A stretch of 64,000 nt of DNA from Adineta ricciae. Taxonomy: Eukaryota > Rotifera > Eurotatoria > Adinetida > Adinetidae. The notes beneath the pieces were generated by a model, which saw only the letters and a program-made list of their open reading frames with translations, did not search any database and had not been told where the DNA came from. The DNA lies in the NCBI GenBank assembly GCA_905250025.1, contig CAJNOJ010000010.1, forward strand, positions 796,964 to 860,963, in the 5' to 3' direction. This document shows positions 1-64,000 of the stretch, piece by piece. A program made the position numbers and the translations under genes. How positions within the stretch are numbered: the stretch's first letter is position 1; every line of letters starts with the position of its first letter.

Positions 1-2717
1 TTGATCGCATTGATAACATTATGTTCGGGTTTAGAGAATATTCAATTCAATCTGAAATCCGTATGATTCAGAGCAAAAATTGAGTTTAGTAAATGGAATA
101 TCTTTGCCTAGGATTGTGTATACTTTGATCGAAGTTGTTGGCCCGCATATTTACAAGTTGACGTGAAAGAAACAGAAAAACTTGCCTTACCAGGTGTACG
201 AAATGACGTACCATCATTTACAACGTATCTTTCAAGATATGATGTTCAACATTTACCTTCATCATCATCAGCATTGAACAACGCAATTGCCACGTCGAGT
301 AAGTTACATTTGAACGCTTGTGTAAAACAAGTCTTTTTCTCTCTAAATAGAACGTATGCGTGTTCCGAAAAGAACGACACGTTCTTCCACGACATCATCG
401 GTTGTTAATAGTTTTATATCATCGGATATTCACCCCGCTAATCTTTCTCGTTCCTCTTCGGTTAGCTTTGACAATCCATCTATCGATGGATCGTCGTTAA
501 ATGAAGAACACCAAGGAAACAATGCTGCAAATTCACCAGTACTTTTAGCTAATGTAAATCCAGGCTTAAATTCAAGTTTAAGTGAACTTGATCCGATGTT
601 AAATGGTCGACCACGAACACCATCACCATCACCATCAACAATGATTGCTGAATCATCAATTATCTCGACAATTCCTGATAGTACACCATCTGTGATCGAC
701 TTCAACGAAAATCCAATCGAAACTTCATCACCGCTCGTGATTGAACAATCGATTAGTGTATCCGAATCGACCGAACATTCTGTACCCTCATCATCATTAG
801 CGTCGATCGATAATGGAATACATGAACTAAGTATTGAAAGAAAAAACGATGATCTTTTTCAAAACATTCCAGAAGATCCACTTGACATGCTGTAAGACCA
901 CTGCAGCTATTCTTTCTGATGAAATGATTTCTGTTTATAGCGCTGATGCGAATATGCAATTACAATTTACGCTGGAAATTTATGAAATGGAAAATAAAGA
1001 AAAATTCATCAAAGTAAGCAACAAATGAATGATTATCATGTTGGAAATTGTTTTTGAATAGCTATTTCCGACGATAATCGGTCATAATAATGGCAATCCC
1101 GAAGTTGTTTACCTTCTTGTAACTACGCTCAATGTATATTTACTTCGGCAAGTAAATGAAATCAATGGTTCATATCGCTTGAATAAAATTGAAAGTGTTC
1201 GAATTGAACAAATTGATTATATCGAAGTAAAGATTTGTTATAATTTCATCTCATCTTTATGAAAACCTGCTAAACACTTCATAGGTTGGTCCAAATGAAC
1301 AATTTCTACGTATCATTACAATTAAACATACAAAACTTCGTTGTTTAACCACTGGATCTGTGGACTTGACAAAGTAATATTCAAATGATAACTTTCATTC
1401 GAACTATTATTTCTGATTTAGAGCGATATGTGCAAGTATTCGTGAAGCTGCTGATTATGGGCGTTTTCCTCAAGCACAAGTGCTACCTGCAACTATGCAA
1501 GAAATATCAATAAAAAAAGAGCTAGCAAATGATTTAAAAAAGAATGTATGTAATCACTGTTTCGATTAGAAACTTCCAGTTGTTTCTTTCACTAAAGAGT
1601 GTACATGGTGTCAAATTACTCGATTATCACTATATATTTTGGGAAGAACCACAAATGTCTGGCCGGAAATTACGTAAAGAAGGTTATCTTTATGTGAAAC
1701 TTGTTGAACCACCGTCTGCTATAAAACGTCTGAGCGCAGCTACTCTCAAATCTCATCGACAACCATTTGAAATTTGGCGAAATGTTTACGTCACTCTAAG
1801 GTTAACATACAAATAACTATTGATTTCAAAAGTGAATCTTCTATGTCTTTCTTTTCAGAGTCGATCGTCTAAACATCTATTTGCATAAGTCAGATACTAC
1901 TTCAGCATTATCGTATACCTTACTGTAAGAAGTTCTCGTTACCGAAATGATATTTCGATAGCTTTGATAATTCTTCTTAGCGATGAAAACTGTCAGGGAT
2001 GCCGCAGAAATCGTAATACTGATCGTCCGTATGCTATTGAAATCATGTTTGCTAACGATGTCAAATTGATAATGGCAGCCAAGACGAAAGCCGAACAAGA
2101 CGAATGGCTAAATGCGATTATGAAAGGTCTTTCTCAAGGAGTAAGTGTTGTCAATCGCTCAAATATCATTCCATTCATTTGTTCTTTAACATTTAGCGTA
2201 TGGCGACGAAAGATGAAGAAAATACAGCGAATACAGTTCCATGCAGTGTAATTTTAACTGAAGAGAAGGTTTATGTCTGTCATGATGAACAGGACAATGC
2301 CCTTATTCGTCAACTCGAATCAATCAAATTGGAATATATTGCACGATTATTAATTGATTCAACTTGTCCATACTATTGTGTATTAGTAAGTGTGATGGTG
2401 TTTCTCGGAAACCTAGAGTCTATTCATGTGTTTTGCTTTAGTCTATTGAAAATGCAAGCCAAAGTTCAAAATCTTGGATTTTCTACTTTCTATTTGCTAA
2501 AGAGATGACCCAATTTATCAAATCTCTGCGAACCGCTTTGTCCAACACATATCAGGTAAAATTCCGAAGAAAATAAAGTATTCACTTGCAAATCCAGATT
2601 TGTCTGTAGGTTCCTATCGATATTCAATCCTTAAATGATCTTTCATTTCAACGTGAATGTGAACGCACTGCGAAACTTCTTCTTCGTTCGTATCGTCCTC
2701 TACAATTAATTTCATAA
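1..2717 (+). CDS. PLEKHM2: PLEKHM2 (SKIP)-like PH-domain protein, 5' end outside window
   Basis: Multi-exon gene entering from the left edge. PLEKHM2 links Arl8-positive lysosomes to kinesin-1. Readable exons begin near 112. A Ser-rich linker follows (about 356-895), then an exon series with a PH-like domain (about 1660-2130: EGYLYVKL, then WRNVYVTLR, then DRPYAIEIMF and the terminal helix DEWLNAIM). The C-terminal segment (2200-2717) contains PCSVILTEEKVYVCH, YYCVL, SWIFYFLF and ALSNTYQVPID, in the order I recall for the vertebrate PLEKHM2 tail (PCCLVITDEHLFTCHED, YCVLEF, WVIYLSC, GWKTIYQVDLP). Short introns such as 299-355 keep frame. The stop is TAA at 2715-2717. The N-terminal RUN domain would lie upstream and is not seen. 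Another PLEKHM member is possible. Some central exon borders are uncertain. Confidence 0.68.
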
Positions 2718-3025
2718 AATATTTCTCTCCATGTACATCTTTACTTTGGTGCTATCTATTTTGTTATTTCTCCCTATCTTTCTCTTTTTAAATGAACAAA
2801 TGTATGCATTTTCTCCACTAGACTGTGAATATTGCTTTCGAGAGTTATATTTTTCAATAAAAGAAAATATATCTGCATGTCCAATTGATAGAATTGACAA
2901 AAGAACACAAAGTACGACATCTACGATTGATCGACTCAGTGTTACTAAGACAACACATTCCGAGAAGAGACAACAAGATGGTGGAGATGTAGAAATCAAA
3001 TACATTCATCAGTCATAGAAAGAAA
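2718..3025. other. intergenic, PLEKHM2-like to IFT74
   Basis: Two overlapping open frames on opposite strands occur here, both low-complexity or hydrophobic and unlike any family. I take this as 3' UTR plus promoter of the next gene. No clear polyadenylation signal or TATA box is seen. Confidence 0.5.
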
Positions 3026-5207
3026 ATGTCGCGTGCAATTCCGCCGTCATCACGAAATCCACAAAGTTTGTATTGATTATCTCGTGCAAACAAATCGATG
3101 TTTGATTCGTTTAGTGCCAGGTACTAGCAGTGGTCGTCCCATTGGCACGGCTACTCGCTTGACAACTGCTAGCGGAGTGAGTGTTTGTAGCTGTGAAGAT
3201 GATTTCATGTTTTTCGTGGATTTGATAGCAACGTCCGGTTAGTCGAGGTGGTCCACTTGGTTCGAATATGCGTATCAAAGTCGAAGACACGCCGATGAAT
3301 CGAGGTGGGTTAGGAGGCATTCATAATGCATCTGGATTTGGTGGTCGTCAAGTACAAGATCGAACATATTTCGTTGGTCTCGTTCGGTAAATCTTTGGAA
3401 TTGTTTGTTCGACAACTGAGAAATTCCTTCTAGGTCGAAGGTAACGGAACTCGAAGCGGAGATCGAACGTTTGCAACGTGAAACAGATTCATTTACCGAA
3501 GATAACAAACAATATTTTGCGCTGAGCAAAGCGTTCGTATTCACCAACGAAACCATTAATCGCGGCTAATTCTATATTTTGTTTGTAGTGCCGAAGATTT
3601 ATCACAACAAATCGAAAGTTTACGCAATGAATTAGGCGATTACAATATGGTAACTTCAAATCATATCTAAACTTTGATTCATTGAACTGTTTAGATCATC
3701 GATCGATTACAAACAACAGGTGAAGTGGCTGAATTAAAGAAAGAATACGCTGATTTAAGTGCACATAATCACCACGTTGAATCGAATATCGATGAGATTT
3801 ATCTCGAAAAACAGAGGTACGGGATTTCGACAATCATCTTCATTTGTCTCATTCGGATTATCTGCAGGAAAGAGGAACGCATTCAACGTTTAGAACGTGA
3901 CTTGAACGAAGAGAAGAAGAAATCTGAACGACTCTTAGAAAATATGGTACGCCTACTCTTCTGAAGTATCTGTGCTTGATCAAATCTCATTTAGAATCCT
4001 GAGTTTAAACAACGTTATAGTAGAATTAAATCTACATCGAATCAACTACAAAGTCAAATGGATTCAATGCAAAACGAGATCAGTACTCTCGAGAGTCGTA
4101 TGAACAAAATGCGTGAACAAATGTCAGGTGCAGTTATCAAACAAGAAGCGTTATCTTTAGTTGAACAAATTCATGAACTCGAATTAAAACGGGATCATCT
4201 CATGAACGAAAGTAAAAATACCCTAACTCCTGAACAAGAGCGACAGAAACTAACTCAACAAGTTAAAGAAGACAATCAAGAAGTCGCTGCAATGGACAAA
4301 CAAATCAATGAGTTAAAGGAACGAAATGAGTACTTGAAACAAGTCTATGAGACTGACGATGCGCCCTCGTCGTTATTAGTTGAACAACAGAATAAAACAT
4401 CAACGGTCGATGATGACACGAAGCAGAAATATTTAGAATTGAAAAAACGTGAACAACAAATCGATGATTTTCAAGTGACATACGAGCAACAACATGATCA
4501 GCATCTCAGCGACATGAAAGCGATTCAAAAGAATAATCTGACATTATTAGGAATAATCAGTCGTTCGTTAGTGAAAGGTGATCAAATGTTAACCAGAGAC
4601 GATTATACTCAATTGAAAACGAATATTGATCAGCATGAAGCGGAGAAGAAGAAATCAAACGATACATTGGCAATTCTGGCTGAACAGCACCGCAAAGTCA
4701 AACAGGACTATGCGAAGTTAGAAACACTTGATCAAAAACTAACAGATGAATTGCAAGATTTGAAAAAGCAATACGCGAAAATGCAGGAAGATTTAGAGAA
4801 ATTCAACGATATCGAAGGCTTGAAACGAAAAGCTGAAAAACGTAAAATACAACTGGCGGCAGATAAAGCTAACATGGGTAAACAAAGACAAGTGACGAAA
4901 GCGGAAATTCAAACTTTACAATCTCAATTCGAGGCGGCACAAAGCCAATTACGCGATAACGAAACGCATCAACAAGTAAATACACATGTCATCATTGATT
5001 TTCTCACATTGTTTCCTCTTCGTCTAGTTAATTGGCCTTGAAAAGAAACTGCAAACTATTGCACAGACATTGTTTACTCTGGATGAATCTCTTGCCTCAC
5101 AAAATGCAAGTGGCCAGTACGAACAGGTGAAGCGACAAGCACTGGAACTTGTTCAAGCTCATAATCGTTGGTTAACGCATCACTATCAAAACTTTCCTCT
5201 AGCTTAA
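3026..5207 (+). CDS. IFT74: Intraflagellar transport protein 74 (IFT74)
   Basis: Core IFT-B subunit that pairs with IFT81 to carry tubulin into cilia. The first exon encodes a short basic Ser/Pro/Arg leader (MSRAIPPSSRNPQ). It splices to GTSSGRPIGTATRL and then SRGGPLGSNMRIK, the basic N-terminal region typical of IFT74. The next exon gives RTYFVGLVRSK, matching the family block before the coiled coil. The rest is continuous coiled coil with family landmarks: VIKQEALSLVEQIHELE, EERQKL-type QERQKLTQQVKEDNQE and LKKREQQIDDF. The final exon starts near 5030 (LIGLEKKLQ) and ends FPLA at 5207. Several introns of about 50-60 bp are removed. All domains expected of IFT74 are present in order. Confidence 0.93.
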
Positions 5208-5560
5208 AGAACAAACTCTTCGTTTTTTTCTTCATTGTATGATTTTGTTTTTATTAATGGCACCCAAAGTTGCTTTTCTACATAAAAAAAGAGAGGACAA
5301 CAAAAGAAAAACTAATAAGACAAGAACAAGAACAACACACACATATGACAAGATTTGATTGCACAGGTTGACAGTTTTTATACAGAGAAAAATAACAAAC
5401 ATTCCACATAGATATTATATACATAAATGAATACATCTTATCAACGAAAAGATATCTGACATAAGCCTTAGTAAAAGAAACCATGAAGAAGAGCAAGTAG
5501 TTAAAACATGACCAGTAATTCACGAGAGAAGAAATAAATAATAAATAAATAAAGTGGATG
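5208..5560. other. convergent 3' region between IFT74 and the Emi-like gene
   Basis: AT-rich sequence between two convergent genes. It carries a small hydrophobic antisense frame (5278-5523) that resembles nothing I know. It probably holds the two 3' UTRs, with AATAAATAAA-type tracts near 5540-5550 readable on the + strand. Confidence 0.5.
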
Positions 5561-6560
5561 TTATTTAATCAATAAGCGTCGAAGATTACTTCGTGTTTTG
5601 TTAGAGAATATTGGAGAGATCGTAGAACGTTGACGCCAAGGAGATTTGATTGGACCTGTTGTTGTCTTACATGGGCTTGATGGATGGTACGGACCCGAAC
5701 AACAGTGACAAAAACTATTTCGACAAAATGGATTTGTGCAAATACTAAAATTACGAATCAAAGCTGCGCTGATCATTCCTGAAATTCGTTTGAACATACC
5801 CGTGTTGATCGTTGACATCGACAATGGAAACATATGCACAAATTGGACAATGTTTCGGAACTGTTGGTCCATGCAGATATTTCAGATATCCATATCGAAA
5901 TGTCATTTTACTTGCTGTCAGACCAACAGTATCATCAGGTGATGGGGTCAATACTTGTTGGCATGGTGTCGGCGGAAGAATGTTTTCATCATTGGTTGTT
6001 GTTGCAATAATGAATGACACATTCGGTTTCGTATCGAGTAAATTTGTTATTGTTTGCATCGGCTTATTTGTTACTTTACTCTTTCTCATCGGAGTTTTGT
6101 TATCAATATGAAATAGATTTCGTTTTGCATTGCTTATTTTCCTGCGTCGAGAATAACCTTTTAAAATGGTGTGCCATTTACGGCAAACATTGGCACAATG
6201 ATAGAGATCCTTATTTGATAGATTGCAAAGAATATGGTCAATCAGATGATGAGCATTACGATGATAGATTTGCGTTAAAATATCGAAATGTTTTCTTGTT
6301 GTTCGATAAAGTTCATAATCAAGTGAAGAAACAAATTTTTGTTTGGCGGCATTTATCGGTGATTGAACATCATGCTCAGATATCGGAGAATCAAGTTGAT
6401 GCAGAATAACGCTTGATGGCGACAAACGACAAGGTGATGTTGTACATGGAGATGAACATGTTAAATAGCCAGAATCTAGACGACTGCCAATAGGTATAAG
6501 TGTAGAAAGACACTCGGTAGAATAACTATCGTTATTTTCATCACCAATGTGGCTCGACAT
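5561..6560 (-). CDS. FBXO43/FBXO5-like: F-box / zinc-binding-region APC/C inhibitor, Emi1/Emi2 type (FBXO5/FBXO43)
   Basis: Early mitotic inhibitor: blocks the anaphase-promoting complex through a zinc-binding region and C-terminal tail, and is destroyed through its own phosphodegron. Two exons join across a 55-bp intron (5745-5799, GTATGT..TTTTAG), giving about 314 residues. Residues 29-34 read DSGYLT, close to the beta-TrCP degron (DSGYSS in Emi1). An F-box-like helix pair lies at about 99-135 (HLIDHILCNLSNKDLYHC..W). After the splice the zinc-binding region reads CPIC, then GICTNPFCRNSFCHCC, then HPSSPC. The tail ends NLRRLLIK, resembling the Emi RL tail (NLRRL) but with three extra residues. 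The start follows an acceptor-like CGTAG by one base. Which paralogue it corresponds to cannot be decided from sequence alone. Confidence 0.85.
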
Positions 6561-6982
6561 TCTACGATTTAGACTTTAGTCGGCCTGTTGGAGTGAATGA
6601 GTACAGAAGAAATTGATCTAAAAAACATAAGTTCACAATAAGTTTAGACTTGTTGATTGATGAATAGGAATTAGAATACAAGTACTGTCTATCTATTACT
6701 ACAAATTAGCTCTTTGTCTTTTGAACAATGAGTGCCATATACCGCTTAGACAAAGACAGGATCTTCATCTTCGAAAACAATATTTTCTATTCTTTCAAAA
6801 CATCCGTCTTTTTTAGATAGTTCATTGTGGATCAATACAGGTCAATTTTATCACACGTAATAATACTTGGTATAGGTGTCGCACACAGTCTGTGTTATAA
6901 TTGGCTACTTTTATTTCTAAATTTTTTAGCTTGATTCGATTTACTATCTATGTGTACGCAATTCAGGTGATCGAAAATCGAC
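6561..6982. promoter_or_regulatory. divergent intergenic region, Emi-like / RMND5
   Basis: 422 bp between head-to-head genes, so both promoters should lie here. It is AT-rich with no obvious TATA box. An acceptor-like ATTCAG ends at 6966, 16 nt before the RMND5 start, implying a 5' UTR intron or a trans-splice site. Confidence 0.45.
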
Positions 6983-8250
6983 ATGTCCACAGCAGATAAC
7001 ACGTTGACTCTTCTCGAAAAAGATGCCGATAAAGCGATTGAATCCGTTGAGCAGTTTTACAATGAAATCGAAACGAACATGAACTCGGTTATCGAACAAA
7101 TTCAAACACTGATTACAAATGTGTCCGCTGATCCAAACACCAAAGTCAATCTTCGTGAAACAATCAAGCCATTAGCAAAACAATACAGTGATAAACACAA
7201 AGAGTTGCATGGTTCGATATCAAAAATCGGCAAGACGATTGATAAATGTTTTCAATCCGATTTTGGGAACGTTCCGATTTTTGAATTGTTTGATAAACCA
7301 GAAAAATTGAAAGTTATATATATGATTATATGCGAAGATCTTTACCGACAAGGACGAATGTCCATTGCCCAACAGTTAATCAAAGAAACGAGTTTGAATG
7401 ACAACGAATTATTTAATGTCGAAAAAGAATTCTTAGAAGAAATCAATTTAATTCTCGAAAATTTACGGGAGAAAAATCTCTTACCTGCATTGGAGTGGTG
7501 TAAACGAAACCGCAATGAACTGAACAAAACCGGAAGTCTATTAGAATTCCATTTACATAAAATGCGTTTCGTACAATTGTTAGAATCAGGAAACTTCGAG
7601 CAAGCCAAAGCATACCTATCCAATCTACGACAATACTCCATTTCAAATGGACAATGCGAACAGGCAGTTAACGAATTGATGGGCTCCTTAGTTTTTGCTC
7701 AAAGAGATCTGGCTAAATCACCTTATAAGTATTTACTTGAACCACATCTTTGGTTACAATTATTGGAATTATTTATGCAACAAGCATTTCAACAAGTTGG
7801 ATTAGCTCAAGACAGTCCACTGTATGTCGTGATGAAAACAGGATTTCAAGCCTTACCCGCGCTGATGAGGTAAGCAATAAATTGAGAGAGAATTCATCGT
7901 ACAAATGCTTCCTTTTCACATAGTATTGTCAATGCAATGCAAAATACTCAAGTGTGCCATATTCTATCGAAAGATGAGCTGCCCATCGAAATTGATGTTG
8001 GACAAGAACATCGATATCACAGTGTTTTTGCTTGTCCTATCCTTCGACAACAAACCACAGATCAGAATCCGCCGATGAAACTTGTTTGTGGTCATGTTAT
8101 ATCCAAAGATGCATTGAATAAATTAACTCTACAGAACAAACTGAAATGTCCATATTGTCCGTTAGGTAAGTGGAATAAAGGTGAAAACATTGATTTATTC
8201 ATTCAATTTTAGAACAAAGCCCGGCAGATGCGCGACAACTATTCTTTTGA
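6983..8250 (+). CDS. RMND5: RMND5A/B (GID2) subunit of the CTLH E3 ubiquitin ligase
   Basis: Catalytic RING-type subunit of the CTLH/GID ubiquitin ligase. The first exon (6983-7870) encodes an N-terminal helical region with LisH/CTLH segments ([19 protein letters not shown] around residues 193-211). After a short intron (about 7870-7921) the second part reads [18 protein letters not shown] and [20 protein letters not shown], then CPYCPL, nearly identical to vertebrate RMND5. Another intron (about 8166-8211) leads to [12 protein letters not shown], the conserved terminus. The variant RING lacks some zinc ligands, as is normal for this family. It is the first gene of a compact same-strand run with SPS2, BolA2 and DGCR8. 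Confidence 0.95.
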
Positions 8251-8421
8251 CCGTCGATGTTGCGAGCATCCGGTTGTTGTCTTGTAGTGCATTCTTCGTT
8301 TTTTCGTTTTTCTTCTCTTTTCTTTTCGTGTGCCAATGATAAAGATCAGTCGTTTACTTTCGTCTTTTTTATATGTACAGTTTCAATGTTTTTCGTATTC
8401 ATTTCTTCCTTTTCATCTTGT

Positions 8422-8423
8422 AG
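8422..8423 (+). promoter_or_regulatory. candidate trans-splice (or 5' UTR) acceptor before SPS2
   Basis: A T-rich tract ending TCTTGTAG lies 6 nt before the ATG and 172 nt after the RMND5 stop. With so little space between the genes, a spliced-leader acceptor is plausible. A cis intron in the 5' UTR is the alternative. Confidence 0.5.
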
Positions 8424-8429
8424 ATTGAA

Positions 8430-9900
8430 ATGACATCGAGAAAACCTTTTCATCCATCGGATTATGATTTACCAGATGACTTTCGTCTAACGAGAGTCTC
8501 TGATCTCAAAGGATGAGGTTGTAAAGTTCCTCGGGATCTGTTGCACCGTCTGCTCGAGGGACTTGATTCGACCAATAAAAATGGTTCTAATGACGGGCAA
8601 AATCAAGCCAGCCATTCGGTACTCACGCCAGAGCCGAAATCAACACCGGTGGTTGGTAAGTTCATTGAACCCTTAAAGTGAATATCTGACTTTACTTCGA
8701 ACTTTCCAAGGAATTGGTCTTGATTCTTGTGTACTTCCATTACGTCATGGGGAACTTTTTTTAGTACAATCAACAGATTTCTTTTATCCACTTGTCGATG
8801 ATCCATACGTGATGGTAAAAACTGATCGATTTATACCATGTAGAGATATTTTTCTATTGTTAGGGAAAAATTGCTTGCGCAAATGTTCTAAGTGATATTT
8901 ATGCCATGGGTGTGACTGAAGTCGATAACATGTTAATGCTATTAAGTACCAGTAATAAAATGAGTGAAAAAGAACGTGATACAATTATGCCATTGATGAT
9001 ACAGGGATTTAAAGTAGATAAATTGCTCACAAATCTTGGGAATGTTAACTTTTAAAAAAAAATATCTGATAGGATTGCGCTGAACAAGCCGGTACAGCAG
9101 TACAAGGTGGTCAAACAGTTGTGAATCCATGGTTAATAATCGGTGGCGTTGCTACATCAGTTTGTAAACCGAATGAAGTTATAATTCCAGAGCATGCTGT
9201 GATTGGTGATGTGCTAGTGTTAACAAAGCCACTGGGCATCCAGGTTTGTTGTTGTTGTTGTCTATATTTTAAAGCCAAAAAATCAACCGTATTTTGTTTT
9301 GTAAATGAAGGTAGCTGTGAATGCGCATCAATGGCTTGAAAAGCCAGACCGATGGGAACGTATAAAATCTGTGGTAACTGTCGATGATGTTGAAAAAGCC
9401 TACCAACGGGCAATGAAATCCATGGCTCGACTTAATAAAATCGGTATGTTAACGACCTCTGCAATTCCCTTCCCTAGCAAAATTGTTTCATGTTCGTTTT
9501 AGCTGCATCTCTTCTGCACAAATACGATGCACATGCTTGTACCGACGTCACTGGCTTCGGTATACTGGGTCATGCTCAAAATTTAGCTCAACATCAGAAA
9601 AACGAAGTAGCATTCGTTATTCATAGTCTACCCATTATCGCTAAAATGACAACGATTAGCAAAACTTGTAACAATGCATTTAATCTGTTGCGAGGAACGG
9701 CAGCAGAAACATCAGGTGGTTTATTAATAGCGTTACCATACGATCAGGCAGCTGGTTATTGTAAGGAGATTCAAGAGAAAGAAGGTTACCAAGCATGGAT
9801 TATCGGTATAGTAGAAAAAGGTGATCGAACAGCAAAAATTGTCGACAATCCTCGAGTTATTGAAGTACCAGCACAAGATACAGACGGTGAATTATGGTAA
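8430..9900 (+). CDS. SEPHS2: Selenophosphate synthetase with in-frame TGA (Sec) at the catalytic position
   Basis: Makes selenophosphate, the selenium donor for selenocysteine. The protein starts [15 protein letters not shown] and [11 protein letters not shown], aligning end to end with SEPHS1. Codon 29 is TGA (8514-8516), followed by GCKVPRDLL. This is exactly where SEPHS1 has Thr29 and SEPHS2 has selenocysteine, so TGA is most likely recoded. Later exons carry [68 protein letters not shown] and ETSGGLL, all family hallmarks. Five introns of about 50-70 bp are removed (first 8656-8710). It ends TDGELW, TAA 9898-9900. Arginine or other readthrough, as in insect SPS1-UGA genes, is an alternative to Sec. 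Confidence 0.92.
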
Positions 9901-9927
9901 ATGGCTTGGAAGCGTAGTACTGGCGTG

Positions 9928-9963
9928 ATGCGTTTCTAATCTGATTTATCCAAAGAAAAGCAT
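9928..9963 (+). other. 3' UTR hairpin, SECIS not confirmed
   Basis: The arms ATGCGTTTCT (9928-9937) and AGAAAAGCAT (9954-9963) pair over ten positions with one G-A mismatch. They enclose a 16-nt loop that begins with AA. Position, helix length and AA loop recall a SECIS element. A TGAT lies at the 5' base, but I do not see the facing GA that completes the SECIS quartet, so the call is weak. Confidence 0.25.
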
Positions 9964-10189
9964 ATGGGAGAGAAAAAAATGAGTTTTTCTATTCAATTTC
10001 TTGTTTTTCTTGTTTTACAACATTGCTTGACAAGGATGTGTATGAAGAATTAATAGCTCAAGACTTCAGATATGATTCTGTGGTGGCTATTAATCGGAGT
10101 TTTCCTGTTCAAGTATTGTAGGACGATTAACCTAGATTGATACATTTTTTTCTATCTCTTCTGCTTTGAAACAGTTTTTGAAATATTTT

Positions 10190-10191
10190 AG
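10190..10191 (+). promoter_or_regulatory. candidate trans-splice acceptor before BolA2
   Basis: ATATTTTAG ends 5 nt before the BolA2 ATG, in a pyrimidine/AT tract less than 300 nt after the SPS2 stop. Confidence 0.5.
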
Positions 10192-10196
10192 ATAAA

Positions 10197-10638
10197 ATGG
10201 AAATTAATAAAAATAACATCGAAAAGAAATTACGCGATGCATTCGAACCAACCTACTTAGTAAGTTGAAAGGATTGGTTCCTGACTGCCAGTAACGAAAA
10301 TTGCTTATTGATTTAGAACGTCGAGGATTGCTCGAGTGGCTGTGGTTTGAAATTTGATACAATAATTGTATCGCAAAAATTCGAAGGTAAACAACTGCTG
10401 GCAAGACAAAGGTATGTTCAATTCTTTGACTTTGGCTCATTTTTGTTTTCAATTTGACGTGTTTAGATTAGTCAATGACTTGCTGAAAGATGAAATGACA
10501 AAAATTCATGCATTTACTCAAAAGACATACACGCCTGACGAATGGGAGAAGAAACAAGAGAAAGCAGCCACAAATCCTGATTGTCCAATTAAATCAACAA
10601 GTGCTTGTACCGGCAATTGTGGAAATTGCCCAAAATAA
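10197..10638 (+). CDS. BOLA2: BolA-like protein 2 with Cys-rich C-terminal tail
   Basis: BolA2 works with monothiol glutaredoxin 3 in cytosolic Fe-S cluster delivery. Three exons encode about 108 residues: an N-terminal helix (KKLRDAFEPTYL), then [34 protein letters not shown] with the conserved Cys and the FxGKxLLxRHR-like signature. The third exon carries LLKDEMTKIHAFTQKTYTPDEW, as in human BOLA2. Introns lie near 10260-10316 and 10411-10467. The His usually found in the RHR ligand position is Gln here (LLARQRLV), as in human BOLA2. Vertebrate BOLA2 stops shortly after the TPDQW block. This protein continues with KKQEKAATNPDCPI and a tail containing ACTGNCGNCPK, adding four cysteines. Confidence 0.93.
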
Positions 10639-10664
10639 TCTTTTGGATTTCTTTCTTTTTCATT

Positions 10665-10670
10665 AATAAA
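10665..10670 (+). terminator. polyadenylation signal of BolA2
   Basis: AATAAA 26 nt after the BolA2 stop. The DGCR8 start lies only 80 nt further on, which leaves no room for a normal promoter plus 5' UTR. Confidence 0.6.
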
Positions 10671-10746
10671 CAAGAACAGTTTTTCTCATTTCATGATTAG
10701 AGGTTAACCGGTCAATGAAATCAACTCTTTTCCTTTGTTTACTTTC

Positions 10747-10748
10747 AG
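10747..10748 (+). promoter_or_regulatory. candidate trans-splice acceptor before DGCR8
   Basis: TTTGTTTACTTTCAG ends one base before the DGCR8 ATG and 77 nt after the BolA2 AATAAA. The spacing resembles intercistronic regions of trans-spliced operons. Confidence 0.6.
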
Positions 10749-10749
10749 A

Positions 10750-12766
10750 ATGGAAGGTGAAGATTTAGATGATTCAATGGACGAGACTCTTGCAGAGAAA
10801 TCTGCAGATGCATCTCAAACATCACAACCTACAGGCCAACCGAAAGTTACTCTTCGATGGACAGTCAAAGGCTATTCCCAGGATAAACGAAACCATACAT
10901 TACCAGATGGTTGGTGTGAAGTATTCCATACTAGTGGATTTCCATTGTACTTTCATAAACAAACACGTGTAGTCACATTATCTCGTCCGTATTTTCTTGG
11001 TTCAGTTAGTGTTCGTCATCACTTGATACCGATCTCATCAATACCATGTCTGTATATGAAACGACTGCAGGAAGAACAAATAGAAACAGGTGAATCGGCA
11101 GCAACAAGCACTGAAGCCAAATGTCCATTTAAAATGAATGAACAAGAAAACTCTTCATCAACGATAAATCGTAAACGAAAACGTAGTGATATGGATAACG
11201 AAGATGTCGAAGAAGGTGAAATCTCCTCTCCTCATCCGCCGACACAAGTCAACGGCGAAGATTCTTCATCTTCTCTTTCCGCTCACCCAACATTGCAACC
11301 GGTGGATCCATTACCAACTGATACAACTACACCATCGACTTGTCCAGCACAAACACGTCCACCTAAACCACAGCAACTACCAGTTTCTTTACAAATCCTA
11401 TCGAATACAACACTAGACGATGCTCTGTACTTCAGTACGTTAACATCAGATGAACTACGTTCGTATTGTCAACGTCGACTAGCATTTGAACAGCGTGAAT
11501 TCAAATTTTTCCCATCATTAAGTGACAAGTGGAAGTACATTCGACAAGCTCAAATGAAACGTCGTGAAATGAACACGCCAGCTGATACACAAACCATAGA
11601 ACTTCAGCCGTTGACAACCCCCGATCAATCAGTTGTCGTTTCAGCGACATTAAAAACGACTGACGGACCATTATCAGCACCCTCTCGCCCATCAACAACT
11701 TTCGAATCAACGAACTCAACAAATAAGAAAGTAACAATCGATCTCTATCCGAATAAAAGTCCCATAGCACTTTTACAAGAGTACGCACTCAAACGTTTGA
11801 AGTTAATCGTTCGATATGAATGGTTTACGACCGATGAATCCAATTCCCCATTTGGCTGTCGTGTTTTTGTTGGTGATACTGCCTATGGCACAGGTATTGG
11901 TCGGAACAAACGTACTGCGAAACTGAAAGCAACAGAAGAATCGCTGATTATTCTAATCCCTCAATATAAAAAACTACAAGAACAACAGCAACAAACAGGA
12001 AATAAACAAACCATTATCGAAGACAAAACACTCGAAGAAGGTTGTATCGACGATGACGAACCATCGACAATTGTAAATAACACTGCCAACCATCCAGACC
12101 ACACCAACAACAGCAATGACAATGATAACAAAACCAATTCGAATGAAGAAGATCCAGTCAGTAGTTCGTTATTAGATGAATACAACATTCTAGATGCTAA
12201 TCTATATGATGTATGTACCGCGTTGGGTAAACCTACACCTTATCAAATGTTGGAAAAGAGTATAACATACAATGCATTGACACGCGGAGAATCAAATATT
12301 AAACTAACAATGACAAAGAAGCCGATGTTCACACATATTACTCTCGAAATAGGTAATGAACACAAGGAAGAAGCCCAAGCGAAGGATAAAGCGCATGCGA
12401 AAAACCTTGGTAAAATCTGCCATTAACTTTTCTTTCGAAATCGTTGCATTTTGTCTTCCTCTAATTTTAGCTGCTCAAAAACTATTAAGAAAACTCCACC
12501 CGTATTTACCTGCATACGGATCATTAATTCGTTTGTATGAAAAAAATGCTGATACTTATAAACGTGTTCGCGTCGACGATGAATTAGCTGATATCGTTCG
12601 TGCTGCGAAAAAGAATGAACCAAATCACGCTCTATTAGCTAAACTTCGTGAAGAAATGTTACGTTTGAAAGCCAATAAAACTTCTTCCTCGTCGACATTC
12701 AATCACTATGCAATACATGTCGTTGATGTGAATGATGAACTTCTCGGCCGTTCATCATCCACGTAG
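10750..12766 (+). CDS. DGCR8: DGCR8 / Pasha, Microprocessor subunit
   Basis: Partner of Drosha in primary microRNA processing, nuclear. Two exons join across a 61-bp intron (12410-12470). A WW/heme-binding region is at residues about 54-100: LPDGWCEVFHTSGFPLYFHK, then RVVTLSRPYFLG and SSIPCL, whose Cys is the heme ligand in the family. A low-complexity acidic linker follows. The first dsRNA-binding domain (SPIALLQEYALKRLK, then SPFGCRVFVGDTAYGTGIGRNKRTAKLKA) and second dsRBD (TPYQMLEKSITYN, then AKDKAHAKNLAAQKLLRKLHP) precede the conserved C-terminal helix (YGSLIRLYEK.., LAKLREEMLRLK) that binds Drosha. The second WW tryptophan, VVTWSRP in vertebrates, is Leu here. The ATG directly follows an acceptor-like CAG; an upstream in-frame ATG at 10735 overlaps that site and is less likely. 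Confidence 0.95.
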
Positions 12767-12840
12767 GAAAAATTCAGTATTTTATCTTGCCTGTTATACA
12801 AGAGAACGAATGTATCGTTTTTTTTTGTTTCTTATTGATT

Positions 12841-12846
12841 AATAAA
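12841..12846 (+). terminator. polyadenylation signal of DGCR8
   Basis: AATAAA 75 nt after the DGCR8 stop and close to the 3' end of the convergent SH3 gene. Confidence 0.6.
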
Positions 12847-12904
12847 ATCTCACATGTACAAAAAGAACCAGACAAGAAAAGAAGTGATTGTTTATCTGAA
12901 TGTC

Positions 12905-15068
12905 TTAATTAAAATTTCGATCGAGCACGGTGATATGCTTTGGAATATAACCTTGTCGTCCATCCCCACGTCGTACAAAACGCCAGTCACTATCACATTG
13001 CGTCGTATTCATAAGTGTCACGACTTCAGATTCAAGTACGCTGATATCACCAACAAACTGCCGTTGATAATTCTCGATCACACGCAGACGACTGTTGGAA
13101 TGATAGACAATCGGCTCACTATCTAACACGCTGAATGATAAACTTTTACATGGAGTTAAATTGAGTGTTTCATAAGCATCGTGATCATAAGCATGGAGTG
13201 ACATGTTGGAAATTTGTCGAGATAGATTCGATTGGTCTTTGTTCTGACGAGTGTATGTTCTCGATTTGTTTACACGTGAACATGTTAATGATGATGGTTG
13301 ATCGAGGTTGAAATGGCATGGACCGATTGAGGAAATAAATCGACCAGGAGTTGGAGGAGTCGACACGCTGATCGCGGAATGAGTTTTCGGCTCGTAGATG
13401 CTTACATTTAATAAACTTAAATTGTTTTGTGAATTAGTTTCGACGGGTGCGTCCGATAGTCCAAGGCAATAGATTGGTACGAAGCCAGTTTGACCTGTTT
13501 CATTGATTTCAATGAACACCCAATTCGAAATTGCATAGAGTGCTTTCACAACTGTATCTAAATAAATAAAGAAACAGTGTTTAATACTTTATCTGTACAA
13601 TCGAATGGAGAGTTTGATAATCAAGGTGTGATCTGTTAACAACAACAACAAAAAAAATCATCGCCATGATTTTCCTTGTGTAACGAATGTCTAGACTCAA
13701 AAACAAATTAAACGTCAATGTCAATGTCGATCACACCCAACGTTCTATTTGTCTCCAATTAATATGACAATCAGAAGAGATGTTCAATGTAAATATCTAT
13801 CGTTTCTTTCATTATCGGCTTAGCTTTTCTACCTGTTTGTATGTAGACAAAGATTCAGAGAGGAAATATTGACTTAAACGATGATTGCCTTTCACATTTA
13901 GACATAAGACGAAAGCAGAGCAAAGGTGTCAAGAGGAAGAACGAATGCAATTAAACAGTAGTCGTTCAATTAAAATTTTCATCAAACAATCGAAAGAATT
14001 GTTGAAGTAGAACAAAGTGGCAATATATTACCTTTTGTGACAGCAATCGTGTTTCGATTGAATTGTGTTGACTTAGCATGTAAAGGTTTGTACGATTGTT
14101 TTACAATCATTCCTAGATTAGCTGGCGTGCTTGATGTTGCGTGTGCCAGATGTTCAATCGGTTGTTGATCGGTGGAAACGATATTTGCCGAAGGCGATGT
14201 CGATTCAAATTTCGGCCGTATTCGAGTCGATAATCGGCATGCACTTTTACTTCTTTGTTTATAATTTTGAATTTTCGAACGCTATACATGAAAAACGAGA
14301 GAAGCAATCAAGAGAACTGCTCGTGATGATAAATCATACCAGAATGTTGAATTTCGCCGATTTCTTTTGTGTTGAAAGGAGATTCGATGTTGGATGACGA
14401 TAATTCACAAATTCGTAACAAGTATCTTTATTGATCCGCTTACATGCGCTTGTAAGTTCTGAAAAAACATGACAAGATCAAACATTCGACATCGATGCAT
14501 GACTAACTGCTGAGTTCAATCATGTCTGAAGTGAAGTGTGCTTCTCTCGGTGAAGAACCGTTTAGATATCTTCTCTTTCATATTTAAATTTCTTTCCTCT
14601 TTTCCCGACTTCCGCCTTAACACTCGCAATCTTCACGGACACATGTTGATGTTTACAAAAGAGATTGTGTGTACTTATGAATACATAATTAGGAAGATTT
14701 CGACGTTTATGAACGAAATTAGAGATTATCAAAACATTGATACTCACTGAAAATATTACAACCAGGCCACATTACATGCAAATGAATGAACGTAACAAGA
14801 CGTTTTCTTTTCTCTTTTCTACTCACAGCAGGATAGGCTACAGGGCATGTCAAAAGAATAAAATTACATATTATGAATCCCATCTGTGTATTACGAGAGA
14901 AACAAAACGCGCATTTCGAGACTATTGAACGCGAAGACTTATTGCCATTCTTTCAATGGATTAGATCATCTATTTCTAATTTCAAATTGATCGAAGCTAT
15001 TTACCTTTGACATGCTTGCGAAATTGTAAGGCACGAAAAAGTTTCGTAAGAGCTGTTGATTGTTCCAT
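12905..15068 (-). CDS. Protein with two SH3 domains, possibly Dlish-like
   Basis: Four exons splice in frame: 15005-15068, 14340-14458, 14032-14281 and 12905-13557, for about 361 residues. The N-terminus (MEQSTALTKLFRALQFRKHVK) and the next block are basic and Ser-rich. SH3 domain 1 spans the exon 3/4 border, from GMIVKQSYKPLHA to NWVFIEINETGQTGFVPIYCL. A Ser/Pro linker follows, then SH3 domain 2 at the C-terminus (LRVIENYQRQFVGDISV, then DWRFVRRGDGRQGYIPKHITVL). This suggests an adaptor that binds proline-rich ligands. A basic start followed by SH3 modules is reminiscent of insect Dlish, but I cannot confirm that. The exon structure is well supported because each junction restores the frame. 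Confidence 0.75.
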
Positions 15069-15652
15069 GATGTTTTCAAATGATGCTAGTCGTGTTAAAC
15101 AGCATCATTATTATATATATATATTCTAATCAATCTGTTTGATTCAAATCTGAGAGAGAGAGAGAGAAACAATAACACCTGCTCGCTCTCCTCTTTTCGA
15201 ACCAATCGCGAAAGAGAGAGAGAAAGAGAAAGAGAAAAGAAACTTTCGTTCTAATTGAAGATGATGACCTTCAATAAAGTTCATATATGATATTTTTCTT
15301 TTAAGTTACTCATACGTGATAATGAGGATAGTTTTTATTACCCATGCTGAGAAACGATCAATATCTCTGATTATCACGCATTAAGACGGCTATATTTATG
15401 TTCAATGAAGGAAAAATTTATCTCATGGGAACATGATTGTTATCACGCATTTCACATTTCCAATGTGGTATAACTGTTTAGCCTTTGTTAGCCAAGTTGA
15501 GATAACTTGTCAGGGAAATCAGGGTATAATTCGATCTCATTAGTGAATATTTTTCCAAGAATTTCGTGCAAAACATCGCCCCCTTTTTTATCCGAATTAA
15601 ATGAACCAGAATAACAAATGAGAAAATTATCTTTGAAACAAATGTTTTCTAT
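15069..15652. promoter_or_regulatory. upstream region of the SH3 gene with TA and GA microsatellites
   Basis: Alternating TA at about 15112-15125 lies 45-57 nt upstream of the SH3 gene start (read on the - strand) and could serve as a TATA element. (GA)n runs follow at 15152-15167 and 15211-15240. The remainder is AT-rich, with no gene seen, up to the 3' end of the GPCR. Confidence 0.4.
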
Positions 15653-18362
15653 TTACACAGTTACATCAACGATATCTTTCAATAAAAACGATTGTTGACG
15701 GTTGAAAATTGTTTGTATAGCATCAGTCGATAATCGCCGCTTTATCCAAACTCGTCCTTTCGAATTTTCTCTCAACGATCGATGTGAATGATAAAGCGGA
15801 TGAAGTCTTGACGCTTGAGTAGACTGATCAGATTTGTTATCTGTTACTTGCTTGTTTTCAACTTCTTCATTCATCGATGGCGAACGTAACGGAATCGTCT
15901 CGTCAGTGGGCGACTGTCTGAGTAGCGGAGAATTCGTGAGAGAATGATTTGATGTGCAAGATTGATGAATAAAAGCCGACGAATTTGAAAACTAAACAGG
16001 AAAGAAAATCAATTGTGAGACTAATTTCTAAACATGAAAGAAGAAATGTTTCTTATCATTCGGATAAGGTAATGATCAAAACAATCAGATATGATTTATT
16101 TTCCCATACATTTTCGTGCTTCATCAATCAGCAATCGAAGTTTGTCGAAGACAATAGACATCTTATGTTAATACTCAAGACGATTTATTTTAGGACTTAG
16201 TAGAAAAGGTTTTTCAACGAACCTTGTCCTTCTGTTCATTAATAGAATGAATAATTCATTTGATTTTTTTATGAATATTATTATTTTTAGGTTAGACAAG
16301 AGCATCTCGCCCTTAAACTTTCAATAAGCTTACCGTTTCAGTACTTTGTGTCGAAAGCATTTGTGAGAGTTCATTTCTATTCTGTTGATGTGATTTTAAT
16401 TTCGATAAGAGTATTGTCCATGACGGTCGCCTATAATTCCGCATTGGTGTTCGGCTTTTGGCGGAATATTTAGCAAATCTGTTATTTAAATCACTGCTCT
16501 GATTCGACAGACCAGCACTGAGCTGGTGTCCGTGTAAAGAATACGTTGACGACACATTGTCGAAAGAAATCGAGTATTTCGCATTGTCTTTCGTTAATTT
16601 CCAATTGGGGTCATTGAAATTGGCACAACGTGTGTAAATAATAGCAAAGCTAGACCGACATGTCGAACGAAATCGACTAGAAAAGCAACAATATAACAGA
16701 AAATTCATTGAAGCATTAATAGCCACTAAACAATTGGCAAAATTATTGTAAATAAGGACTTCAGAAGTTTGTGCGACGACGGGAAAGAATGATTGTAACG
16801 TTAGAGAGATTGCTTGAGGAATTTGACAAACAGTGAAAACAATAACCACACCAACTAAAACGAACGTGCTTTCTTCAATCGAACTTTGTAAGAACATGAA
16901 ATGAACTTACTTAACATAATTGTGGTTTTCCTCTGTTCGCCTTGATTTCCGCGATTGTGTCGGCGGAGTTGAATACCTTCTTTATTTTTATGTTCTTCTT
17001 GTCTTGAACGATGGACGTAAATGATAAGAATGGTGTTGAATATGATGAGGAGCAACAAAGGAATCCAAATGATAGCAAATCTGTAGAGAAAAGGAAACAA
17101 TATCAAGTGGGTTCGCATAATTTACTAGTGTAGAAAATTCAAAATCACGGAAACGTGATTATTTCAATGTGTGAAGAGTTGAAAATCGAGTTGATTGCTC
17201 GATTTTTCATTTGCTCAAGATGTATGTGGGAAATAGTAGATTACATCTTGTAGTAATATTTGATATGTCATGTCACAGATTGTCTTTGAAAGATCGGTTC
17301 ACATCGGAAGAATCGTTTTGGCTTGGAGAGAATATGCAAATCATCAGGGAAACAAAATGATCTTGTTACTTGTCTAGAACACACGCGCTCATCGACACAA
17401 TTCTTTATACGATCTCTGATTATCAATAAATAAGATAAACTAACGGGGGGATTAATCTAGTCGACGCTTTTCTGAGATCGCCAGATAGATTGGACAAGAA
17501 GAACTGTTTTTTTTAGTCCTTTCTAAGTAAATAGAATTGCGCTCGTACGATCTTATTTTTCGAGATATGATGTCTAACGAGAGAGACTTACGTGACAAAG
17601 TTGAAATAAATTTGATGGTACAAAAGACTACTTCCCAATGCTGTTGCTTTGGCGCGTATTCGACTTTTTACAATAGGTTTCTCGCTTGAATCTGTTGAGT
17701 TTTCGATTTCAGTCACTCGTACAAGTTTCATTTCGAATGCAGATGGTAATGTACATATTAGGGCTGCACATAGTACACTGAGAATGATTTTTCGTGCTCG
17801 AGTAACCGTACACCAAGTGCGACTTTTCAACGGATAAGTTATTGCTACCCATCGTTCAACCGTAAACGTGACTGTTAACCAAACACTGGTATTCGATGAT
17901 AGATCGGCGATAGGTCGACAGATTGTTGAAAGAACGTCAGATACTGTAGTACCATAAAAGCAAGGATGTTGTAATGTAGTAAGTATAAGTGTTAGAATCA
18001 GATACGCAATATCTACAAGTGCTAATGCGACCAAATAATTGTTCGTTGAAGACATAATCATTCGTCGTTTAGTTAAAACAATAATAACCAGGATATTTCC
18101 AGTAACGCCTAATTAGATAAAAAATAATGTTGTTCATCGTTTGTGGGCTTTTCCGTACGAGATACTCAATGAACTTCAATGTGCGGAGTATAGCTTCGGA
18201 AATTTCGATTACAGACAGTCTTTGTGCCTAATTATTAGACTTACCAAAAAAAGTAATTATGGGCCAGAGCCAATTTTTGACTAAGGTACGCACAAAAAAT
18301 AATTTGGGATCTGTAACTTGTCGGGAGAGAAGTGAAGCGTTACAATGGACAAGTCCAAACAT
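15653..18362 (-). CDS. Class A (rhodopsin-type) GPCR, neuropeptide/FMRFamide-receptor-like
   Basis: Five exons splice in frame: 18245-18362, 17592-18108, 16911-17080, 16334-16854 and 15653-15991, for about 554 residues. TM1 spans the first junction (WLWPIITFFGVTGNILVIIV), where GN is the conserved TM1 motif. TM2 is NNYLVALALVDIAYLILTLI, and a Cys precedes TM3 (STICRPIADL). TM3 ends VERWVAITYPL in place of DRY. TM5 is FAIIWIPLLLLIIFNTILIIYV. TM6 spans a junction (IMLIGVVIVFTVCQIPQAI) and TM7 reads NASMNFLLYCCF. The N..NFLLYC TM7 and CQIPQ TM6 favour a peptide-receptor subgroup near FMRFamide/myosuppressin receptors. A long Ser-rich cytoplasmic tail follows. The ligand is unknown. Confidence 0.85.
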
Positions 18363-21300
18363 GGTTTGATTTGAATTGAGATGTCGTATATAAAGAATGT
18401 TTCAGTCGTATGGCAATATTCTAATGACTTTACTCATATCACAAAAACAGTATTATGACTTCGATGGTTCATATCTAGAACAAAATAGAAGGGCGGATAT
18501 TGTCATGAAAGATAAGACCGGCAGACATAAGAAAAATTATTGATAAAAGCTATAATTGTTGATTTGCGTGTGAATTAGTCTGACGACGTAATCGAATCGC
18601 TCAGAAATCAATACGAAATCAAACAAAAGTACTCAGAATCTTCACTAGCTTGTCTTGTGATAAAAAAGGGAAGAAAAGAAAAAAAAGCTGATGAGAATTC
18701 AGCGTACTCTTTCCTTTTTCTCGCTTCGAGTTTTGTTAATGGAAGATGTCAGAAAGGGTTATATTATAATAATAGATCATCTCTTTCTTTCGTCATCTGA
18801 GAAGTCAGCTTTAGACTGAACTCGACGATTCACTTCTTTAAATACTCTCAAACAGAAAATACTAATCTGGTCTTCGAAGATAATTACAACTCCGTCTTTA
18901 TCCATGCATTCCATCGATCATTACACATAAAACACTTTATCGGAAATCGTATTCACTGTTGTGTATTTCCCATAGAGACGAAATGATACAAGTCGCAAGT
19001 ATTAAAATCGCCGACAGTCAGAAATCTTTCGGTTCCGAAGAAGTTACGGCATCGATGGAATCTAGTTCAAATAAAATTCATTGAACGTCGAAAAGATTCC
19101 TCTCAGTATCAATTTAAGCAATTTTAAACAATTCACAACTAGTTCCCGTGAGAAACACAATCTTATTATTCGAGTAATTACTCATTCTTAAGTGCTTCGT
19201 CATTAAACAAAAGCATAATTTTTCCACTTTCTCAACTGTCATATAGAAATCTTGGTCAACATACTTTTCTACTCATCGGTTCGATGTTTAGAATGTTCTC
19301 ACGAACTTTTGTCTGCCTGGATGTCTGATTGAATCTAAAATTACAGCACTCATTACAGCAGTTTTCGTCTTACCAGTATTCTAGACTCTTCCTTTTTACA
19401 CACTAGTGTTTCTGTTCTTATTTAAACTATCACGTAAGAAGTTATCTTCGAGCAAGCCGTAAAGAAAACACACACATATGACAAAGACAATAAAATTTTG
19501 CAACCAAGGAGAAGAAAAAGGAAACGCTGCGGTGCTCTTTATCTACCTAGCGACTTTCAATGACGTGCATTCAAATAAGAATAATTGAGATTCTTCATAG
19601 AGCTCGGAATTTGCGTATCAAGAATCGCTTGAAAATACGCTTTAGTCTAGTATATCAAAGATCACTTAGAAATATTTCTACGAATGATGTGAGTACGAAG
19701 ATATTAGCCGAACATCTTAACACATAACTTATTCTTATATAAAAATTAGTATACTTTGGAGAAAAACATTCAACTGTGATAAATGAGTGTATCTGGTGAA
19801 ATCTGCATCGGATAAATTATGCGGTTGATTTCATTAATGCATTGGGAGAAAGAGAGAGATATAAAAGAAGAAGGAGAAAGGTTGTTATTTCAAATATGAG
19901 AATTCAGATCTCCGTTCTACTACGCTTCATTTACCTAATATTGTAAACAAAAGATTTGACTTTAGATGCATTTGTCTATTCTTGCCACGGAAATCTTTGT
20001 CTTCTCAGTTTTTGCTCCTGATCGATGGGCTATAATTGTCAAGAACGCAATAAGTCTTCTCTCGATTATCTTTCACAGTTTGATTACGAAAACAATCCTA
20101 TAAAGCATAGACTGTTTTCGATGATAATTGTCTCTTGACATTTTCTGATTGATAGCGCTTTCGAAATCGTCTGCATGATCATAAATTGTGACATAGATGA
20201 AGCATGAAGTGTCTATCTCAATCTAGGGAAAGTTAAACAACGAGAAAGGCAACTGTATAATAGATCGTTGATAGACACGACTTTTCCTATTCAATGAAAT
20301 GTCATACTATAAGGAAATGAAGTTTGATTCATTTTGTCTATTTCAACCGAGTTTGATCTGTGTATGGAAAAACTTTTCGATCTCGACAATATCGATATAA
20401 TTTGATTTCGTTCGCTTATTAAACTATGATTATTCTACTGTTAATTATAGTTGTTATCGAAATAAAAAATAGATGCTGAAAATGGATATTCATAGTTACT
20501 GATCAACTAATCGGCCCTCCATGCTGGCAGATCCCTCGAGACGTGTAACATAACTAATACTAAACATTGCCGAAGAAAACTGATAGTAAGCCTTAGGATG
20601 CTTCTATTAAAAACATGAGTAGATGAAGCTTTTTTAAGCTGCTCACCGACTTTGAGCTCAATCCTTTTCTTAAGTTGAGTCATAAAAATTCAGTAAAATT
20701 TTGCAAAAACCCTGCCTAGAGCATTGAAAAAAAAGCGGGTCATCTCTAACGTGCAGCTGTTCGCACTATGCTGTCTTTCATTACTGTTACTATCCGATTT
20801 TTAAAGTATCAATTATGCTGTCAATCAACTTACCATGTTAGTAGTACCCGTCCGGGTATTTAGGTCATGATTGAATCTAGACAGATGTGTAGAGATGATC
20901 AGAGTAACAAGAGAAACATCGTAAGAAAAACAACACAAGAGTTGTTGAGTACAACAGTATTACTTGAGTCGTCTCTTTTCCTTTCTGCATAAAAAAGCGA
21001 TCAACCGCCTTTTTTTGTTCTCTCTCAGCGTTCTATTTCATGTCTTACAGAAGAACTATTAAGAAGTATGAAATCTCTGCGAATACCATATTCATCTGTC
21101 TAGCTGAAGGCATAGATATGTTTAAAATAATAAGCAAAATATAGATAAAAAGATCTAATGCTCAAAGACACATCCCTCCTCTGATATCTTATAAGCGAAG
21201 TTAAAATTGAACGTATTCTTCATAATGTCAAAATTATTTCTTCAATGAACTGTACTCCTTCTTTACAAGATTATCTAGCTTCTTATTAGTATACTCAACG

Positions 21301-24300
21301 GTCTTTAGCCCTTTTCTAATTAAACAGCTACTGTCGTAATATGATTAAATAGATTATTCTTCCAGAAATCACAATTCATAATTTCCCTTCCCTACCAAAG
21401 CAAAAGTAAATTATCATCTTATTCAAAACCGGAGCGACCTGGTATGTCTTATTTCTGAAACTACTTGTTCCTATGAAATCTATTTCTTAAAAAATCAGTT
21501 TTTGACAGGCTAATGTCTATTATCTGGATGTAGCTTGATGAATAAAAAAACAACAATGACATACCTATTAATTATCCAACCCGCACTGTACGCACGTGAT
21601 CTTTATAAATGTTCCTGAATGATTAGGGAATGTTCTGCTGAAAAAAACTCGATAAATAAATAGCTCGAAGTTAACTAGTCGGTAAGTGAGAACAAATTAA
21701 ACGTGACAAACAAGATATTTTCTACTTTTAATCACTAGTTAGGATAATGTAATTATTTCATGCGAGATTCTTTTTATTCAATCAAAAAGATGTGCTTTAA
21801 TTTCAGACAAGTGGAGTGTTTATCAGTGTGGAGATAAGATCATAATTAAATTTACTCCGAGTCTCAAGCAATTACAATGTTCGATTGATTATAAATTAAA
21901 GATTTGTTATCACTTTATTTTTCTGCAGTTTGACACTGATTAATGTTGAAAAGGGACGAATTAGTTGTTGGAATAGTGCAGCTAACTAAGCACTCCCTTG
22001 TTTTCAATCCAATTTGACTAACTATCAAGATTTCGAATGTTACATTGAGTCTTAGCCGGGCGCAGTGGGATTAGGTTACTCGAGCGATTAGCATACAAAT
22101 TGAATATGAATACAGAGACAATCAACAGTATATTATATGTTTGGGAGGATGTGAGCAGACAGACTACATAATCAAAAACTGGGACCAACGCATATTTCTG
22201 AATATTCGAGTAGAAAACATCGCGCGTTTTCGGCGGGTTCTTCGAAGAGGAAAGTATTGGTTAATTTCTCGTAAATATTTCATGTCTTGTGATAACATTT
22301 ACAATCTAAGCGAAGAATTTATGTGTATGATTGAAGGCGAATTTCATGGATGTAACGGATCAATCCGACGTCAATTCCATTCTTGGAAGAGATTAATTTA
22401 CCTACATTTAGTGACGTCAATCTTGTTTATGTAAGAAACGCAATCTCAACAATAGAGGATTAGATTTTCTTTCAACCACTGAAAACATTTTATTACAGTT
22501 CTAGGCGAAATAATAACGTATGAAAAAATCATTGAATTACAAAGGAATGTACCTAGTATATGTCTTTCAGTTCATTTTAGCTATTGTAAATATAAATCTC
22601 GATCTATTCAGTTCGTAATAAAAGGAGCAAACAGTGCAGAAGATATGCTTTTTTTTCATTTACAGTTATTGTTCCCCGTAGGGCTGACAGTTAGTACACA
22701 CCTTAAACACTTTATACGAGAAGCAACGCATTCTCTGTTTTTGCTTACCTCTGTACATAACTCAAAATAAAAAAAGAGAAATAAAAGTGAAATATTCTTC
22801 TCGTAGACTCTGCATGTGAGTGTTGAACAGTATTGTTGACATATACAATAGATGAAGTTAGATATATATGAAGTCAATAGAATCATGACTAAGAAAAAAA
22901 GAAGGCATGAATATAACTTTGAATACAGATATAGTATAGGATCGTTCAAGCTGAAAAGGAGTTTATCAATATTGAATCTACGTGTTCGTATTTCATGGAA
23001 AAGTATAAAAGAGGCGCGTTCCCAAAAATAGCTTCTAATTAAGAAACTTCGATTGTTCCATCGCCCAGGATGCATAGCTGAATATGACTACATGTTTTCT
23101 TTTACTGAAGAGGCAACCAGGAGTGGACTCATGTTGTTTGATTCGAATAGAACGCAATTCTACAACTCTATTTGTCTGCTTCCTGGACCATCTTTTACTT
23201 TGTAATCAAAGACGCAGATCATCAATTTGAGATTTTGCTGTCGTCATAAGAATAAATATGTACTCCAGATACTGACGCAAACAAGCGATGGAAGTCTCTA
23301 CTCTTAAAAAACGAATGTGCTAATATTTATTAACACTTAACATATTTTTCTAGATTCTTACATTGAATTTTCATTGCTACATATTACAACCCAATATAAT
23401 CAAATCAACCATAACTTACTGAAAATGCATCTTGTTGTTTTTTGACCCAATTGATGAAAGTAGTTGCAATAATATATTAACGAGTACGTCATCTGAAAAG
23501 GCAAGTATCTCATGAAAAATAGAAGAGAGAATTTCATTGAAAAAGCTTCTCGCGACTTCCTTCCGTCTAACAGAAACGCTGGAAAATAAGATAGATTGTT
23601 GACTTGTTTATCTTATCACTATGTACTCATACAAGACGTGCGCATACTTGACCCACATGAAAGAAAAAGTTCGATCGTTGAATGATCGCTGTAATACAGA
23701 TTTAGTACGCACGTGAACGCGACTGGCAAAATGAAACTTGCTTTCATAGAACAGACTACCGATAGCTACACACAATTTATTGGATGATTATTTGTTATCT
23801 TTATTCACGCTCTTATTTTAGCATTTGATGAAACTGTTTTATTGTAACTCACATAAGCAATGATGGTTGCCTGCAAAATTTAACGTTAGAAATCTAATCT
23901 CGTAAAAAAGGACACTTGAAGTTCAGAGAGACCTGTTAATTGTGTCATGTAAAGAAATGTTTTCTCATCTAATTCCGTGACACATCTTCCAATTAGGGAC
24001 TACCTTCATTTACAGAAAATAACTTCTAGCGAATACATAACCTGGATTAATAGACGATTCGAAGATATAAACATCCTGATGGTTAAACGAGCTAAGTCGT
24101 GCGAGCATACTAATACTAGTACGGCCTAATTAAATTCATCACTCAGCCGATTTGTGAAACTGGGTACTTTCACAAAGTTTCCGCTGTCAGTTGTATGGTA
24201 AATGTCACGAACATAAACTTGCGTATGCACGTTCAGGTTATTAACAATTAATAGTATGTTACTGTGCGAACAAAAGAAATATTATGAGCTCGTTTCGAGA

Positions 24301-24797
24301 TCATATGTACATATTTTAACAATAGGTGGATTATTTCCTCAAAAATACGACTACATTATGCTGTCTCAGTTTAGCTGATTTATATGGCACGCTATTTTTC
24401 GAGCACTCCTCCATCCATTCTGTACAGATAAATAATTAACATACATACGTGAAAATCTCTTCCATCTATGTAAAAGCAAAGAAAAAGTAAATAAGTTCTG
24501 GCATGCATCTCAAGAGAAATCGAACGATAAAGAGCAAGAAATGAGGAATTATTCTCGAGCTAACTCGATTAGCGATCGATATATCCAGGAAAAAACTTCT
24601 CTTGATTTGATTATATAATCGACGAATGAAGAGCGCAAATCCAACAATTGTCTCCTGTATATTCACGATACAATATGAAGAATTACGAGTACCAAGCGTA
24701 GATGTACGCATGATCAAATAAAAATTCTCTTATATACTTTGACAAGTGATATAATCCTTTTATTACTAACTAATCACTGAAGATAGACAATTCGATA
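18363..24797. other. 6.4-kb region without recognisable genes
   Basis: AT-rich sequence holding only scattered short frames (22141-22434 on +, 22656-23075 on -, 24466-24717 on -). None shows domain-like composition or splice-joined extensions. No tRNA, rRNA, transposon ends or long tandem repeats were noticed. It is the longest gap in an otherwise compact window and may hold regulatory DNA or a non-coding RNA. Confidence 0.5.
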
Positions 24798-25553
24798 TCA
24801 ATCAGCCAGATCCGATTTGAATTCTTGATCAACACTTTCAAAGCTTTCAGTCGGTGATAAATTCCGTCTAAAACGGTAAGTGTAGTCTTCTGATGGCGGT
24901 GGTTGTTCAGCCTGTCGAGCACGATATTCAAAGTCTTGATGTAAAGCATGAATCGATGCTTGTCGATTCAATATATCAAAGCCAATGTAAGCTATTTCCA
25001 GCATACTAAGCACCACATACGTAAACAAGTTTTCCGCACGCACCAAGTGACTCTCAATATTGCATTGTTTAATATTGGAATTATCTCGTTCATAAAGAAT
25101 GACCATCAGAAGTGTATGCAATGCTAAGGTTAACAACACGAGTAGTTGAATCGCTCCGTACCATGTGATACCGAGATCATGTCGAACTTTGGAGTTTTCC
25201 CATTTACGGAAAACGATTGTGATCAAACAGAAGTAACAGATGACAATGATAGAAATAAAGATTAGATGAATCGCTTTTAGAAATCGGAGTTGTTTGTGTT
25301 CATAAATACAATAATTCACCGTAGTAAAGCAAGAGTAAATACGCGAAGAAAAATTGTAAATCACTGGTTCTTTGTTGTAAGACTTATAGATATGAAGTTC
25401 AGGTGCTTTAGCATGAATACTGTTGAACACCAATGCACCAGCTTCGACACAAAAGAGTACAATGATAAACTTCGGATCCATTGTCTTTTGAGGAATCGTT
25501 GGCAGACTATGGAAACTTTGTCGTGTCACTGATAACGGTCGATGCAAATCCAT
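24798..25553 (-). CDS. Four-transmembrane protein of unknown function
   Basis: Single-exon frame of 251 residues, not recognised. Hydrophobic segments lie at about 28-45 (KFIIVLFCVEAGALVFN), 90-117 (FLKAIHLIFISIIVICYFC), 130-155 (WYGAIQLLVLLTLALHTLL) and 172-195 (FTYVVLSMLEIAYIGFDIL). The loop between segments 1 and 2 holds a Cys pair (SCFTTVNYCIY) and NFS, a possible glycosylation site, suggesting it is extracellular. The C-terminal tail (about 196-251) is charged and Tyr/Ser/Pro-containing, probably cytoplasmic. An acceptor-like CTTGTAG lies 10 nt upstream of the ATG. It stands alone between the desert and the smoothelin-like gene. Confidence 0.65.
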   Translation of the reverse strand: MDLHRPLSVTRQSFHSLPTIPQKTMDPKFIIVLFCVEAGALVFNSIHAKAPELHIYKSYNKEPVIYNFSSRIYSCFTTVNYCIYEHKQLRFLKAIHLIFISIIVICYFCLITIVFRKWENSKVRHDLGITWYGAIQLLVLLTLALHTLLMVILYERDNSNIKQCNIESHLVRAENLFTYVVLSMLEIAYIGFDILNRQASIHALHQDFEYRARQAEQPPPSEDYTYRFRRNLSPTESFESVDQEFKSDLAD

Positions 25554-26814
25554 TTGTTCGAATCTACAAGGAAGTAAAAATCTACCGAATGTTTCCGAAT
25601 TCGAAAGTTTGCACTTGTTATTCTAGTCGTGAATTAAAAGACAAATACGTACCTGTTGATATCGATACCTCCTTCAATATGTCTTGGAGATGAAGAAATG
25701 AGATTATAACGTTTTATTACTCGATTATCTCGCATCTCTCCATCGAAAGGATATTTTATCAGTAATTAACTATACCTAATTGTGAGCAAATTCTGCTCGA
25801 TAATTTATTCTTTCTTTAACTTTATCAACTTGAAGTACAGGCAACTGGCAATGGATATATTTTATAATGAAATCACTTGAACAAAAAAGGAAATGTATAC
25901 GTTGACAGAGATGATTCAAGCGAAAGTAATTCGGCAATCGAGCTGCTTCATCGATTGTATTTATTTTTCGATGCGATATACTGATTTATGGCTTTCAATG
26001 GTTTGCGGTTGTGTTTGGACGACTTTGATTGACATCGAAACTTTCACTGGTTTCATCATTCGTAGATAAGCAAGTGAACAAACAAAAACGATCAATCAGT
26101 GTTCTGAAAATTGCTCCATTGACATGACTTAATTTTCGAAAGACGCACAATAGGGCAATCAGTTCTAGTGAAGAAAAGTGTATCGGAAGTGTTGATGTTA
26201 TTTATCAACTGTTTTATGGTTTTACAATCCATCATACTCAATTCTAATATCTATGAGTACGCTCGCGAGAAACATCCCTCATTCAGATGAAATCAATTCT
26301 CTTTCAGATTTCCAGTTTACTACGTGTCGCCATTAGAAGAGTAATCGTAGTACATAGTTTTCGATCCTGTCATACTAGAACATCTATGTTAATCACTGCG
26401 CAATTCATAATAGTAGTATGTTTTCGAATTGTGTTCTTATATTTCTGTTTTGCAATCTGAGCTGAAGACAGATGAAGATTTGATTTCTTACTCTTAGACA
26501 ATAAATCTCCTTCATCAAATATGTATGTTTACGTATATACGCATTGGCATCAAGATAGAAAACAGAATTTCTAGACAAAATCCTTCACAGGATGTTAAAA
26601 TAACAGCATTGGAAAGTCATGCATTGATTTAACCTTTGTATTTTGGGTACAATATGTTCCTAGTCTATGTTAGATTGCTGATTATGTGTTGGATTTTATT
26701 TGCAAAGAAGTGGGATGACTAGCTGATTGAAAACAAATGAGTAAATATGATACAATGTTAAAAAAAGAAGAGAAGTTTGAAGTTTTTAGCTTAAGAAGTT
26801 CCGTTTCTTGAAGT
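25554..26814. other. intergenic, no gene seen
   Basis: AT-rich sequence of 1.26 kb between two minus-strand genes. It should contain the promoter of the four-TM gene and the 3' UTR of the smoothelin-like gene. No motif stands out. Confidence 0.4.
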
Positions 26815-27615
<801 letters not shown>

Positions 27616-29200
27616 TATCGTTTGTGTTCAAACTAAAAGCAAAATTTAGATGTGTGAAATCCATTTAAATCAAAGTATCAGATTATGCAGATGTACACTT
27701 CATCTATATCATAGAATTTGACACACGCACAGGTAAAATCACTTTGTTGTTCTTTTCGCGCATGGGAACTCGCATTTTTTTCATATATAGTAAATGTAAT
27801 ACAAAGAAAGGAAGAAAAATGACACGGTTAATTTGTATCATATCTAAGTAAATTATGAGTTTTGAATTATCTGATAAGATGAAGAGAAAGAAAAATGTCT
27901 TCGCGTTTCTTTTTTAAGACGATATTTACTTAAGGAATAAAAGATTGATGTTGAATATTCGTGTAATCAATACTGACACTTCGTTTACAATACTCAACAG
28001 GTAAAGTTTATTGCTTGGACAAACACTCCTTATCTCAAGTTTACTTTCTTCTTCGTCGAATTTAATACAGAACACGAGCTTACCGACAGTTTTAACGAAT
28101 AGTTATGGAATCTGATGATATGAGTGTTTTGATCTGGTCGAAGCAAGTATATTTCAAACAGTGGCAAGCGATAACGAAGAACAAATTAGGAGAAGAAGTT
28201 CTATATCGTTTTTTCCTATAGGAAAGTCGGCGACACTTGGTAACCTTCGTTACTAACTGTCCTTATTTGCTTTTTTCCTCGGCACGAAGACAACTGGCAA
28301 TATACAACAAATATCAGCGAAGGAAAAGACGGATAAGAATATCTCTATGCCTTTTTTAGTTATACCAATGGAAAAAACAACAACAAAATAATCAGCAGAA
28401 GAAAAGAAGAATATCGACACAAAAAAACTGTACGTTCTTTATCTTCTTCATCATCATCATCATCTTCTTCTTGTTCTTCTGTTGCTTGATGATGCCAGTG
28501 CTTGAAGAAAAGGAAAGAAATACGCGTCATTCATTCTCTTACACATCTGTACCGAAGAAAGCCTACTAGCAAGGACAACCAACGGCATATATCTAGTTCT
28601 AAATTAGGAAATACATTCACATAGACAGATATATGTGTAAGCATCTGCAACGTTGTTGGAAATAATCGATAATGGATCTAGCGATTACGCAAAAAATCAA
28701 TAATACCATCATATGTCAATCTTTGACTTTGAAAGTTGATGGTTCTCATTCGTCAAAATATCGATATGAAATGATGATGATTTATTAAGTTGAAATAAAA
28801 GAAAATAATTGTCGCTGAATTGTAACATACAGTCCACTGTTCAGATGTGAAGGAACGAAAAAGGGGATAACCGCATGAATTATAGGATAGAGTAAGAAAT
28901 GAATAATGTAGTTATAAAGATCAGTCGAAAATTTCATTTTATCGCAAGATTATTCCATATTTATCTATGTACACGTACAATAGCAGGGAGAGAAGAAAAA
29001 GTCATCGTACTGCTCGATGGTACAGAATTTGACGAGAAAATATAGTAAACGTTTAAAGTTGAGGTTAGAGAAAAAACAAAATATCAACTGTGTTAATAAT
29101 GATTATGAGATGAGCAAAGAAAAATAAAACAGCCGAATATTTTCATTAAACAATTATATATATAAGGTCATTTGCGATATGTTTGTTTATCTATGCATAT
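27616..29200. other. intergenic, no gene seen
   Basis: AT-rich sequence of 1.6 kb with a CAT/CTT trinucleotide run at about 28445-28478 and poly-A/T stretches. No conserved reading frame or RNA gene was recognised. Confidence 0.4.
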
Positions 29201-29738
29201 TCAGTGCACTTCAGGTCCTGGAGGATCTTGATGATTATCAGGACGTCGATCCTATGATGAAGAATTACAAGCATGATCAAACATTTTTCATTCTATTCAC
29301 TTGATTATCCTGTTTGCCGAGAGGTTCACGATTATTGCGTATCGTACGAGGACGAAAGATGAAAAGTAGAAAAGCAATAGCAAGCCATATAGCTAACATT
29401 AAATACATATTCATTGTTCCTGTATCACCATGACCTTCACCGGTATTCGGTTGACCAGGCACTAAAAATATTGGTATTAGAACATAAATATTTACAACAG
29501 TCCGTCGTTTCATTCTTACATGGACTAGTGAAACATTCCGTATCAGTACATGTCGTTTGTGCATTTCGAAGCATGTTCGTCAAACGGTTCATTGCATGTT
29601 CATGATTCATTTGAAACATATTCTAATATACATGGAATAATGTTTTCAAAGATAGGCAAAAGCAGCTCATCCTACGATGCATTCACATGGATCAAAACCG
29701 CCCCCTGCATCACCTGGATTACCACCAGCGCCATCCAT
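29201..29738 (-). CDS. SMIM14: Small integral membrane protein 14 (SMIM14)
   Basis: Single-pass ER membrane protein of unknown molecular role, conserved in animals. Four short exons join in frame. The N-terminus (MDGAGGNPGDAGG..FDPCEC) matches the vertebrate MAEGGFDPCECVC start. It continues NHEHAMNRLTNMLRNAQ and TCTDTECF, as in human SMIM14, then a Pro/Gly linker. One TM segment follows (NMYLMLAIWLAIAFLLFIF) with RPRTIRN. A last intron of 49 bp (GTGAAT..CATAG) leads to RRPDNHQDPPGPEVH, matching the family's Pro-rich QDPPAP end, with stop at 29201-29203. Without that splice the frame ends early in a non-family sequence. An acceptor-like GTGTAG lies 3 nt before the start. Confidence 0.9.
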
Positions 29739-31063
29739 AATCTACACGAAGATATGAAAAGTCGAGCTTCGATAAGTTCGGTCTAGTGTATAAATATCAT
29801 TACTGACTTTGAAAAAAAATAAATATTTGAAATGAGAATAGAAAACACAAATGTTTTTGCTCTTTTATGTTTATATGGAAACGAAGAATAATGGAATGAA
29901 AAAAAAATGCAAAGTATATAGTGTCACTACTGTTGTTGGCGCATGATTTTAATATGATCTAAAAGAAAGAGAAGGAAAAGTAGAGGAATTTCTTATCGAC
30001 ATTTTAATATTGATAGTAGTTTTCCATGCAAATGAGTTTTTTTTAAAACAGAACGAAAGGAGTCGCATTGCATAGTATAGTATACTATATTGACGATTGT
30101 CAGACTCTAGATGAGTCATTCTTCTGTTTACAGATTGTAGACTTCTTATTTCTGACCATTTATGCACTTTGTATGACTTGTTCTCAGAATTGATTTTATT
30201 CTACAATATATGCATGAAGAAGTTGTAGATTCGATTTAAAATTACCAAGGATATATTTTGCAATCGGGAAGATTCCATCATCTTAGGTTTAGACGCAACA
30301 AATCTGGTTTGTGTTGCCCTCTACAAAAGTGTTACACGATCTAGAACTATTGTTTGGAATCTATTATAGAAAGCTGGTGATAATAGAGAATTGTGAAAGA
30401 TATAAAACGATTTTGTGACCTTAATAAATGGATCATTTCAGTGCAATCGTGCCGTTCTCATGAACATCAACCAATTATTATAAGATTTGTCTTTCAAATG
30501 TATTCTTTGTTCTCGACTGCAACGAAGTCGATAAGAAAGATACAAGTTTTCAAGTTCGTTGGCTGCAGTTAGAAGATGGTTAGGAAGAAGCCATCGATCT
30601 AGAATCAAAGATTTCAAACGATATGCCGGAGCGGAACAGAGTGTTTATATCCAATGCGTTTTCCTGATGCCTGTAGAATTATTACTTCTCATCAGACCGA
30701 ATTGTTCGAGACTTGACACAAAGTCGAAAGCTCACCACTCGTTCGTTCGACTCATTCTTGAAAAATCAACGACGAGACAAATGAATGTACATAATGATTA
30801 GCCAACAGATGACGCTAATATTATGTTTCTCTTTTTACCTTGAACAAAAGAAAATGTTTTTTCGTTATTTCTGATTAAGATCATCGATTATTAATCATAC
30901 ATATATTTATAGATATTCGATTCGTTGTGATAATGCTGTAGTGACTCATCGTCTTTGATTGGCTCGTTTTCATCTAATGTCTGCATCAAATCTGTTCCGT
31001 TTCGTTTCTTTCCTTCTCTTTTCATTCTAGCAAGACATTTCTCTTGCTAAACTGTTCATAACA
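29739..31063. other. divergent intergenic region, SMIM14 / erlin
   Basis: About 1.3 kb between head-to-head genes. It contains a small palindrome (AGTATAGTATACTATA near 30070-30088) and a weak frame at 30559-30801 that I do not consider a gene. A TTCATTCTAG acceptor-like site at about 31030 lies 34 nt before the erlin start. Confidence 0.4.
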
Positions 31064-32293
31064 ATGGCTGTCAAATGGTTAGTCACTCTAGGAATTGCTG
31101 TTGCCATTTTGGCATCGACTATTCATCAAATACCAGAGGGACATGTTGGTATTTACTATAGGTACATAACTTTGCTCATTTTCTTTTGATTATCATCGGT
31201 ATTCTTCTTGTCAGAGGAGGTGCTCTTCTCACATTAGTCACTTCACCTGGCTTTCACGTGAAAATGCCGCTTCTAACAGCAGTGAAAATTGTTCAAACAA
31301 CTTTACACACTGACGAAGGTATTGTTGACTGATGGATGAACGTATGTATGTATGACTTTTGTTTCTTAAGTAAAAAATATTCCTTGTGGTACAAGCGGTG
31401 GAACAATGATTTACTTCGATAAAATAGAAGTGGTGAATATCTTAAATCGTGATGCTGTTATAGAAACTGTCAGAAACTACACGGTCAATTATGATCGACC
31501 GTTAATCTTCGATAAAATTCACCATGAAGTCAACCAATTCTGTTCGGTAAAACTTGAAAATATATGATTTATATCGATCCAGAAACTGATCTATTCTAGT
31601 TGCACACACTTCAAGAAGTATATATCGATTTATTTTCAAGTATCGATGATCATTTGAAACGAACGTTACAGAATGATTTGAATGTGCTCGCACCAGGTCT
31701 TTTTGTCAGTTCTATTCGAGGTAAATTCATTGACATTTCTATTTCTTAAAATAATCAATCTTTTAATGACTTCTTTTTCAGTAACAAAGCCGAAAATTCC
31801 TGAAATTATTCGTCGTAATTATGAAACAATGGAACAAGAAAAAACACAGTAAGTTCCGAGAAGTCTTCATACTGAATTGCTGGCGAACTTTTCTATTAGA
31901 TACATGATAGTAACTGCTCATCAGAAAGTTGTTGAAAAAGAAGCTGAGACCGATCGTCATCGTGCTGTTATCGAAGCAGAAAAAGTCGCCCAAGTCGCTA
32001 AAATTCAATACGAACAAAAAATTCTCAGCAAAGAAAGTGAAAAACGTATAGCAGAAATCGAAGCTGAAATACATCTAGCACGCGAACGTGCATTAGCCGA
32101 TGCTCAAAAATATCACAGTGACACCGAAGCCGAATCGAATAAACTCAAACTAACGCCTGAATATCTTCAATTGGCAATGTATCAAGCATTAGCACAAAAT
32201 ACAAAGATTTATTTTGGAAATTCAATACCCAAAATGTTTATCAATGCCAATGAGATCCTCAGTAGTGCAACAGATTTTCCTTCGCAAACATAA
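31064..32293 (+). CDS. ERLIN2: Erlin (ERLIN1/2), ER lipid-raft SPFH protein
   Basis: ER membrane prohibitin-family protein that forms rings, binds activated IP3 receptors and recruits RNF170 for ER-associated degradation. Six or more exons. The N-terminal signal anchor is [17 protein letters not shown], followed by [18 protein letters not shown] and [26 protein letters not shown]. Next come [21 protein letters not shown] and [25 protein letters not shown], all erlin signatures of the SPFH domain. The last exon (about 31900-32293) encodes the coiled coil ([20 protein letters not shown]) and [13 protein letters not shown], matching the C-terminal oligomerisation segment. Vertebrates have two paralogues; which one this corresponds to cannot be told. 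Confidence 0.95.
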
Positions 32294-32624
32294 CGAAAAG
32301 TCTCTTCCTTCTTTTCTGAATAACCTGTGATAAAATAATCTTTTAACTTACACTTGTTTCTCGTTGCTTTACGCTGCGCAAACGTACTTTTGCAACGCTT
32401 TTATTTTTCTATTCTAGATGTGATTTGACTCACTCAGGATATTCGTTTAAGCAGAGGTAAGTGTAACAGAATGCTCAAACGAGCAGTACATTTTGTTTTG
32501 ATACGCATATGTCAATATACATGCGATGATTACCAGTGCGCATCGACGTCGGTCTGTTATCATCTCGTATTTCTTCGCATGTTCTTTTTTTGCCATTTCG
32601 TTTGCGCTTAATGATGAAAGAAGG

Positions 32625-32644
32625 GGAGAGAGAGAGAGAGAGAA
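32625..32644 (+). repeat. (GA)n microsatellite upstream of PINCH
   Basis: About ten GA units lie 74-93 nt upstream of the predicted PINCH start. Similar GA runs lie upstream of the SH3 gene and, further away, of CMIP. Confidence 0.7.
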
Positions 32645-32717
32645 AGAAACCGAATTGATTGTATAATCGAAATACGCGTATGAATGTTTCTTAAACATTC
32701 GATCGTAAAACAACGTT

Positions 32718-35258
32718 ATGGAACGAAGACGTTTACAACATCGACGAATGAAACAACAAAAACGAATCTGTACTAGTCAACCAGATTTAACCAAAGACGA
32801 TCATCATCAACAACATCGCCAAAGTCTGACGGATCTCTCGTCGACATTGGAAACTTCAATCAATCGATCTGTTTCCCAATTAATTAATGAATTCGAGACA
32901 CGTGCTCTTAATACTTCGTCTTCTTCATATACTCAAAAACAATTACCAATGGTTAATGATATTGTTTGCCGTAAAGTAGAATCTAATAGTCGACACATGT
33001 CCATCAGGACAATGAATATCAAGGATGGTAATAATAATGACAGCGACAGTATCAACAATACCGTCTGTTCGTCGATTTCTCATGTCATCAAGGCTGGCAA
33101 TTCGAGAGTTACATTTGGAATACAACGGCACCAACACACCGACGACGATAAGGAACGAGAGAAAGGAGAGCGAGTCATACATCAAACATTGAATAACGAT
33201 CGTCATAAACAAAACCTGCCACTATTATCAATCTGCACCATTGAGAACAAGAATAACAATCATCAATATCCAAGACAAATGTTGACACGAAGTACGGATA
33301 TTGATGAAGCTGCATTAACCTTAGGCAAACGACATGATATTCGTTTTCATGATTTAATTATCAAAGAAGCACAATTGAATAATGCACTCGCTGATTTATT
33401 TTCACTATCAAACGATGCGGATGAGTCTTCTTCAATAAACTCGTCATTAAAATCTACTACTCTTACTAACAATGATCATCGACAAAGATCGAATAACAAA
33501 ACGAGTACAATTTCGGATAGTATCGATTTATTAAACAATTTACTGGAAACCTTAGATTCCGATCACGAAACGTTTACGACTAAGAACAAAGCAACGAAAG
33601 AAATCAAAACGAATGATAAATGTCCTTTAAAACCAATCAATATGTTTTGGTAGTTAGAAGAGATAGAGAGAAACTTCGAAATACTTTTTTTTTGGAATCT
33701 TCTCTTTGAATGATGTTTATATTTTAGTCTCATGATGTCAGATAATATCTGTGCCAATTGTCATCAGTCATTTGCCACGAATGAACAAATCGTCAATGCA
33801 GCTGGACAGATTTGGCACACGCATTGTTTTGTGTAAGTATTTTGACTAGAACTATTCCTTTGATATTCCTCATCGTACGTTTATCTCGACTGAAATGTCC
33901 TTCATTGCATCTGGATATATACTTCGTATATTATCAAAAAGGTCATGAAATAGAAAGATAAAACTATGAAAGTCTGTCCAATTTTATTTGATGTGTTTGT
34001 ATTTATAGTTGCACTCAGTGTTTTCAACCATTTGAGAATGGCATCTATTTTGAAGTAGGTTCATTCAAAGAATGTATTCACTTTGTTTGAATTCCTTTTA
34101 TCGTTGTAGCATGAAGATCGAAAATATTGTGAGCGAGATTTTCAAATGTTATTCGCACCATGTTGTGCCGAATGTAGTACGTACTGATTTCTGTATTTCT
34201 CTCGTCTTTATCATACATTTGTACGTTAGAACAAGCAATTGTTGGTCGTGTTATTCGTGCAATACAGAAATGTTTTCATCCTGATTGTTTCCGCTGTCAA
34301 TCATGCCAGATTCCGTTGATCGAAATGGGATTCTCGAAATATAACGGAAAGTATGCATTGTTTTCGCTAGTAAGAAGACGAAATTCAATATTGAATTTCA
34401 TAGGGCATTATGTCGAGAATGTCATACGAAAGAGAAAACAAAAGATCTAAGTATATCTCAACACATTTGCTCCAAATGCCAGTAAGATAGACGAAATGCA
34501 AAAGAATTTTTATTGTCGACTTGTTTTTTAGTCAATTTATTGATAATAACTGTTTAAAATACAAAGATGAGTTCTACCATTCGTATCATTTCCAATGTAC
34601 AACTTGCCAGTATGTTCGAAATATTCTTTCATTGAATCTCTATACTTGAAAATTTCAGAGTCCAACTAGATGAGAATGGCCGAGAAGTACGAGGTTTATT
34701 GTATTGTCTTCCATGCCATAATAAACTCGATGTACCTGTGTGTGCTGCCTGTCGCCGATTAATCGATGATCGAGTTATAAGCGCGTTGGGAAAGCAATGG
34801 CATGTTGAGGTTTGTTGTTCGAACTTTCATTCCGATGGATTGTAGTTCGATTTGTAGCATTTCTGCTGTGCACGATGTGGTCAACCGTTTTACGGAAGTA
34901 AACATTTTGAGAACAAAGGTTTACCTTATTGCGAAGCAGATTACCATCTTTTATTTGGTTCGTCGTGTTTTATCTGCAATACACTTCTGACGGATGGTGG
35001 TAAGTGAATGGAAAATTGAAGTATTTCTCAAAGTTTTCTTTAGCTTTCACAGCGTGTAACAAGAAATACTGCGCGGAACATTTCGCCTGTTCATTATGTG
35101 AAAAGCAAATGAATGAGAAGAGCAAGTTTTTCGATGTGGATGGTACACCTGTGTGTAAACAATGTTATGGGAAATTATCTTCGAAAACGCGCAAATCGCT
35201 CGAGCAAGATAAGAAGAAAATTCAGTTATCGTCGATATTCAAACAGAGTGCTGTTTAA
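32718..35258 (+). CDS. LIMS1: PINCH/LIMS five-LIM-domain protein with long N-terminal extension
   Basis: Integrin-adhesion scaffold that binds ILK. From 33732 on, exons encode five LIM domains in PINCH order: [20 protein letters not shown], then [64 protein letters not shown] and [12 protein letters not shown], ending with a basic tail ([14 protein letters not shown]). Upstream is a 310-residue polar exon (32718-33649). A 78-bp intron (33650-33727) joins it in frame to [10 protein letters not shown]. Vertebrate PINCH starts near the first LIM domain, so this extension is unusual. It contains LNNALADL (residue about 220) and LNNLLETL (about 272), resembling paxillin LD motifs. Two adjacent genes remain possible. 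The stop overlaps the stop of the convergent METTL24-like gene. Confidence 0.88.
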
Positions 35259-36352
35259 ATTTTTGTATTTACAAGATACAAATGTCCATAAATAAGCAAA
35301 TACATTGACATATCAATTTCATCACAAAATAAGCCCAGATTGAGCGAAAATGTTGTCAACGACCATTCACTTTCGAATTGGTTATGTCGACCGAGAAGAT
35401 ACAAACGCGAACGACGACGTAACAATGCAAAACATCGATTTAGTTTTAATGTAAATATACGATAATGTTGAAAACGCTTTGAATGAATAGGTTTTGTTTT
35501 AATTATTAATTGTTTTACATGTCGACAAATATATTGAAAAAAATCATTATCATCTAACAGATTCCATTCATTGGCATTGTCGATATCAATTTTCAGAATA
35601 TCAATTCGTGTTGAAAGAGAATCTAAATGAATGTATTCCGCTAGTTTACCGATTGTCATCAGATTCGAATTGTCATCAACCGCAGCCGATGGCGTTAGGC
35701 CAATTCGATAGAATATCCAGTTTGATTTGAGAGTAATCATTCGATCGGATGAATTTGTTTGAATCGGTTGATAGTAAGGATCGAATGTAAGTACACGACA
35801 TCCACTCCATTCGTAAAGTTGATTTTCGAATGAACTATCAAGTCGATTATTGTCCATTCCGATCGTCATGATTAAACAAGAGTTACGAATCAATGGATCG
35901 AGACAGAGAACATGTTCGTGATTGTCGAATTGTTTCATATCGACACATTTGAACGGCTCGAGATCTTGCGGACGAATGAATTTACTTTGTGCTTGACACC
36001 ATTTTCGACTTTGTTCAGGTCGCTGATCGTCATTATGAGTAAATTGAATGCGAGAATGGATGAAAGGATCGAGATAGCTTGCGGGTGTCACTATTGACGG
36101 TATGGCTAAGGTTGAGTCAGTTACGTTCAATTTTGTAATTAGTAGATTTTGTAAAATCTTCGGCGACAAAGATACATGACGTCTTTTCGAAGATGCATAT
36201 GACAATGAAGGCTGTCGGTCCGAAGAATTTTTTAGAATGATAACAAAAGTAATCAAGGTGACTAGCAATACAATCGATTTCAGTATGAAATAATGTTTCC
36301 ATTGCAGACATCGAATCAGTGATTGCAGGAAATTATCAGATAGAGTTGACAT
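35255..36352 (-). CDS. METTL24-like: METTL24-like putative methyltransferase, type II membrane protein
   Basis: Single-exon frame of 365 residues. A cytoplasmic N-terminus with one signal anchor (about 19-41: HYFILKSIVLLVTLITFVIIL) points the domain to the secretory lumen. The domain reads KWCQAQSKFIRP, LCLDPLIRNSCLIMTIGMDNN, FENQLYEWSGCRVLTFDPY and DILKIDIDNANEW, the pattern of METTL24-like proteins (CLDP..C..YSFG, FDP, LKxDIEGxEW). In the last motif the usual EG is DN, so catalytic competence is uncertain. Its stop codon overlaps that of PINCH on the opposite strand. Substrate unknown. Confidence 0.72.
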   Translation of the reverse strand: MSTLSDNFLQSLIRCLQWKHYFILKSIVLLVTLITFVIILKNSSDRQPSLSYASSKRRHVSLSPKILQNLLITKLNVTDSTLAIPSIVTPASYLDPFIHSRIQFTHNDDQRPEQSRKWCQAQSKFIRPQDLEPFKCVDMKQFDNHEHVLCLDPLIRNSCLIMTIGMDNNRLDSSFENQLYEWSGCRVLTFDPYYQPIQTNSSDRMITLKSNWIFYRIGLTPSAAVDDNSNLMTIGKLAEYIHLDSLSTRIDILKIDIDNANEWNLLDDNDFFQYICRHVKQLIIKTKPIHSKRFQHYRIFTLKLNRCFALLRRRSRLYLLGRHNQFESEWSLTTFSLNLGLFCDEIDMSMYLLIYGHLYLVNTKI

Positions 36353-36937
36353 GAGGATGATGCTGTATGATAATAATAGTACAAATATACATTTTTCTTC
36401 TCTTTAGTCATCTATGTATACATTGGAAAAGGCCAAATGTATACTCTCTATTCGTTCGCCGAGGATGAGATAGCGAGCGAGAAAATTTCTCGTTTTCTTG
36501 TGGAAATAGATAATATGTCATGCTCATGGTTGACTGCGGCAATTTTTTCGACTAATTATGAAAGTAAATGGATTGTGATGGAGTGTCAATGAAATTCTCT
36601 CGAATAAAGTTCAGTTTGACTACTTCTTCCTGTCTGATCTACTTTCTCCTATGAAGTATCATATATTGTGAGAGGAAAAAAATGACAATACACGCGTTGT
36701 TTTGAAATTATGGGCGTATCGTTAAGCTAAAACAGAATTGATTTCATCGATCATTTCGTTCGATGCAGCAACTTGGCGAATAGGTTTGTTATTTACACAA
36801 AACTAAATGAAAGAAAACGTTTTTTAAAATAATATTTACACAACATTTTGCTCGCTGCTTGCTTATTTAAAAGAAATTTCACTTCGAAGCATTTGCATTT
36901 CGTATTTCTTGTTTGTTACTGCTCAGATCTCTTTACG
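36353..36937. promoter_or_regulatory. divergent intergenic region, METTL24-like / secreted protein
   Basis: 585 bp between head-to-head genes and hence presumed to hold both promoters. AT-rich with no clear TATA box or repeat. Confidence 0.4.
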
Positions 36938-37415
36938 ATGCCGCACGCTGTTCACATATGCTTCGTCGTCGTACTTCTCTGTACGATGGTCAAGGCTCAA
37001 TGGATCACAGAGAAAATTGTTGAAGGAATTATCGATCGAGACGATGATTATTGGGTTGTCAAAAGTAAGCTTTTCTACAATGATTTGTTTTGTTACAATC
37101 ACGTTTTCGATCTCTTTAGCTAATGGATTAGTGAATCGTCCAAATTTCCCGGCGTATATTCGTTTCTATAATACGCATACACGCAAAAGTGAATACGAAA
37201 TCGACGTTTCGAGATCCGGTCAAATTCTCTATTACAATCAACCACCACAAATCATTTTTCTAACAACAGGTCACTACTGGTCCGAAGGGGATTCGTACTA
37301 TATCACGCTCGATGAAGGTGTACTCTATTCGAATGAGGTCGAAAACTCCACTGAATATTTAAGTCCGAAATTCTGGCAATTTCAATGCGTTCGACCAATG
37401 TACCAAGAAACCTGA
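36938..37415 (+). CDS. Secreted protein with signal peptide, unknown function
   Basis: Two exons. Residues 1-20 (MPHAVHICFVVVLLCTMVKA) form a signal peptide, probably cleaved before QWITEKIVEG. A short intron of about 60 bp (start near 37064, acceptor CTCTTTAG near 37120) joins WVVK to NGLVNRPNFPAYIRFYN. The mature part is a small beta-rich domain ending YLSPKFWQFQCV. Tyr and Phe are abundant, there is one NST glycosylation site, and few cysteines. No family recognised. A second gene starts 87 nt after its stop. Confidence 0.7.
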
Positions 37416-37480
37416 CTTCTGCACGAAACTTTTTTTGAACAATTCTTTTATATTATAAATATATAAGTTTTTATATCTAC

Positions 37481-37482
37481 AG
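37481..37482 (+). promoter_or_regulatory. candidate trans-splice acceptor before the downstream small gene
   Basis: TTTTTATATCTACAG ends 20 nt before the next ATG and 67 nt after the previous stop. Confidence 0.4.
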
Positions 37483-37502
37483 GCGCGTTTCTTTACTTCA
37501 CT

Positions 37503-37907
37503 ATGATAGACAACGAGAGTTTGCTGAATGATGATGATGATGAATATGAGTCGAATGACCAGCACTCTCGTTTGTATATAGATGAGAATCGTTTCCCTTC
37601 TTGGGATAATCAACAGCAAACAAAATCGACGAATACGGGCAATCCTTTTGAATTAGATTTTTTCTTCGTGTCGTCTCTCAACCGTTTCCAAACACGGGCG
37701 TCTCAAACGATTCTTACGTCAGATACGAGACGGTCGCGAAAACGACATCGTGCAACGTTGTGTCAAGCAGAATATTTTGCAACCAGTACGCAAGGAACAA
37801 ATACAACGAATGGTGATGCGAGTGAAAAGAACGAAGAAGAGCGAATTGAAGTCAGGAAAAGACCAAGAATGCAAACTGACTGTGAATCAGAACTTCATCA
37901 AAATTGA
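37503..37907 (+). CDS. Small hypothetical protein, acidic N-terminus and basic clusters
   Basis: 134 residues, not recognised. The N-terminus is acidic (SLLNDDDDEYESNDQ). The middle carries a basic cluster (RRSRKRHR) and the C-terminal part another (VRKRPRM), both of nuclear-localisation type, so a small nuclear protein is an inference. No TM or signal peptide. It follows the secreted-protein gene closely on the same strand. The open frame is longer than chance alone would readily give here, but no homology supports it. Confidence 0.45.
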   Translation: MIDNESLLNDDDDEYESNDQHSRLYIDENRFPSWDNQQQTKSTNTGNPFELDFFFVSSLNRFQTRASQTILTSDTRRSRKRHRATLCQAEYFATSTQGTNTTNGDASEKNEEERIEVRKRPRMQTDCESELHQN

Positions 37908-38159
37908 AAATTTTCATACATGTCCTATTTTATAGTCAATTTGTTTCTCAAGAAATTATATGTAAATCTATTCTTGTTGATTACAGTCATTGATATAGAG
38001 AAGAAACTAATTCATTTGAATGTATATATTCTGGATCGATAACTATATTCTAATGTACGTTTCTAATGAGAGAATCGAACGTAGTCGAGAGAAAAAAATC
38101 AAGTCAATAATGTACGGAAGAAAGTATTAAGTGAATGTGAGCTTTGTTTGTGAATTTGT

Positions 38160-41108
38160 TCATTCAAGTTCGATCAAGATCTTTCCATCTTCGACTGTTT
38201 CACCTTCTTTTATACCGACGAATTTGACCTAAACATACAGCTCGTATACAATAGAGATTTTCGATCGAACAGATTCACTTACTACTCCTGCTCGACCTGC
38301 TGTTAATTTGTTTTGCATTTTCATTGCTTCAACTACGCACACCTCTTGACCATCAGATACTCGTTGTCCAACTTTAACGCTAACAGATTTGACAATACCA
38401 GGCATGGGTGAAATGAGAACAGACGCGTGATCGATTATCTTCTTAGCTGGCATAAGTTTCATGTATTTGGCGGCGCGCGCTGGTAAAACGCGGAGATCGT
38501 ACTACGAATAAATCATTGTCAGTATTTGAAAACTTAGTTTTTCAAAAAGGAAGTTACTTTAGTTCCAAGGTAGATCAATGTTACGTTTCCTGTAGCGTCC
38601 ATTTTGAATAACTAAATGAGCATTTAGTAGGAAATTGATGTTTCAATTGGAAAGTTGTTCACTCACTTGCATCGTGGAAGGTTGACCATCAAAATCAACA
38701 TTGAGAACATGATCGCCCAATTTGAAATTATCTTTAATAGTTGATTTTTGTTTACCATCGATATCAACCTATTGAAAAACGCCATATTCTAGATGAATTT
38801 CATTGAAAACAGTACGAACTTCGAATTGTGAAACGCCATTTTTCTCTACGGGTGTTACACGAACTTTGCGTTTGAAGTCGCTTAGTGTTACTTCAAATAC
38901 CGAATCTTTCGGTGTATTAACCGTTGATGCTTGAGGGTGTTGTTTGAATGAACCATCTCGTGCGGCTTTCTTAGCAGCAACACATGCGGCCAATGAGATT
39001 AAATGATCTCGTTCTTCAGCTTTTAGTTGTTTGCCTTTGAAACCTTCCGGATAGACTTGGGGCAAATATTTGGTACTGATGTCTCCTTTAACAAAACGGT
39101 TTTCAGTGATGATATCTCGTAATAAGGAAATGTTGTTTGTAACGCCTTGACAAAAAGAGAAAAGACATAGTTTAGTTTTAGAAAGTCGAATTTGCTTCCT
39201 ACCGCGAATAACATAGGAATCTAAAGCTTGAGCCATGGTTGCCAATGCTGCTTGGCGATTATCTCCGAAAGTGGTTAACTACGAATAAAAAAAAACCGCT
39301 CTATCTCTATCAAATCAATAACACTGATTACTTTGCAAATCAATGGATCGTAATATAAACTAATCTCGCTACCTTCGGTGATACCACTATCGCACCGAAC
39401 ATTTGGAATATTACTTGGATCTTTGTATGATGTCAAACGACCAATTGAAGGAAGACCAAAAGCTTTGTAGGGATCTTCAGCGTAGACACGACATTCTACA
39501 GCCCAACCTTTGATACCAATATCTTGTTGTTTGACTTTTAGTTTGTGGCCTAGAAAAAAGATTGAATATCTATATAAATGAAGTACTATGTTTCGAAGAA
39601 TAAAACCTTTGGCAACTCGAATCATCTGATGAACAATATCAATGCCAGTCGTTGCTTCAGTGATAGGATGTTCAACCTAAAAAAGTACAAGAGGATGTAC
39701 GAACGAACGAAATTGAAAATGACGCCACGTACTTGAAGTCGAGTATTCATTTCAAGAAAATAGAAGTTACGTTTCGAATCAACCATAAATTCCACAGTAC
39801 CTACAGAAACACGACTTTTTTACGAGATGAACATCAGCTTTGTCTTACCAGCTGAGTAATATCCTACAGCATGAGCTAATTGAACAGCTTCTTCACCCAT
39901 CTTTCGTCGTGTTTCAGGATCAAGAAACACACTGGGTGCTTCTTCGATAACCTTTTGGTTTCGTCTTTGAATTGAACATTCACGTTCGTTCAAATAAACG
40001 ATATTTCCGTGTTTATCTCCAAGGATCTACGTGAAATGCCTCTACTTCTTTCAATAAAACAACTCATCCTATCGAAACAGACTTGAAATTCAATATGACG
40101 AGGATTATCGATGAATTTTTCCACCAACATTCGATCATCGCCAAAACTTGATGCTGCTTCACCCTTACACAATCGAAAATTTTCTCGAGCTTCCTTATCG
40201 TTCCAGGCCACACGCATGCCTTTGCCACCACCACCAGCCGATGCCTTGATCATAACCGGATATCCTAAGGAGAAAAAACATCCGATGAAACCCAACAATG
40301 TTTCTTGAAAACAAAACTCCTAGCATACCAATATCGTTACTGACACGGACACATTCCTCTTCATCCTTGACTTCTCCATCATAACCGGGTATCATGGAAA
40401 TGTTGGCTTTTCGTGCAATGATTTTGCTATGAATTTTGTCACCCATAGCTTCGATCGATTTACTTGATGGGCCAATAAATTCAACATTGTGATCGGCCTG
40501 AGTTGATTTATGTGAATTGATCATTCGTGAAACAAATCGAACTTACAAGTTTCTTAGCAAATTTTGTGTTTTCGGAAAGAAAACCATAACCGGGGTGAAC
40601 AGCTTCTGCGCCTGTTTTCTTAACAGCATCCAATATAATGTCTTCTCGCAGATAACTTTGTTTTGCTAGAGCAGGTCCAATACAAACAGCTTCATCAGCC
40701 ATTCGTACAAATAACTATACCGAACACGATCATATTCAAATCTTTATCAATGATTCTATTAGTCAAAGACATACTGAATTTGCATCGACGTCACTGTGTA
40801 CTGCTACTGTTTTAATACCCATTTCATTACATGTTCGAATAACACGACAAGCGATTTCACCTCGATTAGCAATCAAAATCTTGGAGAATTTCTACAAAGA
40901 AGAATAACTTTCGCCAGTGTGATTTCTCTCTGAAAAGTCTCACCGATTCGCTTGGATCGATTTGATCTCGGAAGTAATGTCCGTTCTTTCCATAGGTGAA
41001 GATGGATTTTGACGATTTCGTAGTGCTCTGCGTTGATTGCAAGCGTTTCAATAATAAAAAGCGACTTGTCGCTGACGAACGAGCACCAATAGTCCAGAGA
41101 AAATGCAT
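38160..41108 (-). CDS. PCCA: Propionyl-CoA carboxylase alpha subunit, mitochondrial
   Basis: Biotin-containing subunit that carboxylates propionyl-CoA to methylmalonyl-CoA in the mitochondrial matrix. Many exons with 45-70-bp introns. The N-terminus [25 protein letters not shown] is a mitochondrial presequence. The biotin carboxylase domain shows [31 protein letters not shown], the ATP-grasp loop [45 protein letters not shown] and a PCC-specific C-terminal part. The BT domain follows. The biotinyl motif is EAMKMQNKL (about 38310), and the protein ends [11 protein letters not shown]. An acceptor TTTTTCAG lies 2 nt before the ATG. All catalytic motifs look intact. Confidence 0.96.
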
Positions 41109-41371
41109 ATCTGAAAAATATTGCGTTTTTTGGTCTGTAATAACGAATGGTAAAATAAATTAATGAGAAAAATCTGACTGATAATCAAAGACTGGAAGAG
41201 AAAAATGCAATAATGCACAAACATGAACAAAAATAAATCGACAGAATCATCTTGTAAACGATTATCAGTTGATAAAGAAGAGGGAATCGAAATCTATTCT
41301 TCGTCGCTGGTTTTGGTAAAAATTCTAAAACGAAAATAAAGTCTTTTCACAAGACACTCTTAGCGAAAGAT

Positions 41372-42511
41372 TTACCTCTGCAGTTCTTCGAATGAATCTG
41401 TATAGATTTGTTGAGTGAGATTATTTACAACAGAATCAACCGTATTTGTTGGAGATGTATTGTTATTTAGTATAGAACGAAATGCTGAGGATGAACGATG
41501 ACGTATCTGATGAAAACAACTTGCTTGTAGTTCCGTATTTTCGTTAGTAACCAATCGAATAGTTTCTATTGATCGCTTTTGGCTTTTTCTTGTATGTTTT
41601 TCATCGTCTGTTAGAAGAGATTGAGAATAGATTTCATCACCTGTCAAAGTTAATAGAGCGTCCGTAATAGCATTCTCTACAAGACAATCTGATATGTGCA
41701 CGACAATATTATCCGTGGAAAACGACATTTCCTCAATTGATTGTTGAATAGTCTTATGAACAAATTGATCAGCATAGGAAGTAATCACTTGAATACGTTC
41801 AATAGGAATAGACGATGGTGAACGATCAAACAAGAGACAAGATGTATCATCTTCATAGGTTGAAGAACTATCATCTGTTATATTTTGGTAATCGATCTGA
41901 AAAGAGAAAGACAGGTTTAGCAGAGAATAATATCCAGAAATTACCTGTAGGAAAGCAGCACGAATTGAATGTTCGATTAGTTCATTGGCAAAATTTTGAA
42001 TATTTAGTAGGTGGTGGTGTCGTTGTTTGTCAACTCTAGTTGACCATGGTGTATTCAAACTGAATGAATATTGAATATCAAAAGACGGTTGGCGATTGAC
42101 GTTATGAGAAGATCGGCATCGTCCATGAGTTGATCTTTTCGATGTAGATAGATGTGATTCATAATGAACAAGATCATTTTTTGTAGCTGGTAATGAACAA
42201 CGTGGTATCGTATGGTGAAAAGGTAGATTTTTTTCGCGACGATTATTTCGACTTGACGATCGACATCGAACAATGATTTCTGGTTGAAGTGAACGATTCG
42301 GAGTGGAAATTGATGAATTGCGACATGGTAAAGAGGGTAATGATGAAGATGATGCTGTTGGAGTAAGTGAAATACATGGCGAAGAGAGAATTCGTGTTAA
42401 ACAATGTAAGGCACTAGAGATTACTTCATCCACTTGGTTCGTTGCTAAATTTAACAGCTCTTCAGAATAAATATTATCAAGTGAATTCTCACTAGTCGAC
42501 AGTTCATCCAT
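41372..42511 (-). CDS. Candidate A-kinase anchoring protein with repeated amphipathic helices
   Basis: About 360-residue Ser-rich protein in two exons. The intron is about 48 bp, between FLQ and IDYQN near 41900-41946. It contains five similar amphipathic stretches: NQVDEVISSALHCLTRIL, FANELIEHSIRAAFLQ, YADQFVHKTIQQSIEEM, CLVENAITDALLTLTG and SVVNNLTQQIYTDSFEELQ. The first and fourth fit the PKA RII-anchoring pattern fully (VxxVIxxALxxL and VxxAIxxALxxL). The FANELI/YADQFV style recalls AKAP3/4/11 and SPHKAP. No catalytic domain. The ATG abuts an acceptor (TTTTCAG) and lies 75 nt after the ASTE1 stop on the same strand. Identity is inference from the helix pattern only. Confidence 0.55.
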   Translation of the reverse strand: MDELSTSENSLDNIYSEELLNLATNQVDEVISSALHCLTRILSSPCISLTPTASSSSLPSLPCRNSSISTPNRSLQPEIIVRCRSSSRNNRREKNLPFHHTIPRCSLPATKNDLVHYESHLSTSKRSTHGRCRSSHNVNRQPSFDIQYSFSLNTPWSTRVDKQRHHHLLNIQNFANELIEHSIRAAFLQVISGYYSLLNLSFSFQIDYQNITDDSSSTYEDDTSCLLFDRSPSSIPIERIQVITSYADQFVHKTIQQSIEEMSFSTDNIVVHISDCLVENAITDALLTLTGDEIYSQSLLTDDEKHTRKSQKRSIETIRLVTNENTELQASCFHQIRHRSSSAFRSILNNNTSPTNTVDSVVNNLTQQIYTDSFEELQR

Positions 42512-42513
42512 CT
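42512..42513 (-). promoter_or_regulatory. candidate trans-splice acceptor abutting the AKAP-like start
   Basis: TTTTCTCTTGTTTTCAG followed directly by ATG, within the 75-nt gap to the upstream ASTE1 gene. There is little room for a separate promoter. Confidence 0.55.
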
Positions 42514-42586
42514 GAAAAACAAGAGAAAACAAATATATAATGGCTTGTCTATCTTGACGAAGATTTCAAAACGGAGGGAGACGTGA

Positions 42587-44683
42587 CTAAGCATCGATGT
42601 TCAATGAAGCTGCTGCATATAGATTATTGATAATATCTAAAACTATCGGTTGTTTTTGAAAGAGAACAGCGATTGCGTCATTCAGATTATGTTTTGTTTC
42701 GTAGTGCTCAACGAATGCATAGAAAAATGAGCCATTGAGAAACACATGTGCAGGTATTTGACATCGAAATGGTCGATTGAAGAAGTCATTCGCTTTCAAT
42801 GTATAAATATAAATCGTTTGCAAACAATTAAATTCATGGATGATGCTGCAATCAAAACTCTTCGAATGAAAAACTTTGCTTCTCATGGTTTTAAATTTCG
42901 ATAGGATTGCTCGGCGAGTATCTTCTTCCATTCGTATCGAATTGTGTTTATCATCGAGAGGTAATGACAACGGATCGATATTTTCCAAGAGATCGGTTTT
43001 CTTCTCTTGTAAATAAATCGACTTGACGAATGAAATGATTATCCCATAAAGATATACAGGTGTTAATTGACGAATGGAATACCAATAATGAATACTTAGT
43101 AACCAGAGGTGATAATCCGAATGAATTTGGGAATATCGTTCTCGTGATGAAAAGGGAATTTTCAAACATTTATAAACGAGATTTTCGCGTTCGAGATTCG
43201 ACAAAGAGCTCAGTTGATTAAGATTGACGGTTTCATTATAGTCATCGAGTGAATATGTGCATGCTTTCAATTGTCTTAACACTCGGTGATAAATGACAAC
43301 AGACTGATTATCCTGTTCGTCATCCCATTTGAGTAAAATTGTCAGACAAGGCAAAATGATTGGAATAGCATCGACATGAATTGATGATTCTCGTTCTAAC
43401 TCAACCAGTGCAGAGCAAATCAAACGACGATGGATCAGGACTTCAATAAACGATTCGGAAAGACGAAGATCGGTTAAAGCATCGAATATATAATTTGGAA
43501 TTGAATGATTACATTTACTTTTAATTTCGCATGAAACTTTGTCAATTTCATTGCGAATTTGTTCATCGTTCTAAAAGGAAAACCTTATTTGATCGAACGA
43601 ACAGTTTATCTGTATGCATTACCAAATCAAATGCGTGCAAATATTCTTGAGCTAATCGAACAAAATATGGATTTTTCAGTAGATTTTCATTGGTCGACGA
43701 AGCGAATCGATAAATTAATGTATCACTTGGATTTAAATAAGATTGTAATGCAGATCGAAGTTTCTTTTCGACCTTCGTTCTTTCTGAAACACCCTGAATA
43801 GGTTCCAATGATTTTTCTAAAGCTAATTCGACATTGTCAAACTGTTTCATCCATTGCATAGCATACCAATGTGTCGTCCGGAGTGTTTTCTTCGATTTTT
43901 TCTCGATTGCTTTAGTCACCGTTTCCATAATATGATTGAAAATTGTTTGTACTACCTGTGGAGCTATATAATCATTTCCACACAGACAGCAGGCAAGTGA
44001 AAGCGTGGAATGGTTCAAACCTGGAAATTCGTCAAGCAGATAATCGATTGTAAACAGTCGAGCAGGTAAATAATGGTACGAATCTTTCTCGATTGGATTT
44101 ACATCCACATAATCAAACGGAACATAACCTCGATGAAGATTATAACAATAATAATCACTGTCACGTGCGATTAAATAACAATCTAAATGATTTGCTAGTG
44201 AAACACATTCGTCATCCCCTTCACCGAGAGCTGATATATATGGAATATTCATTTCATCGAGTATATTGATGAATGTTTGTCGTAGCAGCAGTGGACTTAG
44301 ATCGATATTCACACTTAGTTTTGTTGAATAATCAATGCGTTTCTTTGACCTTTCGAGAGTGGTGGCCAATTTTCGATCATCAAGTCTTGCACCATCGAAA
44401 ACAACGATCACACTGAGGACAGAGATAGAAATCATCGAACATATGAAAAGATCTAAAACGAAACATACTTGATTTGACAAAGACGAAACGATTCGAATAG
44501 CTGTTTGCAGTAAACATAGAATTTGTCATATTCACCACCGAATAAGCAAGTCAAATTGCATTCTTTGTACATTTGATGATAAATCGAATTGCCATCGAAC
44601 AAAACGTTACAATTGTACAATTCAATTTCACGTAGTAAACCTAGTTTTTGTTCGATGAAGGTTTGAAACCCTCGAATGCCCAT
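42587..44683 (-). CDS. ASTE1: Asteroid homologue (ASTE1), XPG/FEN-like nuclease family
   Basis: XPG-like family member; human ASTE1 has been described as a structure-specific DNA endonuclease. It starts MGIRGFQTFIEQKLG, as in ASTE1, with VLFDGNSIYHQMY and FGGEYDKFYVYCKQLFESF. The next exon has VIVVFDGARLDDRKL, SALGEGDDECVSLANHLDCYLIARDSDYYCY and CCLCGNDYI, the acidic metal-site residues of the XPG N and I regions. A 50-70-bp intron (about 43570-43637) joins AFDL to NDEQIRNEIDKV. The C-terminal part (42587-43560) is poorly conserved, as in other ASTE1 proteins. First of a minus-strand trio with the AKAP-like gene and PCCA. Confidence 0.88.
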
Positions 44684-45124
44684 CTTCAGATAAAAACAAA
44701 GATAAATTTAAAGACAAAGATATTTGTATATATATTAAATACGTAAATAGTGTTCATGAATCTTTCGTGTATCAAAATGATGAGAGCAACAAAAACAAAG
44801 AAGAAGCATATGTACAAAAAAAAAAGACTTGTTCGAATGCACATTATCAATTGTAAGTAACCAAACAATGTACATTGTAATGTATTGCACGATATGAAAA
44901 AGAGATTTGTTACGAAACGAAGAAGAAAAACATAGGTTATTGGTTTGTCAGGCGTTACTCAAGATACATTCGAGAAAAAAAGTTAGTAAGTATGTTGAAT
45001 TCGGACTGAAAGCACACATTCGCACGCACGCAAAATAAAAGAAAGAAAGAAAACAAAGCTTGGCAGCAATCTGACGAATACATGTGTCTTTATTCAATGA
45101 TTTAACAGTGCACAAGGTGAATTT
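44684..45124. other. intergenic, CMIP to ASTE1
   Basis: 441 bp between two minus-strand genes. AT- and A-rich, no gene seen. It should hold the CMIP 3' UTR and the ASTE1 promoter. Confidence 0.4.
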
Positions 45125-48691
<3,567 letters not shown>

Positions 48692-50330
48692 TTACGATGA
48701 AATCTAATTGAACATATTGGATCTAACGATTCATTGTATCTAATCTTATTACCTGCTAGAACGACTGTGATGAACTAAAACGAGCGATGCAGCTTGCACA
48801 CTAATAGAATCTAAATAAAAGTCATCTAGAAAAGAAAAATACAGAGATTGAACTAACAGCAAGTCAATAACATCTGCTAGCATGAATAGAGCACGCAAAC
48901 GTGCCATAATCAAAAGCTAACTGATGTTGTTAGTCAATAGAAAACAAATGACTTTGAGAAATTTTATTAAAATATTCTCTCTGGCAGCGATTCAGCGCAG
49001 AAAGAGAAACGAGCATGGTCAATATACAGCTGTCACACGCAGATAAATTAAAGTTGACAGTTCTTGATGATGATCATCATCTCTGGTTCACTTAGATTCA
49101 TTAATGATTCGAGAAAGTCGAAGAAACCTAGCTAGGATTAGATAAACGAAGAAGTGGTGAAGAAAAAGAAGAAAAACGATGTCATCAATAGCGACATAGT
49201 CAGCTCATTGAAATATAGATGCAGCAAAGACATAGTTCAGAAGAAGAAAAAAAGAAAAAGAGATAGAGAACTATGTAGACGACATAAAGGAAGGAAAAGA
49301 AGAAGAAAAAGAAGAGTCGCCGAGAACAACGTCGACCATGGAATAAAAATCCCGATTTATGTGCTTCGACATACATTATTTGATGTAATACAACGATAGA
49401 AAAAAGAAAACGAAGAAAACTGTCGTTTGTAACCAAACAATAGAAAAAAGAACAAGAGAGAGAGAGAGAGAAAAGGCTCAGCGAACTACTTGTTTTCTAC
49501 TCTTAACATCATTGCAATTCCTTTCTAATTATTGAACTTTTTCATAAGCACTTTACTTATTTCCTTGTAAACAGCACAAACGGTACTTTCTCGTTCTGTT
49601 TCGAGTATATTTACTTATCATTAATAAATACCCATTTCACGTTTGTGCCTTGTATTCAAACAATTACTTATCTTTTATTAGATTTATCTAGACAACAAAA
49701 AAGTTGTTTTATGAATTATCAAAAGTTTCTTTCATATGCATATTTTTCATGAAGAAATCAAATCGACAAAAAGAACACGACATATTCATGTATTTTAATT
49801 CGTCTCTCCATCTGCTTTGCCATGGCATACAGATCTATTCTTTTCATTATTGCTTAGCTACATCAATCTAATATGAAAATCTATCTGAAATAAACAAAAC
49901 AAGAGATTCATTCGAATAGAAGAATCCTTTTCATGTTACATACACGAAGCTTCCTTCTAAAAACGTGTATGCACACACTGATGGAGATAAACATCAGAAA
50001 TAAAATTTAATATTTCACCGGATGCTCACACATACACATATATTTAAAGTAAATAATTAGCAGGGAGAGAGAAAAGCAAAAAACAAAAAGTTGAAATGTA
50101 GTTATTCTCGTATATTATGTCGTAAATATATGCTCTGCATCCGTTGGCAAGATCCAATAAAAAGTTCACATCTGACCGCTAAAGATGAATTGAGAAAATT
50201 GTGCACTAGTGAAAATAATCTGTTTCACTTCTGTCCATCTGGATCGACATTACTGGTTTTAGCATACACATGTCTTTCTAAAAGCGAAGAAGACAAAGAA
50301 GTTTTTCAATGATTTACATATCGAATGTCT
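48692..50330. other. intergenic with purine-rich tracts
   Basis: About 1.6 kb. A GAA/GAAAA-rich stretch at about 49154-49320 creates a spurious Lys/Arg-rich frame, and a (GA)n run lies at 49455-49471. The rest is AT-rich. A short frame at 50091-50312 is not supported. Confidence 0.45.
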
Positions 50331-51756
50331 TCACTCACCTTTTTTTCTGCAAAGCATATAAATTATAAATATAACTAATGGAATTATTAATAACAATCCA
50401 CTTAGACTGAATATAATTATAACAATAATCTTCGATTCATCATTGGACGGTGTTGAATTCGTCGAAGGAATTATAAATGATAATTTCGACGAAGAGCCTA
50501 ATGAATAAAAAGAGAATCTTGTCCTCAAATTTTCTCTCCAATTCTTCTCCTACTAGTTTCTGTGGACGATGATACGGAAATGAGACCAGCAAGACAGTCA
50601 GCATCACAGCTTAGTTTTTCGATCGAATCAGGAATAGTCAAATCGTTCGAATCCGATTGTTTATAGAACTCATTTTCATCACATGTGTCATATGTTCGAC
50701 ACGTCTATGTATAAACAGGAAGAACGTTTTAGTATGATGATAATGAAATGCTTACTCCATGACATCGGCGAATAATAAATTCGACGCGACTCAACACAGA
50801 ATCGTCAACAAAAAATACAATTGTGTGCGTGTTATTTTCAAGGATTTTGACAGAAGGATGAATACATCTATACGAATTCAGTAAGAAAGAATTGCATTTC
50901 CAAGGAATGATTTCTATTCGACATACTTTGGCAAGAACCAGTAGTTGATTGAATAGTGAATTTCTTCATGAAGTCGTCTAGCCCAAAGGATTTCAAATGA
51001 TTCATCAGGATCTGCACAAGTCGAGAAATGTGTCACAAAGGATTTTATTCGTTTTCTCTTACTTAATCTAGTGGATGTGATATTGATTGTATAGAGAACA
51101 GTTTCAAGATGATTTGTTTGAGTAACCAATATCGAGGGTGCAATAGGTTTGTACTAACGTAATCAGAACTTCGTTTTATCTCATAAAAAATTCTTTAAAC
51201 TTACATTTATTCGACAGTAAATACACGATGTTTCGCGATGATCCGATGAGATCTGGAAAATGCTCGAAACGATGTTTTTCTCGTTGAAATTTTGTCGATT
51301 GACTTACTAACGGAACTCTGAGATAGTGTTGCTCAAAACGCTCGACTCCACACTGATTAACTTGTGCTTGTTGTGTGCCACTTTGATTACAGATAGCTGT
51401 TTGATTAGCAAATTTCCACTTCAATACATCATTCTAGACGACAGAAGCAATTTAGTTGATACATCGATGAAAGTTGCCTTGATTACGAACATTAATTTCA
51501 TTGAAGACAAGAAAAGTACTGTTACATTGGATATCAATATCTGAACCAAACGATAATGTTTCAATAAATGGACAGTAGGTTTTGTCAGCATTTGACAAAA
51601 GTATATTTTCTCCTAAAGAAAACACGACGAGAATAGTGAATTCTTCGGCGAAAAAGAACAATCATTCCTACCTTGACATTCGCCCATAAAAACACTAAGA
51701 AAAATTAATATTCCTTGAAAGAAAAGAGTTTCCAATAAAGAATAACAGGTATACAT
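50331..51756 (-). CDS. Type I single-pass membrane protein with Cys-containing ectodomain
   Basis: Multi-exon gene, not recognised. The signal peptide is MYTCYSLLETLFFQGILIFLSVFMGECQ. An intron of about 58 bp joins it to GENILLSNADKTYCPFIETLSFGS and CNSTFLVF. Further exons contribute WKFANQTAICNQSGTQ, QCGVERFEQHYLRVPL, ETSCIYCRIN and LHEEIHYSINYWFLP, then a Cys-bearing stretch and a Ser/Thr stalk (STNSTPSNDES). The TM segment is KIIVIIIFSLSGLLLIIPLVIFIIYML, followed by CRKK. At the end a GTGAGT donor overlaps the last codons, so a cytoplasmic exon may follow below 50331. The ectodomain layout suggests a receptor or adhesion protein; that is inference only. Confidence 0.6.
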
Positions 51757-53567
51757 CGAGAATCGACATCGACAGATGACTATTGTCTGAAATGCAATAA
51801 AAAGAAATATTTACAATTTTTTTTTCTTCTTCTTGCCGGCGGAGTTATATAATCAATCGAAGAAGAGATAGAACAATAGAAAACGATCTCATTGTAACTA
51901 TTCATGGTCAATCGTTCTGGCTAATTTTCGCCGTTGAATGATGTATGAGATAGTTACATATTCCTCGGTTAGTTACACAACTATTACATGAAAACAAAAC
52001 GGCGTTTAATTTAAAAAAAAACGCAACTGACAGAGAATTTATCATTTTATAACAACTGTCGTGTTGAAAAAGAAAGTTTTTTTTTTTTTAAAAATCTATT
52101 AGTGACTCTCATTCAAATATGAGAATATTGTTATGAGTTATTTAAAGAAAAGTATGAAAGCTAGGGGCTTTTTCCCTCAATGATTTGTCGGGAAATATTT
52201 CTACGTTGGTCAAATGCCACAAACATACTGTTGCTTTTGTCAGAAGTCACTCTAGTTCTGTGTATGCTGCTTCTTTGTATTTATACATTCTTTTCTTCCT
52301 TTTTTCCATTCTGAAAACTGTCATTGACGATCGTATTTATTCAACGCCGATAAGAAAAAATGTTACAAAAAGAGAAACAAGTTTGTGAAGCAAAATTCTC
52401 TATGTTATTACAAATACATACTTACAAGTAATTATTTATGTACGGTAATCACACTATGAGATGATAAGAAGAGAATGAATCATTATGTAAGAAGAAAAAC
52501 GAGCAAAATAAAATCTGAAATGCGAATTATGTAGGACAATTTAGCGATTGTTCTGATTAGAGTAATTAATTCGAAATGGAGTGTAACAAATTTCAGCTAG
52601 TCAATCTTCATATATTTATATATGATGTAAAAGTCATGAATGAATAATAGATCATTCCGAAAATCATGTGACAAGCAAAAATTGAACAAAACACAGTTTG
52701 TTTTGTTAGTAAATATTAACATTCTAGTTGCTTTTATCGGAAATTCATGAAATGGAATTTGCTTTTTTCCTTCTTCTTCTTCTTCTCTTCTCCTATAAAA
52801 CATTTCATCGACATATTTATGTAGATAACTCAAAAGTCACACATAATCGTTTGGATGAAACTAACGTACTGTTCTGACTAATTAATTTCTTTACACTGAG
52901 TCCATGTGTTACAATGTTCTTTCATGGCAATGTCTGTACTCTTTTAAATTTTAGAAACGATTAAAAATAGAAAGTCTCTTTTGGCTGAAAATTTATTTAA
53001 ATTGATGTATGTCGAAGTGACATTTAATTCGACCGAAAAGATCTATGAGAAATCCTTCGTTGAATCACTTCTAAAAATACTCTGCACAGAACCCTATACC
53101 ATCGTTCTATATACAAAGAAAACGATGGTTCAAACTGTCTGTGCCTCTCAACTGATTTCGTGACGACAGAAAAATTTCGATAGAAGAAACTAATGAATTA
53201 AAAGAAAATGTCGAAAGTTTTATTCGTAGATGTACATTCCATTCCTATTGCATGTTCCATCATTACAATATCTGATGATCCAGATTTTACTTTTTCTCCT
53301 TCGCATTAGAAAAATGTTGTGGTAAATATTTTCACATAAAAAGCAATATTTGTTTAATTTAATGATAATTTCCAAGATAAATCTATTTAAAAAAGTCACT
53401 TATTCATAAAGCGACATCTGTGGTGAGATTTTTTATTTCTTTCGGTTCGAAGAAATTGTTAGTGGTGAAGAACGCAAAGATTATTTGTGTATTTTTCGTC
53501 TAGAGAAAATCTTACTTTAGATTCATCATCTGTTTTCAATCCATCCATCCATCCATTCATTCAAAGA
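51757..53567. other. intergenic, no gene seen
   Basis: About 1.8 kb of AT-rich DNA between divergent genes, with a CTT run (about 52767-52795) and poly-A/T tracts. Short frames here look random. An (ATCC)n run at about 53540-53556 lies just upstream of the ATP synthase c start. Confidence 0.4.
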
Positions 53568-54076
53568 ATGTCAGCATTAACTCGTCTTACAATGTCATCA
53601 CCATCGGCTCTATGCCGTCTTGGTCAACTGTTGGCTAGCCGACAAGTTATCTTTCAACAACAATTACCAATCTTGAGTATGGCCAGTTCAATGATGGTGC
53701 CAGCACAACGCACAATTGCCACATCAGCTGTACGTCGTGACATCGACTCAGCTGCTAAATACATCGGAGCCGGTGCAGCAACTGTTGGTGTAGCCGGTGC
53801 TGGTGCAGGTATGACTCTGAAGATGTTGTGAGCCGAAATTTCTTATTGTTAATTTTCATTTAGGTATTGGAACAGTGTTTGGTTCATTAGTCGTTGCTTA
53901 TGCACGTAATCCAAGTTTAAAACAACAACTTTTCTCTTATGCCATTCTTGGTTTTGCTCTTTCTGAAGCCATGGGTCTTTTTTGCCTGATGATGGCTTTC
54001 ATGTATGTTTCACTTTTGACTGATATTCAATTCGAATTTCATTTCATTTCATTTTAGGCTTCTATTTGCTTTCTAA
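53568..54076 (+). CDS. ATP5MC: ATP synthase F0 subunit c, mitochondrial precursor
   Basis: Proton-translocating ring subunit of mitochondrial ATP synthase. A presequence of about 60 residues, Ser/Arg-rich, ends near [14 protein letters not shown]. The mature part has two TM helices. Helix 1 is [31 protein letters not shown], with the Gly-rich packing motif. The RNPSLK loop follows, and helix 2 is [27 protein letters not shown], with the essential acidic Glu. Three exons join across two introns of about 50-57 bp, both phased correctly. An acceptor-like TACTTTAG at about 53519 lies some 50 nt before the ATG. Confidence 0.97.
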
Positions 54077-54520
54077 AACCAATGAATAAGAACAAAACCA
54101 CGCGAATCATCAAAAACAATGCGCATTGAATGTTTTCTTTTTTTCATATGTGTATTGCGTATTTGGTTCTTGTCTCTAGCGTAATTTGTCTCATTCGCGT
54201 GTGACTTCTTTAGTGTCTAGTTCTATTTTTCTCTTTTTTTCCTCTCCGAACTCTAGCACTCCGGTTTGTCTGTCTGAAATTTCAACATCAACAGCATTTT
54301 TTTGTAGACAGAGTTTTTTTCTTTGCATTGAAAACAAATTGACAGACTTATACATTCTCTTCATTCATTTGATTGCCAATCTCACCAAGCAATTAATGTC
54401 TTTCTTTAAGATATGGAAACATTTGCTTAATTCAGTTTGAGTAGTGAGTGGGAAGATTTTAGAATCACTGTTCTTTTCTCTAATCTCGACTTCTTTGTTT
54501 CTTTAAGAAAGGTAAGTTCA
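54077..54520. other. intergenic, ATP synthase c to VWA8
   Basis: 444 bp, T-rich, no gene. It contains the 3' UTR of ATP synthase c and, near 54505, a TTTCTTTAAG acceptor-like site about 15 nt before the VWA8 ATG. Confidence 0.4.
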
Positions 54521-57500
54521 ATGTTTACCGTTTCGAAACAATTCACTGGTTTACGTTCGATACCGTTCCGTTCGATTACGAGTGACATTCTTCGAATTGG
54601 TTCCGTAACTCGTCCTGTACGACCTACGAACGATCAATCGTTGATTCCAGTACTTTACTATGAAAAAGCTCTTTTCCCACCGTCATTCGTTCGTCATTTG
54701 GAATGGTTAATGAAAAAAGACAATCTCGGACAGGATGCTTTACTAGTTGGTCCGCCGGGTCCAGCTCGTCGACGTCTAATTCTCGCTTACCTCGAACTAA
54801 CTCGTAAACCGTATCAATATATACAACTAACTCGAGACACGACCGACTCCGATATAAAGCAACGGCGAGAAATTCAAAATAAGACAGCTTTGTTCATTAA
54901 TCAAGCAGCTGTGACTGCTGCGATACATGGTCATACGCTTGTTCTTGATGGTTTGGAAAAGACGGAACGGAATGTTCTACCAATTCTTAACAATCTTCTA
55001 GAAAATCGAGAAATGAATTTAGATAACGGCCAATTTCTTGTTTCCACTCAACGTTATGATGAACTATTAAAATTTTATACCAATGAACAATTAGAGAAAT
55101 TGAATTTTATACGTGTACACGAAGATTTTCGAGTCATTGCGTTAACCCTACCACCCTTAGCAGAATATAAAGGAAATAGTCTTGATCCACCGTTGAGATC
55201 ACGGTTTCAGGTAAGATCTTTTCTTACTATAGATCTATTTCCTAACGAAAGCTTCTCGTCAATAGTTGCGGGATATTGGTAATGAACCATTAACATTTTC
55301 TGAACATGCCTCGCTTTTGAATTCGCTTCATCCTAACGTTGGAAAAGAATTTATTGAACAATTGTTGTCTTTTGCGTCTTTAGTCAATTCAACTGATTTA
55401 GAAGCATTGAAATTGATTCATTTTCCGTACGATCGTCTTGATCTTGCCGTCCGTTTAGCAGAATCAATACCAAATATTTCTCTAGCTGATTGTCTTCACC
55501 GTATTTATCCATACGACATCTTGTATAGGAATTCCAAGGAATCCAAACAAGCGGTTGAGCATATGTTTAAAAAATTAGCTCTGAAACGATCAAATGAGAA
55601 CGCGTCGAAGAAAATCCATCATATCAATCAGCGGGAAACACAAACAATTGTTGAATATGAACTGAATGGAAAACGAAATCAAATTACCGTACCTGCACAC
55701 GATCCCTCATCATCGATAATTCCGCCAACATTCATCAAAACGCCTTATCATGATCAACTGCTGTTCGATTTGATATTAAGCCATTCGAGCGGAGATATTT
55801 GTCTTGTTGGTCCGAAAGGCTGTGGAAAGAGTTTGATGGTCGATCATTTCGCGTCTGTACTCAATTATCCAGTCGAATATTTTGTCTTGTATAAAGATTT
55901 ATCAGCACGAGAGTTGCTTCAACAACGAATTACAAATGAGCATGGCGATACGCTATGGCAAAATACGCCACTAGTCGAAGCTGCTATTCACGGTCGATTA
56001 CTTGTACTTGATGGTATACATCGTTTGAATAGTGATACGTTAGTTTCGTTGCAACGACTTCTTCAAGATCGAGAGCTCTTTCTACCTGATGGCACTCGAC
56101 TTCTTCGGTAAATCGAGTTGATCGTCTCTCAATGTAACTTATTTTATTCTATTTTTAGTCATGATCGGTACGATCGTTTAGAAAATCCATCAAAAAATCT
56201 TCGTCGAATCCATCCATCTTTCCGTATAGTTGCACTTGCCGAACCACCAACAACGACGAGTACTGGATCCAGTGAGAGTTCGCCATCAAAGTCTTCAAGT
56301 GAACAAAACTGGTTGAATGCTGAAACATTGAATTTGTTTCTCTATCATGAAATGCGCTCATTAGACTTGTCCGAAGAACGTGAAATTGTTTATTCCTTAC
56401 TATCATCTTCAAGTCGATCGATACCAGCGATTGAACATCTTCTTCAATTCGTTCATGACTTACGAAATTCCTCGGAAACCCAATTGAAAACGGTTGCCCG
56501 ATCATTGTCCACCCGAAATGTGCTACGTATTGCTAAACATTTAAAAGACCAAACTACGAACTACCAAGTTCCATTGCGTGAACAATTAATTCGGCAAACA
56601 TCTGCACCATTTCTTCCACGACTTGTTCAGGATGCTTTCTTCGAAGCTTTAGCGAAATCCGGTCTCGAAGACAATCAACAACAGATGGTTTCATCAGAAA
56701 TTAATTGGAAACAATCGATGAAAACCGATCAGCAGTTGAAAACATCGTTTGAATATGCTGCTAAAATTCCATTTACCGTTTTTTACGAAAATCCAATTCA
56801 TAGTGAAATTATTCAACAAATGCATAAATCGTTCTTACTCGGTGAACATTTACTTCTAATTGGACCTCAAGGGTTAGTTTGCAGATGTTGATTTCATCGT
56901 TCTGAACCATCTTTCTAGAGTTGCAAAGAATCGAATCGTCGATCATTATCTTCAAACGCTGAAATTACCTCGTGAATATATTCAACTACATCGTAAGAAA
57001 CAAAGTAAAAGAAATAAATTTGTTCAATTGAGTTATTTCAGGTGATACAACTGTCCAGAGTTTGACTATTCAAGCGAATATCGTCGATGGACGAGTCATT
57101 TATGAAGACAGTCCATTAATCAAAGCGATTAAGGAAGGTTCGGTTGCAGTGATCGATGAAGCTGACAAAGCTCCAACAAATGTCACTGGTATTCTGAAAT
57201 CGCTTATCGAAAGTGGTTCCATGTTTCTTAGTGATGGTCGTCGTGTTTATCCGAAAGAGTTAGGACATATTTCAACTATTCCGTCCAATCTAATCATTCG
57301 TACCCATCCAAATTTTCGTATGATTGTTCTGGCAAATCGACCCGGTTTTCCATTTCTTGGCAATGAGTATGAAGAAAGCTTTCACTAATCTAATCCTTCT
57401 CTTCCTTGCTCTATTTCTAGTTTCTTCTTGAGTTTAGGCGATCATTTTTCAACATTTCCTATCCTCAATCCTCCTCGTGAAAGTGAAATCATCCTTCTTC

Positions 57501-60500
57501 AAAATTTTGCACCCAAACTCGAACGGCAAAAAATCGAACAACTAGTTGATGTGTTCACTGAATTACGTCAGCTGTCCATCGATGGAATCATCTCATATCC
57601 ATACAGTTTACGTGAACTTGTTTCGATAGTTAAACACTTGAACATGTTTCCAAATGAATCACTAGCCGATGTCGTTCGAAATGTATTTGATTTAGATAAT
57701 TATAATACGGATGTGATGGACAGAATTCGAGGTATTCTTCATCGACAAGGAATTCCGTTTCATGTCCAAAAACGAACTGTTAATTTAACAACAAGTCATC
57801 CGTTGAAAGTCGTACTGAATCGAGAAACATGGTCGATGAAAGTGTTTGATGAACAAGACATCGAACAATTGTCATCGTTGCCGATTGTTTTCAGTGACAA
57901 GCCAACGAAACAGTCGGTGAAGATGATCAACTCAATTAATCGGAGTGATTCGAGAACGCAGAATTTCTCTGAAATAACGTATAAATATCGGCTACCAATA
58001 GACGAAACAACATACGTGCATGATTTGAACGCACTAAAGTCAAATAACAATATTCTGGTATTAACTGGAAATCCACTTACACTATGGTCATTCAAGTTAG
58101 GAGAAAATCAAGCCAAGAAAATCGATTTAAATTCAGTTTTTGTCAACAGTACAAACCGATTTTCCACACCAAACTATCAAGTAAGTATCCTTCGACTCAG
58201 AATCATCTTATCTGATCTATCTTTGATTTTTAGCTTTGTGTCATTCCTGGAAACGAGACACAAGTTGTTGTCGGCGATTTGACCAGTCAAGCCTGGACAT
58301 TAGTCAATTTAGATGATGGACAATGTTCATTGATTCAGTCATCCATTGTTCCATCGTCGCCTCTAACCCAAACCATCTCACGTAAATTTAATGAAATGCT
58401 CTCTCAACGATCAACGCCAATATCCCGATCGACATACAATCCAACTAACGGACAGCTTCTTCAGTACATTTTCAATCAAAACTGCATACATATAATCGAT
58501 TTTATTAAGAAAACATCTCGACAAATCAAACTTCCCATCTCTGTTCGTCAAGTCATTCCATTTGGTGATCAATGGATACTTACCGATCACACTCAACAGT
58601 CGTCGTCTTCATATCTTTTCAATAGCATGAATGAACAAAAGCCAAGTTTGTCAATGATTGAACACCATGTTGATACGATTGGTTTAGCCAGTAGTGGCGG
58701 ACATATCAGTGAGAATTCATTATGGTTTTCAAGTCTATACGATTATCTGGCGAAGATTGCCACAAATGATACGAATCAGCTTACGATCGAACGATTTAAA
58801 CGATCGAAACCTATATCAACAGCCGACGCACCACCACAAGAAGTTAACGAGAAAAGACGACTACAAACATTTATGAATAAACAACATTCGTTAATCGCTT
58901 CATTCTTTGGAAAAAATGATATCGATAAAAAATTTGTGTATGTTACTGAATCTTCATATTTTGAATATCCTCATAGTTTTGATTGGTTTTTAGCAGTAAA
59001 GATGATATTCCTGACTCGATTATCCTAAGCTACATTGAATTGCTCGATTTAAATCGCCACCTAATTACGTATATTCCCATTCTTCGTTCCCAAGACCCAA
59101 ATGCTCGTACAACAATCTCTCAGCATGAATGGCATATGCAAACTAAATCAAGTGCAGGCGTTCTTGCTACTCAATGTGATGATGGATCACTGATAACAAT
59201 CGATAGTCGTGCAAATATTCATCATTGGGAAATAGTACCGACACATTTACAAATATCATTGGATAATTGGAGTAAACAAAATCGTCGGTCGGGTGAGCAT
59301 AGTCTTGATGTTGAATATATGAAAGGTGGTAAAACGGATCTAAGTGAGCCAAAACACGGTAAAGTTGATCCTAAAAATGAACCACACGTCGGTGGAAATC
59401 AATGGGCTGGTGGAACTGGTGGACGAGATACTGCAGGTATATCTTAGATAATAATAATGATAATAAAAATAAACGATTTTGCTTTGAATTAGGACTTGGT
59501 GGTATCGGTGGGCCATATCGATTAGACGCGGGTCATCAAGTGTATCAAGTACCAGATGATGTTAAAGCAGCTGTGCCAGAGCATATCAGAAGGACAGCAA
59601 AAGAATTAGGTCAGAAGGTGTTTAAAGAGCGCTTGAAAGGGATTGAAATGTCAGAATACGAACATGAAACTTATGAGAAGTATTTGAACAAAATCTCGAG
59701 TGAAATTAAAATGCTGCGCTCAATCATCGAATCCTTAGAAGCAAAGTCACACGATCGACAATGGGTGGTAAGATAATTTCCTTTCGGAAAGACTAAAATT
59801 CACGAATTTTGTCTAGCGTCATCGCACTACCGGTGATTGGGATGAGAGAAAATTAATCGAAGGCATTATTGGAGAAAAGTCCATCTATAAATATCGTGCT
59901 GATGTTCCACCTGAACCTGGCAGTCCACAAACAAAAGCTAAACGTCTTCGTTTAGTCGTCGATCTCTCTGCCTCCATGTATCGTTTCAATGGTGTTGATA
60001 ATCGTTTAGAACGACAATGTGAATGTGTTTTGATGTTTCTTGAATCCTTAGCTGGTTTTGAACATAAATTTGTCTATGATATTATCGGACATTCTGGCGA
60101 TGAATATGCGATCGAACTTGTCCGCAAAAACCAAGCACCGAAAAACAATAAAGAGCGTTTGAAACTGCTTAAACTTATGTATACACATACAATGTTTTGT
60201 AGTTCGGGCGATAATACTTTTCCTGCATTGAAGAAGGCCATTGAAGATCTACAAGCTGAACCGGATGATACCGTCGATGAACGTTTTGTTATCGTTATAT
60301 CAGACGCCAATTTTGATCGATACGGTTTATCGCCGAAGATTTTCGGAAAAATGTTACAATCAAACGAGAATGTGCAATGCTTTGCGATGTTTATTGGTTC
60401 GCTAGGACCACAAGCACTACATTTACAACAGAATTTACCATCCGGAAAAGGCTTTGTCTGCTTAGAAACCAATCAAATACCCAAAGTATTAAAGACTATT

Positions 60501-60524
60501 TTCACTTCGGATGTTTTGCATTAA
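54521..60524 (+). CDS. VWA8: von Willebrand factor A domain-containing protein 8 (VWA8), mitochondrial AAA+ ATPase
   Basis: Large mitochondrial dynein-like AAA+ protein. MFTVSKQFTGLRSIPFRS is a likely presequence. AAA module 1 has a degenerate Walker A (VGPPGPARRR) and RDTTDSDIKQRRE, LENREMNLDNGQFLV, DPPLRSRFQ. Module 2 has a good Walker A (VGPKGCGKSL), LLQQRITNEHGDTLW and LLDGIHR-like VLDGIHRLN. Module 3 has GPQGVAKNRIV, QLHRGDTTVQSLT, VIDEADKAPTNVTGIL and MIVLANRPGFPFLGN. A long middle segment (57428-59030) is less conserved. PHVGGNQWAGGTGGRDTAG and GGPYRLDAGHQVYQV follow. The C-terminal VWA domain has the MIDAS motif DLSASMYRFNGVD, then FDVIGHSGDEY-like YDIIGHSGDEYAI, and ends KTIFTSDVLH. 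Nine or more short introns. All three modules and the VWA are present. Confidence 0.97.
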
Positions 60525-60527
60525 TTT

Positions 60528-60533
60528 AATAAA
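60528..60533 (+). terminator. polyadenylation signal of VWA8
   Basis: AATAAA begins 4 nt after the VWA8 stop codon, so the 3' UTR may be extremely short. Confidence 0.5.
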
Positions 60534-60966
60534 CATGTAGAATCAACTCGAATCTTTTGCATTAATTACTTGATGACATTGAGACGAAGATTAGTCATTT
60601 TTATTCAAATTCTACCTTTTGTTTTCAATACAACGCGCAGGATGTATTTGATTAATTCTAGAAAATATGACGCACATTATGTTATGTGATTCATATTACT
60701 TTCTATTTGTCAATCTTACTCAGGGATAGTTATTTCTTTTAAACGCAGGGAGGAGAGAACGATGACGTCGTATCAATGCAAGGGAATAATGCGAAAAGAC
60801 AAGGGAGAACGTCGATACCGTATTTATCTTGGTAGATGTTGTTGATTCAAACGACAAGAGAAAAAGAGAAAACGATAGAATGAAAGAGAAGAGAGAAAAA
60901 ACACTGGCGTAGGAAGAAAAGACGAGTGTTGGGTTATGTATTCCGTCATTACTTCGAGAAAGAGTG

Positions 60967-60974
60967 TATAAATA
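60967..60974 (+). promoter_or_regulatory. TATA box of the Gly/Tyr-rich Ca-loop gene
   Basis: TATAAATA lies 69 nt upstream of the ATG, placing a transcription start near 61000 and a 5' UTR of about 45 nt. Purine-rich GA sequence lies at about 60851-60900. It is the clearest core promoter in the window and suggests a strongly expressed or inducible gene. Confidence 0.6.
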
Positions 60975-61042
60975 AGGCAGCTTAAGTCTGTATCGTACAT
61001 TGCTTCAAAGTTATTTTTGATCGCTAACAACAAGACAATATT

Positions 61043-61837
61043 ATGAGTAAGTGTATATCCGATTATATTAATTATAGTTTCAGACGAGTATATGATAAGC
61101 TAATGAATAGATTTCGTAGACGTAATTATTGACTTGATATTTAATCTTCAGTGAATGTTTGAAACAAAGGATTTCTTTTCGAAAATGTCAAGATTCTTTC
61201 AAAATCCTTATGATTGAGACACTCAGTGCTGCCGAGTAAAATCGTTTTTTTTTAAAACAGAAATCTGACGATTATTCTACTATTTAGACTTTATTACAAA
61301 ACAAGTTGAAAAGAAAATAGGTGTTGACCTCAATGGCGATGGAGTTATCGGCTCTGGTATGTTTTATCATGATTACTAATGCAATTAATTTTCTTTTATA
61401 CGAATAAAATAGGTTACAGACATGGACATGGTGGTGGAGGTGGTCTATTAAATCAAATAGAAAGAGCTACTCATATGGATCTCAATGGAGATGGACGAAT
61501 AGGTGGTGGAGTTCCACATTACAATCAGTATGGCGCTCCTGGTGGTTATCCTCCACAATACAATCAATATGGAGCTCCACCTTGCCAACCAAACTATGGT
61601 CCATATGGTGGACCTGGATATGGCCCACAATATAATCAATATGGTGCTGCGCCTTGTCCGCCACCATATAATCAATACGGCGCACCTGGTTATGGACCAG
61701 CTCCACATCAAGGCGGTGCCGGTGGTGGCTTAATTAATCAATTGGAGAAAGTGACAGGTATGGATCTCAATGGAGATGGACGCATCGGTGGGCACGGTTA
61801 TGGCGGACAGTATAATCCGTATGGTCGTCATTATTAA
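61043..61837 (+). CDS. Gly/Tyr/Pro-rich repeat protein with three EF-hand-like Ca loops
   Basis: About 166 residues in three exons. The first coding exon is 4 nt (61043-61046: ATG plus one base). Exon 2 (61288-61356) and exon 3 (61413-61837) follow. Each of three units has a short amphipathic helix and a calcium-loop motif: VEKKIGVDLNGDGVIGSG, LNQIERATHMDLNGDGRIGGG and INQLEKVTGMDLNGDGRIGGH. DxNGDGxIG matches EF-hand/dockerin loops. Between units 2 and 3 lies a repeat built on YNQYGAP with PPQ and GGY variants. No signal peptide or TM. The composition suggests a self-associating, possibly calcium-responsive cytoplasmic protein; that is inference. A TATA box lies upstream. Confidence 0.75.
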
Positions 61838-62405
61838 ACGAATACTAGCTGTAAAATGAACATCTATCTTTTTTACTCTCGGGTTGTACATCTTATCTCG
61901 TCGTTTGCATACTGTTTTAAACTCTTCAAATGATCAATATTGTATATTCGTAATTCTCTATTTAAAATCAGCGGAAAATATATAGAAATTATTTAGCAAT
62001 CGGAATCAATGTTAGACCGTCTCAAGAAGAAAAAAAAAACATCTCCCTCGAATAAGTTACATATGCAAAATAGTTTTTAAGTACTCAAGTGCTTGAATAC
62101 GTAATCGTATGGATTAGGTCAGGATAAAAAATTTTAATCTTCACAATGAATTTGATCGCTGTATGTATCTTCACTTGAATTCTACAAGTGCTCACATAAA
62201 AGTTCGATCGTTTCGTATTTTATTTTTGCCCATCAATTTTATTGAAAGCTAAGAAACAAAAATAGTTTCAACACTATTGTTTATGATTGAAATACACTTT
62301 ACAACTGAAAGAATGAAAGAGAAAACCACCATCGAACAAATAAAATTCATCACTGCGTATTTTATGAACAATAGACAATTTGATAGAACAAGGCCGCATC
62401 TACCA
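61838..62405. other. convergent intergenic region, no gene seen
   Basis: AT-rich 568 bp between the Gly/Tyr gene and the convergent small minus-strand gene. It holds their 3' UTRs. Confidence 0.4.
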
Positions 62406-62756
62406 TTATCTTTGTTCAAGCAGTGAATTTTCCAAACAGATAAGGACCATAAAAAGTGGTAGTAAACTTGTACAATATTCAAATTCTTTATGATTATTGA
62501 AATCAACGATTTGTTCTCGTCGGATGAGTGTTAATATCATATGAAGAATATTTTTTCCACCAACTTTGTCTTCGAGATAAAGACGTAGTTTGAACATGAT
62601 TTCTTCAGGTGATGCATTGACTTTTTGCGCTTCATGAACGCAGTGTAGACCATCGAGATAATCATCGGTTGTTAACATTGGCATCGGTGGGGTTGACGAT
62701 GATGAACAACAAGCAGATGTATGAACACTTTCTGTTGATGAAGAAGGATCATTCAT
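62406..62756 (-). CDS. Hypothetical 116-residue helical protein
   Basis: Not recognised. It starts with a Ser/Thr/Cys-rich stretch (SSSTESVHTSACCSSSSTPP). A predicted helical domain follows from about residue 31 (YLDGLHCVHEAQKVNASPEEIMFKLRLYLEDK, broken by a Gly-Gly pair, then ILHMILTLIRREQIVDF, then FEYCTSLLPLFMVLICLENSLLEQ). The last helix is hydrophobic and could be a membrane or packing segment. The domain-like composition of the second half argues for a real gene. No splice donor that improves the model was found. Confidence 0.5.
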   Translation of the reverse strand: MNDPSSSTESVHTSACCSSSSTPPMPMLTTDDYLDGLHCVHEAQKVNASPEEIMFKLRLYLEDKVGGKNILHMILTLIRREQIVDFNNHKEFEYCTSLLPLFMVLICLENSLLEQR

Positions 62757-63254
62757 GTTAGGACTTAAAAAACAAGTTGAGTAATTAAGTAGTCTATTTT
62801 CGGATTTTTCAAAAGAGAGTTACAGTCGTCAGATAAGCATAGACGACGATCATAGCGACACAAATGACTTCGCCAATAAACAGATAGCAAATGCAGATGA
62901 CAGTAGAAGACGAACGACTATTGTTGACAGTATTCTCTTTAATCAAATTTTTATACAGAAAGCATGAATTAAATCATCATCGATCGCTTCGCTTCGCTTT
63001 GCGACATAATTCAAACGACGATTTTCAAAGAAACTGCCTTCTTCTATTCGACATACAATTCGAAACATTTTCGCCATTCTGTACAGCTAAATAGAGATAT
63101 CCATTTGACTCAACCTATTGTACTTCGCTATTATGAGTAAACGATCGTCGCGTACATATTCATTCAAGCATAACTCTATAACTGATCTGTCGTGTGTCTT
63201 TTTCTTTACAATTCAAAGAGTATACTCGTTGATATAGCATATACTACTTCATAT

Positions 63255-63832
63255 ATGTTCTTACATTCTCTTCGTGCATTGTTCATTTTGGCTTTTGCTG
63301 CCATTATTTTCGTACCGGCGTTAATTATTGGAGCAATCGGTGCTCGTAATCTACATGTTATTCGAGATGAACAACGAGTTTATACGAGCACCACATGTTT
63401 TGTTTCACAAATTTCTGACGAGCAACTTTCCTATGATTGTAATTGTGATGGATGTCATCCATCTACATGCTATGCTGAACATTTTTCTGTACGATATCTG
63501 ATTTTTAATGCAACATTTGTATCCAGCATGATTCACATCGACGAGATACCAACACGATTGCAGGTGAAGGTAAATACTTTCGTCTTTTTTTCTTTCGTCA
63601 CTTCTTTTTGACCTTTCTTATTTAAAAGGTGAACAATAGTTACACGTGTTTCTACGATCGAACGAATGTCCAAAAGGTACAATGGTTAAGACCTAATGAA
63701 CGACCAGCAATAACATTACTCGTCGTTGGTTTTAGTATCGCTGGTGTGATCACTATTGGAGTAGTTATCAGTCAAATATGGTGGTTGATACAACAGAGTC
63801 TCGTTTTACCAGTTGCACATGAACGACTTTGA
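63255..63832 (+). CDS. Two-transmembrane protein with Cys-rich extracellular loop
   Basis: About 170 residues, two exons. TM1 lies at about 8-30 (LFILAFAAIIFVPALIIGAIG). A loop of about 100 residues holds many cysteines (STTCFVSQI, YDCNCDGCHPSTCYAEH, SYTCFYD) and NAT/NNS glycosylation sites. TM2 is ITLLVVGFSIAGVITIGVVISQIWW. A roughly 60-bp intron (about 63570-63628) joins LQVK to VNNSYTC. The topology, N-in/C-in with a Cys-rich loop, is that of BK-channel beta subunits, and CFYD before a stretch leading to TM2 resembles their loop end. Homology is not established. An upstream in-frame ATG (63192) is possible but adds a poor sequence. Confidence 0.65.
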
Positions 63833-63860
63833 TTTCTGCATTTTTGCCTTGTTTTTGTTA

Positions 63861-63866
63861 AATAAA
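63861..63866 (+). terminator. polyadenylation signal of the two-TM gene
   Basis: AATAAA 29 nt after the stop codon. Confidence 0.5.
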
Positions 63867-64000
63867 TACATTTCGAGTTGAACTCCGTGTTAACAACGCT
63901 ATCGATACTTGGTTTTGGCGAAATAGATTTATCCTTGCTTTGAATACAAACTTTTGACATGTATAAAATTAATAATTGCTAATTCGAGCAAGATTTTCTA

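Follow-up and report, generated by a model that had tools for sequence, protein, structure and literature searches.

We identified a six-exon selenophosphate synthetase (SPS) gene at positions 8430-9900 of the forward strand of the window (the whole 64-kb stretch of DNA analysed here), and its in-frame UGA at the catalytic position is in all probability decoded as selenocysteine (Sec; probability about 0.94), which would make the gene an animal selenoprotein SPS2. The gene, its TGA, the machinery genes in the genome, the predicted RNA structures and the conservation of these structures in an old second copy are directly established, and from them we infer Sec insertion and enzyme activity. In the proposed mechanism, tRNA-Sec(UCA), EFSec and SBP2 would read the UGA as Sec under the direction of the 3'UTR SECIS-like element, and the stem-loop that starts 7 nt past the UGA would assist decoding. 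Sec29 would then be the catalytic residue for making selenophosphate, which would in turn serve as the selenium donor for Sec on tRNA-Sec itself.

An SPS gene with an in-frame TGA at the catalytic position

The spliced SPS frame contains 393 codons followed by TAA, and its sole internal stop is the TGA (Table 1). As had been claimed in the preliminary description, this TGA lies at codon 29 between LKG and GCKVP, and the residue aligned to it in human SEPHS1 is Thr. The further claim that the frame continues through a full, conserved protein holds once five short introns are removed; the unspliced genomic frame itself meets a stop at 8679-8681, just beyond exon 1. In phmmer searches of PDB chains, the window SPS matches human SEPHS1 (3fd5) over query residues 1-386 with E=2.6e-165 (64.5% identity) and L. 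major SPS (5l16) with E=1.5e-82, the crystallised chain of the latter carrying Cys at the TGA position. The protein also scores 264.7 bits against NCBIfam TIGR00476 (selD; cut-off 125), and it retains the ATP/metal-site residues Lys32, Asp80, Asp98, Asp121 and Asp276 (window numbering). The possibility that the TGA lies inside a removed intron, which had been named as a refutation, is ruled out, as the codon sits within exon 1 with coding alignment on both sides, and this exon aligns across it without gaps to human SEPHS1 and to the second SPS copy on contig C29.

Table 1. Positions of SPS gene features and predicted RNA elements in the window
Feature	Position	Strand	Remarks
SPS exon 1	8430..8655	+	contains TGA codon; homology to human SEPHS1
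In-frame TGA, codon 29, catalytic Sec position	8514..8516	+	counted from ATG 8430; flanks VSDLKG / GCKVPRD
SRE-like 12-bp stem-loop	8524..8564	+	arms 8524-8535 / 8553-8564; begins 7 nt after TGA
SPS exon 2	8711..8814	+	carries Asp80 and Asp98
SPS exon 3	8864..9013	+	
SPS exon 4	9073..9243	+	
SPS exon 5	9311..9443	+	
SPS exon 6	9503..9900	+	stop codon TAA 9898-9900
SECIS-like element	10026..10113	+	helix I 10026-10036 / 10103-10113; helix II 10047-10057 / 10086-10095
SECIS-like core	ATGA 10042-10045 with GGAG 10096-10099	+	unpaired AA 10060-10061

Several other genes surround SPS. Upstream, a CTLH-domain gene occupies 6971-8212 (+; PF10607, 101.7 bits), which we take to be RMND5/GID2-like, and C29 has two copies of an RMND5-like gene, also on the upstream side of SPS. 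A BolA-like gene at 10197-10640 (+; PF01722, 30.2 bits) starts 296 bases past the SPS stop codon, with the SECIS-like element lying between the two; on C29, no counterpart of the BolA-like gene was seen between SPS and the SH3 gene. The frame at 10708-12426 (+) encodes a dsRNA-binding domain (PF00035, 39.8 bits) and a WW-like N-terminal part, and may resemble DGCR8/Pasha.

The genome searched (G000) comprises 130.46 Mb in 1033 contigs, and the window sits on contig C10. Among side observations from this genome are 67 PF10613 matches representing ionotropic glutamate receptor frames, some of which are 700-1000 codons long and intronless. The best PDB match of one intronless frame is the ligand-binding domain of AvGluR1 (4io2; 210.2 bits, the next match reaching 89.1), presumably the Adineta vaga receptor, and AMPA receptors are the best match of another. 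The AvGluR1 match, taken with the duplicated block described below, makes a bdelloid source probable. TGTGGG is the bdelloid telomere repeat, and arrays of it gave 28 matches in the genome, including an interstitial array on C164; these matches are not diagnostic, since the control pattern was that repeat in rotated form.

The second SPS copy and its substitution at Asp98

A protein-query search of the genome found two SPS loci, one on C10 (the window gene) and one on C29, and an additional exon-1 fragment on C29. The C29 gene runs from 83364 to 82002 of its contig (minus strand of L021, with ATG at 4365 and a TAG ending at 3003) in four exons, and carries TGA at codon 28, equivalent to window codon 29. 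The intron number differs between the copies, as window introns 8815-8863 and 9244-9310 are without counterpart in C29. The fragment (C29:87505-87654), situated behind the second of the RMND5-like copies, likewise contains the TGA and is cut short near an N. The region C29:83600-88900 (L021 4600-9900), holding this second RMND5-like copy and the SPS fragment, looks like a misjoined or misassembled allele or a tandem duplication. Because the TGA occurs at the same codon in the C29 SPS and in the truncated exon-1 copy, it is more than a chance or sequencing slip in the window gene.

Frames beyond SPS are also shared by the two contigs. At E<=1e-10, 23 of the 88 window frames of >=90 residues match C29 (52.6-90.5 kb); they extend from 5.6 to 53.8 kb of the window and are collinear save for one inverted stretch at about 31.9-34.4 kb. 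This largely shared order indicates that the two SPS copies are products of a block duplication. Bdelloids show degenerate tetraploidy, so duplicated blocks are expected (PMC7730656, in the portion available).

The two SPS proteins are identical at 307 of 389 positions (78.9%), and the C29 protein is 66.0% identical to human SEPHS1. Over the whole read-through frame, our own Nei-Gojobori script gives a dN of 0.122 and a dS of 1.257 (ratio 0.097). Tajima's relative-rate test on the two copies is not significant (25 vs 20 informative sites, chi2 0.56); SPS2 is reported to have evolved faster after other duplications, and the present pair does not show this. Being otherwise intact and conserved, the C29 gene is not taken for a pseudogene, and judged from its sequence it probably also inserts Sec.

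At nine sites, human SEPHS1 and L. major SPS agree while the two rotifer copies differ. One of them is window Asp98 (human D87, L. major D97), which is Ala in C29 through a codon difference of two bases (GAT vs GCA), and another is Glu245, which is Arg in C29. For comparison with bacterial SelD, we used all of the best 80 of at least 583 confirmed relatives found with alignment A2 in genome contigs; scans of genome-contig and viral-contig collections with alignment A1 gave no relatives. The equivalents of Asp98, Asp121 and Asp276 are Asp, and that of Asn117 is Asn, in 80/80 of these best 80 of at least 583 SelD sequences. Within the same best 80 of at least 583, the Asp80 equivalent is Asp in 37 of 38 covering loci, and the codon 29 equivalent is a stop in 17 and Cys in 5 of 22 covering loci. 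The available part of PMC7595633 lists L. major Asp97 as an ATP-phosphate-binding residue; its Thr95, Asp97 and Asp120 agree exactly with the numbering used here, and not all of its other numbers do. According to the portion of PMC4210487 at hand, the metals in SPS are coordinated by four Asp residues.

The substitution makes it likely, as far as sequence can tell, that the C29 SPS is altered in catalysis. We would give even odds to a division of roles, in which selenophosphate synthesis falls to the window copy and the C29 copy, inactive or altered by the change of Asp98 to Ala, serves an SPS1 function or acts as a regulatory partner in a dimer. The invariance of this Asp in the bacterial sample (80/80 of the best 80 of at least 583), in human SEPHS1 and in L. 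major SPS, its listing among the ATP-phosphate-binding residues in the available part of PMC7595633 and the two base changes needed for GAT to become GCA all favour such a division, as does a C29 copy that is otherwise conserved and evolves no faster than its partner. Against it, human SEPHS1 is itself an SPS1 protein and retains D87, so that loss of the Asp is not a known SPS1 mark; the Ala is moreover read from one assembly, and another residue may replace Asp98.

RNA signals, selenocysteine machinery and the reading of the UGA

We searched for SECIS elements using a pattern finder that requires an ATGA/GTGA quartet, AA at offset 10-14, a helix of >=8 pairs and a 3' GA. Both strands of the 64-kb window yield 34 hits, and the lowest energy (-15.8) is that of the hit at 10042 in the SPS 3'UTR, a value reached in 1 of 300 dinucleotide shuffles of this 3'UTR. 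The element in the C29 SPS 3'UTR has an energy of -11.5, reached in 0/300 shuffles. The finder criteria were widened after candidates had been seen and before the background count (the minimum length was lowered to take in GPx elements), so these energies and shuffle figures are supportive, not independent or calibrated. The finder also ranks the SelW element poorly (-7.8, second in its stretch behind a hit of -11.7 farther downstream) and gives only -4.5 for the SECIS-like element of locus L036. When the whole element is folded, the window copy has a z of -2.63 (1/200 shuffles as good) and the C29 copy a z of -1.67 (11/200); without constraints, the C29 element folds with part of its quartet paired differently. 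The strongest evidence for a SECIS is the conservation of the predicted pairs between the copies: a hand-made structural alignment preserves 18/18 pairs in helices I and II, of which 12 are the same in both copies, 1 differs on one side and 5 differ on both sides.

Rfam does not score these elements. At gathering threshold it gives 0 matches in the whole 64-kb window, and SECIS_1 at E<=10 has no match in window 8200-10800, in 9901-10200 or in the C29 SPS 3'UTR. The same model picks up the elements of GPx (26.3 bits, E=0.0038) and SelW (23.7 bits, E=0.018), with scores under its cut-off of 35 in both cases. In a comparison by eye with the SECIS_1 consensus, both SPS elements carry an additional unpaired base in helix II, and two bases precede the AA in the window element; in our reading, these departures account for the low scores. 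By pattern, shuffles and covariation, we judge a SECIS to be present in the SPS 3'UTR even though SECIS_1 leaves it unscored.

The predicted stem-loop after the UGA has a minimum free energy of -23.6 for 8514-8575 (z -2.47, 5/200 shuffles as good), and the same stem is found in the C29 copy (z -2.88, 3/200). The codons of the stem arms are identical between the copies in 8/8 cases, compared with 164 of the 291 codons that can be compared across the gene (P ~0.010 at the overall rate), and of 42 placements of this shape along the gene, only 1 shows full identity between the copies. As modelled, the stem-loop corresponds to the SRE that the accessible part of PMC4561486 describes for SPS2 genes.

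The genome also encodes the Sec machinery. Two of six RF01852 matches, on C165 and C275, exceed the cut-off of 47 with 69.8 bits each, and ARAGORN calls both tRNA-SeC with anticodon tca (UCA); the genes themselves do not differ in sequence, and their flanks differ slightly. ARAGORN was also applied to two of the four weaker matches and calls both tRNA-Ser. Only the two strong matches are counted, because RF01852 matches occur in 14/14 prokaryotic control genomes (above cut-off in 5). EFSec is represented by two adjacent PF21208 matches on C76 (56.3 and 56.2 bits) belonging to one gene, and this family has matches in 0/14 of the prokaryotic controls. SBP2 is identified by a 428-residue frame on C95 whose phmmer match to SECISBP2 (7zjw) has E=1.2e-46, the next best being 4.6e-5; SepSecS is on C11 (285.8 and 89.4 bits). 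The PSTK candidate reaches 44 bits against TIGR03575, below the cut-off of 382.35, matches an L-seryl-tRNA(Sec) kinase in the PDB with E=0.0048 and also scores 36.9 bits against Pfam KTI12, above the cut-off of 22, so this identification is provisional. Thus, of the genes for which the preliminary description had proposed a search, tRNA-Sec, EFSec and SBP2 were found, and PSTK is represented by a candidate.

Further genes with TGA at Sec positions are present. Near-identical GPx copies on C82 and C120, two of nine PF00255 matches, have TGA at the active site, and three of six PF10262 loci (L034, L036 and L039) show a SelW-type CxxU pattern with TGA (CGA*G / CGG*G). The SelT-like locus L037 (C48:451255-451728, minus strand) reads CQGC, with Cys at the Sec place of CxxU; human SELENOT has Sec there.

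These observations bear on how the UGA is read. The preliminary description had suggested a working Sec system, which tRNA-Sec, EFSec, SBP2, SepSecS and the SECIS-like element support, with the PSTK candidate below cut-off, or else a readthrough of the insect SPS1-UGA type. In the latter case, an ordinary tRNA would read the UGA with help from the stem-loop, and the product would serve an SPS1 function and not selenophosphate synthesis. The strong stem-loop after the UGA in both SPS copies fits such a mechanism, as do the lack of Rfam recognition of either 3'UTR element and the HRE and SRE structures reported at the UGA site in the accessible part of PMC4561486. The same part of that paper (Mariotti 2015) states that a GGG-UG[C/U] hexanucleotide follows the UGA in SPS1-UGA genes. 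This hexanucleotide is missing here, the window having GGT-TGT and C29 having GGA-TGT, and SECIS-like elements are kept in both copies with compensatory changes. In addition, tRNA-Sec, EFSec, SBP2 and SepSecS are all in the genome, the further UGA selenoprotein genes need a source of selenophosphate, and a tblastn-type genome search (two loci and one fragment) found no Cys-type or Sec-free SPS copy. We consider readthrough by an ordinary tRNA very improbable. The combination that had been named as refuting Sec decoding, absence of tRNA-Sec together with an intact second SPS, is not what the genome holds: tRNA-Sec is present, and the second SPS also has the TGA. That the TGA is an ordinary premature stop and the window SPS a pseudogene has nothing in its favour beyond the stop codon itself and is next to impossible, given a frame otherwise intact over 393 codons and six exons, a dN/dS of 0.097 against the paralogue, the retained catalytic residues Asp80, Asp98, Asp121, Asp276 and Lys32, and a TGA at the same codon of the paralogue.

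Comparison with known SPS genes and implications

Decoding of the UGA as Sec, which is also how most animals read it in this gene, would place the window gene beside metazoan SPS2-Sec (SEPHS2), which, in the accessible part of PMC4561486, has the same catalytic UGA, SRE stem-loop and Sec machinery in the genome, together with a 3'UTR SECIS to which the rotifer SECIS-like element probably corresponds; the rotifer 3'UTR element differs in scoring too low for Rfam SECIS_1. The insect SPS1-UGA genes (Hymenoptera and some Paraneoptera) resemble the rotifer pair in being duplicate SPS genes that keep the UGA and in having a stem-loop across the UGA region, but they have the GGG-UG[C/U] hexanucleotide and no SECIS, whereas both rotifer copies have a SECIS-like element and lack the hexanucleotide. 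Vertebrate SEPHS1 (SPS1-Thr) is likewise a block duplication product of SPS2, and is 64.5% (window) and 66.0% (C29) identical to the rotifer proteins. It has Thr for Sec, no SECIS and the Asp (D87) in place, while the C29 copy has lost that Asp.

In the published SPS1-type duplications covered by the available part of PMC4561486, Sec was replaced by Thr, Gly, Leu or Arg, or the UGA persisted without a SECIS in some insects. Those SPS1 copies thus lost the SECIS and usually Sec, whereas the rotifer C29 copy keeps the UGA and a SECIS-like element and is changed in its catalytic site instead. The closest parallel is the marsupial pair SPS2a / SPS2b (Mariotti et al. 2012, PMC3316567, in the part available), where one genome also holds two SPS2 genes, both with UGA and SECIS. 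The marsupial pair arose by retrotransposition and encodes near-identical proteins, while the rotifer pair lies in a duplicated block, shares 78.9% identity and includes one copy that has lost an active-site Asp. Two Sec-type SPS copies therefore have a precedent, and a copy with an active-site Asp lost was not seen in the available parts of PMC4561486 and PMC3316567. The main texts of PMC4561486 and PMC5330540 nowhere name rotifers (the 2015 supplements or poster may include them), and among the titles listed from the literature searched, none concerned a rotifer SPS or its SECIS.

Our results place an apparently working Sec system in a bdelloid rotifer, along with an SPS of the Sec type. More tentatively, an ancient block duplication may have left two SPS selenoproteins, one of which lost an Asp of the metal/ATP site, with catalysis altered first and Sec kept; from sequence comparison, we regard this history as possible but rather unlikely. 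If it is true, the C29 protein would be a Sec-containing SPS without selenophosphate synthesis, its Sec would serve an SPS1 function or a dimer partner, and the order of subfunctionalisation would differ from that in published SPS duplications. The C29 copy, which is under purifying selection and keeps the UGA and the RNA signals but not the active-site Asp, would then separate selenophosphate synthesis from SPS1 function and offer a natural test of the purpose of Sec in SPS.
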